A DNA stretch of 64,000 bases, from assembly GCF_026151205.1 (NCBI RefSeq), contig NC_087083.1, forward strand, positions 12,956,944 to 13,020,943, given 5' to 3'. The notes below the pieces were generated by a model that saw only the letters and a program-made list of their open reading frames with translations, had not been told where the DNA came from and did no database searches. Numbering within the stretch: the first letter of the stretch is position 1; each line of letters begins with the position of its first letter. Both the position numbers and the translations under genes were made by a program. The stretch comes from Bolinopsis microptera. Its lineage: Eukaryota > Ctenophora > Tentaculata > Lobata > Bolinopsidae. Positions 1-64,000 of the stretch are shown piece by piece.

Positions 1-640
1 CACGATACAGCTGCGCCGCGCAGGATATAATTATATATATATATAATTGCGCCAGTTAGCGTAAGGGGTCGTTCGTTCACTTCACACATTATTGTTAAGT
101 AATCTTTTTTGGAACGTTTTTACGGCCACTCCGTAATATCAAATTATATTACTACTAGGAAACTACTAGAAAACCCGTGGTCATAGGGAGGAAGCTAATA
201 GTATTTTTCGTTAGTAAGTTTAAATCGCGTCAAAAAATATCCCGCAAATATCCGTCACAACCAAAGATACAGCCGATTAAAATGTTGCTCGCACTTAACA
301 CAACTTAATATTGACAAAACCGATTAAAATTACGTTAAAACAATCATTGCACGTGCACGTTTAAAGGGTGATACTCGTAAAATATTTGACATACGTTACG
401 TTGCATGCCACTTTTCGCGCGCGAAGCGCGCGCCGCCGAATAAATAAAATATCTGTTCCAACTCGGCGCGCGTCCGGCCTGGTAGGTTGTTAACCTACAA
501 GTGCACGTGCGTAAAACAACCCCAGTTACTACGGTTACAATGAAAATTCCTATTTCTCATCTAATTTGCACGTGGGCGGTCGTACATACATTTTACATTC
601 TACATAAATAATTCTTTGAATTATAGTAGAGATTAGGGTC
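1..640. other. Unassigned flank with GC-rich hairpin
   Basis: No coding region or known element recognised. The segment holds a short perfect inverted repeat of alternating GC around 415-433 (GCGCGCGAAGCGCGCG), resembling the GC hairpins near 61560. Otherwise it is AT-rich unique-looking sequence. Confidence 0.4.
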
Positions 641-777
641 ATCATTTGGAAACCCCCTCAGCTATTTGATTACGTAATATGTGAACGACCCTTTATACTA
701 ATTTTACTGGGCCATGCTCAGCCTGTCTGCTGTCATTTCGCCTAATATCTCTATTCGGGATATGTTTATGATTAATA

Positions 778-1055
778 AACAGGAATTAAACAGGAATTAA
801 ACAGGAATTAAACAAAATTGGGTCAAACGGCAGATGCCGTGTCTGACCAATATAGGAATAGAAGGTTTAATATTCAAAACTACCCCAATGTAACAAATAA
901 CCAAACAAGGTGGTAAAAGTAGATAGCCATGTAAAAGAATAAAGCACAGATAGCACAGTCGTATGCAGAAAAAACTCAGCCAAGAGCACTCAACAATGAC
1001 AAAGAAAGTATCATACAATGTCCACACACTTATCAAAATATACAAAACACGACAT
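778..1055 (-). mobile_element. LINE 3' UTR and tandem tail
   Basis: Downstream of the reverse transcriptase stop codon on the minus strand lies about 240 bases of non-coding sequence. It ends in three tandem copies of an 11-mer (TTTAATTCCTG in element sense, 778-812). Non-LTR retrotransposons of the CR1/L2 and related clades commonly end in short tandem repeats rather than poly(A), so this is read as the element's 3' terminus. The tail gives the insertion's 3' boundary; no target duplication was identified with confidence. Confidence 0.6.
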
Positions 1056-3340
1056 TCATTCAGTATTTTTCTTCGGGAACCTCCGTTCATCGACCTTATT
1101 TAAAAACCGTCCAATGTCTCTAATAGTTGTTGAGTCGTCGAAGATTTCTCCCGGTTCTTCTCTCATTACTAACAGGTCCCTCGTTCGTTGATGCAGGTTT
1201 TTGCGTAGGTCTTCGTATAGGGGGCATTCGTAGAGGATGTGATGCTCATCTTCTATCACTGGATAGGCCCCTGGTAGCTCATAGAGAAGATCTAACAAGT
1301 CATCGTCATTTGAGCAGCAATGTCTGCAGGCCCGATGTTTTATGTTAAACCGCTTTTTGCCGTAGCGACCAGTTTCAACGTTAAAGCGGTGGGAGCTGCT
1401 TCTGAATTGCGCGATCTTCTTTGAGCAGTTAGGTTTAAGATCAAGGGCTAGATACGTCTCTTGAGCAAACTTTCTCTTCACTAAGTTGTAGAATGATAGT
1501 TTTCTGTTAGATGTCCTTTCTGTTTCCCATGAGTTTATAAACCACTTTTGCAAACTCTTTCTAATCTGGCTTGGTCTTAATCCTTGGTTTCTCTCTGATG
1601 CCTCGATGGTTTCTTGCATCTGCTCGAGAGTGGAGAACCAGCTCAGGTTTAGGGTCGCCTGCTCTTCGAAAGCGTGTCTAGCAAAGCAGTCACGACCGTC
1701 TACAACCATTTGTTCAAGTCTTTCTTTGTAGTTAAACACTTGCTTTGATAGCGTGATGCCTAGTGGATGCCTGCCTGTGTCACCCCATATCGCAGCATTG
1801 GATGTTGACTTCCTCACCCCTAAGGTCCATTTCAAAAGAGACAGATGAAAGTTCTCTAGAGGGTCCCTGGCAATGAGTGTACACAGGTTTCCTGTTTCTG
1901 GTGTGGTGCTCGTGTTTGTGGGGAAGTTGCGGAACAGAGCTGTGCTTGGCAGCCACACTTGGCAACCATACGACACCACAGGTACAATAAGTGTATCATA
2001 TAGCTTGAACAGTATAGATTTCCTGATGTGGCGGGTATCAATGTAGCTTTTCAAAGAGAAATAACTTCTTAATGCTTTTTGCCTCAGCTTTTGTTGTGTT
2101 AGCTTAAGTGATCCGCTCAGAGTAAATGTAATGCCAAGGTAACAGTACTCTCTCCCGGAGGGGATCTGTTGTTCTCCCAGTTTGAACTCATGACTTTCCT
2201 TCAGATGCCTTCCTGTTGGGTTAAACACAAGGACTGAAGTTTTTCCAATGTTTACTGTCAGGCCCCATTCTGAGCAGTAATTGTTTAGGACATCAAGCAT
2301 TTGTTGAAGACTGTGTTTGTTGAGGGCTAGAAGGACAAGGTCGTCTGCCCATAGCAGATGAGTTATATCTGTATCATTTAGGACAGGGACTTTCACTCCT
2401 TCGATGTTGTTGAGATCATGTGAAAGCTGGTGGACAAAGCATTTAAACAGTTCAGGGGACATGGGGTGTCCTTGCTCGGTACCACATAATATGTCGATCT
2501 TCTGTGACAGCTTGTCTAGTAGCTTCACTTTGGCTGAGGAGTTTGAGTACATGAACTTAATGCACTCAAAGAATCTCCCTTGAATACCCATTTTCCACAA
2601 CTTGTATAGGAGTGCCTCACGACAGATGGAATCAAACGCTTTGGCATAATCGACAAAGCATGTGTATAGCCTTTGGCGTTTCTTGGTGACATACTTTTCC
2701 ACGCAGGTTGAAAGTGTGAAAATGTGGTCTGCTGTCTGTGCGTCTTTACAGAAACCTAGTTGGTTGGCTGTATCAGGATCACATTGATCACGGAATGATA
2801 TCAATCTTTTCAGCAATATGCTTGCAAAGAGCTTTCCGAGATTGCTCGCTACAGCGATGGCTCTGTAGTTGTTTGGATCATAGATATCACCTTTTTTGTG
2901 TAGTGGTGTAACTACTGATGAAGTCCATGGGTAAATTGATAGGCTTAGGCAGTGGTTGAAGAGGTTGAGGACTGCTTTGAGCATGGATCGTGTTGAGGCT
3001 TTGAAGAATTCATTAGAAATTAGATCTTCGGAAACTGCCTTTCCTTTTTTAGTGGCCTTAATGCAAGCACACAGCTCTTCCATCTTTATATCTTGATCCA
3101 AAAGCTTGGTCAGGTCGTCACAAATGTTGTTTTTCTGCATCTTTGACTGTAGCTCTGCGATCTTAGAGTCTTTGATGTTCTTTTTGCCGTAAAGTTCACT
3201 GAAGAACTTGCAAAAGTTGATCATATCGAAGGCATCAAGACTGGTTGCAGGCGATTTTGTATTAATATGAACATAATATTCTGAGGTCCCCAGGTAAGCT
3301 AATTTGTAATTGATCCTAGCTAGCGCTAACAGTAACTGCG
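1056..3340 (-). CDS. Non-LTR retrotransposon reverse transcriptase, 5'-truncated
   Basis: The ORF from the first Met (3224) is 722 residues, and the same frame stays open upstream to about 3340, where the GCGCTGGCT satellite begins. Reverse transcriptase blocks are clear: a fingers block with HKKGDIYDPNNYRAIAV (about residues 109-125), the metal-binding block FVDYAKAFDSI (190-200), a QGHPMSP loop (251-257) and the catalytic box LWADDLVLLA (291-300), a WADD variant of the usual YADD or FADD. The C-terminus carries a zinc-finger-like cluster CRHCC...HHILYECP, usual for LINE ORF2 tails. The apurinic endonuclease domain expected N-terminal is absent, so this copy is 5'-truncated and dead, although its RT reading frame is intact and the copy therefore probably fairly recent. 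The clade (CR1/jockey-like or other) was not resolved by eye. Confidence 0.9.
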
Positions 3341-3432
3341 CGCCGACGAGTGATATCGCAAATATTTAAAACCGATACTTTGGGATGGGGATCGATTACA
3401 TATTACGTAATCAGCTGAGGGGGAGGGGGTTT

Positions 3433-4515
3433 CTGGCCAGTGCTGGCTAGCGTTGGCTAGCGCTGATTAGCGCTGGTTAGCGCTGGCTAGCGCTGGCCAG
3501 CGCTGGTTAGTGCTGGCCAGCGCTGGCTGACGAGTAATATCGCAAGTTTATGATTTTGATACATTGGGCTGGCCAGCGATGGCTAGCGCTGGCTAGCGCT
3601 GGCTAGCGCTGGCTAGCGCTGGCTAGCGCTGGCTAGCGCTGGCTAGCGCTGGATAGCGCTGGATAGCGCTGGCCAGCGCTGGTTAGCGCTGGTTAGCGCT
3701 GGCCAGCGCTGGTTAGCGCTGGTTAGCGCTGGCTAGCGCTGGCTACCGCTGGCTAGCGCTGGCTAGCGCTGGCAGTGGCTAGCGCTGGCCAGCGCTGGCT
3801 GACGAGTAATATCGCAAGTATATGATTTTGATACATTGCGCTGGCCAGTGCTGGCTAGCGCTGGCTAGCGCTGGCTAGCGCTGGCTGACGAGTAATATCG
3901 CAATTATAATTATATGATTTTGATACATTGCGCTGGCCAGCGATGGCCAGCGCTGGCTAGCGCTGGCTAGCGCTGGCTAGCGCTGGCTAGCGATGGCTAG
4001 CGCTGGCCAGCGCTAGTTGTCGCTATCCAGCGCTATTTGTCGCGACAATTATCGAAAATTTATCGAAAATTTATCAAAAATTGATCTTTGCGCTGGTTAG
4101 CGCTGGATAGCGCTGGCCAGCGCTGGCTAGCGCTGGATAGCGACAACTAGCGCTGGCCAGCGCTAGTTGTCGCCATCCAGCGCTAGTTGTCGCTATCCAG
4201 CGCTAGCCAGCGCGCTAGTTATCGAACTGTTTTCTGCGATGGCCAGTTGCGCTGGCCATCGCAAACTATCGCGTGCGACAGTGTCGCATAGCCAGCGACA
4301 ACTAGCGCTGGATAGCGACAACCAGCGCTGGATGGCGACAACTAGCGCTGGATGGCGACAACTAGCGCTGGATAGCGACAATTATCGAACAAATATATTT
4401 AGCGCTGGCCAGCGTTATCCAGCGCTGGATAGCGACAACTAGCGCTGGATGGCGACAACTAGCGCTGGATAGCGCTGGATAGCGCTAGTTGTCGCCATCC
4501 AGCGCTAGTTGTCGC
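3433..4515. repeat. Satellite of 10-bp AGCGCTGGCT-type units
   Basis: Tandem degenerate decamers (GCTGGCTAGC, with CCAGC, TTAGC and ATAGC variants) fill the stretch. The array is interrupted at about 3528, 3790 and 3886 by a recurring 40-base non-decameric spacer containing GACGAGTAATATCGCAA and TGATTTTGATACATTG, giving a higher-order organisation. After about 4015 the orientation mixes (GCGACAACTAGCGCTGG) and the array becomes palindromic. Open frames here are trivial repeat translations, not genes. A related patch occurs at 24415-24515. Confidence 0.9.
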
Positions 4516-5440
4516 GTTTTGACTATCGCAAAAGAACCGAATGATTAAACAGCCTCATTTTGACACAAAATATCTTTCATAATATTATTATAGTATATGC
4601 TATAATATAAAAACTGTTTAGTTGAGTTCAGGTAACAGAATTTAACTGTAATAGCACCTCTGCATCTCCTGTGTTATCCATTGTTGAGATGTAGCCATAA
4701 TTTTGTCCGGTCTAACATTGAACCCGGCTCACTAATCATAGGGATAGTGTAGTATAGTAGTTGGAATATGATCAACTTTTTATAGTTTTATCTCTATTCG
4801 AAGGAATTCTTCTGCATCCTTAATTATTTCAAGTGCCAAATCAAAGAACTTTCGAAGTCTGCTCCATGATATCAACATATCATTCACACAGTGGAGAAAC
4901 AAATTTACTGCTTTTGAATCGGTGTAGAAATTCATTCATTATGTTGTTCGGATAGAACAGGCTTAGGTACAAGGTACTATTTGTACAGTAAACTACACTG
5001 TAGATGTCATCTGCTGAATCAGAGGCGACTAGAGTAACCTGGCTGGCGGTTTACTAAGGTGTCCGGTAAATATGACTAATCATTGTTGAACAATATTGTT
5101 TTCTCACTTTACCCACGTCGGGCTTTCTCTGTTAATTACGGTTAATGGGGAGAAATAGGGTTACAATAGTTCCAAATAAAATCTGGGTTAAAGGTGTTAA
5201 CAAATAAAGTTAGTTAGTACAAGGGTAGATAACCCTACTTTACTAAGTTAATCTAACAAACTCTCACAAATGTTATTGGTTGAGTGAATGTTTATTGAGT
5301 GAGTGTAAATTTAAATCTTTAAAGATATTTGTGGTCACAATCCAAATCAATCAATAAAGTTCCTTTATAAATAATTTAACTGATTTAACTGATCCCGTGA
5401 TTTGGTAAGTTCCTTGAATTGTGAGTATCCTCAATAATAC
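4516..5440. other. No recognisable feature
   Basis: AT-rich sequence without convincing coding content on either strand. Short open stretches lack codon structure or motifs. Confidence 0.4.
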
Positions 5441-5446
5441 TTGTAG

Positions 5447-5605
5447 CTCTCTCAGAACTATACTGGTCACTCCTTACTTGTGCTTGGTTCTGCTCTCTCA
5501 GAGCTATACTGGTCACTCCTTACTTGGGATTGGTTCTGCTCTCTCAGAACTATACTGTTCACTCTTTACTTGGGCTTGGTTCTGCTCTCTCAGAGCTCAC
5601 TGTTC
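5447..5605. repeat. 46-bp tandem repeat, about 3.4 copies
   Basis: The unit begins CTCTCTCAGAACTATACTGG, continues with TCACTCCTTACTTG and ends GCTTGGTTCTG. It repeats head-to-tail with a few substitutions. The overlapping plus-strand open frames (5421-5674) are repeat translations. Confidence 0.85.
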
Positions 5606-6190
5606 ACTCAGACTAATCCTCTGTTCTACTGCTACGCTAGCATCCACAAACAAGCTGAGGTAATTTATAATTAAGCACTAATAATATGTAAGGAACATCC
5701 TCTCAGGAAGTACACAATCACAATGAAAACAGGAAAACAACAACTAACACACAAAAACACTTACCGGCTTCAAGTCGGACACTCTTTTACATATAATTAC
5801 TGATGGAGCTTAACTTTAACTTTTAAATAAATATTGCAATCGTTGCAAGTGAAATTAATACAAATCTATTATACAGTTTCTAATTATCCGTACTTAATTG
5901 AGATCATACCTTTTATTAATAAGACTGACCCTATATAATTTCAGCCTTGCAACCTGAATGTCATCTAGATTGTCCTCGGAAAGTTACTCAACTGTCCACT
6001 TACAACTTTACAAGAAGCAGCGGGAAGTTATTATATGGTGTTTCGTAAGTCTACAAGTATTGCTTTGGTTAGTAACTTTATTTCTTTATGTTATTTCACT
6101 TATTAACCTACAATTTATTTGTTTGTTTAAAATGTATGTTATGTCTAAAGCTTTTAAATACTACCTCTGAACTTGAAGAAAAGTTCATAA

Positions 6191-6487
6191 TTAGTTCATA
6201 GTATTGAAAATGTGTCTCTCCACAATCTCATTGGCTGGGTGTGTGAACTTTATTGCAACCTCAGTCTTAAGTTTATGGTAGTTGCTTTTGATTTCCTCTG
6301 TGAGACTTAACGTATTCTTCTTTACTGAATCTCCATACAGCTGCATAAATATAGCTTTCTTCCATTCCTCGTCCATTTCCCCAAAATTTGCGAGAGCACA
6401 GTCTTTGAACTCTTCTAACAATTGCATTAGATGAATGTTCATTTCCATACTTTTCACACTCAAACACTGACAAACACTGGATACCAT
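6191..6487 (-). pseudogene. Gag fragment of a different LTR retrotransposon
   Basis: A 98-residue frame has the pattern of a Ty3-like Gag capsid: a helical stretch with EEWKKAIFMQLYG, then FTHPANEIVERHIFNTMN, matching the common Gag block of the type 'F-x-P-x-x-N-x-x-E-R-y-x-F-n-x-r-x-Q'. The frame stops where the basic and zinc-knuckle part would follow, so only a piece remains. It sits just outside the 3' LTR of the large element and shows no resemblance to that element's own Gag, so it is older flanking debris. Assignment rests on pattern only. Confidence 0.45.
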
Positions 6488-6677
6488 GTTTTGTTACAGG
6501 ATTTCACCATAAAACCTAAATTATAAAAGATTAGTTGTTGAAGGTTTATCATCAACAAACTCACTGAATCTCTTTGAAAGCGCTTTATTTAGATCTTCAG
6601 GGTCTTCTTCAACAATTCACAATGTTAGAACTGTTTAACATAAAATAACGGAAAGGGAGACGATGTCGTTAGTTAAC

Positions 6678-6681
6678 ATTA
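6678..6681. repeat. Target site duplication ATTA (left)
   Basis: ATTA abuts the outer end of the 3' LTR and matches ATTA at 18396-18399 beyond the 5' LTR. A 4-bp duplication is typical of Ty3/gypsy integrases. Confidence 0.75.
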
Positions 6682-7396
6682 GTTTTGGCTACTGCCGTTG
6701 TGGTTTATTTATATTTTATATTTTAGATTTTAGAGCTTTTAATCAGTCTCAATTTATGGTTACTTGAACACAATTGATAGAGTCGTATAATAAGCCTTCA
6801 AATATAATAATACTTCCATTAATTCATTAAATAGATACCTTCGGAGATAAGGTTCATATATTGAGAGTCTTTTTATATTTCCGATTTGAATTGAACTTGT
6901 AGCTTATTTGAGAGCTACGTCGAATTGTAACTTGTTGCTATCGCAACTAAAATTCAGATATAGTCGGGCAGTGTTGTTGCCGTTAGGACGCATCGAAACA
7001 CGGCTTCTAGATCGCCGATGCGTGGCCTCGTTAATGCTCAATTGAAACTAATCAACACGGAACTATGTACCCTAGATCATTTGAAGGTCCGTATATTTTG
7101 AAAGTTTTTCCGGACTAATGACCAACACCCTGGATCATTTGAGTAGACCCGTTATCGGTGTTTTATATTTTGAAAGTTTCACTGGACTAATGACCAAAGT
7201 CACTGTAGCTGTGCCTCTAAGAGTTTTACGGGTTAATTCAATTAACTGTTTCAATCCGTAAAATAAATTTGACTTGGAGGTATACTAAAACTTTGAGTTC
7301 TCAAGAGAAATGGATTCGACAAATTCAGCCAAATGAACGGAACTTTAGCAAAGAACCACCTATAATTAAAGAGTCTTGTTGGTCCGAGAGGCCAAC
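6682..7396 (-). repeat. 3' LTR (715 bp)
   Basis: Identical by eye to 17681-18395. In element sense the LTR starts GTTGGCC and ends GCCAAAAC, a short GTT...AAC inverted terminus rather than the usual TG...CA. An AATAAA hexamer lies near its downstream end (plus-strand TTTATT about 6704-6709) and could serve polyadenylation. Confidence 0.92.
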
Positions 7397-7413
7397 ACGA
7401 TCCCCTTTTTCAT
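7397..7413 (-). other. Polypurine tract
   Basis: In element sense the bases just before the 3' LTR read GAAAAAGGGGATCGT, a purine run suited to priming plus-strand DNA synthesis. Longer purine-rich runs (GAAGAA and GAAAA type) occur at about 7490-7520, 7745-7805 and 7915-7945 and might act as accessory tracts. Confidence 0.65.
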
Positions 7414-7747
7414 AGAGTTTTTAATTTGATCATTTCACCGATTAGCCGATTCGCCAACCGAGGGCTTACTCGTACTATTCTAATGAAATATTTCTTCTTC
7501 TTCTTCGTCTTCTTCTTTTCTTCTATTAAATTTTCCTTGACATCCTTAAATTTTAAGACTCTGAATTTTAGAACCTAGGTCTCCTAATTATAATCATCAT
7601 CTAACACCAAAGTTTTCCTCTCCTTCAAATAGGAGAATATTTACTATAATTTAGCCATTAGGGCTGATCAACATTTCTTAAAACTGTTAACATATATTAA
7701 TACCTAATTCGCCATTAGGGCCGCTCACCACTATTACAAGTAGTATC

Positions 7748-7781
<34 letters not shown>

Positions 7782-7833
7782 CTTCCTTTCCTTTCCTTTT
7801 CTTTGGTCTTCTTTCTTCGACGACAACGGGGGT

Positions 7834-7990
7834 CAGGTTACGCCCTGATTGCGATGCTTTTAAAGTCGGGTTACGTCCCGGTAACGAATTGCTACAATTA
7901 TAATTCTTTCCATTCCCTCTTCTTTCTTCTTTCTTCTTCTTCTCAACGGGGGTTACGTCCCGATACGAAACAGATTCGGGTTACGTCCCG
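7834..7990 (-). promoter_or_regulatory. Four copies of a small stem-loop in the element 3' UTR
   Basis: At 7834-7847, 7867-7880, 7947-7962 and 7977-7990 a 4-bp stem (CGGG/CCCG) closes a loop TTACGT as read on the plus strand. The first copy has CAGG/CCTG with loop TTACGC, so both arms changed together and pairing is kept. The second-to-last copy has two extra G residues. They lie between F-box 2 and the 3' LTR within purine-rich sequence (element sense), a place where transport, packaging or stability elements would sit. The function is inferred only. Confidence 0.55.
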
Positions 7991-8554
7991 ATAACGTTGC
8001 GTCTACGGTCTTCGTAGGAAATGTTCCTGTGCAGAGAGGGGATACGGTTGCGATCCAGAATCTCAATAGACCGGCTAAACGAGAAGATCTACTAGCTTGT
8101 AATTTTCTATTCAAGAACTATTTAAGAACCTATGAAATAACTTGATCATAACCCCTGGATGGGCCATTTTGGTCAGTAGACTTCAATAAACTTAAAAGGC
8201 TCTGAAATGGTACTAAATTAATAGTCCTTTGACAAACTACTTTCAATTTATCGGATATTTAACTTATTTGCCTTTTAACTTATTCTTACTTATTAATTTA
8301 ATTAATTTCTTACTTAACTTAATAAATGTTTAACTTATTGAAGTCTTATAATAACTTTCACAATTTAAACTGTATACATATATTTATTATTTAGGATCTC
8401 AGTTGGGCTGAGTTCGATCCTTTACTTATCTAACTTCCTCATCTTTAAACCTGCCCGTTTTCAGTTTTATATTTTAAGTTTCAAATTTTTCAATATTTAC
8501 ATTTTTCATCATTCTTTATCTAAATGCAGATTCACGCATAGTTATGCGATGAAC

Positions 8555-9235
8555 TCATTTACCGTATTGCTTATCTTCGTATTTCATCATTTTACTGATT
8601 TCTTTTATTTTCTCTTCTGTCATTGTAATAGACAACCAGGTTCCATAAGCTTTACAGTATTGGTACTTTAAATAATAATCGAATTTGCATTCCATCTTAA
8701 TAATTGATTTTTCGATTCTTGACAATTTCGTCCATGACTCGTGTTTATACTTTCCCCAACGTTCTAGGATAACCCAGTCCGATTCATTTGGGAATAATGA
8801 CTTGTATTTTTCAAATGTTAGACATCTAGTTCTGACAAAACGAGCATAACATTTCTTTTGTCCTAATACTGCTGCATTATACGCTCCTCTCATGGTTAGG
8901 AGTTTTATCGCGAATTTTCCAATATTCGTTTGTATCCTGGTCCAATACATCTCGTTCTCCATTAGAATGTCAAAGAGATAATATGTTTCATAATTATAGA
9001 AGCTGAAGAGATCTGGATATCCACTTGTTGTGTCTCGCAAATATTGTGAGACGATTTTCCCCATCCTTTTGCAAATTAACCTGGCTTTGAGTAAATCACG
9101 TAGATTCAGCCTTGTCAAAATAATATGCCATAGTTCAATAGGTAGATTACAGTTGGAAACTGATTTGACTTCTTTAATGGATAGATTTTGAATTTCTTCT
9201 GTTTTTGAAGGTATCTCTTCTGATGTATTTTCCAT
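8555..9235 (-). CDS. F-box protein 2 of the retroelement
   Basis: A 226-residue ORF with its own ATG in a good context (GCAAATGG). After an acidic N-terminus, residues 31-67 form an F-box: LPIELWHIILTRL, then LRDLLKARLICKRM and IVSQYLRD, with the canonical LP, the paired Leu/Ile positions and the C-K-R turn. F-box domains bind Skp1 and recruit substrates to SCF ubiquitin ligases. The rest (about 75-226) has no recognised repeat domain (no WD40, LRR or Kelch) but is strongly similar to the C-terminal part of F-box 1: FYNYET..L, IGKFAIKLLTMRGAY, RFVRTRCL and KSIIKMECKF. It is the last gene before the 3' LTR and probably needs a spliced mRNA. The substrate is unknown. Known viral F-box proteins (polerovirus P0, nanovirus Clink) degrade host silencing or cell-cycle factors, so host defence is one possible target. 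Confidence 0.8.
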   Translation of the reverse strand: MENTSEEIPSKTEEIQNLSIKEVKSVSNCNLPIELWHIILTRLNLRDLLKARLICKRMGKIVSQYLRDTTSGYPDLFSFYNYETYYLFDILMENEMYWTRIQTNIGKFAIKLLTMRGAYNAAVLGQKKCYARFVRTRCLTFEKYKSLFPNESDWVILERWGKYKHESWTKLSRIEKSIIKMECKFDYYLKYQYCKAYGTWLSITMTEEKIKEISKMMKYEDKQYGK

Positions 9236-9405
9236 TTGCTTTGCTGATCAATATGTGGTTAGAAAACTTTAATTAAAGTGATAATGGAAATGACGAAAGA
9301 GCCTGTTTCTATAATTTTGAACCCGTTGGTGAGTTGTGATATTACGTTTGACATATTACGTTTGATTTACATTTTACATTTTACATTTTCCTTTTTACGG
9401 TTTGA

Positions 9406-10354
9406 TTACCCTATTAGAACTTCAATCGGGGGTCTATATTTTATAGCTTGAAGAAGATTGAAGTTTTTATTCTCTTCGGTTTTCAGCATTTTGCCTATTC
9501 TTTGGATCTTTTCCCGATTCGTAGTTATCGGTAGAGACGTACCATATTTATTCATATATAGTTTCGTTAAGAAAGTTTGGAACTTGCATTCCATTTTAAT
9601 GCATGATTTTTCCAATGGGGAAATATCCGCCCAAGAATTCTTCTTATATTCCTTCCATCTTATGATCACTTCGTCGTCAGACGCTTTAGGAGTGAAGCTT
9701 CTTAGCCGGTCCTTGAAAGTATACAATGGTAGACACCGTGTTCTTAAAAACCTCAAGTATGGTTTTTCCACTTTATTGATGGCGCTGCAGTACACCCCTT
9801 TCATGATCATGTATTTCATGGCAAACTTTCCAATTTTAGTTTTCATATTCGTCCAACACATTTGATCTTCTATAAGTATTTCCGTTAAATAGAACGTTTC
9901 GTAACTATAAAATTTAAAATTTTCCATTATTACATTGGTAGGGTTCCGCAAGTAATCCTTCACCAAACTACTGAATCGTTTTATTTAATTCTCGTACTTT
10001 CAGTAATTGCTTGATGGTGAGGTAATTAAATATCATCACCCATATTTCTATTGGTATTTCTGTTTCTCGTTTCGTCTCTTCTTTGTGTAGTTGTTCCAAA
10101 TTATCATCGTTAGAAGCGTCATGCTCGATGTTCAATTCCTTCAGTTCCTCGTGTATATCCGAAGCACTATTTGAGTCTATTGTATTCTTTGATTCAATTT
10201 CCCAGTCGCTGACATCTTGAACACTATCATTTACATTTTCGTAATGTAAATTTACAGCTTTCTTTACCTCTTTTTCTGGCACGTTTCCACAATTTATATT
10301 TTCGCAATTTAGGTTCCAGTTCAAGTTTAAATTTGATTCTTCTACTTCGTCTAG
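9406..10354 (-). CDS. F-box protein 1, fused downstream of Env by readthrough, with one internal +1 shift
   Basis: The first part (10354-9968) is in the same frame as Env, directly after its stop, and has no ATG before the F-box. An acidic linker is followed by an F-box beginning EIPIEIWVMIFNYL, then IKQLLKVREL. The frame closes at TAG 9968. The domain's second half, including VKDYLRNPTN, FKFYSYETFYL, IGKFAMKYMIMKGVY and RFLRTRCLPL, lies in the +1 frame down to 9406 and aligns throughout with F-box 2. The two frames overlap by about 15 bases containing ATAAAACG (9977-9984). Either a +1 ribosomal shift or a one-base A-run insertion (mutation or assembly error) explains this. If read through from Env, the F-box would sit on the cytosolic side as an Env tail. 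F-box 1 and F-box 2 are ancient paralogues, not recent copies. Confidence 0.7.
9977..9984 (-). promoter_or_regulatory. Candidate +1 frameshift site ATAAAACG in F-box 1
   Basis: In the upstream frame the codons are AAT AAA ACG. Slipping one base forward at AAA re-pairs perfectly (AAA-A) and continues with CGA in the frame of the C-terminal half. The overlap between frames is so short that the shift must occur here. The same octamer in the same codon phase occurs at 13649-13656. A false extra A in the run is the competing explanation. Confidence 0.4.
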
Positions 10355-10357
10355 TCA
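10351..10357 (-). promoter_or_regulatory. UGA-CUAG stop-codon readthrough context
   Basis: The Env stop is TGA followed immediately by CTAG. UGA-CUA(G) is the best-known efficient readthrough context in animal mRNAs and alphavirus-type viruses. The frame remains open after it for about 128 codons into the F-box, which lacks an ATG of its own. Context, frame and lack of start agree, but translation itself cannot be seen. Confidence 0.6.
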
Positions 10358-12460
10358 TAAGACTCTGTTTTTCACATCGTCCACTGAATACACCTTAGTT
10401 GTACTAGGCGCTCTTTGTCGCAGTCCTTCGCTATATTCACCACTGAAATTAGTTTCATCTACTCCAGATTCTTCATCTTTTCCGCTTTCTAAAAGTTCGT
10501 CTTTATTTTGTTCTTCTAATTCTATGTCCTTTTCTACTTTCCTTGTCCTGAACCGTTTTTTCCAATAGCTGTATAGAAGGAAGATTCCCACTATAATGCT
10601 AATCATTACTGTTAAAATTCCTATAAAATTCACAAGAGTTAGATCCTTCGTCAGATTTAGTCCGATTCTTTCAGATTTGATATGTTTAACAATTTCTTTT
10701 TGTTGAACTACATGAGCACTGAGCTGACTTAGATTCGTTCTTTTCAGCAATTCATTTTCAGATATCAAATATTCGTCCCATTTTTCGGGGTTCGTCAACT
10801 CTAGTTCTTTCGTAAACATTGGCTCTTTAATTGATCTAATGATGTAGTTGTCGGCAACTATTTGATAATATTTATCGTAGTTGAGAAATTTCACCGTACT
10901 TCCATTTGAAATATCCACGTATTCAGTAGGACTTTCTTGCGTCGATGCTTTCAAATGATGTATTGCTCTGACCATGACACCAGAACTAGTCTGAATATTG
11001 CGCATTTGACATTTTTCCAAATTCGTTTTACATATTCTTGGGTCGGCGTTTAAACACCTTGCTTTCTTTGCAGATTCTTCGTTTTCTTTATTCCCCAGAC
11101 ATAATTTTATCCCACTTCGGACCTCGCAATTATTTTCGTTTTCCAATTCGTAGAATTCGCCATCTTTTTGATACACGTGATTCGGTATATCCAGACGCAT
11201 GCACTGAGTACCATTGACCAAACCTACTTGGTTCACTTGATATAGGATGTACATTTCATCACTTTTTATTTGAGGTATCGATATAATCACATGAAGATTG
11301 AAAAATTTTCCATCTTTCTTTACATCAGCTAGCCACATTCTGCCTAGACGATAGAATAAAGGGACGTTGTCAACATAAATTGCGTCCTCCATTCTTTTAT
11401 GTTTCAACAAATCCAGTATATTCGTTTCATTAAATATTGTGGGACTCACGGGACCTTTTAATTGGCCGTCTATCAAATCTTTCGAGAGAGTGTATATATA
11501 CTCTTTCCAGTCTTGAAGCTGATTTCTTTTCAGGTTATACCGAATTATACTCATCATTTCACAGCTTAATTCTTCCAATGACTCCTGGGAATTTAATTCC
11601 AAAGTTTTGTACATTTTCAACATACCTTCATGAAATTCCGTTGCTGATTCAATATAGTCCGTCATTTCATTACGGAAATCCTGAAATTGGTCGTAGAACT
11701 CGTTAAGTTGAGTTGAAATTTTCGATTGTTCATAGAGACTGAACACTCCAGTAAGAATAGAACCGGCAAAAAATCCAAGGGCTGCTTGAACAAATCTTTT
11801 CTGTTTCCTGTTTTTCGTCAATTCAGTAAGTTTTTCTATTTTTGTCATTGTTTCATTGACAAAATTTTCATTTGATTTTTCAAACAGAATATTGATTCTG
11901 GACTGATATTGTCCACAGAATTTATTCTTATCTTCGACCATGCATCGCATGTCGAATTCGCTTGAACCTTTAGAATCCTGATGATACGTAGGGATGGTTT
12001 CTCTCAGAATGCAGATCACGACGTCAGATCTATATTCCACACCGAAAGCTTTACATTTCGGTATTTTGATACATTCTCTGAAACATCGTTCCGCCATTTG
12101 TCTAGAATCATTTTCGAGGTCTTTATCCACCGAATTCTCGATTTCCTTTATTACATTTTGGCGATCTCCGATTTTGTTGTGCACATGATTACATTTTACG
12201 TGGGTTAGCAGTCCCCAAATTACATTTTCGTCAATGTTGCATATGTTTTCGCATTCATTTACATTTTTCATTGGATTTCTTATCTTTATAAATGTTGATA
12301 TCAGCACAGGGGTAATCTCCGGTGCGACGATTCCGATTCCTTGTAAGATGAGACCAGTCTTTTCCTGGTGGTAATTGATTTCTTCAATCATTCCTTTTGA
12401 AAGTGCTATGCAGCAACTGATAAAGAAGATAACTTGTTGATAATATCCTTTCTTCCGCAT
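10355..12460 (-). CDS. env: Env: class-I fusion glycoprotein, baculovirus F/errantivirus type
   Basis: 701 residues from an ATG. A hydrophobic signal peptide covers about residues 7-21. The N-terminal subunit holds a cysteine cluster (about 126-151: CFREC, then KCKAFGVEY and CILRE) resembling a PAN/apple module, unusual in this family. A furin-type site RKQKR (218-222) precedes a hydrophobic fusion peptide (223-243, FVQAALGFFAG...), followed by a heptad-like helical region. Later a block of the pattern of insect F proteins is seen (ISIPQIKSDEMYILYQV, then a Cys-rich loop). A transmembrane helix spans about 607-633, followed by a 68-residue acidic cytoplasmic tail. Length and order fit F-type proteins that fuse membranes. 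No ATG-proximal leader is visible, so expression probably uses a spliced RNA. The stop is UGA-CUAG, with the F-box frame behind it. The ORF is uninterrupted. Confidence 0.82.
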   Translation of the reverse strand: MRKKGYYQQVIFFISCCIALSKGMIEEINYHQEKTGLILQGIGIVAPEITPVLISTFIKIRNPMKNVNECENICNIDENVIWGLLTHVKCNHVHNKIGDRQNVIKEIENSVDKDLENDSRQMAERCFRECIKIPKCKAFGVEYRSDVVICILRETIPTYHQDSKGSSEFDMRCMVEDKNKFCGQYQSRINILFEKSNENFVNETMTKIEKLTELTKNRKQKRFVQAALGFFAGSILTGVFSLYEQSKISTQLNEFYDQFQDFRNEMTDYIESATEFHEGMLKMYKTLELNSQESLEELSCEMMSIIRYNLKRNQLQDWKEYIYTLSKDLIDGQLKGPVSPTIFNETNILDLLKHKRMEDAIYVDNVPLFYRLGRMWLADVKKDGKFFNLHVIISIPQIKSDEMYILYQVNQVGLVNGTQCMRLDIPNHVYQKDGEFYELENENNCEVRSGIKLCLGNKENEESAKKARCLNADPRICKTNLEKCQMRNIQTSSGVMVRAIHHLKASTQESPTEYVDISNGSTVKFLNYDKYYQIVADNYIIRSIKEPMFTKELELTNPEKWDEYLISENELLKRTNLSQLSAHVVQQKEIVKHIKSERIGLNLTKDLTLVNFIGILTVMISIIVGIFLLYSYWKKRFRTRKVEKDIELEEQNKDELLESGKDEESGVDETNFSGEYSEGLRQRAPSTTKVYSVDDVKNRVL

Positions 12461-13410
12461 CCTTGCTATTTAAGTATTTAGATTAACCACCATTAACCGG
12501 TCATATTATAATATATTTTTATAACTGTAACTTTAGTTACAAAGATACAAGATTCTAAATTACTACGTGCCTAATTTGGTTTTTGTGTTTTATTAGAAAA
12601 GTATACAAAACAGGTCATGCTAAAGTAATTATTTTGGTTCCAGACAACAATCACGTTCAATTTGCCTTGGATCTAAAGAGTCTTTTGGCACATTTAAGCT
12701 CAGATTTGGCACAAATCGTGTACGCAAATAAATAAATAAATTAAGAACTAAATAAATAAATAAATAAATAAAATTTTCCGGGTGACGTCATTTAATCTAG
12801 TTCCCATTCCATTTGGCCGGCCTGCATTTAAAATATGGTTTGTTTCATGGCGTTTCATATCTCACATTATTTTAATCTTATATTTTCATAGCGCTTGCTT
12901 ATCACTTATTTAAATATCATGCCATATTGTGCATTACTTGTTACTCATCTTGATCATATCTTTGCGCATACACTTCATTCATAATCTAGCTATCTTGTGC
13001 ACTTTCATTTTATATGATTGCGCTTTATTATCTTTCATAACATAATCTTTGTCATACATAGTGCATTTACTTTAATATCATTGCATACAAATACTTTCAT
13101 ATTGCGCATATTTATTTCTTATTACATATCATATTGTGCACTTGTTATTCATTATCATTGTTTCATTGTCAATCATAATATAGTTATACTGTCCTAGTAC
13201 TCATACTTCATATATATATATACTTTATTTATAGTAGTTCCTTCAAATAATGTTCATCATACATAGTAGCCTTGTTACTACTTATCCTTATTTACTAACA
13301 TAATTAAAATTCCAGCTAATTAATTCTTTATGTTGATGGAATATCTAAGGAGAATATCTAAATATACACATTTACTACAGTACATATAAAGGACAGTGTC
13401 AATCTAGGAA
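12461..13410 (-). other. Non-coding spacer upstream of Env with degenerate ATATTGTGCA repeats
   Basis: About 950 bases between the first glycoprotein and Env contain no ORF. From 12920 to 13145 a motif of the type ATATTGTGCA or ATTGCGCAT recurs about every 35 bases (for example 12925, 12962, 12990, 13098, 13130). A TA run and an AAATAAAT microsatellite (about 12725-12772) are also present. It is the natural place for a splice acceptor or internal promoter for Env. No site could be fixed by eye. Confidence 0.45.
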
Positions 13411-15034
13411 TTAAACTTCCGTATCATCCTGACCATCCCGGTCAATTGGGCCCTCATTAACTGGGATCCGTCCTCTGGTGCGATCGACGCATTTACTTAT
13501 AATTAATTCTACTATAATGTACCTCCAGATTAGATACCATACGGCGATGCTTTGTACGTTGCTAATAATAGCAAATATAATCGTAAACTTACTTTGTCCG
13601 AATATTCCAAATAATTCCCGCCAATTGGATTTTACATTTCGTTTTTTCCGTTTTATCAATCGTCAAATGGTTAATTTCATTTTCCATTTCCTTCAGGATT
13701 AAATCGCTAATATCATGGTGCTTCAATTCAGACGTATTATATATCCAATTTTGAAAATCTTGAGACATGGGTATTCCAGTAAGTTTCACTCTGTCTATAC
13801 TTTCTACCTTTGAAAGGTTTACCCTCATTTCGTGTAACCCATGAGCACTTTGAGCGAGAATCGTATTATTCACCATCATATATTGGGTCGTAGAGTTGTG
13901 GCAATCTATCTCTATTGCGGTAGGCATTATCATGTTATACTTAGGATCTACATAGCCCTCAATATATTCATCATTTTCCGGCAGATTATATTCTATTTTA
14001 AACCCGTTATAACACCTGTTGGTGTCGTTTATGAATCGATAATGTTGAATTTGCAGACAAGGATAAATCATTAACAATTTTCCGACCAATTTAGCCTTTA
14101 CATCCGTCCTATTTAACTTCCATTGTACGTAATCAGTTGGATCGATTTTCGCTAGGATTCTCTCAGTCCCATATATGTCGTTGTACACGTTACACAAATA
14201 CTCCGTTTGCGCCAACGGACTTTTAATTAATTCCAAAAGATAATTAAATTTATTGACGAATTCCTCTCTTATTGCTTCGATCGCATTTTCATTATTCGAA
14301 TTTACATTTTCAAGATTAAATTGATACGGGGCTGGGCTTCCCTTTATTTGGAAATCCCTATCGATCCAAGTGTTACCCGGATTTTTCTCCGGCAGATTAA
14401 ATGACATGCTCAACTCGGGTACGAGTAGCTTATTTTCGATTTGTGTTGCATTGAACTGCCCCACAGGCAAATAAGCCCTTTTTACATTTTCAATCACGTT
14501 CCAAGTGACGTGTTTTCCGTTATGCGTTAGACAGTACCCTGAACTATAGTCGCAACCCTCCATATTTGACAAAGAGGACGTAAATGTATCCTCATGATTC
14601 GCTATTACTACTCCATCCGAGAAATAACAAGATGTCGTAGTCTTAGATCTGTGTTCCAGCCACTTGAAGTCACATTTAAAATTATTAACCAATTTCGTCT
14701 GATACTCGCCTTTTTCGTTAATACATTTTCGATTTTCAATCAAATATTTAGCCCTTTCTGGGTTTACGGTGATTACTCTTTTACTTTGACCCGTGATTGT
14801 TTCTTCTCCCACAAAATTCATATATGATTCACAGGTTCGAGACATTATTACCAGAGCATTGGCTGATGATTCGTATTCCGCGATGTTACGTTTCGAGATG
14901 GAAATATTCCATTTGACGTAATTTTTATTTTTACATTTTAAATTTTCTGATAGCTTGTATAGCTTTCCCCAATATTCTTCAGAGCAGAGTAGTAATGTGG
15001 TTTGTGCTATCGATATGGAGACCAGTATTATCAC
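13411..15034 (-). CDS. Glycoprotein ORF3 with membrane anchor in the +1 frame
   Basis: The main frame (15034-13589, 481 codons) has no ATG at its front; the frame opens only about 25 codons further upstream and begins with a hydrophobic, signal-like stretch (VIILVSISIAQTTLLL), so a spliced leader or non-AUG start is likely. It is rich in cysteines and N-glycosylation sequons (NAT, NRT, NDT, NST, NNT, NLS, NTS), as in a secreted or viral attachment/fusion protein. The C-terminal block with LCNVYNDIYG, DPTDYVQW and NRCYNGFKIEY faintly recalls chuvirus or Bel/Pao-type glycoproteins, a tentative resemblance from memory. The frame ends without a membrane anchor. An overlapping +1 frame (to 13411) supplies basic residues, a hydrophobic helix (FTIIFAIISNVQSIAVWYLI) and a short acidic tail. 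A +1 shift, splicing, or a one-base run error would join them. Confidence 0.6.
13649..13656 (-). promoter_or_regulatory. Candidate +1 frameshift site ATAAAACG in ORF3
   Basis: Codons GAT AAA ACG in the main frame; the alternative frame continues as AAA-A-CGG. The octamer and codon phase are the same as at 9977-9984. A second A-run (GGAAAAAACG) lies a few bases downstream within the 70-base overlap and could equally hold the shift or a sequencing error. Confidence 0.35.
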
Positions 15035-15147
15035 TGTCCTTGCAAACGACTTATACCTATAGGTATATTTATTTATAACCCCGTTAATTTGGTGCTGTCC
15101 GGTAACACGTTAAATACATGATTTTTTGGATTTTGAGTATTAATAAA

Positions 15148-16086
15148 TTAATTACTAAGTATATCACATTCAAGAAATTCGTCCTCGCTGGACAGATAAG
15201 TCCGGTTGCTAGAGGGGTTTCCCTCTGAAGAGTCTTTCTTTTTCTTCTTTTTGGGCTCTTTCCTTTTTTCATTTTTCCTTCTATGAGCCGTGGTACGTAC
15301 CGGGTCCTCTGACCAGACTTCTGGTTCTGCTTCATTGTCCTCTTCTCTCGATTCTGGCAACTGTGTTTCTTCCATTTCTATGTCGAGATTTTCAGGGGGC
15401 GGGGGAGGAGGTGGTGAACTTGAAGGAGTGCTGACCCGGCTCCAGTCCACATCGCTACCTGTGGGTGTGATGTTTTCATATTCAGGTTCCAGATTGGTCC
15501 TTTCCTCTTGCCTCTCTGATTTTTTACAAGTTTCTTCCGTAGTTCTGAACATTGGTGTCACAAAGTCATCACCCTTCAATAACAGCGATTTATAATTGAT
15601 GACCACTCTTTTGTCCTCTAAAAACTGGTTTCCGAGGATCAATGATTCGTTGATATCACATACTGTGACATTTACGTCACATATTTTGGTCTCGATCTTC
15701 ATTTGTAGAGTTATGCAACCATAAACTTTTATGGGCGACCCAGTTGCTGTTTTGAACTTTTGATCAGTACATTCTAGGTGCACGTCTTTGAATATTGACT
15801 GAAACATGTCATGTGACATGCAGTTCTTTATCGCCCCGGTATCAATCATTGCTAATATCAGTTTATCCCCGAGTTTAACTTTAATGTATATATTCGAACT
15901 GCCATCGTTGATTTTATTTACATTTTCGCCACTTTCGCCAATCTCTTTATTGCTATTTTCTTGGATTTCACAATTTTCTTGATTTTCGTAATTTTCTTGA
16001 TTTTCATATTGTGCTTCCAACATCGGGTCTTCTTCCTCAGTACCCTCATTTATTGTATCGACGTTGAAAGCGCAAATTAGTTTAAA
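15148..16086 (-). CDS. pro: Aspartic protease (retropepsin) in the -1 frame after Gag
   Basis: The frame overlaps the end of gag and stays open upstream of its first ATG (16023), so it is read as the C-terminal part of a Gag-Pro fusion. Counting from that ATG, the catalytic motif is IDTGAIKNC (D61) and the second hallmark is LILGNQFL (about 128-135), both standard for retropepsins, which work as dimers to process Gag. Upstream is an N/E/Q repeat (YENQENYENQEN). After the protease come a proline run (about SSPPPPPPPE), acidic segments and a lysine run, then a stop. In ordinary Ty3-like elements reverse transcriptase would follow; here it is missing and glycoprotein ORF3 begins about 40-110 bases later. 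Confidence 0.85.
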   Translation of the reverse strand, partial: FKLICAFNVDTINEGTEEEDPMLEAQYENQENYENQENCEIQENSNKEIGESGENVNKINDGSSNIYIKVKLGDKLILAMIDTGAIKNCMSHDMFQSIFKDVHLECTDQKFKTATGSPIKVYGCITLQMKIETKICDVNVTVCDINESLILGNQFLEDKRVVINYKSLLLKGDDFVTPMFRTTEETCKKSERQEERTNLEPEYENITPTGSDVDWSRVSTPSSSPPPPPPPENLDIEMEETQLPESREEDNEAEPEVWSEDPVRTTAHRRKNEKRKEPKKKKKKDSSEGNPSSNRTYLSSEDEFLECDILSN

Positions 16087-17585
16087 TTCGATCGCTTTTT
16101 CATGAATTCTTCTCTTTCCTGTTTATCAAGTTCTTGATTATTTAGTTCCATAAATCTTCTCCATCGATCCTTTCCATCGATATGTTGTTGCTGATATTCC
16201 TGCTCTACTGCTCGCGGTCTATATTCCTGAGATTGATTCCCATTGTAATTATTTTCGAATTTCTTTTGTATTTCTCGATAATTGCCTCTGCTTTGCGATG
16301 GTTTAGCACTATTCCTTGCCATTTGATTCAGTCTAGTGTAACAGTCTTCTATTTTATGACCTTTTCTTCCACAAAATATACAAATCGGTGTTTGTCTGAA
16401 AAAGCACTCCTCCGTATTGTGATTATTATATTGACAAATATTACAGAATTTGTTTCTTCGATTCGAGTTTCGCATTTGATTATTTCTTTGAAAATCGTTT
16501 CGTCGATCATAGTTTGGTGCTTGGTCGTTCCACTGATTATTGAAATTCTGTCTCTGATTTTGTTGGCGATTGAAGCTTGATCTCTGATTGTACTGACGAT
16601 CGAAATTTGGTCTTTGATAGTTTTGTCTATTAAAATTCGGCATCTGTCCATTCTGAATGGCGAACAGTTCTGTTTCTTCATCTTCGAATTTCACTTCTTT
16701 CTTTTCTACTTTAGGTTTGACACTTCGAAGTGCGTGTATAGCTTCTAAATCTAGCGCTTGACCATATGCTGTCGCGTAGTCGTTGGTCCCGTTTTTTATA
16801 ATTTCAAAACAGATTTGTTCAGACGCTAATCCGTTGATGAAACAGTCGTATAAAATCTGCGATTTAATTGTTGATTTTTCTGTGCCGTAACAACGCTCCG
16901 CCATGTCGTTAAGACGAGTTACAAAATCCGTGATTGATTCAGTCGGTTCTTGCTTTGCTGAGAATAATTTTGTTCTCCATTCTGCTTTCGAATTTGATCC
17001 CTCTATTGTTCGTACCAATTTTTCACAACAACTTTCAAAATCCAGCCTCTGCATTCTGTCGAAATTCAATGTGTCGACTTTTGATTGACATGTTTGATCC
17101 AAATAGGTAATTAATACATCCAATCTCTTGTTTTCTGGGATTTTCGATGCAGTCGCAAAATGTTGAAAATTCTTTAGCCATCGTTTAAAGTTTCCCCCGT
17201 GACGAAAGATGTCGGGTTTTCTTAGCGGTATATCTGATTTTCTATTTCCGTCCCATTTCTCCAGAAGCTCCAATTTTCCAGTTTTCTGTCCGTCAAGATA
17301 GGCTTTATCCATTTCCTGTTCTTTAAGCTGAGTTCGTTTGTCCAATTCATGTTGCATTCTTCTATATTCATTATCTAGCTTCTGATTAGTCTCGAGCATA
17401 TTATTATTTCGGTCCGATAAATCGTCTGCATATTTCTTCAAATCTTCGTTCTTCTTTGCAGTGTCTTTGACTGTATTTTTAAGTTTGTCGGCATATGTCT
17501 TCAGATCCTCATTTTTATCATTTATTTCATGTAGCTGCTTCTTCAAATTGTCTATTTCCTTCTTTGCATTGTCCAGTTCAGCCAT
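16077..17585 (-). CDS. gag: Gag polyprotein
   Basis: 502 residues from an ATG 75 bases inside the primer site. The N-terminus (about 1-100) is a strong coiled coil with heptads rich in K, E, N and L. The middle (about 115-290) has the retrotransposon capsid pattern, including a block with PTESITDFVTRLNDMAERCYG. A repetitive N/R/Q-rich basic stretch (about 315-375, repeats of QRxNFNRQ type) leads to two CCHC zinc knuckles, CNICQYNNHNTEEC (381-394) and CIFCGRKGHKIEDC (402-415), both C-x2-C-x4-H-x4-C, which bind nucleic acid. The frame is intact, with -1 shift to protease at its end. It would form the particle that packages the element RNA. Confidence 0.92.
   Translation of the reverse strand: MAELDNAKKEIDNLKKQLHEINDKNEDLKTYADKLKNTVKDTAKKNEDLKKYADDLSDRNNNMLETNQKLDNEYRRMQHELDKRTQLKEQEMDKAYLDGQKTGKLELLEKWDGNRKSDIPLRKPDIFRHGGNFKRWLKNFQHFATASKIPENKRLDVLITYLDQTCQSKVDTLNFDRMQRLDFESCCEKLVRTIEGSNSKAEWRTKLFSAKQEPTESITDFVTRLNDMAERCYGTEKSTIKSQILYDCFINGLASEQICFEIIKNGTNDYATAYGQALDLEAIHALRSVKPKVEKKEVKFEDEETELFAIQNGQMPNFNRQNYQRPNFDRQYNQRSSFNRQQNQRQNFNNQWNDQAPNYDRRNDFQRNNQMRNSNRRNKFCNICQYNNHNTEECFFRQTPICIFCGRKGHKIEDCYTRLNQMARNSAKPSQSRGNYREIQKKFENNYNGNQSQEYRPRAVEQEYQQQHIDGKDRWRRFMELNNQELDKQEREEFMKKRSNLN
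16080..16086 (-). promoter_or_regulatory. -1 frameshift slippery heptamer TTTAAAC
   Basis: In gag the last codons read AAT TTA AAC TAA. The heptamer T TTA AAC, the classical efficient -1 slippery site, ends exactly at the gag stop codon (16079-16077), and the -1 frame continues without a stop into the protease. A clear downstream hairpin was not found by eye; the adjoining stop codon may help. Confidence 0.8.
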
Positions 17586-17660
17586 TTTATTGAACTTGAT
17601 GTTTCAATGATTGAAGTTTGATGTTTCAGTAATTGAAGCTTGATATGAAGAGATCGTCAA

Positions 17661-17680
17661 TTCGAACCAGGAGGGCACCA
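17661..17680 (-). other. Primer binding site
   Basis: Directly inside the 5' LTR the element-sense bases read TGGTGCCCTCCTGGTTCGAA. TGG pairs with the CCA end of a tRNA. The segment resembles the 3' end of elongator tRNA-Met (acceptor ...GAGGGCA-CCA and T-loop TTCGAAC) with a few bases missing between them. Assignment of the tRNA is from memory and tentative. Confidence 0.7.
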
Positions 17681-18395
17681 GTTTTGGCTACTGCCGTTGT
17701 GGTTTATTTATATTTTATATTTTAGATTTTAGAGCTTTTAATCAGTCTCAATTTATGGTTACTTGAACACAATTGATAGAGTCGTATAATAAGCCTTCAA
17801 ATATAATAATACTTCCATTAATTCATTAAATAGATACCTTCGGAGATAAGGTTCATATATTGAGAGTCTTTTTATATTTCCGATTTGAATTGAACTTGTA
17901 GCTTATTTGAGAGCTACGTCGAATTGTAACTTGTTGCTATCGCAACTAAAATTCAGATATAGTCGGGCAGTGTTGTTGCCGTTAGGACGCATCGAAACAC
18001 GGCTTCTAGATCGCCGATGCGTGGCCTCGTTAATGCTCAATTGAAACTAATCAACACGGAACTATGTACCCTAGATCATTTGAAGGTCCGTATATTTTGA
18101 AAGTTTTTCCGGACTAATGACCAACACCCTGGATCATTTGAGTAGACCCGTTATCGGTGTTTTATATTTTGAAAGTTTCACTGGACTAATGACCAAAGTC
18201 ACTGTAGCTGTGCCTCTAAGAGTTTTACGGGTTAATTCAATTAACTGTTTCAATCCGTAAAATAAATTTGACTTGGAGGTATACTAAAACTTTGAGTTCT
18301 CAAGAGAAATGGATTCGACAAATTCAGCCAAATGAACGGAACTTTAGCAAAGAACCACCTATAATTAAAGAGTCTTGTTGGTCCGAGAGGCCAAC
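17681..18395 (-). repeat. 5' LTR (715 bp)
   Basis: Matches 6682-7396 base for base as far as I can read. It would carry the promoter for the genomic RNA; no convincing TATA box was picked out. It is flanked outside by the ATTA target duplication (18396-18399). Confidence 0.92.
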
Positions 18396-18567
18396 ATTAG
18401 GACTCTATAAAATAGGCTGACATTATAGTAACATAATATTAACGTAACAGTCTTTCTTCTATGTTTGAACGCCTTTAGTTTTCTGTTGAACTCTCGACAT
18501 CAACATTGCATAGTCGTGTCATCAAACCTTCTTTATATTTATGATAATTATGAATGAAATATATTAA

Positions 18568-18828
18568 TTAATGATCTGGATATAACTTCTCATTTAGTTT
18601 TTCGGGTTGCACTAAACATTTCTGTGTGTTATAAACCTCTGGGGTTACTGAAATTAAAAAATGCGCAGTGATCTTCCTTTGGACTTCTGCTCTTCGAGTA
18701 GCAGTTCCTGTTCTGTCTGCAGCGTTTTCCTCTGTGGGGTTTTCCTCCTCCCTAGTCCTTACCGGCACTATTAACCCCTCCTCATATAGATGCTCATTTA
18801 AATTGACCGAACTAGGAACCGACCGCAT
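18568..18828 (-). CDS. Unidentified 86-residue ORF
   Basis: A hydrophilic, charged frame with no recognised motif. It could be a degenerate tail of a retrotransposon polyprotein or chance. It lies just outside the LTR element. No start or splice evidence supports it strongly. Confidence 0.2.
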   Translation of the reverse strand: MRSVPSSVNLNEHLYEEGLIVPVRTREEENPTEENAADRTGTATRRAEVQRKITAHFLISVTPEVYNTQKCLVQPEKLNEKLYPDH

Positions 18829-18837
18829 TGGGGTTTT

Positions 18838-18945
18838 GGCTGCCGGACCGGATCTTGCCGGATTTTGCCGGACCGGAACCGGTGGTTTCAGAGGGAAATA
18901 TAAGGCAGCCGGATCTTGCCGGATTTTGCCGGATCTTGCCGGAAA
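18838..18945. repeat. Short GGATTTTGCC/GGATCTTGCC repeats
   Basis: Several imperfect head-to-tail copies of the decamers CGGATCTTGC and CGGATTTTGC, with CGGACCGGAACC variants. Confidence 0.7.
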
Positions 18946-19330
18946 ATTTAAATTTATATTCTTATTTTTATACTTTTGTCATTATCATGTGGAATTACAC
19001 AATAAAATAGTGTCTAACTAACAGTTTTCGTGCCCGCCCTATATTTTCGATTAATTTTTAGCTAAGTTCAATTTTCAACCAAATAAAAGTCATAATTATG
19101 ATAGGCATGCAGCAAGTTCATTAAAATTTCTTAATAGTATGATAATTTCACGATTGTAATAGTATTAGTATAGTAGAAATTTACATGGAAACAAATTAAA
19201 ATATTGCATGTCAGAAAATAAAGTATAATCTGAGAAATGAGAATGTACAGCATAATCATGATAGAAGTATACGGCAGTTTTTGATTACGATAGAACTCTT
19301 TAAGTAGTATAAATTATAGAAAAATATGAT

Positions 19331-19621
19331 TTATACGCTGTAATTCAACATTCTCGGATTATACTTAAGAAATAGAAGTTTCTGTACATTTCCTGGTTTC
19401 AAATTGTATCTACCCTGTGTGACACGTTTAGCAATTTTGAACTCTCTCTCGCTAGCGAAAGATCCCATAGGAGCAGAAAGATATTTCCTGGCCACAGCGG
19501 CCACTAAAGGGTAATGCTCTTCATGAGCTTTCCACCAGGTGAATGGGTAATCGAACCAGTCGTCTGTGTGTTGGTTCTCCAGCTTTAGGGTGTGTTGATA
19601 CTTAGATATCGTCGTCACCAT
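19331..19621 (-). pseudogene. hAT transposase C-terminal (hATC dimerisation) fragment
   Basis: A 96-residue frame matches the hATC domain: WWKAHEEHYPLVAAVARKYL, then SAPMGSFASEREFKIAKRV and NVQKLLFLKYN, with the W-W...YP.L..A..YL and SER-F signatures. Catalytic and zinc-finger parts of the transposase are missing, so this is a remnant of a hAT DNA transposon. Confidence 0.85.
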
Positions 19622-19870
19622 GTTAGATGTGGGTAACCAAGTAAAAGAACCATTGATTCAGATCATGGGAAGCTATAGATATAACAGGTTAATGATCAAT
19701 CACAATTCAAATATAAATATACAACACTGATTGTGCAATATACATGGGTATGTAAAGTAAGTTACAATATTTGCTTACTTTCTTGATTTTACTCTGAGCC
19801 AACCGTACTTCATACTTATGGTTAGTCTGGGTTAGTCTGCTGCAGAGATAATGTGTTTCTACAAATGTGG

Positions 19871-20026
<156 letters not shown>

Positions 20027-20223
20027 AAATAATTAGAGATCACCTCTAATTAATTGCTCTATAGGGTTAGGAACAACCACGCCCTGGTCGTGGACCACGC
20101 CCCTATTTCTTATACATTTAAAAACACGAAAATCCCAGCATTTTAAATGATCGGATTAATTTAGAGCTTTGAGACTTTCTACTCGAATATAAATGTGACC
20201 CATTCATTTTGTTTAAACATGGT

Positions 20224-20960
20224 TTAAAATTTCTGTGACCACGCCCTATGTGCCACACCCATATTTTTTTTACAAATTTGTACAATCAGTGTATTGTTTA
20301 AAGTAGTGAATATAAAATCATACATAATTATAATACTATCTTTAAAACATCTATTCAAAACTACAAAAACTTCTTCAGATCTTTCTTTGTCTTCGGGGAA
20401 CTTTTCGTGATGTGAAGCCACCACCCTGCCCAGCTCCTGCCATGAGTCTTCGTCTCTTGTTATCGCCCCGTTTAGGCGAGTTGATAGAGCTAAAGCCCGC
20501 TCGCAGGAACCGTTTAGAGGCACGAGATTCCGGAGGCTCCGCTTATTATCTTCGTACTGAGGAAGAAGCCACCACTCATCTTTGGATAGGAAGGTGTGGG
20601 ACTCCCCGAGTAGCTGGAGCAGGAGGTTTGATCGAGGTCGCACGAAGTCACCAAGACAAGACTTCTCACTGACTTTAGGTAGTGAAAGTTTCTTTATAGG
20701 TAGAGGTTGAGCTGGCAGTTTTCATATTTTAGTTGCAAGGTATTCCTTCTCCCCGTCCGAGACTTTGTCCGAGAATAGGGCGATAGGTACCACGTGTGGC
20801 GTTGTAGTATCGCACTTGTCTTCTTCACTTCTTTATTGGACAGCCTTCCAGGAACTTTTCTGAACTTCTGAAGAGATGAAAAGAGCTTGAGATCGTTGAC
20901 TGCTGCATCTTCGAGGGATGGGGAAAGAAACCAGAACTCTATGTAGCATAGGGAACACAA
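20224..20960 (-). pseudogene. Fragment of a widespread invertebrate TE-linked ORF
   Basis: Three minus-strand blocks in different frames follow the pattern of an uncharacterised protein family abundant in cnidarian, mollusc and tunicate genomes. The blocks are ILQRHTWYLS (20820-20760), then after a frame change ALFSDKVSDGEKEYLATKI, and finally RPRSNLLLQLLG with LNGSCERALALSTRLNGAIT and SWQELGRVVASHHEKFP (20640-20390). In the family these correspond to the 'RHLWYLSEE...ALF', 'DFV...S..L' and 'N(D)xAERgvaLi' blocks. At least one frameshift and stops make it non-functional. The role of the family is unknown to me. Confidence 0.5.
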
Positions 20961-21182
20961 TCCAGGGGCTAAGAGGCGGACCTCTTAGTGTCCAGTAAAG
21001 GTATACCTCTACCATTAGCAGGAATATTGAGGGAATTTGTAGTTCGTACCCGCACCAAGTTTCCCGCCCCAGTACTGTCACAGTTCTGTTCTTTTATTAC
21101 AATTAACTTTTTAGCACGGTTAAGCAATTTTCATTATATTAGTTCAAATCCAATTTTCATTATATTCATTTATATATATATA

Positions 21183-21945
21183 CAGGGTGGGCCAAAAGTC
21201 AGTACCCATACGTTGGCCTTAATAGCTCCGCCGTGTTTTATATTTGAGAGCTGTTGCTTTGCAGATGGCATACTGTACTTATTGGTTCGAGGATTCCGTC
21301 GTAAAAATTTGAAAATTCGAATATTTTAGACCACGCCCATTCAATATTAAAACACCTATATTGTTTTCTCTGAACATGCTGAACGCCTAATTTTTTCAGA
21401 GACGGTAGATTATCAAATGTTGCATATGATCTGAAAACATGAGGCAAAACGGATTAGAAATGACGAAGTTATCAAGCATTTTCTGTATCTCGTTAACAAA
21501 ATTGACTGGGTGATGTGACACCGTGACACGACACCTTAATTGGGCACCCTTAACAATTCCCATAATGTTTAACGGGTGGTTAACGGGGTTACCTAATCAC
21601 GTGATTAGGTAAACCAATCACCTGATCACACGTAATGAATAAACTCGTTATGCTTCATATCTCGGTCATCTGAGAAGCTACAGTTCTAATTCTTTCAGGA
21701 TAAACGTAATTCGAATGGCCAAACACAATTCAATAACATTTAGCTTGATCCAACTATCCAAACTATCAAATAAATGTGAAAATGAACCTCCATTTGAAGA
21801 AAATGAACGCGAATATTTTTCGAGCTGACAAATTCCTCGAACCAGTGGTGGTACTAAGTCATACCAGAAAGAAGTATTTAAATTGGGCACTCAGTGACTG
21901 AGCTATAAAGGCCAACGTATGGGTACTGACTTTTGGCCCACCCTG
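21183..21945. mobile_element. Mariner-type MITE, 763 bp, with TA target duplication
   Basis: Long inverted ends begin CAGGGTGGGCCAAAAGT and continue CAGTACCCATACGTTGGCC on both sides (about 45 bases, near perfect). Each end is flanked by TA within TATATA. No transposase is encoded inside. The ends match the general form of Tc1/mariner termini. Confidence 0.88.
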
Positions 21946-21949
21946 TATA

Positions 21950-23140
21950 TATATTATATTCATTATAACTCATGATTTGAAAAAACTTTACTCATGAACT
22001 CGAGACTCTAGGTTACTGAGTTATTTTATTATATCGTGTATTGCCGGGAAGGCTGTTAATTTAGGATAGAGTTTTTGTGGCACTTATCTCAGTTTGTTCT
22101 TTTGTAGTTGTTTTCACACAGCTGAGTAAAAGTTTTTCAACTTAAAAGCAGTGTTTATAATTCAATTTATTATTATTATATAAGTTCAAATCCAACTCTG
22201 TCATGTGCCCTATATATAGCGGGATTAATATATTAAACACATTTGAGCGTTTGTTCGGGCCAGTCATTAACCTTAAAACTGTTCTTCAGTAATCAGTAAT
22301 ACCAATTTCTCACAGACTTTATATCGTTTTCAACCTCTTCTTCAAAACCGTTGGAAATTAGACTCGAGTATATGGGAGAGTTAGAATTAACCCAAATATC
22401 AGGGACACGAATGACTACTGATCCAGGATTTAAGAAACTAAACTTTCAACACTGAAAACATTCAGATTCTTGCCAAATATATTTCGATTGTAGTCATCTC
22501 CAGTGACATTGAACCTAAAAAATGTTAAAAGGTTAGTGAAACTCAAGCCGTATCGAGTATATTTCAACGGCTAAATTTCATGAAACGTTAACATTTAGAA
22601 ACACCGTTGCTCAGGGCACCATTATATTTATTCATCTTAAACTTCCTACTGCAGTTACACAGATTAAACATTTCCTCCTTTAATCTGGACAATAGATAAC
22701 GTTACCTAACTATTCCATCAGTGCATTTCGTTCAGGATGTTACACTCAAATAGATAAGGGTGGATAGCGTGTAAATGGGAATAGCGATTATCAATTTTGA
22801 GTGTGTGAATGCTGAATATTAGTGTTCGGTTTTGTGTGTGCTACTTCCTGAAATATCGGTAAAATGTCGTTCTGGTTATTCGAACTATTTTGAGTGTAGC
22901 TATTCGGAGGCAAGGTATAAAAGTTATCGCACACTTGATTACAATTGTCATTTGAGATAGCAGTTGAATTCATTAAAACGAAGAGAAAAGATAACGGTAA
23001 ACTAAAAAATTGTTAAAATCTCAGCCATTATCAATGCAAAATTGAAAGTTGTATTTAATTCGATTTTACATATTCAATTTAATTACACGGTTGTTATTGC
23101 GAGGAAATATTTATAAAGAAGCTTTAGAAAAGAAGACTGT
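21950..23140. other. Mostly unassigned
   Basis: AT-rich sequence. A minus-strand open frame at 22791-22973 (60 residues, rich in N, T and S) could be a downstream exon of the membrane-protein exon at 23147-23343, but nothing identifies it. Confidence 0.25.
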
Positions 23141-23146
23141 CAATTG

Positions 23147-23343
23147 TTATTGCGATCTATTAACTTCATTTTGTAATGTAAAAATAGGTGTATCAGCGTA
23201 TTCGTGTATTCTCGGTTTCTGTTCATCTGACATTATACACTTAAAACTCAAATGCAAATATAAACCAGCCATTATACAAATTAAAATACTAACAATAAAG
23301 TTCCGTAATTCTAGGAATGCTACACTAAATACTTGGGCTGCCT
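23147..23343 (-). CDS. Possible last exon of a membrane protein
   Basis: After an acceptor-like TTAG|G at 23343 the minus strand reads a hydrophobic helix (FIVSILICIMAGLYLHLSF) followed by a hydrophilic tail and a stop. It was too short and lacked a convenient Met, so it rests on reading the frame only. A receptor tail is conceivable; the family is not recognised. Confidence 0.3.
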
Positions 23344-23566
23344 AATGAATTATATGATCTGTCATATTATGTTGCTGTAAAAGTTTTTGTCATGAATGTA
23401 TTGGTATAAAATTCTGTCACAATTTAAATTCATTCAATATATAATACGTAAGAATTTTTTGGTAAGTTACATTCGGTCAGTTATATAAAAATTGCAGATA
23501 AGTTAATTATCAAGTTCAGTAACTATTTCTCCGTTTACATCGGAATTTTACTTTTTTTTGTGTGTC

Positions 23567-24320
23567 CTAGAGGACTGAGAACTCTAGAGGACTGAGAACT
23601 CTAGAGGACTGAGAACTCTAGAGGACTGAGAACTCTAGAGGACTGAGAACTCTAGAGGACTGAGAACTCTAGAGGACTGAGAACTCTAGAGGACTGAGAA
23701 CTCTAGAGGACTGAGAACTCTAGAGGACTGAGAACTCTAGAGGACTGAGAACTCTAGAGGACTGAGAACTCTAGAGGACTGAGAACTCTAGAGGACTGAG
23801 AACTCTAGAGGACTGAGAACTCTAGAGGACTGAGAACTCTAGAGGACTGAGAACTCTAGAGGACTGAGAACTCTAGAGGACTGAGAACTCTAGAGGACTG
23901 AGAACTCTAGAGGACTGAGAACTCTAGAGGACTGAGAACTCTAGAGGACTGAGAACTCTAGAGGACTGAGAACTCTAGAGGACTGAGAACTCTAGAGGAC
24001 TGAGAACTCTAGAGGACTGAGAACTCTAGAGGACTGAGAACTCTAGAGGACTGAGAACTCTAGAGGACTGAGAACTCTAGAGGACTGAGAACTCTAGAGG
24101 ACTGAGAACTCTAGAGGACTGAGAACTCTAGAGGACTGAGAACTCTAGAGGACTGAGAACTCTAGAGGACTGGGAACTCTAGAGGACTGAGAACTCTAGA
24201 GGACTGGGAACTCTAGAGGACTGAGAACTCTAGAGGACTGAGAACTCTAGAGGACTGAGAACTCTAGACGACTGAGAACGCTAGAGGACTGAGAACTCTA
24301 GAGGACTGAGAACTCTAGAG
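23567..24320. repeat. 17-bp minisatellite, about 44 copies
   Basis: The unit GAGGACTGAGAACTCTA repeats head-to-tail with almost no divergence. The few variants (GGGAAC, GACGACT, GAACGCT) cluster after 24170, and the last unit is scrambled. TCTAGA sites recur each unit. Confidence 0.97.
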
Positions 24321-24414
24321 ACTAGAGGACTTAGAATTGTCTTAGATTTCTTGGCACCCGGAGGAAGTTTGTTCCAGTATGATCTTAATCTGGTTCTTTT
24401 GCGATAGTGTAAAC

Positions 24415-24515
24415 GCGATAGCTAGCGCTAGATAGCGCTATTAAACACTAGCTTTAACATGCTAGCTAACGCAAACTATACATTTTCGATAACTAGCGCT
24501 AGCTAGCGCTAGTTC
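24415..24515. repeat. Patch of GCTAGCGCTAGC satellite
   Basis: GATAGCTAGCGCTAGATAGCGC and similar motifs are shared with the array at 3433-4515. This shows the decamer family is dispersed. Confidence 0.7.
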
Positions 24516-25536
24516 TACATCTAAGTTCTGCATGGACGAGTACCAAAATGATCCCCCAACTTCCATAAGCTGCAACTGGAATCTGGATTCCAGAATTGAA
24601 CACAATACTTTAAATGTAGTCTTATAAATGCTTTGTAGATAGCCATCAAGTTTCATCACAGATTTCGCCCTAATTCTCTAAATCATGGGAGTACAAAAAT
24701 CTGCATAAACCGTTTAAGAGTCCGTCTTCGTATATAAGTATAGTTGGAATGTATAATGTATATAATCCCTCGTAGAATTTGGTTGGAATGTATGCCTGAC
24801 TCCATACCCTCTGTTGTAACCAGCTATTTAAAATCATAATCAGTATGGATGATTCGTCTTGTGTATAAAATTTGTAACACGGAATATCGTGTCGGAATCG
24901 AAAATAATGAGGTTCTTGACATGCAGTGATTCCATAAACAGTCAGACAATGTATATTGTACACCGTATATCAGATTAGCTTCCTTTGTATCACATCACTT
25001 CGGTGGACAGATATGTGGATACAAATAGAAATGTGATCTGAATAAGGTGATCCGAGCTTAGCAAGGTTATCGGATCCCATTTGGCATTTGGTGTGATCAG
25101 TGATCGGATGTAGAGGCGTAAGAAACAAGAGGAATAACTTAGCAAGCTTGTTAGCGGACAAGAAGAGTATAAATAGATAAGTCAGTTGTCTATGATACCA
25201 CAATACAACAATGAGTTCAACATCAAATCCCTTCACCTTATTGATGAACCTACCGCTATATTCCGTTCCAGTGACTCTACCAGTTCCACAAAGAAGTTCC
25301 ACTACCTGACTACCAGTTCCGCAAAAAAGTTCCACCACCAGTTCCACAAATGACCCCTTTGAAGATCCTGGCATCCGCAATTCCTACTCTCTCTGTAACA
25401 CAGCTCCCTCAGCTCAGCAAACCCGTTCACCAGATCCAACGACGATGTCTCGATCCCCAAATCCGAACACTTCTTCAGTTGCCTATCTAAAACTAAGAAC
25501 CCCTTCAACCCGTCCCTTTGAAGAACATCTTCCTCG

Positions 25537-26058
25537 ATGTTCCTCCTTCAAACCTTGACCAATAACGAGGTCCAACACCTGTGGTTGGAATTCTCGGAAA
25601 CTGGAAGGCTCGATATGTACACCGGGCAAATCTGTCAATCAACCAATCGTTGGTGCGACGATATTATCATAAACTCCTATTCTATAATGTGTCGACAGCA
25701 CAAGAGATCAAACTTCCTCTACCAAGACACCTGTCTGACTAGTTCGTACAGTTCAGGAAAAAGTCTTATGAGCGCCGATCAGAAGTTTATACAGATTTTC
25801 AACCCTTACAATACACATTGGTTATGTGTTTCAAATGCACTAACCTTTGTCGATGAACCCCACGTTGTCGAGCTGTTTGACTCGATGAAATCTCTTGAAA
25901 ATCTGTCGTCTGTCCGTGTTTTGGATATGACAACAAGTCAGCTTGTATTACGGCTCCGGCCTTTGATAAGAGTGATCAGATATATTAAATGTCAGCAACA
26001 TCAAAAAAATTATAATTGTGGTCCCTTTGCTTTAGGGTTTCTCTGGGCCCCTTTCTGA
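25537..26058 (+). pseudogene. Ulp1/C48-like cysteine protease domain
   Basis: 173 residues carry the order of a Ulp1-type catalytic core: WCDDIIINSY (39-48), His in NTHWLCVSNAL (H94), acid in VELFDSM (D115), a Gln-rich KCQQHQ (151-156) and the nucleophile in NYNCGPFALGF (C161). This type is common in invertebrate genomes as TE-associated genes with 'HWV.VSN...YDS...CGLFA' motifs. The usual continuation after the Cys helix is cut by a stop at 26056, and in-frame stops lie upstream (about 25520), so the gene is a remnant or lacks exons. The true substrate (SUMO-like or other) is unknown. Confidence 0.7.
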
Positions 26059-26059
26059 G

Positions 26060-26880
26060 GGAACCCACCCCCTTCAATATGAACACTTGAGTGGACCTAT
26101 GATCAGACATAAGGTCATGCAAAGTTTTTATTAACACATTCAATGACCGTTTAATATTTCAATCATCCTTCTGAACAGAATATGTTATGTTTGTTATTTC
26201 ACCAAACTTCTGTTACCTAGTAATTAGGTAATTATCACTTGTAATGAAACCATTTCTGCTATTTTTAGTAGAAAAAGTCAGCAATAAGAGGTACGTCCGA
26301 GTGTGATACCAGTGGGCACATCACGTGCTGGCGGAAGTTATTCAAATGACGGTATTTAAGCCGATAATAAAATGGGATGTTCATAGACTAGATCGTCTGA
26401 TATAACCACGTGGCGAGACGAGCTACAGCTACAAACATCTGGGTGCTCTATGTCATTATTGGGATACAATGAAGCCAAGCCCTCGGGTCGGATGCAATAT
26501 GCCCTCAAATCCATTTCTGATTTCGATGTGTCCTAATTTTATCACAATTACATCCCAAACTAAACATAGTCTCGTAAAACATGATTGTACCAAAAACCTG
26601 CGTCCTTTTGTGGCTTTATTGGCCAAGACCTACCCTACTTCACTATTATATGTTTACTGAATCTATCGTAGAGAACAAAAACTGTGAATTCCACTGCTTT
26701 CAATTGTCGGCAACCTGTCAACTGTGCTCTCTAGCAGTATCATCCTACAGACATTTCGTGACTACACAATATACATACAACGAAAGCCCACCAACAATAA
26801 TTTGTAAATTGTGAAGAGTTTATACTGTATACAGTAACCTCACACCAAGAAATTCTAAAAATCTGGATACTCGGCAGGAT
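26060..26880. other. No recognisable feature
   Basis: No convincing coding frame or repeat seen. Confidence 0.4.
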
Positions 26881-26883
26881 TAT

Positions 26884-27475
26884 TAGGGCAGAATTGGAAA
26901 AATCAAACAACCTTACATCAGTTCTAGACATACAGTGATTCCCAAACTTGGTTTGAGTGGTCCTAGGACCAATATGAACTACTTCCGACCAATTTTGAAC
27001 CATTCTGAGCACTTTGAGGAGAATATTCATTTTCGTTCATTCCATGAACCTGGATAATTTTGTTTGGCTTTTGATGGCTCCTAGGCCTAGCTTCGAACTA
27101 TATATCCATCTTAGAAAACCGAATTGAGGCTTCCCATCACTCAAATACAGCCAATACTTTGATGTCCCCATGTTCCCAAAATGGTTCCGAAAATCAAAAT
27201 TGGAACCACCCTCACATCGGTTTTAGACATGCAGTGATTCTCAAACTTGGTTTGAGTGGTCCTAGGACCAATATTTACTCTTTCCGACCAATTTTAAACC
27301 ATTCTGAGCACTTTGAGGAGAATGTTCATTTTCGTTCATTTCTGGTCATTCCATGGGTAATTTTACACGACTTTTGATGGCTCCTAGGCCTAGTTTACGG
27401 CTATATCCATCTTAGAAAACCGAACTGAGCCTTCCAAGCACTTACAACCAATACTTCGATGTCCCCATGTTCCAA
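26884..27475. repeat. Tandem duplication, about 290-bp units
   Basis: The block containing CTTGGTTTGAGTGGTCCTAG, CATTCTGAGCACTTTGAGGA and GATGGCTCCTAGGCCTAG occurs at about 26884-27178 and again at about 27179-27475, with roughly 10-15 percent divergence. No coding role is apparent. Confidence 0.85.
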
Positions 27476-28006
27476 ATTTATGGATTCGTCTACTGAAAAT
27501 AATTGTGGAAATTGTATGGAACGCGCACCGTCTAATATCTCAGGATCTATAGCGTCGCGCGGAAGCTAAGCACGTGTTTTTACGTACGTAATTAACTGCT
27601 ATCTGTATTCTTAACCCGTCGTCGGTATAATGACAGGTTGAACTTGGTACTTGGTACTTGGTACAGTCGTAAGTTTATGATACATACGTTTATTGTCATA
27701 AGTTTATTGCGAATTAACCTTTTAATATGTTTCCACCATGTACAGTGCACACTGTACAGTTCCACCATGTAAACAGTAACAGAAACGGAGAATTTCTTCT
27801 GGTTAAAGCATGTAACAGCTCGAATATCTCGCTGTATTGACATTACATTTAGAGTTTTTATCTCAATCAACCAAACTCAGCTTACCTCCCACGTTTATCC
27901 GACATATTAAGTACTAACACGTGTAACGACAGTGAGTTTTCAAATTTACTATATAAGTTGTATTGCTGAATGTTTTCAGTACCATAAACATGGGCTTGCT
28001 TCAGGG

Positions 28007-28043
<37 letters not shown>

Positions 28044-28679
28044 GGCGGCGGGGGGCACGGGCCCCCCATAAAACTTCCCAAAGGGGGGGAAAAGGGGGCC
28101 CAAAACCGGGGTTAGGTAAATTTGGAAAAACCCCCAATTGCATTATCCAAATTTTTAAAAGGGGGGGGTTTGGGTACTGCGGGTTTGGGCGACACCCAAT
28201 AATAGTAAAACGTTTTTTTCATCTGAAGACCCGGGCCAACATGCCCGTAGACATCCTTCTCTTTCACTATGTAAAGGAATGCTTTTGGGGAGGAAACAAC
28301 CACTCCAGCTCGTTTTTGAAAGCGGGCCATCTTTTCCAGCTGATGTGTCGAACAAACCCCTGAGGGGGGGGGGGGGGGGTGTTAACACTGTTAACATTTT
28401 GTTATTATCAGGGGTTTAAGCATGTCTCAATGGCTTGGATCCCAATTTATCAAAGTTAAAAAGTTCAAGCCCCCCCCTGACTTCCCAAAAAAAATTTAAG
28501 CAGGAAACATAATGCAAAAGCCCTTTTTTACACAAAAATGATTTTAAAAAACCCCCCAACAATTTACCCCGATACCTCTTTAAAAACCACAGTCCTAAAG
28601 GGGCCTTTTTCTACCCAGCACCTACCCGGAACCCGCACAGAATTTCAGAAAGCAATCCCAACAGCCCCACCACGTCATT

Positions 28680-29695
28680 GCCCCCCTTCTCCAGGATGTT
28701 TAGAGGGGGGTTGTGGGGTGTGTCACCGTTTTTTCCCAGACCCCCCACGTCGTGCCCCCCCCTTTCCCCAGGACATGTTTTTAGGTGGGGTGGGGGATTT
28801 TAATCCCCGGTTATCACAGACCACCACGTCAGGGGCCCCCCTTCCCGGGAAGAAAGTTTTGTAGAGAGGTTTTGGGGGGTGTGTCACCTTTAAACCCCAA
28901 AACCACCACGTCAGTGACCCCCTTCCCGGGGAGCATGTTGTGAAAAAAGGGGGTGTGGGGTAGTGACCCTTTTCCCTCCGGGAGAATTTTTAAAGAGTGG
29001 GGGGGGTGGGGTATTTGCCCCCCTTTTCCCCGGAAACCCATGTTTTTTAAGGGGGGGTTGTGGGGTTGTCCCGTTATCACAGCCCACCCCCGTCAGGGGG
29101 GGGGAACCCCTTCCCCAGGAGCATGTTTTAGAGGGGGGTTTTGGGGGTGTGCCCACCGTTATCAAAAAGACCACCACTTCGGGGGACCCCCTTCTCCAGG
29201 AGAATGTTGAAAAAGGGGGTGGGGGGTGTGTAAACCTTTAAACAAGACCACCCGTCAGGACCCCCTTCCCCCGGGAGCATGTTTGTAGGTGGGGGTGGGG
29301 TGTTTTTTCACCTTTTATCACAGACCACCACGCAGGGCCCCCCTTCTCCAGGACATTTTTGTAGAGGGGGGTGGGGGGTTTTGGTTCCACCTTTAATCAC
29401 AGCCCACCACTTCAGGACCCCCTTCTCCAGGACATTTTTGTAGAGTGGGGTGGGGGGGGTTTTTCACCTTTAAAAAAACAGACCCCCACGTCGTGCCCCC
29501 CTTTCCCCCGGGGAGCAGGTTTGAGAGGGGGGTTGTGGGGTTTTTAAACCTTTATCACAGCCCCCATTTCAGTGACCCCCTTCTCCAGGAGCATGTTTGT
29601 AGAGTGGGGTGGGGGGTGGTCCCCTTTTACCCCAACCCCCTTCCCCAGGAGCATTTTTTTTAGAGGGGGTGGGGGGTTTGTGTCACCCAGAAGCC
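28680..29695. repeat. About 77-bp minisatellite, about 14 copies
   Basis: Units start CCTTCTCCAGGAGCATGTTT, followed by GTAGAGGGG, TGTGTCACC, TTATCACAGACCACCACG and TCAG. Starts recur at about 28685, 28761, 28841, 28921, 29109, 29190, 29262, 29342, 29420, 29500, 29578 and 29638. Homopolymers within units vary irregularly. Confidence 0.85.
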
Positions 29696-30317
29696 CTGTA
29701 ATTTTTTTTTTATTGAAATCTTTAAAACGATAAATTTAAACATAAAAATTTCACAATGAAAAAAAAAACATTAAATTTTCAAAAAAAAAGTATAAGACTC
29801 CCGAAAAAAATAAATTTTTCTAGGACAAAATGTAGGGAAATAAAAGGCCCTGAGGGTCACCAAAAACACAGATGTTGGGGAAAAAAAATGCCCCCTCCTG
29901 CAGTATGGGCCCACTGTAACTGCCCTCCCACAGCATTTTTTTCCCTGGGGGAGAAACCCCGGGGGTTAGATTTTGCAGAGTAAAAAAGGGGAGAAATAGT
30001 TTGAGGAGAGGTTATGAATAAAACACTATTATTATTTATTTTAATATAAAAAGTGATAATTAGTAGAAACCCTGATTCAGTTACAAAAGTCAAAAAAAGA
30101 CGTTTCAACTTGAAAACCCCAAAACCCAATTAAGAGATTACGTAAGATCAGGTTTTAATAAAACCCTTTAACGTACCTTTTTAAACCCTAATTCATTGGG
30201 AAAAAATTTTTCTTAAAACCCCTTATTTAGTTTCGGGCTGCAAAAAAACCCCAAAATTGAAAGGGGATCGGGGCCACAGGGTCGGGCCTTCAACCGGGGG
30301 CCACTAACAAACGACAG

Positions 30318-30830
30318 CTGGAACATGCAGTCGGGGAACTTTCCAGCCCTGGAAAAAATGCAGCCCTGGAACATGCAGCTGGAACATGCAGTCGGGAACA
30401 TGCAGTCTGAATTTTTCCCAGTCTGGAACATGCAGTCTGGAAAACCATGCAGTCGGGAAAACATGCGGGTCTGGAACATGCATTCGGGAACATGCAGTCT
30501 GGAACGGGCCAGTCTGGAACATCCCAGTCTGGAACAGCAGTCGGGGAAAAATGCAGTCGGAACATCAGTCGGGAACACCCAGTTCGGGAAAAAATGCAGT
30601 CTGGAACATCCCGCGGGAAAAACTTTCAGCCTGGAACATCATTTCTGGAACATGCAGTCTGGAACATGATTTCGGGGAAATGCAGCCCTGGAACGCGTCG
30701 GAACAGCAGTTGGAACAGGGCGTCTGGAACTGCAGTCGGGAAAATCAGTCGGGAAAAACAGCAGTCGGGAACAGGGCAGCCCTGGAAATGCAGTCGGGAA
30801 AACATGCCGTCGGGAAAAACATGCACCCTT
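30318..30830. repeat. 14-bp minisatellite CATGCAGTCTGGAA
   Basis: Repeated units of CATGCAGTCTGGAA and variants (CAGTCGGGAA, CAGCCCTGGAA). Truncated and expanded units alternate. Open frames here (both strands) are repeat artefacts. Confidence 0.85.
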
Positions 30831-32675
30831 TGGGTGGACTTTTCTGATGGGGGCCAAAAAACATTTCCCTTTACGTTGGAGAAATGAAAGTGGATGTTGG
30901 GTGCCAGTCCGGGGTTTTTTGTAGATGGGGCTAAAGAGAGGCCCCATCTCTTTTAAAAACCCGGGACACCATCTCTCTTGAAATTTTTGGTTTGTTAGTG
31001 TTTCTATTATTATTGAGTCCCGCCCTTTTTATTAGATTAAAAATTTACGCATGTTATTAATAACTTACTTTTCTTAGCGAAACTCACAATTTGCCGTCCG
31101 CAGCCGGGGGGTTAGGGGGAAATGCTGACAGTTGCTGAGGGGGGGGGGGGGTCTGAGCTTTGGGCTGACGTCAGCGGGAAATGTAAAAAAAAATTTTAAG
31201 TTTTAAAAGTGGCCCATTTTTACTCCCCGCCCTCATCGATCAAATTTCGTTGAAAACAGTGCAATCTTTTTCATATTCGAGTTTCAAACTTGGCTCTTTT
31301 TCAAAGTTTTGGTTTTGTCCCTTTAAACTCTTAAAAAATTTTCGCGTGTTTGTTTTTCGGAGTCAGCCCGATATTTTCCACCCTTTCCCCTTCTTGTCTA
31401 ATACCACCTAGCCCTATTTAAGTTTTTTACTGTTATTTATTTTATAAAGGGAAACAAAAATTTATTTTAAAAAAACCTCTTTCTATCACATTTTTTAAAA
31501 AATTACAAAAAAATTGTACGTCTAAAAAAACCTTTAAAACAGTTCACGACTACGTGCCAATACAAAAATTTCTGTGAGTATAAAAAATAAAAAATTTACG
31601 TTAAATAAATTTTTTAAAAATCTGCACAGTGGGGGGAACGGTGTAAAAACTCCAAACATTTCCCCAATTTTCCTTCCTCCACCCCCTTTTTAAAGGGCCC
31701 AAACGGGAACTTAAACGTTTGCTCTTTCCCAAACCGTTTTTTTTTTCCCCCCCTTTTTCCCTTCCCAGGGGGACTTTGTTTTTTTTATAAGGGCTCTGAG
31801 GTCTTTAGTTCTTTTGGAACATCTCCTTTGTTGGGGATTTTAGGGCCTTGAGACATATCATTACATCATGTTCTTTCCCTCGCTTCTCTGATTCTTTCAA
31901 AAATTTAACTTTTGGCAATAATATTTTTAGACGGTAATATAAATGGTTACTAAATTTTATAAGTCAAAAATAATGAATCAATACAAATTAATCAGAATTA
32001 CTAAAGTAATTAATTGACATTAGGTAACTTTATAACTGAAAAACGATGTATGTCGATACAAATTACAAAATAATATTAAGTGATTGAAACATTTCAATAA
32101 ATTCATCATAAATATCACTATTATATTTACCCCAATATTTAATCTTGGATTTATAAAACTTGACAATTTATCTACTTTAAGTAGAGCATACTGATTTTCC
32201 TCCCTACACCTGTCAGTATTTCTATACCCCTCGCTGGCTGTCGGGAGGGGGGTAAGTATTAAGTAAGAAGGTTAAGAAGGCAAGGCGCAAAAAACCTCTT
32301 TCATGACTCCTGATCGTATCCTGGCTGTCCAGAGCCTGCTGTATGACCCAGTTAGAGAGAGAGCAAACTCCGGGCTGTTACATTGTATCACACCCTATAC
32401 ATGCTATTGCTACTTAATGTAATGCACGAAGCATGGGACAAAAGAAACCAAGTAAATTATAATGATAAAGCAGAAATAGTCTATAGCATACACTTGGTTA
32501 GGTTATATATACACTAACCTATAATACATTGTGCCTTAAGATCGAAGATTAGCAATTGCTCTCCTCACATTGCACAGGAGAACAGCTTCTCCTTTTTGTT
32601 TAACGTCCTGACTTCCTGTGCTTGAAGTCTTCTCGGACACCTTTTATAGGTGAGCAACACACTAAACAAAGTGCA

Positions 32676-34175
32676 ATGTGCCGGTGTCATTGTTATTCCC
32701 TGATTTAAGGAATTAAAAAAAGTTTACTTAATTTTAAAATGGAACAAGGCCTCAGTCTTTCTTTTGTGCCTTAATCAATGAAGTAAAGAAAGTCTTGGTG
32801 GCACCTTTAATACACTTAGGACAGCTGGTGCTGGGAGCATAAAACCCAGCTTATGTCCAGTCGCATATTACCTTTTGTTTAACTTAAACCTTCCTGACTT
32901 CTTCTGCTGAAGTCTTCTCGGACAATTATTATAGGTGAGACAACACACTAGACAAGGTGTTGGGTAACCGATTTTTTTTGGCTGATAATGAAACAATTAT
33001 TATTATTTACTTGGAAAGAAATAAAAATATATATAACATTAATTTTATTTATATTATGACACTACTTATTCCATGGCGCATCATCGAAGTCGCAATTTTA
33101 TCGACAACCGGATCGCCATCACAGCTTGTTACAGTATCATTCTATGATTGATTGAAAGACCTCGAAGGTCACCCACAAGGACATCTTTAGCTATTGTTTT
33201 CAAGCTGTTTCTCACGCTTGTTCTTTTTGGTAGCACCACCAAAAAATATATAATAAATATTTCCCCACCAACATTAATTATTTATCCAATACAATATTTT
33301 TTTAAAATTATTAAAACATTATCTTATTTTTAAAACCTAATCAAACTTCCCAGTGGAATAAAGGTTTATAAATCGCTTCTTTGCCACATAATGGCAAAAA
33401 AGGATGAAACGGAGGTTATATCTATAGTTTCTACAAAATTTTTGTGCTGCTGCAATTACTTTCTCATCGGATCTAGATCCTCTGGTTTGAATTAACAGTT
33501 CCCTCCATTCTGGGCAGTTTCTTCTCTTTACAGGAGTTTTAACGTCAAGTTGAAGTAGAACACGTCTTTACTGAATCCGAAAGTATATTTTTGCCATTCC
33601 GATAAGTGTAGAGGGACATCCCAATCCATAATCCAGTCAAACCACTTGTTATTTTAAAGCTGCATTATATATATATCGTGAAGCCGCACCTGACTTCGCA
33701 CCTGAGTCCCTGACCTCGGGCCTTAAAATATGTTCTGGGTCCTTGTATTTACCTCTAAATCTGATCTCCATTGTTCTAATGTAGTGGTTAATACTTATAT
33801 AATAACAGATGTTGTAATTACAGTGGTTACCTGACGAACAGTGCTTACATAGCTAAAACTGACGTTATCTTACCCAGCACTCATTTTATTGTTTTTAAAA
33901 TTATAGAACATGTCTTGCTTTTATCAACATTTTCTCCTCACTCTCCATACACTTTATTCCTATTTGATTCTAGATTTGAATTATAGTTTATATCAAATTT
34001 CTGCAGCTTTTCTCCTACTATTTTCTAATGTGCCGGTGTCATTGTTATTCCCTGATTTGAGGATTTAAAAAAATTTACTTAATTTTAAAATGTGACAAGG
34101 CTCAGTCTTTCATTTGTGCCTTAATTAATGAAGTAATGAAAGTCTTTGATGGCACTTAATACAATTGTCGGGACA
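32676..34175. repeat. Dispersed repeat pair (32676-32840 and 34024-34175)
   Basis: Both begin AATGTGCCGGTGTCATTGTT and share ATTCCCTGATTT, TTTACTTAATTTTAAAATG, CTCAGTCTTTC and GAAAGTCTT...GGCAC. A related internal unit (GAAGTCTTCTCGGACA ... CAACACACTA) occurs at about 32620 and 32905. Likely a short interspersed or non-autonomous element; no tRNA promoter boxes recognised. Confidence 0.65.
33337..33771 (-). pseudogene. Unidentified protein, about 145 codons, two compensating frame breaks
   Basis: From an ATG at 33771 (MEIRFRGKYKDPEHILRP) the minus strand codes convincingly, changes frame by +1 at a TTTAAAAT run near 33655, continues (NKWFDWIMDWDVPLHLSEW), changes back at TTAAAACT near 33540, and ends (KRRNCPEWRELL, then FCHYVAKKRFINLYSTGKFD) at TAG 33337. 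Both breaks sit in four-A runs and cancel, which looks more like consensus error than decay. Acidic-aromatic composition suggests a folded domain; family not recognised. Could be a terminal exon. Confidence 0.45.
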
Positions 34176-34459
34176 AAACAATTTACGGATCAATCCATGT
34201 CTCACCGACGCCCCTGGACCGTCTATGACCGATCCATTTAATTGTGATTCTTCAAGAGGAAAAATGTTGAAAATGCCTCAGCCTTCTCGGCATTTTTCTT
34301 GCAGTGTCTAAGTGGTTAACCCATTGTTAGACACTGTCTTCCAGTTCCAGGTAGCGCTCTATGAAGAAGTGCTCCCTGTGTATCTAACACTTAGCATAAC
34401 TTCGTTTGCACACGCTTTAATACTTGTTTTAGCTGTAAGGGATACAGCCCAGCCGAGGA

Positions 34460-34880
34460 CTCGCCGTCGCTGGGGCCACCACTGACGACAAGGGGTGGCG
34501 GCGAGGAAAGGGTGTATGAAAAACATGAAACGCTCAGATTCTTGATTCCCGCTCTCTTTTGTTACGTGAATCCGACATGCTGGAAGAGGGGAAGGTTTGT
34601 AAGGTGTGACCTAGTCTAATATAAAGCTGACTATGTGCCGAGTTTAACTATCGAGTGATAGTGAAGAATATGTTTTCTGATCTTTTAGGAGGGCCGAGAT
34701 AAGTAAGAATTCTGTAGCAGATATAATATCAATAATTTAAGATATAGAATATCGTATTTTCTTCCTTCGCCTAAACTCCTTTGTTCTATAAAGTGTTGGT
34801 CCGTGCGCGTCCAGTTGGGTGGGGGGGGGGGGGGGGCACCACTGACGACAAGGGGTGGCGGCGAGGACAGGCCGGTGCTT
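34460..34880. repeat. Duplicated segment with ACCACTGACGACAAGGGGTG
   Basis: ACCACTGACGACAAGGGGTG followed by GCGGCGAGGA occurs at 34479 and 34838. The second copy is preceded by a long G run. The surrounding sequence differs. Confidence 0.6.
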
Positions 34881-35077
34881 GAAAACCCGGAAATAGTTCA
34901 GCGCACTGTCCCAGCTTGTGTCCAGTCGCATATATTGTGCAAAAGGACTCTCTGAAATTAATTTTTTGCTGCCGTGCAGAGTAGGGGTAGGAAGTGCGGA
35001 AGCAAAGATATAGGGTTCCTGTTTCTGCATTTAACACGTGACCGGATTCTGGTGCACGTGCTTGTCGTTATTTTTTC

Positions 35078-35164
35078 AGGACCATGAGCTCTGCTATCTT
35101 CCTCTTTTGGTACAAGTACTTCCGATGCATCTTTTTGATGCTTCAGGAGTTTATTCAAGCTCGC
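35078..35164 (-). CDS. Possible exon downstream of the Ulp1-like exons
   Basis: After acceptor-like TTACAG at about 35165 the minus strand reads SLNKLLKHQKDASEVLVPKE, then EDSRAHGPEK and a stop. It lies on the strand and side expected for a last exon of the protease-like gene at 35387-37151, but the link is inference only. Confidence 0.3.
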
Positions 35165-35386
35165 TGTAATGATTTACTGCGTTGAAATAAATATCTTGTA
35201 TTTTAATTTACCCTGTGTTTTGAACACTCTCCTCAGCTTTATCAAGATGATCCTTTGTTGAGAAGTACTCCAAAGTTGCAGTTCCACCAGATATTAATTT
35301 AAATGATAAAAAGAAAATATATGTTTATAATTTAAGATATTATGTTTATATGAATACCTCCAAACATTAGCTTACTGGATGTACTC

Positions 35387-36118
35387 CTACATCCTCGCTC
35401 CAAGATATTTAGCTGTCCTAAATCTAGACAGATGGTGCATATGATACAAATTTGACTTACGGCCATGTGTCAGCATGCTGAAAGCCCTCCCCAGTCTTTT
35501 GTATATCTTCTGTCCATAACACGCCAAGCTGTCGTATATCCTCATGGAGGAATTGTGACGGCTATCAGCAGCCAATGTTCGGCGTCACATGATATGTACC
35601 ATACCTGCATGAGTCGCTCGGCAAAAAGAAGCATGTATACACCGCAGTCCACTCCGTTTGTCTGTTTGGGGACGGGGATCTTCTGAACCTCCAGCAGTGC
35701 TGAATATGTAAACTATTGAAACATTTTACGGATACTGTTATTTTCTTCCAGATACTTTCACGGAATATTCACACTGCACCCATTCTACAATATTATATTT
35801 ACTCCCAGTTGCAGTTACCAACATATAAAATCATTTTAAATCATATTCTCTTACCATACCGGGCCCTGATTAAAACATTACATTTTTAAAATACATATTT
35901 ACGGCATGTGTGAGCATGCTGAAAGCCCTCCTGAGTCTTGTGTATGACTGCTGTCCATAAGACGTCAAACTGTCGTATTTCCTCATGGAGGAAGTGGTGA
36001 CGGCTATCAGCAGCCAATGTTCGGCGTCACATACCAGGACTAGCAGCGTAAGCCCACAGAGTAGTGTGTGAGCGACTCTTTGGCACCATTCGTTCGTTAT
36101 TGACCTGTCACATAACAT
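35387..36118 (-). pseudogene. Tandem-duplicated Ulp1-like protease exon
   Basis: Two copies (about 36118-35901 and 35640-35458) encode the His/acid part of a Ulp1 (C48) fold. The upper copy reads CDAEHWLLIAVTTSSMRKYD, then SLTSYGQQSYTRLRRAFSML. The lower copy is the same DNA with a one- to two-base loss between AVT and SSM that breaks the frame. The order H-W...Y-D-S-L is the catalytic His and Asp neighbourhood. The Gln/Cys exon was not found nearby. The upstream candidate exon is at 36939-37151. Confidence 0.6.
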
Positions 36119-36726
36119 ATTGTAGTACGTAATTTTGTCTGAGCTCTAAAGTTATAGCTGCTCATTCGATTCTGGTAATGGACTCAAATCATACCTCGGT
36201 ACAGTCAATCACAATCCTAGTGTTGGGGTGGGAAGCGAAGCATATGGCATGGCTTTGTGGCACTTCTCTAGTGACGGTAGATCGTCGCCAACCAGCTCAC
36301 GTCCGTAATGTGAACACATACCGAGAGCTCAAACACTTCTTAATATACTTCATAATACACAGCTACTTACTAAACTGTCATGTGAACCCTACCCAGGTTC
36401 TTGGTTGTCCGGCTGTTAGGATGGTTATAATATGGATCACCATCACAAACGATACGTCACTGATTGGGCCATGTGATGTGATACCTGTGGGAGGCCGAAA
36501 TGAGAGTTCCTAGTTGTCGGTCACCGCCAGGACGTGGCCGGTGATCTCGATACCTGAATTTACCTGAATTTAGTTTTCGTTGCAATATACTAGGAAAAAA
36601 GTTTTGAAGCAGTCCCTTTAGAACAGCTGCATCTATTTCTAACTCTTTTTGAAATGTGAAAATCAACATTTGAAAGGTCAACTGTTGTTACCCAAACTAC
36701 CGCTGTTGCTACTAAAAATCTTACCT

Positions 36727-36883
36727 GAAAATCGACAGCTAAAATATCATCAGGAAGATTAACTCGCAGTTTCTTCAACGTGATGAGCAGTTGGTCCTCG
36801 TACAGGAGGGTCGAATGATGGTTGCCAGTAACGGCATAGGTGAGGGAGGTTTGGGTGCGATAAGACCGGAGGAACTTCAGCAA
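36727..36883 (-). CDS. HTH-like exon of a DDE transposase type gene
   Basis: The minus strand codes a block ending YEDQLLITLKKLRVNLPDDI followed by LAVDFQ and a good splice donor (CAG|GTAAGA at 36726). The pattern 'L..EDQLLLTLMKLR.NL...DLA.RF.VS' is that of the helix-turn-helix domain preceding DDE_4-type transposases. It lies between Ulp1-like exons, so either separate elements are interleaved or one composite element carries both. Confidence 0.45.
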
Positions 36884-36938
36884 GGCAATACAGTGTTGGG
36901 TATATTATATAGTACGCTAAAACCCTGGATTGAACAAA

Positions 36939-37151
36939 TCATTGTAAGTAAATGTTCAAAATTACATCTGTCTGTGTTAGTTCCTTCAGATGTAAATAGA
37001 GGAATGGACCCTGTACTGGTACATGAAACGTCTCCGAAGAGTGCTGGGCGAACAGGAATTGTAGCCACCCAGAGACGATGACGTCATTTAGCAGCTTTCC
37101 CGGACCAAGTGTCAGGAGATCCCTAGTCTGCAGCTCAACTCCACCTAACAA
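36939..37151 (-). CDS. Ulp1-like protease N-terminal exon
   Basis: The frame contains LLTLGPGKLLNDVIVSGWLQ then FLFAQ, matching the 'L....WLND.IIN.Y...L' entry of Ulp1-type catalytic cores. It precedes the duplicated His/Asp exon on the same strand. The element or host status is unclear. Confidence 0.45.
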   Translation of the reverse strand: MLGGVELQTRDLLTLGPGKLLNDVIVSGWLQFLFAQHSSETFHVPVQGPFLYLHLKELTQTDVILNIYLQ

Positions 37152-37330
37152 CAGCCTCTCTATCGTATCAACCTGAATGATAAGACATATTTAAATATAT
37201 TATACAGATTACAGACAATTTTATTGAGCAAGTATTTACCGTCATTAACTTTTATAAAGTACTAACTTGGTTCTTCACACATTTCTAAATTTAATTATCA
37301 CAATGACGGAAACAAACTCCGTTTTGTCTA

Positions 37331-37500
37331 ATAATGAAAAAATGAAAAAATGAAAAAATGAAAAAATGAAAAAATGAAAAAATGAAAAAATGAAAAAATG
37401 AAAAAATGAAAAAATGAAAAGATGAAAAGATAAAAATATAAAAAGTTGAAAATATAAAAAGATAAAAATATGAAAAGATAAAAATATAAAATGATAAAGA
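37331..37500. repeat. (AATGAAA)n microsatellite
   Basis: About 13 units of AATGAAAA or GAAAAAAT, decaying to AAGATAAAAATAT. Minus-strand F-rich frames here are artefacts. Confidence 0.95.
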
Positions 37501-37578
37501 TAGAAACAAACCGAACGCATAGACAAATTTTCACAATACTATTTTATTTTACCTGAAGTACAATCAGGTTGGTACAGA

Positions 37579-37812
37579 CTACAGAGCGACTAGCTCTCCG
37601 TTGTCGCGATTTAACCACACTGGGATTGTTACTGTGATTTTTATTACAACTATATCTGCTGAAATTCTGATATTGCATCCAGATTTTGCATCTTCATTGT
37701 TCCCGTCTTGAGCAACGTTCTGTAATTTTAGTGTAGTCCTGATTGGGTTCATGAAAAAACGCCAATTCCTCCTCTGGGTCATTGAGATTTGGGAAAGTAT
37801 CCGGTGAACCAT
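37579..37812 (-). CDS. Exon-like ORF of duplicated unknown gene
   Basis: 77 codons including TTLKLQNVAQDGNNEDAKSG and TVTIPVWLNRDNGELVAL. The latter peptide recurs in the paralogous copies at 39380-39415 and 41935-41970, although neighbouring frames are broken there. Conservation across three copies suggests former coding function. Family not recognised. Confidence 0.35.
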   Translation of the reverse strand: MVHRILSQISMTQRRNWRFFMNPIRTTLKLQNVAQDGNNEDAKSGCNIRISADIVVIKITVTIPVWLNRDNGELVAL

Positions 37813-38904
37813 GTATCGAGTCGATGGCGTTGAATCCTTGCCCCAGCAAGGTCGCGAATCTTGTACCCAGCTGCAGGTACTCTCTCCTCCTTTACAGCAT
37901 ACATTCTGAGTCTACACCGTAATAGTGGAATCGTTGTTGGATTGGTTCGGGTTTACAACCTTGACTCTATTTAATAAATTTAACAGTTAAATTTAAATAC
38001 AAAATAATCATGTCTTCCCATTTTTTTCATTTTTAATTGAAAGTTGGATGATGTGTAGGTTCTTTGATCCAATTTCTGATTTATGTTGTCTGAAATTATT
38101 AAATTTTGCTTTGATATCTGTTTCTAATTAAGAGCGGGCTTGTTCAAAGTAGAGATATCGTATCGTGCTATATATTAATTACAGTTAGCGGAATTGTTTG
38201 TTCGTACTCCTAATTAAATATGAATCAATCTACGGACCTGAAAAGCAATACAACCTGCTTGCACATCTTACTCCTTCTGTTTGGATCTCTTCACAGTTCC
38301 ACTCACTTTCTTTTCAGTGAGATTCTGGTCTCCCCAATATTTTGTTTCGAAAATCTTTTGTCCTTTATATATTAACATACATCATACTTCGTCCTTCTGA
38401 CGGTATTGCTTTTCCGATATAACTTATATTATTAGTCTTCATCCCTTTGATGGCAGAGCAGCAGTTTAATCTGCCCCTCGTTCTTCTGACGGCATTGCTA
38501 ACGTTATAACTTACTTTTCGTCGAATATATGAATAAAATATTCTTGATTAGGATACTGTTACGGTTTATCATCACTCATTAATTTTGCGATTTGTCAACT
38601 GATATCGAAGAGTTTCACCTTCTTCGCTTCCATATAGTTCGTTATATCGCTTGCTATTCCCCGTCCTTGACATGACAAGGTAATTTGGGGGTTTACCGTG
38701 GGAAAATCTCATGGCGATCTTCAAAGCTGGATGGTGAAATAAGTGGTGACACGTGTCAATTGTCATTGTCACTTGATCGTGTTATTTATCAGTTTGGGTA
38801 AGCTGACATTCTTTCTTCTTAATGAAGAAATTATTATAGAAATAAAAAATACAAATGTAGGCTAAGATAACATAAAAGATAAAGAAAAAGAAACAAAAGC
38901 AAAC

Positions 38905-39304
38905 CGAATACATGATGGGGGACATTTTGAATTAAACTATCACATCAATAAGTACAAGCCGACAACTGTCCCTAAAACCTGTCCACACTGTCTCATGGAA
39001 GAGGAGACAATGAACCACTTTATTGGTCAGTGCCCGAAATGGTCTTACCAGCGAGGAGGATACTTTGACTCCTTCTACCTCAGTGTGACAGATATAGTGG
39101 ACAAGTTCTCACTACCAAGGATCATCGGCTTTATATACAAGCAACAAAACGTTTTACCAAATGTGGAGAGGACAAGGCTTAACCTTGCTTTCTTCACAGA
39201 TTAACTTTACCGTGGTAAGCACAGGGCTTCAATGCTCTATCTTATAGTGGTTTTGATCTATTCCTTAGTAGTAAAGACCACTGCCCCCTACGAAGAAGAA
39301 GAAC
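38905..39304 (+). mobile_element. 3' end of a second LINE (ORF2 C-terminus and tail)
   Basis: The plus frame stays open from about 38865 to the stop at 39202. It carries GGHFELNYHINKYKP, then the zinc-finger-like CPHCLMEEETMNHFIGQCP, the common C-terminal 'TGH..LN.H......C..C...EET..H.l..C' tail of RTE/CR1-like LINEs. About 100 bases of 3' UTR end in GAAGAAGAAGAA at 39291-39302, a microsatellite-type tail. Its immediate right flank is the start of the second copy of the segmental duplication, so insertion fell between the copies. Confidence 0.75.
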
Positions 39305-40530
39305 CAAACCGAACGCATAGACAAATTTTCACAATATTATTATTTTAAATTAAGTAAAATCTGCTTGGTACAGAGCGACTAGCTCTCCGTTGTCGCGATT
39401 TAACCACACTGGGATTGTTACTGTGATTTTTATTACAACTATTATCTGCTGAAATTCTACAATTGCATTCAGATTTCGCATCTTCATTGTTCCCGTCGTG
39501 AGCAACTTTCTGTAATACATACATTCTGAGTCTACACAGTAATAGTCGATTGGAAATCTATATATTCTTTAAGTTTGGTTCTCAAATTTTAGGCGTGTGT
39601 TGCATTCTGCTGCCTTTCTGGAAAGAGGAATCGTTGTTGGATTGGTTTGGGTTTACAACCTCGACTCTATTTAACAATTTAACAGTTAAATTTAAATACA
39701 AAATAATCATGTATTCCCATTTTTTTCATCCTTAATTGAAAGTTGGATGATGTGTAGGTTCTTTGATTCAATTTCTGATTTGTGTTGTCTGATATTATTA
39801 AATTTTGCTTTGGTATCTGTTTCTAATTAAGAGTGGGCTTGTTCAAAGTAGAAATATCGTATCGTGCTATATATTAATTACAGTTAGCGGAATTGTTTGT
39901 TCGTACTCCTAATTAAATATGAATCAATCTACGGACCTGAAAAGCAATACAACCTGCTTGCACATCTTACTTTTTCTGTTTAGATCTCCTCACAGTTCCA
40001 CTCACTTTCTTTTCGGTGAGATTCTGGTCTCCCCAATATTTTGTTTCGAAAATCCTTTGTCCTTTATATATTAACATAAATCATACTTCGTCCTTCTGAC
40101 CGCATGGCTTTTTCGTTATAACTTATATCATTAGTCTTCATCCCTTTGATGGCAGAGCAGCAGTTTAATCTAGTGCTCCTCGTTCTTCTGACGGCATTGC
40201 TAACGTTATAACTTACTCTTCGTCAAATATATTAATAAAATATTTTCGATTAGGATACAGTTACGGTTTATCATCACTCATTAATGCTGCGATATGTCAA
40301 CTGTACCTCGTAACCCGTCAAAGAATTTTACCTTCTTCGCTTCCAATTAAGTAGTTAATTATACCGCTTGTTATTCCCCGTCCTGGACATAGCGAGGTAA
40401 TTTGGGGGTTTACTGCGGGAAGATCTCGTGGAGATCTTCAAAGCTGGGTGGTGACACTACCTGTTGTTCCATCTCCACCAATTCTCTATATAGGTACTCC
40501 TCTAAGTATCAGCCCACTATTCCACTACTA

Positions 40531-40853
40531 CTAACTTATCTAAAATGTCCAGCACGCGATAGGCACGAACATACTTATCTAAAATGTTCAGCACGCGATA
40601 GGCACGAACATACTTATCTAAAATGCTCAGTACGCGATAGGTACTAACATACTTATCTAAAATGCTCAGTACGCGATAGGTACTAACATACTTATCTAAA
40701 ATGCTCAGTACGCGATAGGTACTAACATACTTATCTAAAATGCTCAGTACGCGATAGGTACTAACATACTTATCTAAAATGCTCAGTACGCGATAGGTAC
40801 TAACATACTTATCTAAAATACTCAGTACGCGATAGGTACTAACATACTTATCT
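40531..40853. repeat. 39-bp minisatellite, about 8 copies
   Basis: The unit ACATACTTATCTAAAATGCT plus CAGTACGCGATAGGTACTA repeats with little change. Because 39 is divisible by three, the minus strand shows a repeating 13-residue frame (DKYVSTYRVLSIL), most likely incidental. Sits at the right end of the duplicated segment. Confidence 0.93.
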
Positions 40854-41231
40854 CGGGATGTCTTCAAATCTGGGTGGTGACACGTGTAGTGTAAAATATA
40901 AGGGGCCAACCAGATTAGTCCTCCCGGGGCGTACCCATGATGATCTCTGCCTGCTCAAAAGTACTACACACTGCACTAATTTAGTCGTTTAGCGACTAAA
41001 AACTAAAAAACTATAATTACTCGCGATAATTAAGTATCGAACACTAGTCTAACACGATAAATACGATATCTTAGTATCGTATGCGTAAATAGAAAGGGTC
41101 CAATATCAAGTATTTTATAAGAATGGGAATCACGAAGGTAGGATAATTAGTAGTTAGGCCTCCTCCACATTCTCCTTAATGATCTGCTCCAACTCTAGTC
41201 GCTTCATCTCCAATTCCCTCTTTTTTAGATC

Positions 41232-41636
41232 TTAGATCTTCCCGCCCCTTCTTCCTTTTTCCAGCTCCTCCAGCTCCATCCATCTTTTCTCTGTCTTTTC
41301 CAGCTCCTTCTTTGAACTCTTCTCTAGCTTCTCCAGCTCCTCCATTTCCTTCTTTCTCACTCTCACCGTCAGGTATGAACGCTGTCCTTCCATCTGAGTT
41401 CGGATGAATTTCATAATCACGACCACGTCGTCCTTCGTTCTCGCATCCCTCATCATCATCTTCATCCTAACTCTTGATACCGTCATCAATTCTTCCCCGT
41501 GCTTTACTACCTCTTCCCAATTAAATATATACACTCGAATACTGGGGTTAGATGCCCGTTCCTCACGAATGTAGGCTAAGATAACATAAAAAATAAAGAA
41601 AAAGAAACAAAAGAAAACCGAATACATGATGGACAT
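41232..41636 (-). CDS. Lysine/glutamate-rich coiled-coil ORF
   Basis: 134 codons: an F-rich hydrophobic N-terminal stretch over an A-rich DNA run, a middle part (IREERASNPSIRVYIFNWEE), and a C-terminal charged helix (KKEMEELEKLEKSSKKELEK). The middle and end look codon-like. The first 20 residues may be fortuitous. Not recognised. Confidence 0.3.
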   Translation of the reverse strand: MSIMYSVFFCFFFFIFYVILAYIREERASNPSIRVYIFNWEEVVKHGEELMTVSRVRMKMMMRDARTKDDVVVIMKFIRTQMEGQRSYLTVRVRKKEMEELEKLEKSSKKELEKTEKRWMELEELEKGRRGGKI

Positions 41637-41824
41637 GAAAATAAAGCTGAAATAAAATACGATAGCAAAAAAAAGTTAATAGCAAAAAATAATGAAATAT
41701 CAAAAAAGAAGAAAAAACTGACCGAAAGTGAAAGGGTGAAATTAGAACTACATATTATGTTATAGATAATACATAGCCGAGAAATTCTAAATGAACAAGA
41801 ACCTTGAAATCTTATATTATTTAC

Positions 41825-41935
41825 TGTTCTGGCTGCTTCCTGGCTGCTTCCTGGCTGCTTCCTGGCTGCTTCCTGGCTGCTGTTCTGGCTGCTTCCTGGT
41901 TGCTGTTCTGGCTGCTTCCTGGCTGCTGTTCCGTT
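41825..41935. repeat. 11-bp repeat TGGCTGCTTCC
   Basis: About nine copies of TGGCTGCTTCC with TGGCTGCTGTTC variants, embedded at the edge of the third copy of the duplicated segment. Confidence 0.9.
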
Positions 41936-42354
41936 GTCGCGATTTAACCACACTGGGATTGTTACTGACATATCATTCAGATTTTGTATCTTCATTGTCC
42001 TCGTTGAGTAACAACGTTCTGAAATATACAAACTCTGAGTCTACTCCAAACAATTAGTATTAATTGTCTTCTTTTCTGAGTCGATGTTTTTGGTTAGTTT
42101 TATATTTTGAGGACGTTTAACTGTCCTTGAAACGAACGATATATCTATGGGCTCATATCGCAATGTATATTTACTAACACTAGGCTTCAGTGATAAACCA
42201 AATATCCTGGTTTTTACATTTTTTCTGTTTCTATCTATGTATAATAAAATTACAAATAACTCAATTTAAGATTTTTTGACTTCTGACGATGGGTTAACAA
42301 ACACTAAGTAATTATTTGTTTGTTCCTGCATTTTGCCGTCTCAAAGTAACTTCT

Positions 42355-44103
42355 AAGGCTGTCGACTTTCGATGGTCGACCTTTTCCAAAGTACATGGAA
42401 GTGTCCCTATTACTTACCTATTTATTCAAATTTAAAGCAATCCTTTTTATTTGACTTCAAAATTGTTCAGTCTGAATACACGCAAATTACGACGTAGGCG
42501 GGGTCCCATCACTGCTCAGTGCTCGCCGGGGTGACAGGAAAGTGGAGAGTTGCCCACACAGTCTTGAAAGTCCTCCAATATCCCTTTAATGTTTAATGCT
42601 GGTCTTTTTCTGTACGCTTCCTGTGGAGATTGGCAGTTTGGGACACGTATAACCCAAAATTAAACGGCCGGGATACGAAAAACACTATCTAGCGTTAAGT
42701 TTATCTTCTCTCCGCTCCTTGAGGTCCCTGCTTCTGGTTCCTCATGGTGTTCTTCTTCTTCTTTCTCCTCTCTGACAGGGCTCAATCTCAAAAACACTAT
42801 CTAGCGTTAAGTTTCCAAAATTAAAATCGATGAAGCTGTGTTCCTCCCTAGGCAAAGTGCACAGTTTTTACAGCATCTTATGATCCTCGCTCATTTCCTT
42901 AAGAATCTATTTTAGTATTAGCCGATGTTAGATCAGCATATCCTAATGAAAGAAAAAACTGCTTAAAAGGTTTAATATGGTTTGATGGTAAATATAACTG
43001 TAAAGAAAGACTGAATGTCAATCACACTAGGTCTCTCAAAACTGTACAGTTTACCTGTACCTTTGATACCTTAAAGGCTGTGCATTAGCCCTCCTGTCTC
43101 TGCTTGATCCTGTGGCCCTGTGCCTCTGTACTTCCCTGCCTGTTTCCCGAGGTTCACTGGGGCGGTGTTTGCCATCCTTTCCTGCTGTGATCCACGATGC
43201 TCTATTGGGAGAGCCTGTGTCGTGTCTTGAGGAGGAGGGGCGGTGACTGGATCGAGATCGGTGTCTGGATCTAGATCGTGATCTGGAGCGGGTAGTTGAA
43301 CGTCGGCTAATATCAGCCGATTTCGTGGGTGAATGCATTATAGCTAGAGTGAATAAACATTAGTAAAATGGAATCCTGTAAGGATGTCTTAAAACTGGGT
43401 GGTGCTGAATTCTAAGGCTGTCGACTTTCGATGGTCGACCTTTTCCAAAGTACAGGGAAGTGTCCTTAGTATTACTTACCTATTTATTCAAATCTAAAGC
43501 AATCCTTTTTATTTGACTTCAAAATTGTTCAGTCTGAATACACGCAAATTACAATGGAGGGGGTACCATCGCTGCTCGCCGGGGTGACAGGAAAGTGTCC
43601 GAGAGTTGCCCACAAAGTCTTGAAAGTCCTCCAATATCCCTTTAATGTTTAATGCTGGTCGTTTTCTGTACGCTTCCTGTGGAGATTGACAGTTTGGGAC
43701 ACGTCCAACCCAAAATTAAACGGCCGGGATACGAAAAACACTATCTAGCGTTAAGTTTCTCTTCTCTCCGCTCCTTGAGGTCCCTGCTTCTGGTTCCTGG
43801 TGTTCTTCTTCTTCTTTCTCCTCTCTGACAGGGCTCAATCTCAAAAACACTATCTAGCGTTACTTTTCCTAAATTAAAATCGATGAAAATGTGCTCCTGA
43901 TCCCTAGGCAGAGTGCACAGTTTTTACAGCATCTTATGATCCTCGCTCATTTCCTTAAGAATTTATTTTAGTATTAGCCGATGTTAGATCAGCATATCCT
44001 AATGAAAGAAAAACTGCTTAAAAGGTTTAATATGGTTTGATGGTAAATATAACTGTAAAGAAAGACTGAATTTCAATCACACTAGGTCTCTCAAAACTGT
44101 ACA
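42355..44103. repeat. Tandem segmental duplication (42355-43045 and 43411-44103)
   Basis: Both copies start AAGGCTGTCGACTTTCGATG and are collinear for about 690 bases through ACACTATCTAGCGTTAAG to CACTAGGTCTCTCAAAACTG. They differ by small indels. On the minus strand the shared part codes an exon-like stretch (YRKRPALNIKGILEDFQDCV) and an acidic E-rich stretch, so it looks like duplicated exons of an unknown gene. Confidence 0.9.
43051..43338 (-). CDS. RS-rich ORF
   Basis: 95 codons with ATG, containing the dipeptide-rich stretch RRSTTRSRSRSRSRHRSRSS and a basic, R/S/P-rich remainder. RS domains mark splicing-related proteins, but no RNA-recognition motif accompanies it. It lies between the two copies of the 690-bp duplication. 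It may be an exon of that gene. Confidence 0.35.
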   Translation of the reverse strand: MHSPTKSADISRRSTTRSRSRSRSRHRSRSSHRPSSSRHDTGSPNRASWITAGKDGKHRPSEPRETGREVQRHRATGSSRDRRANAQPLRYQRYR

Positions 44104-44142
44104 TCATACATTTTAAATGTTATTATGATTGTGAATATAATT

Positions 44143-44416
44143 TTATGTCATAGAATTCGTACCGTTGAAGGAGGATATGCACAGTCTGTACAAATCTTTC
44201 TTGTCCTCGCTCATTTGTGCGAGAACGGTCTCAGGGAGCCTCGGGAAACCGTTGCACGGAATTCTCTGAAATGTTGTTATTGGTCGCTCCCACACCGGTG
44301 TCCGCGATGGCCTTGCCCATCGACCTGTCGAATTGCTCAATACCTGGTTTCTCACTTTCTAGGTAATCGCGATGAAAATTAATATTGGACGGACAACAGC
44401 TCCAATTATGGGTCAC
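44143..44416 (-). pseudogene. Exon-like remnant with MSEDKKDLYRLC
   Basis: Two overlapping minus frames look coding in turn: DYLESEKPGIEQFDRSMGKA (44416-44231), then PETVLAQMSEDKKDLYRLC (44220-44143). A short peptide starting MSEDHKM is found in the neighbouring duplicated segments (about 42890 and 43945), hinting at one gene family. A splice or frameshift would join them; not resolved. Confidence 0.3.
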
Positions 44417-44579
44417 TCCGTCGAGGAAACAGACAGTTGTAAGTGAGTTGCGATAATATTTATTTAGTATTCGTTATGCCACGTTGGCTTAATTTGAAAT
44501 ATGGTTGCAGATCAGTCCATTTACATATTGATCATATTAGTTGTATTTGTTTAATTCTCGGCCGAAACCGCAACTGTTC

Positions 44580-45352
44580 ATATAGTTATAACATAGTCTA
44601 AAAATGGACGTCTTAGAGGTAACGATCCTTTACGAATTCCTAAGCTTAGTAACATTGAATTTATCCAGCATGTCGTGAGTTCAGATTTTCCAGTGTTATT
44701 AAAATGTAGGCCATCCAGTGCAACTGCAAGGTGAGGCACACCAACATTTTAATTGTCAAACAGAAGGAAGTTTGGCGAGCGTCGTGAAAGATGAAGAAGC
44801 AGCTCGTTCAGGTTGTCAATTCTGTCGTTCAGCTCATGGTAAGGGTCTGCATTCAGGTTAACTGGTGTTATAGCGTCGAAGATGAATTGTGTTCCAGATT
44901 GACTTGTAAAATGTTTTAGGTGGTTATGCAAGGTCATTGTTTGTTTGTTTGGGGACTGGTTTATAATAATAATAATATCAATGTTTACGAATATAATAAC
45001 TATATTACATAATCATAAATGCATATCATAAATAGATCAAGTCTGAAACATTTCTGCATTTCTTATGTTTTATTTCGTCGCAGTGACTGCAAATTAGGAA
45101 CGAACGTGCTTTCGGAATACGTGTATTACATTTGTTGCAGCGTTGAGATTCGTTTGTCACACTCATAGAACTATTAGATAATGTCATATGATCAGCACAA
45201 CCGAATCTGAGGTCGTTCACTCCGGCACTGATGAGGACTAGATCAGACTGTTCTATTGACTTTGAGGCTTGATGTTGGGCTATGTCTCTCAGATGGAAAA
45301 GATCTTCTCTGAATGCAATGATCAAATAGTGGTTGATGTGGAATGGCATCAC
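44580..45352 (-). pseudogene. SGNH-hydrolase-like protein with PHD-like zinc finger
   Basis: Three minus-strand blocks: SDLVLISAGVNDLRFG (GxND block, about 45240-45195), a zinc-finger-like CNKCNTRIPK..ICSHCDEIKHKKC (about 45140-45050, C-x2-C-x12-C-x2-C-x4-H-x2-C), and after a gap FIFDAITPVNLN... (44885 on) with, in the next frame, ALDGLHFNNTGKSEL (about 44720-44670), the terminal D-x-x-H block. Such esterase plus PHD combinations are known in ORF1 of CR1/L2-type LINEs and in unrelated invertebrate genes. Here the finger lies inside the hydrolase order, or belongs to another exon. The nucleophile Ser block was not found. Confidence 0.5.
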
Positions 45353-45540
45353 GCTACAAATTTACGGTTGACACATGAGACCACGCAGTTACACAATATG
45401 TAGCCACAATTATTACCGCTGTTAAAATTATTAAAATCCTGAAAAGGGGTACAGGACACATTCTTAGTTTTGATAATGTATAATATGATAATATATAACG
45501 TGAACTGGACTAGTGGGCCCCTGAGTGCTACTCCTAACAA

Positions 45541-46850
45541 GATACTAAGCTCAGTCTGAAGAAATTTGATTTATTATTTAATATTTATTATTTAATTTAT
45601 TATTATTTAATTTATTATTTAATTTTATTTATCATTTGATTAATTTTATTTGTCATTTATTTGATGTTATCTGACTTGTCGGGATGAGCAGCAAATGACT
45701 GATTCTTGAATTCAGTCACGTCAAATGGAATCACTCCGTATTTAAAGACATATTCCATCATCGCTTCTGCGAACATGAGTTCATTGGGTTCACTGTTATC
45801 TTCGGGGCGTGACTCGTCAATAAGTGGATTAATCTCTGATGCAAGAGCAGCGACTTTCTGGTGAACACACGATTTGATTCCACAATCACATTAATGCGTT
45901 TTAGTACAGCGATCATAAGTGGCTTATTATACACGACCGAACTTTCTGAAGTGTTTCGGGGCAATTCGGTAATTTGCCGCTAAAACGTGTTGGCACAAAA
46001 ACCCTAGATTCAAGCTGTGGAAGTTATTGGAATCATGACAAAAAAGTGCGGTGAATTCTTATTTTAGACAACGTGAATTGGACTTATGGACTAGCTGGCC
46101 CCTGGGTGCAACGCCCTAACAAGGTACGTACCTAATGCTGCACAAATAAGCTCAGCCTGATGCAATTTGATTGAGTCTAACTAAGTACAATCAGAATTAC
46201 TATCATCACTCTTTGGGCTGGTATACTGGGTACTAATATTATATTAATTTATGGACAACAAATAGATAAGCTTGTGCTTTGTCGCAAATTCGTTTCTAGA
46301 AAATTTTATAATGCCCCATCTATTATAGGGGTCCTTATGTGCCGGTGTGTAGTCCCTCAAATTAAAAATTATTGCGATAATCAAATTAAGATATCAGATT
46401 TTTCGTCTTATTATCATTGATATAAGAATGGTGTAATTGTACGACTGTTATCAGTTTTTTACGCGACGAAGTTGTGACGAATCGCCGAATCGCGTTAGCT
46501 TTTAAGTTATATATAATAATAGTCGTGTATCTTGTATTATTTGTAAACCTAACTTGATACTAATAATGGGATGGTTCTGGCGGAATCTCGACTTCCTACG
46601 TTTGCCCTTTTACGAAGTACAGGATGATGGAGGTTTGCCTACAAAAGCTTGATTGGTTACCGGCCGGGCCTTGGAGAAGCAGGAAGCGTGGTACCGATAT
46701 AGGATATAGGATGGAGCAGCCACTTTTATAACCCCGCTAACGTCCCTATTGTTAATTGTAGATCCGCTGCAGGCTCCAACTACCACCGTGGGCCTTACCC
46801 CATGGTAGCTAAGGGGGGGAGGGGGGGACTAGCTGGCCACTCCCCTAGCT
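45541..46850. other. No recognisable feature
   Basis: AT-rich sequence with ATTTATT-type low complexity at 45565-45665. No supported gene. A minus frame at 45758-45964 has no motif. Confidence 0.4.
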
Positions 46851-48230
46851 CATGAAACCATGCTTAGTGGGAATTAGGTCTGATACTACAGTTTTATTTT
46901 CCTGTTTAAATAAATACAAATATTTTTTGTCTAGTACGATACGTCATCATCTGGACTTCATCACTGTATTGAGTGCTCTGCACTGCGTGTGGGTAGACTA
47001 TTACAGTGCACTAAGTGCCCTAGCCCCGGCCATGCCAAGTGAAAATCAATAGCAAATCACGGTACTTTCCAGTCTCCGCCACAATAAGTCAGCCGAGACT
47101 TTATACATTTACATTTAACGCCCGGCCCGCTCCTCTGGTAGTCAGTATAGCAATCCCGCACGGTGCACATTCATTTTGCACATTGCACCAGTCCAGCGCC
47201 AAGCTTCTGGAATCATCCCCAGTGTAAGCCCCACTGACTACCAGCAATTATTTGGGTAGCCAATTTAAAGCCGGGAACTAATATCTCGTGATTACTGACT
47301 AGTTAGATCACACAAACTGCCCTCTTAGAACCGTGAAACTAACTGGCTCCAAAACACGTTGACAGAAATTTTATTAAGCACAGAGTATTATCAGATTAGT
47401 GCTGAGAGCACCCCAGCAATCAGCATCGGTTGCTTTGTTTTTGTACCAAATAACACAAGAACATTAATAAAGAAATTATCTGGACAACAGGGCCAGCCCC
47501 TGAGCCCCTGTTGCCACTTCCGAGCACAAATCTTCTCAAAGTTTTCAACACAAAATTATAACGCGTCGGAAGCCTGGGAACCAAGGACTTTGGTTCCCCC
47601 GGAGTAAATTAATTGAATCAGTCGCTCATGGCTCTTATCTCATGAGAGCCGTGTAACACTACCCCGTTATTGTTTTGTTACCCAGCCACTGCCTTCGCTG
47701 GTATTAAACCATATCAAATTTAAAACTGTCCCCTGCCCCAAATTTATGGTTAGAAAAGGCAGTGCCGGCAATAAACTTTGAACTTTATACATCGCCATCA
47801 CCATTTCGCCACACACAGGGTGATTTACATTATTGTTTACTTTGTTTGACGATGCTTGTTTATTTATATAATTCCGATATTTGACAGTTGCATTTATCCA
47901 AGTATTTTACTAGTACCGAAGATTAATACTTACAAAATTATCACTCAATATTCGTAATGAGCAACAAACTAATCCTGAGCATTCCCCAAGCCGTATGGAC
48001 GGCTCTTCCATAGATGCATTAATATTATAGTCCTGGTAGGACATTGAATCCTGTGACCCAGTTGCACAAGCTTAAGATAGGCCACGTATATCTCGTGCCT
48101 TGTATGATCTGTCTTATAGTCGTCTCGATGCAGATCAAACGTGTTCTAATCCTGATTTCCTGCTCCACGCTACATCAGGTTATCATAACCGTTATGTACA
48201 CTTTTAAAGAACACTTTCAAGCAAATCAAA
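46851..48230. other. No recognisable feature
   Basis: Several short plus-strand frames (46852-47607) without motifs. No repeats with internal copies seen. Confidence 0.35.
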
Positions 48231-48236
48231 TACCCC

Positions 48237-48497
48237 AGTTAACGTTATCTAGTATGTTACTAACTTAGGTGGTCCCCTTACACTCGTTTACACTTGTTCT
48301 AGAATCCTAATAATCACTTACACGTACTTGTTGAGTGAAACTTGACACTTTGAAATCGACAGCAACCTCAGTCAACGTTATCTAGTATTTTACTAACTTA
48401 GGTGGTCCCCTTAAACACTCGTTTACACTTGTTCTAGAATCCTGATAATCACCTACACTTGTTGAGTGAAACTTGACACTTTGAAATCGACAGCAAC
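48237..48497. repeat. Tandem duplication of about 130 bp
   Basis: Two units containing AACGTTATCTAGTATGTTAC, TTAGGTGGTCCCCTTA, TTCTAGAATCCT and GACACTTTGAAATCGACAGC in direct succession, differing at a few sites. Confidence 0.9.
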
Positions 48498-49040
48498 CTT
48501 TCCTCTCCGTTGCTCTTTGTTACAGTTCTGATTGAGTCGTGTATTATTATTAAGTCTCATGATTTGATGTTTCTTTCATTCAAATTTCTGATTGTTTTTG
48601 AATAGATTATTACAACTTTTTTTAGTACTGTCAACATTACTATATATAACAAATAGTTTGAGAATATGTGCATGACGTAGAAATTTCGATCCGTTATATT
48701 CATCTATTTATTTCCATTAAAATCTGTTTTCACTGAGTCTATTCAGAAACAATCAGACAATCAGAAATTTTAGGAAAGAAACATTTGTACAGTTCGTTAT
48801 TTTAGCTGCTTAGAAGTGTGGTCCGGGCTCGTATATACAAAGTATTTGTTTTGTGCTCAGCTATAATATGTTTTTATTCGATAATTGTTAGATTTGTTAA
48901 TTTGTTGAATAATCGTTCGAATTGATAATTTGTTAGATAGTTGTTCGACAATGTCATTATGAAGGGCAACTAAACTGAAGGTCAGCCAGATCTCAGGGTG
49001 AGTACATCTTTTACAAAATCGCGAATAATTTGAGTTCTTT

Positions 49041-49654
49041 TTATAGGGATGACCTTTCGGGGTCTAAAAACACTCTTCCGCTAATCCTGCGGAGGTCATT
49101 GAGGATGTTTCCATCTCTAGTTTGAGGGCTAAGGAGGGCGCCCACCGTGCAGTTATCGAGGATAAGGTGGGCTGTAAAATCTTGAGTGGGGTTTTTGGGG
49201 GCTGATTTGGCATGGCTAGTGTCTCGCACTTCTCTCCGGGATTTTCCCTGTGTAAAGGTTAGTTTGAACGACATATGTTTATCGGCTATACAACTTTACG
49301 TGATCAATTAAAAAGGCACTTAGTCTAAATTGGACGTTGGGGATCTAGGTTGTCTGGATAAGCTTTTCTAGCCAGGTTGGAGAGCTCTAGGTGGTAGGAC
49401 CATATGTCCTCATTCCGAAGTCTTTTCCTTGCCCGGAGCTCCGTGATGAACTTTTCTCTGTTGTTATTGTAGCCCTCCGCGCGTCTGATTGCTGTTATTA
49501 GGTCGTCCATTACGTAGTCTCCCTGATTGACCAATCTCGCCAGCCCGTTGAGTGTCCTGTCGTCTAGGAGCGATATTAGGAGGTCGCACTGGTGTTGGTC
49601 GGGGACGTTGGCAGCTCTGGAGTAGGCTTGAAACCTTACCTGTCCCTGATACAA
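49041..49654 (-). pseudogene. Gag-like fragment of an LTR retrotransposon
   Basis: The frame 49654-49325 has a Gag capsid pattern (DQHQCDLLISLLDDRTLNGL, then NNREKFITELRARKRLRNED and LSNLARKAYPD). The frame 49274-49041 downstream on the same strand shows no motif but shares the flanking repeat TAAA(T/C)TGGACGTTGGGGAT (49326 and 49682). The AYPD block is shared in type with the gag at 62980-63513, so related elements are present. Confidence 0.5.
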
Positions 49655-50385
49655 CGATACTTGATCATTAAAAATATATTTAATCTAAACTGGACGTTGG
49701 GGATACAACTTTACGTGGCCATTAAAAAGGATTGATAATAATTAGCTAGCGAGAGGCAGTAGGGCTAGCTAGTTGGTTTGAGAGTCCTGAGCGGTGCTAG
49801 TGGGTATGTCTTTGTTCCAGGTTGTATGCTTTCTAGGAATACTTGCTGTTACACTTGGATGGGGCGTTTTGCGGTCGGTATTTTTGTACTGAATAATTAA
49901 ATTTTGAAGGGTGGGGGGTTGTAATTGCGATCGTAAGGAAACTACTTTATTTGGACAGCTCACACCATATTACATTAAGACGTACCTGGATTATCGTACC
50001 AAGGGCAACATTTTTAAGGGCCGCCTTTTAAGTAATATACTAGACAACGTGACGGTCATTGACTGGGGTATTCGGTTCATTTAGTGTATTCTACGCGAGT
50101 TGATTGAAGTTGAACGTGGATTATAAAATAAGGAAAGGGTACAAAATGCTTGTTACAATTTGAATCACTTTAGTTATATTAAATTTAAATATTATATAAT
50201 CATTAATTCTCGGGAGTGGCCTCCAGTTGTTCAGGATGGCCAACTCCCTCTTCCTGTTTTTTTAATTTTCACTAATTCTTCTTTCTCAGGATCTTCTTTT
50301 CTTCCTCGTCCACTTCCCTTTCCTGTCTTAGTTACCGCGTTTTTTACTTTTCTGTTGTTGTTCTGTAATTCTTAAAAAGTAATTA

Positions 50386-50640
50386 TTATTCTGTAAAGTA
50401 AAATATAGCTTTCGCACAAATAATAATACGCGTGTTACACTTAATATTATCCAAAATCTTACATAATCTTAAACTTATTACAACAAATATATGAAATAAA
50501 ATATGACATAAGGTCATCGTCATCGTCACCCGTTCCACTTCTGGTGCAGTTGTCGAATGCCTTCTTGAGGAAACCTCGGGCATTCTTCTCCAACTCCACT
50601 CTCACCTATAATTTGAATTTTGTTATAAAATGTCACATTA
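50386..50640 (-). pseudogene. Array copy D: fused, shortened exon
   Basis: The minus strand reads VRVELEKNARGFLKKAFDNC then, without an intron, TAPEVERVTMTMTL in a second frame. These pieces correspond to separate exons b and c of copy C (52671-52787 and 52250-52522). Deletion of the intron and part of both exons is implied, so the copy is dead. Confidence 0.55.
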
Positions 50641-51349
50641 ATCCATCATTATGAATGAATAAATTAAACAATAATGAATGAACTTTATCCTTTCTCCATA
50701 CACACACTTTCTGATATGTAGTCTTATATGTGGTGTTTTTCTGTAGTATCAGTTTAACGTGGGTAGAAACGGTATTGCAATAGCGTAGATTATTGCGAAA
50801 AGGGATTCACTTAAAATAACTTAAAAGTAATATTTATTTTTGATTCAAACTATCCCTGAGTTTAACTTTACCGATAATTTATTTTGGTCATAATTGGTGT
50901 TTAAGCTTAAATTATAAGTATCATACTCTTTCTGAGTTTTAACGATTTATTTTCAAGCAGATGCAAACGTCATAGCCAAGTTAGCCATGTTATAAATTTC
51001 AGTTTTTATTATTATTATTATTTTGAATACCATATAATATAATATAGTTTTGTTATTTGTTACTCACCCATTGTTATTTTTCGTCTGTACTTCTTCGTTG
51101 GATGAATGTGGATTGGAATCATTATTTGCCATATCTTTATAGCTAAGATAGGGTCAGGTGGTGATAATTTCGATTTCAAACTTGTAAATAGTCATTGAAA
51201 TTGCATAATTCAGATAACAATCTAGATGGTTCATACTAAGTTGTAATTTTATTATGGATTGATTGCAGTATTATAAACGATTGCTTTAAAGTGAACTAAA
51301 TTATAAAATAATATAAATATATAATGATATAATTTACAAATATAATGAA

Positions 51350-51607
51350 CTATGTTGTTGTAAACAATCGTTCTAAAACGACATGATCCACAAAAACTTC
51401 CGAGACATCAGTCCATTTCAGCAACTGAGTCTCTGAAGCCGAAAGTCTCATTAGGCCGTCTAAGTTTTTGAATTGCACTGCTGTATTCACTAATAGCCCC
51501 GCTATCAAGTTCACAAATGCAACGCTGCATTTTTCTGAACTAACTGTACAATTTGTTCCATTCAACTGTAAGCATGCCGGACGCAGAGATTTCGCAAGAG
51601 GCCTCAA
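51350..51607 (-). CDS. Unidentified 85-codon ORF
   Basis: Helical, Leu/Val-rich frame (LIAGLLVNTAVQFKNLDGLM) starting at ATG. It lies between array copies on the same strand. No family recognised; could be an exon of the array gene. Confidence 0.25.
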   Translation of the reverse strand: MRPLAKSLRPACLQLNGTNCTVSSEKCSVAFVNLIAGLLVNTAVQFKNLDGLMRLSASETQLLKWTDVSEVFVDHVVLERLFTTT

Positions 51608-52249
51608 TTCACAAGTTATTCCACTTGATATTAGCGCCTGAGATATTTGATATATATATTATTTTGTAGAAGCTCAGATTAAATTCTGTCATTCTGACTA
51701 TCATGTTTATCAATTGATTAATTGACTATAGCTCCATAATGCTCACACTGTAACATTGCCCTTTCGTGGACCATAACGGGAATTATAAATGTGAACTTCG
51801 TTAATTAAAATAATTCTTTTAAAGAGTAATGTAAAATTATTTTACATGTCTTGTTAAATATATCTTAAGCTCGACATGACTACCGCTCGAACTTTTTTAA
51901 CAACGCTATTGATATCTTTTACAAATTTATTCATGTATTATTTTGTATCATGCTCACTTTGTCGTAACAGACTTTGTCTCGAGAGTACCACTTATCCTTG
52001 TATTCTAATACTTCTGTTGGAAGTGAGAATCTTACACATCTTGTACTATTTGCAGCCCGAAATTCTGGTCAGACGGTCTGAGTCACTTATGAAGCGATAG
52101 AGAATAAATGTTAAGTGATGCAAATGAAACTTGGTTTTTTTCCTATCAAATGCTTTCTTCTCAATTTTGAGTAATTTGTAATACCCCCGAAAGTTCCTCT
52201 GCAAACTCACAAAAACAAAGAACAAATCAAAAATAAATTATAATAATAA

Positions 52250-53110
52250 TTAAATAATATCTACAATTTCTATATACAATCCCTTCCAACACCTAACCTC
52301 ATAGTCCCTCCCCACCTCCAACAGAGGTGCCCTTCTATATACTCTTACATTCTTCTTGAAGATCACCGTTTTATGATGCTCCTCTCCACACTTCCAGTAC
52401 AGCTCGTGACCAACGCTGTATTGGTACTTTTTGGAGAGTTTGTTCTCCAACCTCATCCTTGACGTCACCCGCTCCACCTCGGGTATCACCTCGTCAAATG
52501 CACAGGCATCACAGTCTGTGCGCTATGAACAAATATATTTGTTTGAAATTATTTGATAATAAAAATATAAAAATATAAAAATATAAAAAAACATTTTTAT
52601 CATATACCACCATTTCATTACACAATCATTCAATAAAATTGTTATCCGAGAAAATATTATCGAACTGTACCTGTCTATTCTCAATCTCCATACTGGCCCA
52701 ACATCTGGTGTAGTTGGCGAATGCCTTCTTCTCCATTTTCACCAGTTTGAAAAACCCTCGGGCATTCTTCTCCAACTCCACTCTCACCTATAATTTGAAT
52801 TTTGTTATAAAATATCACATTAATCCATCATTCTGAATGAATAAATTAAACAATAAAAATAAAAAATAATGTCATGTTAACCTGTTCAGTGTTCGCCAGC
52901 CTCAAACGCGAGCACTTTCTTTTTCTCCCATATGCAGACTGATTGGAATGTGGTCTCTTATGGCATCTCGTCCGGCATGCCAGAATTAAGGAGGACTTTC
53001 CATGGCTTCCCCTCCACAAACTCCTCGATTACATAGGTTTTACCGCTTACCTTTTCCGTTACAAGGTATACTTTTGTGTACCGCATGTACTCAACAACAA
53101 TACCATGTTC
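52250..53110 (-). CDS. Array copy C: multi-exon gene of unknown family
   Basis: Exon a (to 52882, donor CAG|GTTAAC) includes upstream coding TKVYLVTEKVSGKTYVIEEF and VEGKPWKVLLNSGMPDEMP. Exon b (52787-52671, TAG|GTGAGAG to CAG|GTACAG) reads VRVELEKNARGFFKLVKMEK then KAFANYTRCWASMEIENRQ. Exon c (52522-52250) reads IPEVERVTSRMRLENKLSKK, VGHELYWKCGEEHHKTVIFK and a stop. Exon a has an in-frame stop (TAA near 52947) and a second near its donor (GAACACTGA), so the copy may be a pseudogene or my exon limits are off. YVIEEFVEGK..K..LNSG vaguely recalls alpha-kinase text, not enough to call it. Confidence 0.5.
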
Positions 53111-53400
53111 TGTTCAGGTTGCCTGATCAAACGTTAACATTTTATCTTCTTTACCTTTTTTTCAGCAGTTTATACTCGTCAACTTTCCTATTTTTCGCTA
53201 AATTATGGTGTTGGCGTACTTATACATCTTCGATTAACTCATCCAATCTGTCTAAAAAGACAGCTAATCGTCGAATAACTTAACAATATGTAAAATATTA
53301 TGTTGGATAACGATAATATAACATATGATATCAATAATGTTAATCAATACAATTTTATCTGAATAAATTTGCTTATGAATAATTAATATCAAACCTTACC

Positions 53401-53705
53401 TGACGTTCACCAACGGCTACACTCGAGAAACATTTCAGACAGCTATCGAATGATTCCTTCTTAATGGCAACCAACTTTAAGAAACCCCGTGCGTTTTTCT
53501 CCACAGACAGCTTCACCTGTAATTTTAATTTTGTTATTAAATATCCCATCAATTCATCTCCGCGAATGAATGAATTGAATAAATAATTTTTAAAAAATGT
53601 TATAATAACCTGATCGCCGACTTCAAAATCACTCAACATCTCCCTCTTTAACTTATGCAAATGAAACTGAGTTACTTCCTCTTTCACACATTGGTATTTA
53701 TACAC
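53401..53705 (-). CDS. Array copy B: exons a and b
   Basis: Exon a (53705-53611) reads VKEEVTQFHLHKLKREMLSD then FEVGDQ, with donor CAG|GTTATT. A 94-base intron follows. Exon b (53516-53401) reads VKLSVEKNARGFLKLVAIKK, then ESFDSCLKCFSSVAVGERQ, with donor CAG|GTAAGG. Exon structure, phases and the KNARGF core match copies A and C. No exon c was seen before copy C starts. Confidence 0.5.
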
Positions 53706-53719
53706 CTATCAATCACATG

Positions 53720-53832
53720 CTATCCTCAATGTCCACACTAGCCCAACATCTGGTAAAGTTATCGAACGCTTTCTTCTCCATTTTGAGCAGTTTGTAATAC
53801 CCCCGGGCATTCTTTTGTAACTCCACTCTTAC
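53720..53832 (-). pseudogene. Array copy A: exon b
   Basis: After acceptor TAG|GTAAGAG the strand reads VRVELQKNARGYYKLLKMEK then KAFDNFTRCWASVDIEDSM and a stop, without the donor seen in copies B and C. Its upstream exon a lies at 59648-59715, now separated by the 5.7-kb transposon in the intron. Confidence 0.5.
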
Positions 53833-55919
53833 CTATAACTTGAATTTTATTATAAAATATCGCATTAATCCATCATTATAAATGAATAAATGGCAAGTTT
53901 CCATAAACGATATTTTATGATCGTCGCCGATAATCGCTTATTGAGCGCTTTTTCGGCGCTTTTTTTTTAAAAAACCGTTTACAATCGCTTTTTTTACGAT
54001 TATAAACGGTTCAAAAAAAATCGCTTATAATCGATTATAATTGGTGTCATAATTCAAAAAAGCGCTTTTTTGAATTTAAAAGCGCTTATAAGCGCTTTTA
54101 AGCGCTTACTAGCGTCGCTGAGCGATTTGAAAGCGGTTTTCCAGTAGGATTGGCGCCAAAAACGGGTGCATAAGCGGTTGGCCGGATAAGCGATTCGTAG
54201 GCGCTTTTTTGAACCATTTATAAGCGATTATAAGCGCTTATAAGTGGGGTGCAATTTAGCTGTTTGTAAAGCGCAAACAAAGCGCTTATAAGCGCTTTTA
54301 AAATTGAGTCAGGAAAACGCTATATTACATCTTATAACCGCTTATAATCGATTATAATCGCTTTTTTAGAAATCGCTTATAACGGCTAATTCATCGCTAA
54401 TTTACCGCTTTTACCGCTTTTCCTATCATCCATGGCCAGGTGAGCAGGAATTAAAAAGCGCTTATAAGCGCTTTTTCGATGCTGCCCCTAACCTGGTCGG
54501 AACGGGGTAGTGCCCGGAATTTAAAAGCGCTTATAAGCGCTTTTTCGATGCTGCCCCTAACCTGGTCGGAACGGGGGAGTGCCCGGAATTAAAAAGCGCT
54601 TATAAGCGATTTCTCAATTCCCCTTTGGCTTTACCTGGTCGGAACTGGAAATCAGAGTGCCCGCTTATAAGTGCTTTTCTGTGCAACCTGGGCCTGGGGT
54701 GCACCGGCAGAGTCAGGATTTAAAAGCGCTTATAGGCGCTTATGATCGCTTTTCTACCGCTTTTCCTATCACCCATGGCCTGGTTGGCAGGAATTAGAAA
54801 GCGCTTATAAGCACTTTTTCAATGCTGCACCTAACCCGGTCGGAACGGGGGAGTGCCCGGAATTAAAAAGCGCTTATAAGCGATTTCTTAATTACCCTTA
54901 ACCTGGTCGGAACTGGAAATCAGAGTGCCCGATTATAAGTGCTTTTCTGTGCAACCTGGGGTGCACCGGCAGAGTCAGGATTTAAAAGCGCTTATGATCG
55001 CTTTTCTACCGCTTTTCCCATCACCCATGGCCTGGTTGGCAGGAATTATAAAGCGCTTATAAGCGCTTTTTCAATGCTGCCCCTAACCTGGTCGGAACGG
55101 GGGAGTGCCCGGAATTAAAAAGCGCTTATAAGCGCTTTTTAAATGCTGCCCCTAACCTTGTCGGAACTGGAAATCAGAGTGCCCGCTTATAAGTGCTTTT
55201 CTGAGCAACCTGGGGTGCACCGGCAGAGTCAGGATTTAAAAGCGCTTATGATCGCTTTTCTACCGCTTTTCCTATCACCCATGGCCTGGTTGGCAAGAAT
55301 TAGAAAGCGCTTATAAGCGCTTTTTCAATGCTGCCCCTAACCTGGTCGTAACGGGGGAGTGCCCGGAATTAAAAAGCGCTTATAAGCGATTTCTCAATTC
55401 CCCTTAACCTGGTCGGAACTGGAAATCAGAGTGCCCGCTTATAAGTGCTTTTCTGTGCAATCTGGGGTCACCGGCAGAGTCAGGATTTAAAAGCGCTTAT
55501 GATCGCTTTTCTACCGCTTTTCCTATCACCCATGGCCTGGTTGGCAGGAATTAGAAAGCGCTTATAAGCACTTTTTCAATGCTGCCCCTAGGCCCTAACC
55601 TGGTCGGAACGGGGGAGTGCCCGGAATTAAAGAGCGCTTATAAGCGCTTTCTCAATGCCCCTTAACCTGGTAAAAGTCGCGTAATTTGACCAAATTCGTT
55701 GATTTTTTGTCGTATTATTTTGGACACTTTCCTTGTAAGTCTATGAGTAAGCTCACCAATTTTTGTTGCAATCGGAGGTCGGGAAGGATACTCAATATAT
55801 TTTTGTTTGAAGAAAATTGTGCTGGCCGAAATTAGCGCTAAAAACCATACTACTATACAGTCGGCACGCGCGGCTCACTGTCGATGGCGGACTACCTATC
55901 TGGATAGAGCAACGGCAGC

Positions 55920-56865
55920 ACGTGACTAAAAGTAAAACGGTTTTTGCCCATGTAACTCTCCAGGGAAGTATTTTTACCCTACTTCATGGCGGGTGATTCG
56001 GGATCAGCGTCCAAAAAATACACCGATTCAGATCAATATCATACCCAAAGGCCTTTTCACAAGAATTTTCTTAAAATTTGGGCGAGCGACTTCGTAGGAG
56101 CGACTCAAACGCGCAAGCTGGCGCGGTTTATTTGTTGCAGTTTTACTACAGTGGGGTGACATATGTTTTCGTCACTTCTGAATGCGCGCATTTTAGCGCG
56201 CGAGTTTCAAGTTTGCGTGCACGTCACGTGATATTGTTAGCAGTGAGTGTAATCACGAGTCTGGAGAATTTGATAGTACAAGGCCCAGACCCTTTGGCGT
56301 ATCTGTAGTAAATTTTGTGGCGATGTAATATCTATGACACCACTAAAAATTGGGGAATAGGGAAGTGTTCACAATATCCAACTTAGCATGGTAAACTTAT
56401 GCTATCTCTGGCTGAAGATTTACAACTCTAACAGTATTTATTTTAATCAACTGAGAAACATTTGGTCTTGTTACCGGCTCTTACTAATTCGCTCGCCCAA
56501 AAATTTCACGTGACTTTGGTTTTTATGGTTTTGCAGCCGTACAAAACGGTTTTACATAAACCCTAGGCCTAATCCCAACCCTAACCCTAACCATAACCCC
56601 GAAGCTATCCATAACCCTAACCACAACCCTAACCCTAACCCGAGCCCTAAACAATCGAATTCATGTTTTATTACCATGTCACGTGACCAAAACGGTTTTT
56701 TGCCCATAACTCTGCAGGGAAGTATTTTTACCCTACGTCATGAGGGGTGATTCGGAATCAGCGTCAAAAAATACACCGATTCAGATTACTTTCATACCCA
56801 TAGGGCCTTTTCACAAGAATTTTCTTAAAATTTGGGCGAGCGATTTAGTAGAAGCGCTTGTTACC
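55920..56865. repeat. Internal direct repeat of the foldback element (55920-56100 and 56691-56865)
   Basis: Both copies share AGGGAAGTATTTTTACCCTA, AAAAAATACACCGATTCAGA, GGGCCTTTTCACAAGAATTT and AAATTTGGGCGAGCGA in order. The open frames at 56078-56308 and 56740-56940 run over these and show no protein motif. Confidence 0.85.
56577..56643. repeat. Interstitial telomere-type repeats (CCCTAA)n
   Basis: About nine imperfect CCCTAACCCTAACC units (with CCATAACCC variants) between the two internal direct repeats of the foldback element. Confidence 0.85.
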
Positions 56866-56979
56866 TCATCAATTTTATCGAAATCGAACGATGCAGTACA
56901 AAGATATTCCGTTTTAAACTTCATGGTAATATTGAAGTAGAAAAAAGTTCGTCGCTTGCTATTAGTATTAAAACTTGAC

Positions 56980-57541
56980 CATTGTTAATAATATATAATG
57001 GTCTGACCCGGCGCGCGCTACTTCGAAGAAATTTAGACGAGTAACATCCGTCAATATTAAAACATGTGCTCCTTCATAAATAGTATCATTATCGTGATCA
57101 AACCTCTTATTTATGGGCCTGCCAGTCTCTTCTGAAGCACGAATGAACTTAATTTCTACTGTCCGAGAAAAGTTCGGAATTTTCTCTAAACACCCATTTT
57201 TGAATTTTGTAAATCGGTGGTCCGGAAGCGGAGTTATGGTTTAATGAAAATTGTTAGTTTAACGCTGTTTGTATTGTCATTATCAGAAGTGACGAAAACA
57301 TATGTCACCCCACTGTATCTAATAACCAGATTTTACAAGCTATCTCAGCACGCGCGCGGCTTTTCTAGCGTATACATTACTTTTTTCCTATTGGTACTCA
57401 GCCATCAGCGTGCTTGACGGATGTTACTCCTCTAAATTTCTTCGAAGTAGCGCGCGCCGCTTTCTTCTCGAAATATCATTTGCCCAATGGCAAGAGCTAC
57501 GAAGTAGCGCGCGCCGGGCCAGACCATTAACAATGGTCAAT
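56980..57541. repeat. Nested inverted repeat in the foldback element centre
   Basis: TTGACCATTGTTAATA, CCGGCGCGCGCTACTTCGAA and CGAGTAACATCCGTCAA (56975-57052) recur in reverse complement at 57409-57541, where the GCGCGCTACTTCG block is present twice. A further inverted pair joins 56143-56180 and 57283-57316 (GTGGGGTGACATATGTTTTC). Looks like an older palindromic element inside the element. Confidence 0.75.
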
Positions 57542-59647
57542 CAGCGTGCACGTGTTTTTTATGTCCACGATTTGCGATTGATTATGAACAAGTACTTAAA
57601 TCATAAATGCTGGTCACGCACACACTAACTTTCAATGAGCACCGCACTTTTTTCAGACGTCGTGATTCACTCAGCCCGACTAGAGATTCCTTGGAATAAC
57701 ATGAACAGGCCTGTCATACTCGTTGACAGACTGAGCGTGGCCCAGCGCAATAATTTAATTTCATATACTATACTTTTCTTTTGCAAGTTCTGAATGTGAA
57801 GTGTGTATGACTGATGACGCAGCGGGCATCGACCGACACCGTACCAGGACAACCGCCACCATTAACAACATATAAATAAACGCTTACAAGCGCTTTACAA
57901 TTTCTGACAATTATTGTCGGAGAACTTTGCCGCGCCGTGCACTTAGCCTTTTTGCTTGGCTTCTAGATCGCCAGTCAAACAACTATGTTTAAATCCATGT
58001 TGATAAATGATAGATAAAGCGGTAAAAACCAGTAATAAAAAGTGATTGTAATCGCTTATAACCGCTTTTCAAATCCTGACTCCCGCCAGTGCATGACAGG
58101 TTTAGGGGCATCGAGAAAAGCGCTTATAAGCGCATTTAAATTCCGTGCACTCCAGGTGAACGGATGTTCAGATTTGTGCTTATAATTGTAAGTTTATAAC
58201 TTACCAGGACGCACGCCGAGTTGGACTCAACGTAATATTTGAAACAAATATTTTACGAGTATCGCCCGTTAAGCTTATAAGCGCTTTCTAATTCCTGGCA
58301 CTCTCCCTTGTAAGCGCTTTCTAATTTCGGGTACTCCCCCGTTCCGACCAGGTTAGGGGCACTGGCAGCATTGAAAAAGCGCTTATAAGCGCTTTCTAAT
58401 TCCTGCCAACCAGCCCATGGGTGATGGGAAAAGCGGTAGATCATAAGCGCCTATAAGCGCTTTTAAATCCTGACTCTGCCGGTGCACCCAGGTTGCTCAG
58501 AAAAGCACATACGAGTGGGCACTCTCCAGTTCCGACCAGGTTGAGGGGAATTGAGAAATAGCTTATAAGCGCTTTTTAATTCCGGGCACTCCCCCGTTCC
58601 GACCAGGTTAGGGGCAGCATTGAAAAAGTGCTTATAAGCGCTTTTTAATTCCGGGCACTACCCCGTTCCGACCAGGTTAGTGGCAGCATTGAAAAAGCGC
58701 TTATAAGCGCTTTCTAATTTCTGCCAACCAGGCCATGGGCGATAGGAAAGCGGTAGAAAAGCAATCATAAGCGCCTATAAGCGCTTTTAAATCCTGACTC
58801 TGCCGGTGCACCCCAGGTTGCACAGAAAAGCACTTATAAGCGGGCACTCTGATTTCCAGTTCCGACCAGGTTAAGGGGAATTCAGAAATCGCTTATAAGC
58901 GCTTATTAATTCCAGGCACTCCCCCGTTCCGACCAGGTAAGGGGCAGCATTGAAAAAGCGCTTATAAGCGCTTTTAAATTCCGGGCACTACCCCGTTCCG
59001 ACCAGGTTAGGGGCAGCATCGAAAAAGCGCTTATAAGCGCTTTTTAATTCCTGCTCACCTGGCCATGGATGATAGGAAAAGCGGTAAAAGCGGTAAATTA
59101 GCGATGAATTAGCCGTTATAAGCGATTTCTAAAAAAGCGATTATAATCGATTATAAGCGGTTATAAGATGTAATATAGCGTTTTCCTGACTCAATTTTAA
59201 AAGCGCTTATAAGCGCTTTGTTTGCGCTTTACAAACAGCTAAATTGCACCCCACTTATAAGCGCTTATAATCGCTTATAAATGGTTCAAAAAAGCGCCTA
59301 CGAATCGCTTATTCGGCCAACCGCTTATGCACCCGTTTTTGGCGCCAATCCTACTGGAAAACCGCTTTCAAATCGCTCAGCGACGCTAGTAAGCGCTTAA
59401 AAGCGCTTATAAGCGCTTTTAAATTCAAAAAAGCGCTTTTTTGAATTATGACACCAATTATAATCGATTATAAGCGATTTTTTTTGAACCGTTTATAATC
59501 GTAAAAAAAGCGATTGTAAACGGTTTTTTTTAAAAAAAGCGCCGAAAAAGCGCTCAATAAGCGATTATCGGCGACGATCATAAAATATCGTTTATGGAAA
59601 CTTGCCGAATAAATTAAACAATTTTAAAAAAATAATGTCATGTTAAC

Positions 59648-60000
59648 CTGTTCAGTGTTCGCCAGCCTCAAACGCGGGCACTTTCTCTTTCTTTCATATA
59701 CAGACCGATTGGAATGTGGTCTCCTATGGGCGGTTTCGTTCTAATGCACAAGCTTTACGTGGGTAGAAACAACATTGAGCGAATAAATGATAGCAATAAA
59801 GGATTCCATAGTTATAGAAACGAGAGAGACTCTACTGTATATCTTAATATTCTTCTTGAATATTATGGTCCTGTATCCCTCCTCCCCACATTTCCACAGC
59901 AGTTCATGGCCCACACTGAACTTGTATTTCTTTGAGGCTTTTGTCCGCATTGTCAGTGTCACCCGCTCCACCTCTGGTATGAGCTCTTCGAGCTCTCAGG
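59648..60000 (-). pseudogene. Array copies: exon c of a preceding copy and exon a of copy A
   Basis: 60000-59830 reads IPEVERVTLTMRTKASKKYK, then FSVGHELLWKCGEEGYRTII and FKKNIKIY, matching exon c of copy C; its end diverges into unrelated sequence. 59715-59648 reads VYERKRKCPRLRLANTEQ (or an overlapping frame ending FEAGEH-stop) before donor CAG|GTTAAC, as in copy C. The foldback element begins 41 bases into the intron. Confidence 0.45.
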
Positions 60001-60054
60001 CATTGATGTTATCAATTATCGAGCCAAATGTGTGCAAACAAATTTGAGTTCTTT

Positions 60055-60187
60055 ATAGCTTAAAGCGTTCTCATTTTATGAAGACAATAGTGAAAAAGAG
60101 GGAGTGACACGCCACGCCCAATTTGGAGACGAATTACGTGAGCTATTAAAAGGTTGCGTGTGGGTAGTCACTTTTGACCCACCCTGT
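60055..60187. mobile_element. One end of a mariner-like element
   Basis: The segment ends GTAGTCACTTTTGACCCACC then CTGTA, the same kind of terminus as the MITE at 21183-21945 but with different sequence further in. No matching second end was found in the flank, so it is a remnant. Confidence 0.5.
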
Positions 60188-60289
60188 ACTTTGGCAGCCT
60201 ATTTATATCCCTTCTATTCCTGCAAAATGAGAATTTTACTCATGGGAAATCTTTCAAAACTGTAACTTTTAACCATTTAAGCCACACAC

Positions 60290-60365
60290 GTACTCGCTCA
60301 ACACCAATACCATATTCTGTTCAGGTTGCCTGATCAAACGTTAACATTTTATCTTCTTTACCTTT
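60290..60365. repeat. Array-related segment matching 53085-53157
   Basis: CAATACCATATTCTGTTCAG then GTTGCCTGATCAAACGTTAA and CATTTTATCTTCTTTACC are nearly identical to the sequence just upstream of copy C. It marks another duplication breakpoint of the exon array. Confidence 0.75.
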
Positions 60366-61265
60366 ATCAAACCAATCCAATAGTACATAAAATAAGTGTT
60401 CAATCTCATGGTAAAGTCCGTTACCCTTAATCAGTTGGGTAGCTTGGTGATCAATGGGAACCATGGTGTGTATTATAACGGGGCTGGCTGACTCTCTCTC
60501 TGGACGATGGACAGGTAGCTTCTAGGATCACGTGATTGACCTCGTTCTCTCCTACATTCTTTCTAACGTAAATTCAAGTTCCGATGTTATGGAAGTCTTC
60601 CGGTTTGAGACTCACTCGGGGAAGTAGTCCAAGCCCAAAATCTCATTGTACAAACACACTTTTTAGGACAGGAATTTCTATTGTAATTATGGACTTCAGA
60701 ATTTTATGTGAATTTATATCTGGAAGATAACCAATTAAAACAAGTAAATTAGGATTGTAAAATAATTGTATTAAATAGGACTACAATACTGATTTAACTC
60801 TCATAACTTAGTCTGAATGTCCGTTTAGCCCAATAAGTAAAGTAGTAGCAAATGTGGCGAGGGGGAAGCGATTAAGAAGGATGATATTTCACGAGGTCGC
60901 TGTTCCAGTTCTCTCTCTCTCTCTCTCTCTCAAGGAATAAGAATAAGTGGCGATCTGGTCTTTACGTATAACGGGATTTCAATTAGAACTGAACCATCTC
61001 ACATGGTCATCTCGAGAATCTAACATAATGACGAACGGTTCTCAAGGAAGGAGGGTGGAATCAATGAAGCAATACGACAGGTGGAGCTTAGGTGAGGACA
61101 AGCAGATCAAGTATCACCCCACTTGCTCTGCTTGTATTATAAATGACGACCCCGTCATAATATAATATATAATCTTAAGAACTCTTAGTTACACACAAGA
61201 CTGCAATAATTTAACTGCTTATTCGGGCATTTTAAAGGAATAAAAATACAAGTATAAGTTAGAAA
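60366..61265. other. Mostly unassigned; CT microsatellite at 60912-60931
   Basis: No supported gene. A plus frame at 60947-61165 lacks motifs. Confidence 0.35.
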
Positions 61266-61554
61266 TCATTGTCCCGGTACCTCAATTCTTATTTATATTA
61301 ACTGTTCTACTCATATTAGCGCCTTAAAATCAAAGTTTGAACAAAGGAATATGTAACGTTTTATGAGAACGAGAGAAAAAATAAATAATAAGGAATAAAT
61401 CCTGTTATCGATTAACTTAACCTTAGATATCGATTCGTTTCATTTCGTAAGTTAACTTCTACACGTATACTTCTAATCGTCTTTCGTTTTAAATTCGTTC
61501 TTGTTACACACAAAAAAAATTGTTACATTACATATGTAACAAATCATACGTTGT

Positions 61555-61660
61555 ATGACCCGCCGCGCACGAAGTGCGCGGCTCCCCCTGTATCGTCGAA
61601 GACGATACTTCAGGTATAGTGAAGCGACCGTGGGGGTCACCACGTGATACAAATAATCAT
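61555..61660. other. Two adjacent perfect hairpins
   Basis: CCGCGCACGAAGTGCGCGG and GTATCGTCGAAGACGATAC are consecutive perfect inverted repeats with short GAAG-type loops, followed by GTGGGGGTCACCACGTG. The role is unknown. Confidence 0.6.
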
Positions 61661-61855
61661 GTGATTCGACTCACTGATCAATCAGGGTGCATTAGGCGCC
61701 CTTTCAGATTAAAAAGTTAAAACGTAAAATACATTTTTAGGTTTACGAATGCGACTTTAAGTGCTTATTCTTTAAATTTAAAGGACGGTTTCCTAGAAAA
61801 TAATTTAGAAGATCACTTAAATTTTAGTAGTCCATTAGGAGAGCGTGATAACATT

Positions 61856-62167
61856 TTAGTAAAATGACTCGTCATTCATTATTAGGAGTCTCTGGATGAG
61901 GCTTATTAGTAATTGTTCTGTGGGCAGTATGAAGAACTGGGGCCAGTCTTGAATCGTGTTTAGGAATTTAATTGTTGTCAATACTGGACAGATGAATGTT
62001 TTTAAATTGTAGCGTTGTTTCTCAACTATCTTAGAACTTCTGCGGGGTCCAAATTTGTTTTCGATATTGTTAAACAGCGGTGTCAGGAGTGACCTTACCT
62101 CCCCATGGAGGGTTAGGTATTGTTTTTCTCTGGCGAGGTTCAGCAAAGTGCTGACCTTCTCAGCCAC
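61856..62167 (-). pseudogene. Possible downstream gag remnant
   Basis: 103 codons (EKVSTLLNLAREKQYLTLHG, ILPTEQLLISLIQRLLIMND). Position between the 136-bp direct repeats and downstream of the gag at 62524-63513 suggests an element origin; no motif proves it. Confidence 0.25.
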
Positions 62168-62523
62168 GTGGAGGTGACCTCCGTGGCTGAGAAGGACAGG
62201 GCCTTTGATTAGGGATTCGGTGAAAGCTACGTCAGCTCTTTCGAAAGGTCACCTTAGGGGTCTGGGTGTTGTTGTTCGTCCCGGTACCTCAATTCTTATT
62301 TATATTAACTGTTCTACTCATATTAGCGCCTTAAAGTCAAAGTTTGAACAAAGGAATATATAACTTTTTATGCGAACGAGAGAAAAAATAAAGAATAAGG
62401 AATAAATCCTGTCCGTTTAAAATATTTCCATCACGGTACATTACATAATTCTCAAAGTTTGTTAAATTGTTTAATAATTGTAAATTGTTTAATAATTTTT
62501 AAAGATACATTAACCAAGTACAT

Positions 62524-63513
62524 TCATCGGATCATAGCCTTACAAACAGTTAAAAGGCAAGTTAAATTAAAATAATAAATTGTCTTCATGGTCTTCATGT
62601 CGATATTTGGTCTGGTTTGAGTTTTGTCTGTACGAGCCTGTTCGTGAGTAACTCTGTTGATAATAATTAGGGTGCCTGTTTCTACTGTTATTGAAGGAGT
62701 TTTGTGTATATCCTTGTCCTCCGTTGTAGTAGGTATTGTAGTGTGTATTTTGTCCGTTATAGGCCATGGTATCGAAATTGTTGAACTGTTGTCCACTATA
62801 TAGCCTGTATTTGGTAATTCAATGCTTACACGAGAACCCTGGTAATTGTACGGAGCATTTTGGCCATCATTATTAACAGGAGTATAGACTTGTGGGTTTA
62901 CAGGCTGGAGGTCTCGTGGCAAAACTTGGACAATCGTATTTGTAGATAATAAATCAATAATAGTATTTAACTTATTGGTCTAGTTAATGTCCGGTGTGAT
63001 CGCTGTCTCCACAGCAGCGTTAACAGGCTGGTTGTTTCTAGGCTGAGATGCGTTTTTGCAGTCAATCAAAAGTTCTGCTCGCTCTAATAGCTGCTCATTG
63101 GGTAAGTAAGGGTTTTCCCTGAGTCTAGCGCTAATTGTTGAATCCGTGATATTGTTGATGAAAGCGTCGCGGAGTGCGTTATCTCTAACTAGTTGAAGAT
63201 CTTGTCCGGGATAGGCTTTCTTGACAACATTATAAAGTTTAATGTAAAATGCACGTACACCCTCATTCCTTTGTCTTAAGGTCTTTCTTAATGAGGATTT
63301 GGACTCCTCTCTGTTTCCACCCCCAGTTTCTAGTTCTCTTCTCAGTACTATAAGTAACTCATCAAACGTGATGTCAGGCCTTATGTGTCGTTCTACAGCC
63401 ATGAGGCACTCATCACATAGACATTTGATTAAGATATGAGGTATTTCATGCTCTTTTGCTCCAACACTGTCGAAGCTCCAAGTGAGACATATATTGTACC
63501 ATGTTCCTTCCAT
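62524..63513 (-). pseudogene. Gag of a third LTR retrotransposon, broken
   Basis: The frame 63513-62980 (177 codons) is a Gag capsid by pattern: PDITFDELLIVLRRELETGG, RQRNEGVRAFYIKLYNVVKK, AYPGQDLQLVRDNALRDAFI and LPNEQLLERAELLIDC. After a stop the strand continues in other frames as N/Q/Y-rich text (62767-62567: YNGGQGYTQNSFNNSRN, SYSRTGSYRQNSNQ), the usual disordered tail before a zinc knuckle, but no knuckle, protease or RT follows. At least one stop and frame change make it dead. Confidence 0.65.
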
Positions 63514-63549
63514 TATTCGAGTGGTTACTCCTGTCCCACATTCTGTTTA

Positions 63550-64000
63550 AGTTAACGGATCCAACGTTTGCTTTTTAAATTTACCCTCTTTCTTTAGCAA
63601 CTCCTAAAGTTTTATTTTAATTTACTAAACATATAGATTTACACAATTAATAAAACTTATCTTTGTATTTTGTTTTGTAATCATTTTTTTATTATTTTTA
63701 TATTTACCTATACTTACTCCTTCCGAATAGGTGGTAGCGGAGCCGTTGGCACACAGCCAGGCACAGTCGGATTATGAGATAACATGATATTGATCACTGA
63801 GGGGGACCTTGTAATCGGGGGTGGTGACTGGTGGCCCCGATTGGGGTGACTCATTGATTTGTGATAAGCTCGTTTTTTAAACGGGCCGGACTGCTTAGGT
63901 GTTCATATTTGTTGTTGTTTTGCCGATTGGATTTCAGAAACATCTTGCGCATGCTTTTGTACAACAAGTACTAGTAGCAGATAGTCAATGTCCCTATGGC
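63550..64000. other. No recognisable feature
   Basis: Would contain the leader and LTR of the gag element if it were complete; no repeat of this stretch was found in the window. Confidence 0.3.

What the first reader, a model, noticed from the sequence alone, without database searches (positions are those of the whole stretch)
6682..18395. Young LTR retroelement with two glycoproteins and two F-box genes but no reverse transcriptase or integrase
Seen: 715-bp LTRs with no visible difference, ATTA duplication, primer site, polypurine tract, intact gag, protease, glycoprotein frames and F-box frames, and no RT/RNase H/integrase motif between the LTRs. Known: env-bearing Ty3-like elements normally encode pol between protease and env; non-autonomous LTR elements normally lose env and accessory genes rather than pol. 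Inferred: a dependent element that keeps its own particle and entry functions and perhaps modifies the host through SCF ligases while borrowing pol.
Basis: partly seen in the sequence, partly recalled or inferred. Interest (0 to 1): 0.95.

Follow-up and report, generated by a model that had tools for sequence, protein, structure and literature searches.

The report
Retrovirus-like element that lost its polymerase
This is a recently inserted retrovirus-like element whose copying enzymes were cut out, as they were by different cuts in its nine chromosomal siblings, while two entry glycoproteins and F-box genes stayed; one F-box seems to be made by reading through the envelope gene's stop codon.

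Summary
The element is real: 715-bp LTRs with 0 differences, 4-bp target duplication, gag, protease, two glycoprotein genes, two F-box genes, no RT, RNase H or integrase. It is not a pol-less lineage. A sibling on contig C184 (99.7% identical over gag and protease) carries an open PR-RT-RNase H-IN frame up to the contig end. Ten of ten two-ended chromosomal copies lack RT/RH/IN, no two with the same breakpoints. They look like separate, young deleted proviruses of an autonomous Ty3-type retrovirus, probably made by template switching. In this copy the first glycoprotein and the second F-box are frameshifted.

Three things are unusual. (1) A class III (gB/Monjiviricetes-type) glycoprotein sits directly upstream of a class I F-type envelope in 23 of 24 loci found in this genome. 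(2) The envelope gene ends in UGA-CUA-G, a described high-readthrough context, in 10 of 10 copies; the second F-box follows in frame, without ATG for 106 codons.

Envelope is open in 10 of 10 copies; its copy-specific amino-acid changes are depleted (6 seen, 23.8 expected).

The parts
6679..6682 (.). target-site duplication, left copy (TTAG)
6683..7397 (-). 3' LTR in the element's sense (element lies on the minus strand)
   Evidence: 0 differences to the other LTR
7400..7411 (-). polypurine tract next to the 3' LTR
   Evidence: sequence read directly
8555..9235 (-). F-box gene 1, 226 aa, own ATG, intact here; matched in 10 of 10 copies, broken in one of them (G)
9406..10354 (-). F-box gene 2, in the same frame as the envelope gene directly behind its stop; broken by a frameshift in this copy, 315-aa open frame in 8 siblings; first in-frame Met at codon 107
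10351..10357 (-). envelope stop codon in the readthrough context TGA CTA G, same in 10 of 10 copies
10355..12460 (-). class I F-type envelope glycoprotein (env2), 701 aa: RKQKR furin-like site, fusion-peptide-like stretch, C-terminal membrane anchor; PAN domain seen only in relatives; open in 10 of 10 copies
13411..15034 (-). class III (herpesvirus gB / Monjiviricetes-type) glycoprotein; frame broken in this copy into 13589-15034 and 13411-13659
15148..16122 (-). protease frame fused across the deletion to the tail of a downstream gene (zinc-ribbon protein in copy B)
15534..15536 (-). deletion scar: RT, RNase H and integrase missing here compared with sibling C184
16077..17585 (-). gag, 502 aa, coiled coil, PNMA/retrotransposon-gag core and CCHC-type fingers (fingers read by eye)
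16080..16086 (-). TTTAAAC, a slippery heptamer for -1 frameshifting just before the gag stop; the pol frame continues in -1
   Evidence: sequence read directly; role inferred
17663..17680 (-). primer-binding-site-like TGGTGCCCTCCTGGTTCG one base inside the 5' LTR; tRNA not identified
17682..18396 (-). 5' LTR in the element's sense
18397..18400 (.). target-site duplication, right copy (TTAG)

Best explanation
The element is a young, internally deleted provirus of an autonomous Ty3/gypsy-type retrovirus, not a member of a pol-less lineage. The parent's gene order, inferred from siblings none of which is complete, is LTR - gag - (-1 frameshift) - PR-RT-RNase H-IN - a zinc-ribbon gene - class III glycoprotein - class I F-type envelope (- UGA readthrough -) F-box2 - F-box1 - LTR. 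Shown: a sibling with gag and an open pol frame exists; ten two-ended copies lack RT/RH/IN, no two with the same breakpoints; the seven LTR pairs that could be compared are 0 to 0.7% diverged. Inferred: each deletion arose by template switching while a virus genome was reverse transcribed with Pol from an intact sibling, and the shortened DNA was then integrated by that sibling's integrase. Inferred from sequence, not shown: a minor fraction of envelope protein is extended through UGA-CUA-G into a cytosolic F-box domain, giving a membrane-anchored adaptor that would recruit an SCF ubiquitin ligase at the site of budding or entry; F-box1 would be the soluble version.
For: Pol-bearing sibling: C184:10055-15811 (L071), 99.7% identical to the window over its first 2146 bases (gag, protease), then a 1399-aa open frame to the contig end; RVT_1 E 1.4e-23, RT_RNaseH_2 3.6e-22, Integrase_H2C2 3.9e-14, rve 2.4e-10, all above curated cut-offs; closest solved structure Ty3 Gag-Pol, E 3.6e-67. 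Deletions: ten different left breakpoints and no shared pair; in the 9 copies where both edges can be placed (not B, whose right edge no other copy shows) the main junctions have overlaps of 0-6 nt or fillers of 12 and 22 nt; none of ten left edges is followed by GT. Two copies (I, J) still hold the protease-RT linker, residues up to 368 and 355 of the pol frame. Young and separate insertions: 14 substitutions in 7 LTR pairs, 4-bp duplications. Readthrough: TGA CTAG in 10 of 10 copies, 315-codon frame in register, no in-frame ATG for 106 codons; this context is named as the high-readthrough motif (PMC12233894 and PMC4359377, passages read).
Against: The pol-bearing copy is cut off by its contig end, so no complete intact copy was seen. 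Template switching is not distinguished from deletion after insertion by the junctions alone. Readthrough: no stable RNA structure follows the stop (z +1.26); the two relatives with an F-box-like ORF behind env (C3, C5) have a TAG stop without that context, and their F-box-like ORF has its own ATG in another frame; the F-boxes change at the neutral rate between copies; no expression data were available.
Confidence: 0.8

Rival explanations
1. One reading: a dependent lineage that keeps its own gag and glycoproteins and borrows pol.
For: Ten of ten two-ended copies lack RT/RH/IN. A sister family does this: four copies (C11:8.03M, C5:10.10M, C6:20.63M, C5:22.14M) share one gag-to-glycoprotein junction (501-bp junction probe matched end to end at 95-100% in 4 of 4); C11 and C5:10.10M have open gag (372 aa), gB-like (519 aa) and env (905 aa) frames; a fifth copy (C4) has 5.9 kb incl. 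a pol start at that place.
Against: In the window family no two copies share a deletion, only A and J of ten keep an intact gag, and a pol-bearing sibling exists.
Confidence: 0.08
2. The deletions are over-represented by assembly: identical full-length copies of >=15 kb cannot be resolved and are missing or collapsed, so only structurally unique deleted copies are placed on chromosomes.
For: The only pol-bearing copy found lies on a 15.8-kb contig that ends inside it; contig C129 begins inside an LTR and continues into DNA without match to the window element; their target-site bases differ, so at least two such ends exist.
Against: It does not explain why the deletions of all ten copies spare env2 and the F-box side, and related families are assembled with long pol frames (C3:6114599, 1472 aa).
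Confidence: 0.35
3. Env is kept by selection on the host: pol-less proviruses that still make envelope protect against the infectious parent by receptor interference.
For: env2 is open in 10 of 10 copies; copy-specific amino-acid changes in env2 6 versus 23.8 expected from LTR divergence (P 1.6e-5), while F-box1 (7 vs 7.7) and F-box2 (10 vs 10.8) sit at the neutral rate; under evenly spread right-hand breakpoints 10 of 10 sparing env2 has P 1e-4 to 1.5e-3.
Against: Few changes, test chosen after env2's constancy had been seen, LTR rate (7 pairs) taken as neutral; no expression or protection data. Env in a source lineage is under selection too, although that does not lower the changes expected after insertion.
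Confidence: 0.25
4. The deletions are introns: spliced env mRNAs were reverse transcribed.
For: Five of ten left breakpoints cluster at internal 66-121 around the gag start (P 1e-6 if even), two right breakpoints lie at 14700/14701.
Against: No GT after any of ten left breakpoints; no shared pair.
Confidence: 0.03

Closest known systems
Metaviridae, insect errantiviruses / insect ERVs (gypsy, ZAM; F-type Env; PMC12992720, passages)
   Same: LTRs, 4-bp duplication, gag, PR-RT-RH-IN order in the sibling, Ty3 Gag-Pol as nearest solved structure, F-type env with furin-like site and fusion peptide
   Different: a second, class III glycoprotein between pol and env, a zinc-ribbon gene, F-box genes behind env with a readthrough-type stop; this copy lacks RT/RH/IN
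Anakin, the BEL/Pao element with a chuvirus glycoprotein in mosquitoes (PMC7642597, passages), and type III glycoproteins mentioned for gypsy elements (PMC13172572, passages)
   Same: an LTR retroelement carrying a Monjiviricetes/gB-type class III glycoprotein
   Different: here Ty3-type pol, and the class III protein comes together with a class I F-type env; whether the gypsy elements of PMC13172572 have both I did not see
Deleted, trans-mobilised retroviral families such as mouse IAP delta types, ETn/VL30, and deleted HIV proviruses (recalled)
   Same: large internal deletions removing pol while LTRs, leader and polypurine tract stay
   Different: every copy has its own deletion and all ten keep an open env
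Jingchuvirales-glycoprotein EVEs of Hymenoptera and ants (PMC10084718, abstract, Results, Discussion; PMC6540820, passages)
   Same: possibly the same kind of glycoprotein, reported next to gypsy fragments; not compared directly here
   Different: PMC10084718 found no clear evidence of capture by gypsy elements; here the glycoprotein is a regular gene of LTR-flanked elements

Membership tests
Ty3/gypsy (Metaviridae) | LTRs and short constant target-site duplication | tested here: met
   715-bp LTRs, 4 bp, 7 of 8 sites perfect
Ty3/gypsy (Metaviridae) | pol with PR-RT-RNase H-integrase in that order, nearest to Ty3 | tested here: met
   only in sibling C184; in the window copy RT/RH/IN are absent
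Errantivirus-like (F-type env) | class I F-type envelope with furin site and fusion peptide | tested here: met
   RKQKR and fusion-peptide-like stretch read directly; Fusion_gly best E 4.7e-10 in 2 of 11 aligned members, not in the window protein itself
Errantivirus-like (F-type env) | tRNA primer-binding site | tested here: inconclusive
   TGG-starting stretch one base inside the LTR; tRNA not identified, no tRNA gene in the window
Class III fusion glycoproteins (herpesvirus gB / Monjiviricetes) | sequence-profile match to solved class III proteins | tested here: met
   profile of 10 sequences: the nine matches with E below 1e-6 are herpesvirus gB (some listed as GP110, BALF4, ORF8: gB names as recalled), best E 1.1e-10; BDV_G best 7e-13 in 4 and Monjiviricetes_fusion best 1.4e-11 in 2 of 10 members; the window protein alone matches Glycoprotein_B below its cut-off and nothing in PDB by phmmer
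Class III fusion glycoproteins (herpesvirus gB / Monjiviricetes) | class III fold | not tested
Non-autonomous LTR lineage (dependent family) | several copies share one pol-less structure | tested here: not met
   window family: no shared junction among ten copies. Sister family X: met in 4 of 5 copies
TRIM/LARD | no coding capacity | tested here: not met
   gag, env2 and F-box1 frames are open
SCF substrate adaptors (F-box proteins) | F-box domain | tested here: met
   Pfam PF00646 above cut-off for F-box1 and for sibling F-box2
SCF substrate adaptors (F-box proteins) | binding to Skp1 and ubiquitination of a target | not testable with these tools
   needs protein work

The most novel reading that the evidence does not exclude
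This virus lineage makes a membrane-anchored ubiquitin-ligase adaptor: a fixed fraction of its class I envelope protein is extended by programmed UGA-CUA-G readthrough into a cytosolic F-box domain, used beside a second, class III fusion protein; and its pol-deleted proviruses are being kept by selection on their envelope gene, i.e. caught early in becoming antiviral interference genes.
Probability: 0.25. Interest if true: 0.85.

Novelty: new variant of a known kind. Interest (0 to 1): 0.62.

Why it matters
Retroelements as a rule use one fusogen (recalled); a Ty3-type lineage that keeps a class III and a class I fusogen side by side over families diverged to about 19-37% identity poses a clear question about entry. 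An F-box joined to an envelope through a readthrough stop would be a new way for a retrovirus to bring a ubiquitin ligase to a membrane. The two pol-less situations (ten one-off deletions in one family, one fixed and amplified deletion in its sister) make it possible to ask when a deleted provirus becomes a dependent lineage. PMC10084718 states that capture of jingchuvirus glycoproteins by gypsy elements was not evident and asks for new studies; if the class III protein here is of that kind, the 23 of 24 loci answer it for this genome.

Tried and rejected
Splicing as the source of the deletions: rejected, no GT after any of ten left breakpoints. C184 and C129 as two ends of one insertion: rejected, their target-site bases differ. 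Structure of F-box1: AlphaFold model with mean pLDDT 39, not used. Structure of the class III glycoprotein: not accepted. RNA structure behind the env stop: none. Relatives of the class III glycoprotein in viral contigs: none confirmed. tRNA for the primer site: not identified. Termination-reinitiation at the env stop (ATGA): gives a short ORF in another frame, not F-box2 (read). Literature searches for F-box genes in LTR elements or envelope readthrough listed no such report among the rows shown; the most relevant paper (Chary and Hayashi 2025, eLife, on envelope-carrying retrotransposons) is not held, so whether it describes two glycoproteins in one element is unknown to me. The host was not identified; insect/ant is a guess from the literature on similar glycoproteins.
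Full report
What is there. The element lies on the minus strand of window 6679-18400. Its LTRs (6683-7397 and 17682-18396) show 0 differences over 715 bp. Comparing eight insertion sites fixes the ends as TGTTGG...CCAAAA with a 4-bp duplication, TTAG here on the plus strand; seven of eight sites are perfect, one (copy H) has a mismatch. The genes in the element's sense are gag (502 aa), a protease frame in -1 with the slippery heptamer TTTAAAC just before the gag stop, a first glycoprotein, a second glycoprotein, and two F-box genes. The first glycoprotein frame (565 aa open in siblings B and J) and the second F-box (315 aa open in 8 siblings) are broken by frameshifts in this copy.

No pol inside. 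tblastn with the pol frame of a sibling finds only residues 1-196 in the element; RT begins at residue 405. The protease frame runs on across a scar at 15535 into the tail of a downstream gene; in copy B the upstream part of that gene codes for a double zinc ribbon (Pfam DZR E 2.4e-7). That this gene follows pol is inferred, since the pol-bearing contig ends before it.

Siblings. The LTR has 30 matches in the 264.7-Mb genome (such counts are lower bounds there). Twenty-three belong to ten copies with both ends (A, the window copy, to J; in C, F and J one LTR is interrupted); seven are single, partial or at contig ends: C8, C184, C129, C2:4493437, C7:6259956 and two relatives at 90-92% (C7:6142952, C11:2581066), whose internal parts I did not examine for pol. 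In 10 of 10 two-ended copies, the pieces covering the stretch between the 5' LTR and env2 lack RT, RNase H and integrase (pieces). No two copies share their breakpoints: left breakpoints at internal 2146, 66, 101, 99, 121, 1164, 114, 374, 2663 and 2624 (A to J), right breakpoints from behind pol to inside the first glycoprotein gene. B's right edge cannot be placed, because no other copy shows the sequence before it. In the other nine the main junctions overlap by 0-6 nt or hold fillers of 12 (F) and 22 nt (H). No left breakpoint is followed by GT, so these are not introns. Copies I and J still carry the protease-RT linker. D and G each have a second deletion, C and I share a 66-67-bp one, and E and F each carry an unrelated insertion (97.9% alike, at different places).

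The missing gene exists. Contig C184 (15.8 kb) holds an LTR, gag and a 1399-aa open frame up to the contig end with PR, RT, RNase H and integrase (RVT_1 E 1.4e-23, RT_RNaseH_2 3.6e-22, Integrase_H2C2 3.9e-14, rve 2.4e-10), closest among solved structures to Ty3 Gag-Pol (E 3.6e-67). It is 99.7% identical to the window over 2146 bp of leader, gag and protease. The parent was thus an autonomous Ty3-type element of at least about 15 kb (my addition of the pieces). Since the copy is cut by the contig end, no complete copy was seen.

How it came about. Seven LTR pairs could be compared (not C, F, J): 0, 2, 2, 2, 2, 1 and 5 substitutions over 705-716 bp for A, B, D, E, G, H, I. Ten young insertions with ten different deletions are best explained by deletion during reverse transcription of single genomes with Pol from an intact sibling, as in deleted proviruses of retroviruses (recalled). 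This is inference. Two features are not random under an even model: five of ten left breakpoints lie at internal 66-121 around the gag start (P 1e-6), and no right breakpoint enters env2 (P 1.3e-4, up to 1.5e-3 if 2 kb of unseen sequence is allowed for). An assembly bias against long identical copies may also contribute: C184 and C129 are broken at the element.

Two glycoproteins. The first matches Pfam Glycoprotein_B at E 5.4e-5, below its curated cut-off, and nothing in PDB on its own. A profile of ten sequences matches solved proteins with nine herpesvirus gB entries below E 1e-6 (best 1.1e-10), and members match BDV_G (best 7e-13, 4 of 10) and Monjiviricetes_fusion (best 1.4e-11, 2 of 10): a class III fusion protein by sequence. 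The second is a class I F-type envelope: RKQKR site, fusion peptide and membrane anchor by eye; Fusion_gly best E 4.7e-10 in 2 of 11 and PAN best E 8.9e-7 in 2 of 11 aligned members, neither in the window protein itself, and a weak profile match to a microneme protein (E 3.8e-4). In this genome the search found 24 loci encoding the class III protein, 9 of them in the window family; 23 have the F-type env directly downstream on the same strand. Of the 27 env loci found outside the window family, 14 have it and 13 do not (counted). Pairwise distances of the two proteins agree across seven loci (Mantel 4 of 5040 permutations; Spearman 0.53; one near-identical pair drives the Pearson value of 0.98). 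The two genes seem to have been inherited together for long.

F-boxes and readthrough. F-box1 and sibling F-box2 pass the Pfam cut-off and are 42% identical to each other. A related family (C3:6.12M, env 36% identical) also has an F-box-like gene behind env (28% identical; Pfam E 0.018, below cut-off). In the window family env2 ends in TGA CTA G in 10 of 10 copies (window and nine siblings). The F-box2 frame begins with the next codon, runs for 315 codons in the intact siblings and has no ATG for 106. By chance TGA with CTAG has P 0.001 for a given stop, and 315 open codons P 2e-9; the missing ATG alone is not telling (P 0.15). UGA CUA G is named as the high-readthrough motif in PMC12233894 and PMC4359377 (passages; both on human contexts as far as I read). 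One public protein (P0010, 55% identical to env2) ends in 32 residues resembling the end of F-box2 (41%, E 2.4e-5 in a five-sequence comparison), as if the two frames had been fused there. Against it: no RNA structure behind the stop, the C3 and C5 relatives do not share the arrangement, and there are no expression data. The most likely working is a minor envelope form with a cytosolic F-box that recruits an SCF ligase; the target is unknown.

Selection. Changes seen in one copy only: env2 7 silent and 6 amino-acid changes over ten copies, where LTR divergence predicts 5.8 and 23.8 (P for the latter 1.6e-5); F-box1 2 and 7 (1.9 and 7.7 expected); F-box2 5 and 10 (2.5 and 10.8); a piece of the class III gene in nine copies 4 and 2 (1.7 and 6.6; P 0.04). 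Left out of these counts were sites shared by several copies: one silent in env2, three amino-acid sites in F-box2, two in the class III piece. Fisher tests of env2 amino-acid changes give P 7e-4 against the pooled other classes, P 0.005 against the F-boxes, P 0.006 against env2's own silent changes. So env2, not the F-boxes, appears constrained even in pol-less copies. Numbers are small and the test was chosen after env2's constancy had been seen. Interference with the infectious parent is one possible reason.

The sister family. Loci C11:8.03M, C5:10.10M, C6:20.63M and C5:22.14M have gag directly followed by the class III gene and env, without room for protease or pol. A 501-bp probe across the junction is matched end to end in 4 of 4 (95-100%) and split by 5.9 kb in a fifth copy, C4, which has a pol start. 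LTRs at both ends were found for C11, C5:10.10M, C6 and C4; C5:22.14M has one. The two LTRs of a copy score alike against the C11 LTR (1581/1577, 1473/1465, 1297/1295, 1499/1496 bits) while the copies are 96-98% identical to it, so they look like separate recent insertions; their sequences could not be fetched to date them directly. Open frames of gag, gB-like and env were seen in C11 and C5:10.10M; C5:22.14M is damaged and C6's class III gene is split. Here a pol-less form has multiplied.

What is known. F-type insect ERVs (PMC12992720, passages), the BEL/Pao-chuvirus hybrid Anakin (PMC7642597, passages) and type III glycoproteins in gypsy elements (PMC13172572, passages) are in print. PMC10084718 (abstract, Results, Discussion read) reports no clear capture of such glycoproteins by gypsy elements. 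I found no report of both fusogens in one element, of F-box genes in such elements or of envelope readthrough in the rows that the searches listed above showed, but one key paper could not be read.

Noticed in passing
G000 C11:8033150-8044000, C5:10095500-10106300, C6:20635000-20645000, C5:22138700-22147555; pol-bearing relative C4:13556180-13576460: Sister LTR family with a fixed pol-less gag + class III glycoprotein + F-type env structure in 4 of 5 copies, LTR pairs scoring alike within copies.
   Followed up: partly
L062:62-520 (copy B): Double-zinc-ribbon protein gene upstream of the class III glycoprotein (Pfam DZR E 2.4e-7); probably another accessory gene of the parent.
   Followed up: partly
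window 1056-3365 (-): 769-aa open frame with RVT_1 (E 2.5e-28), a reverse transcriptase outside the element, probably of the non-LTR kind.
   Followed up: no
window 4113-4220 (+): Rfam match to microRNA precursor MIR474 (59.4 bits, gathering 48), a plant family as I recall; in an animal-like genome probably a chance hairpin.
   Followed up: no
L065 and L066 (copies E and F): The same unrelated DNA (97.9% alike over 578 bp) is inserted at two different places of two sibling copies, perhaps a further young mobile element.
   Followed up: no
L091:900-1143 and 22 other places: The gag 3' part of the sister family is 71-82% identical in DNA (18 places at 76-77%) to many loci without a class III match nearby, possibly a family that lends pol.
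   Followed up: no
window 5500-5591: 46-bp tandem repeat just left of the element.
   Followed up: no
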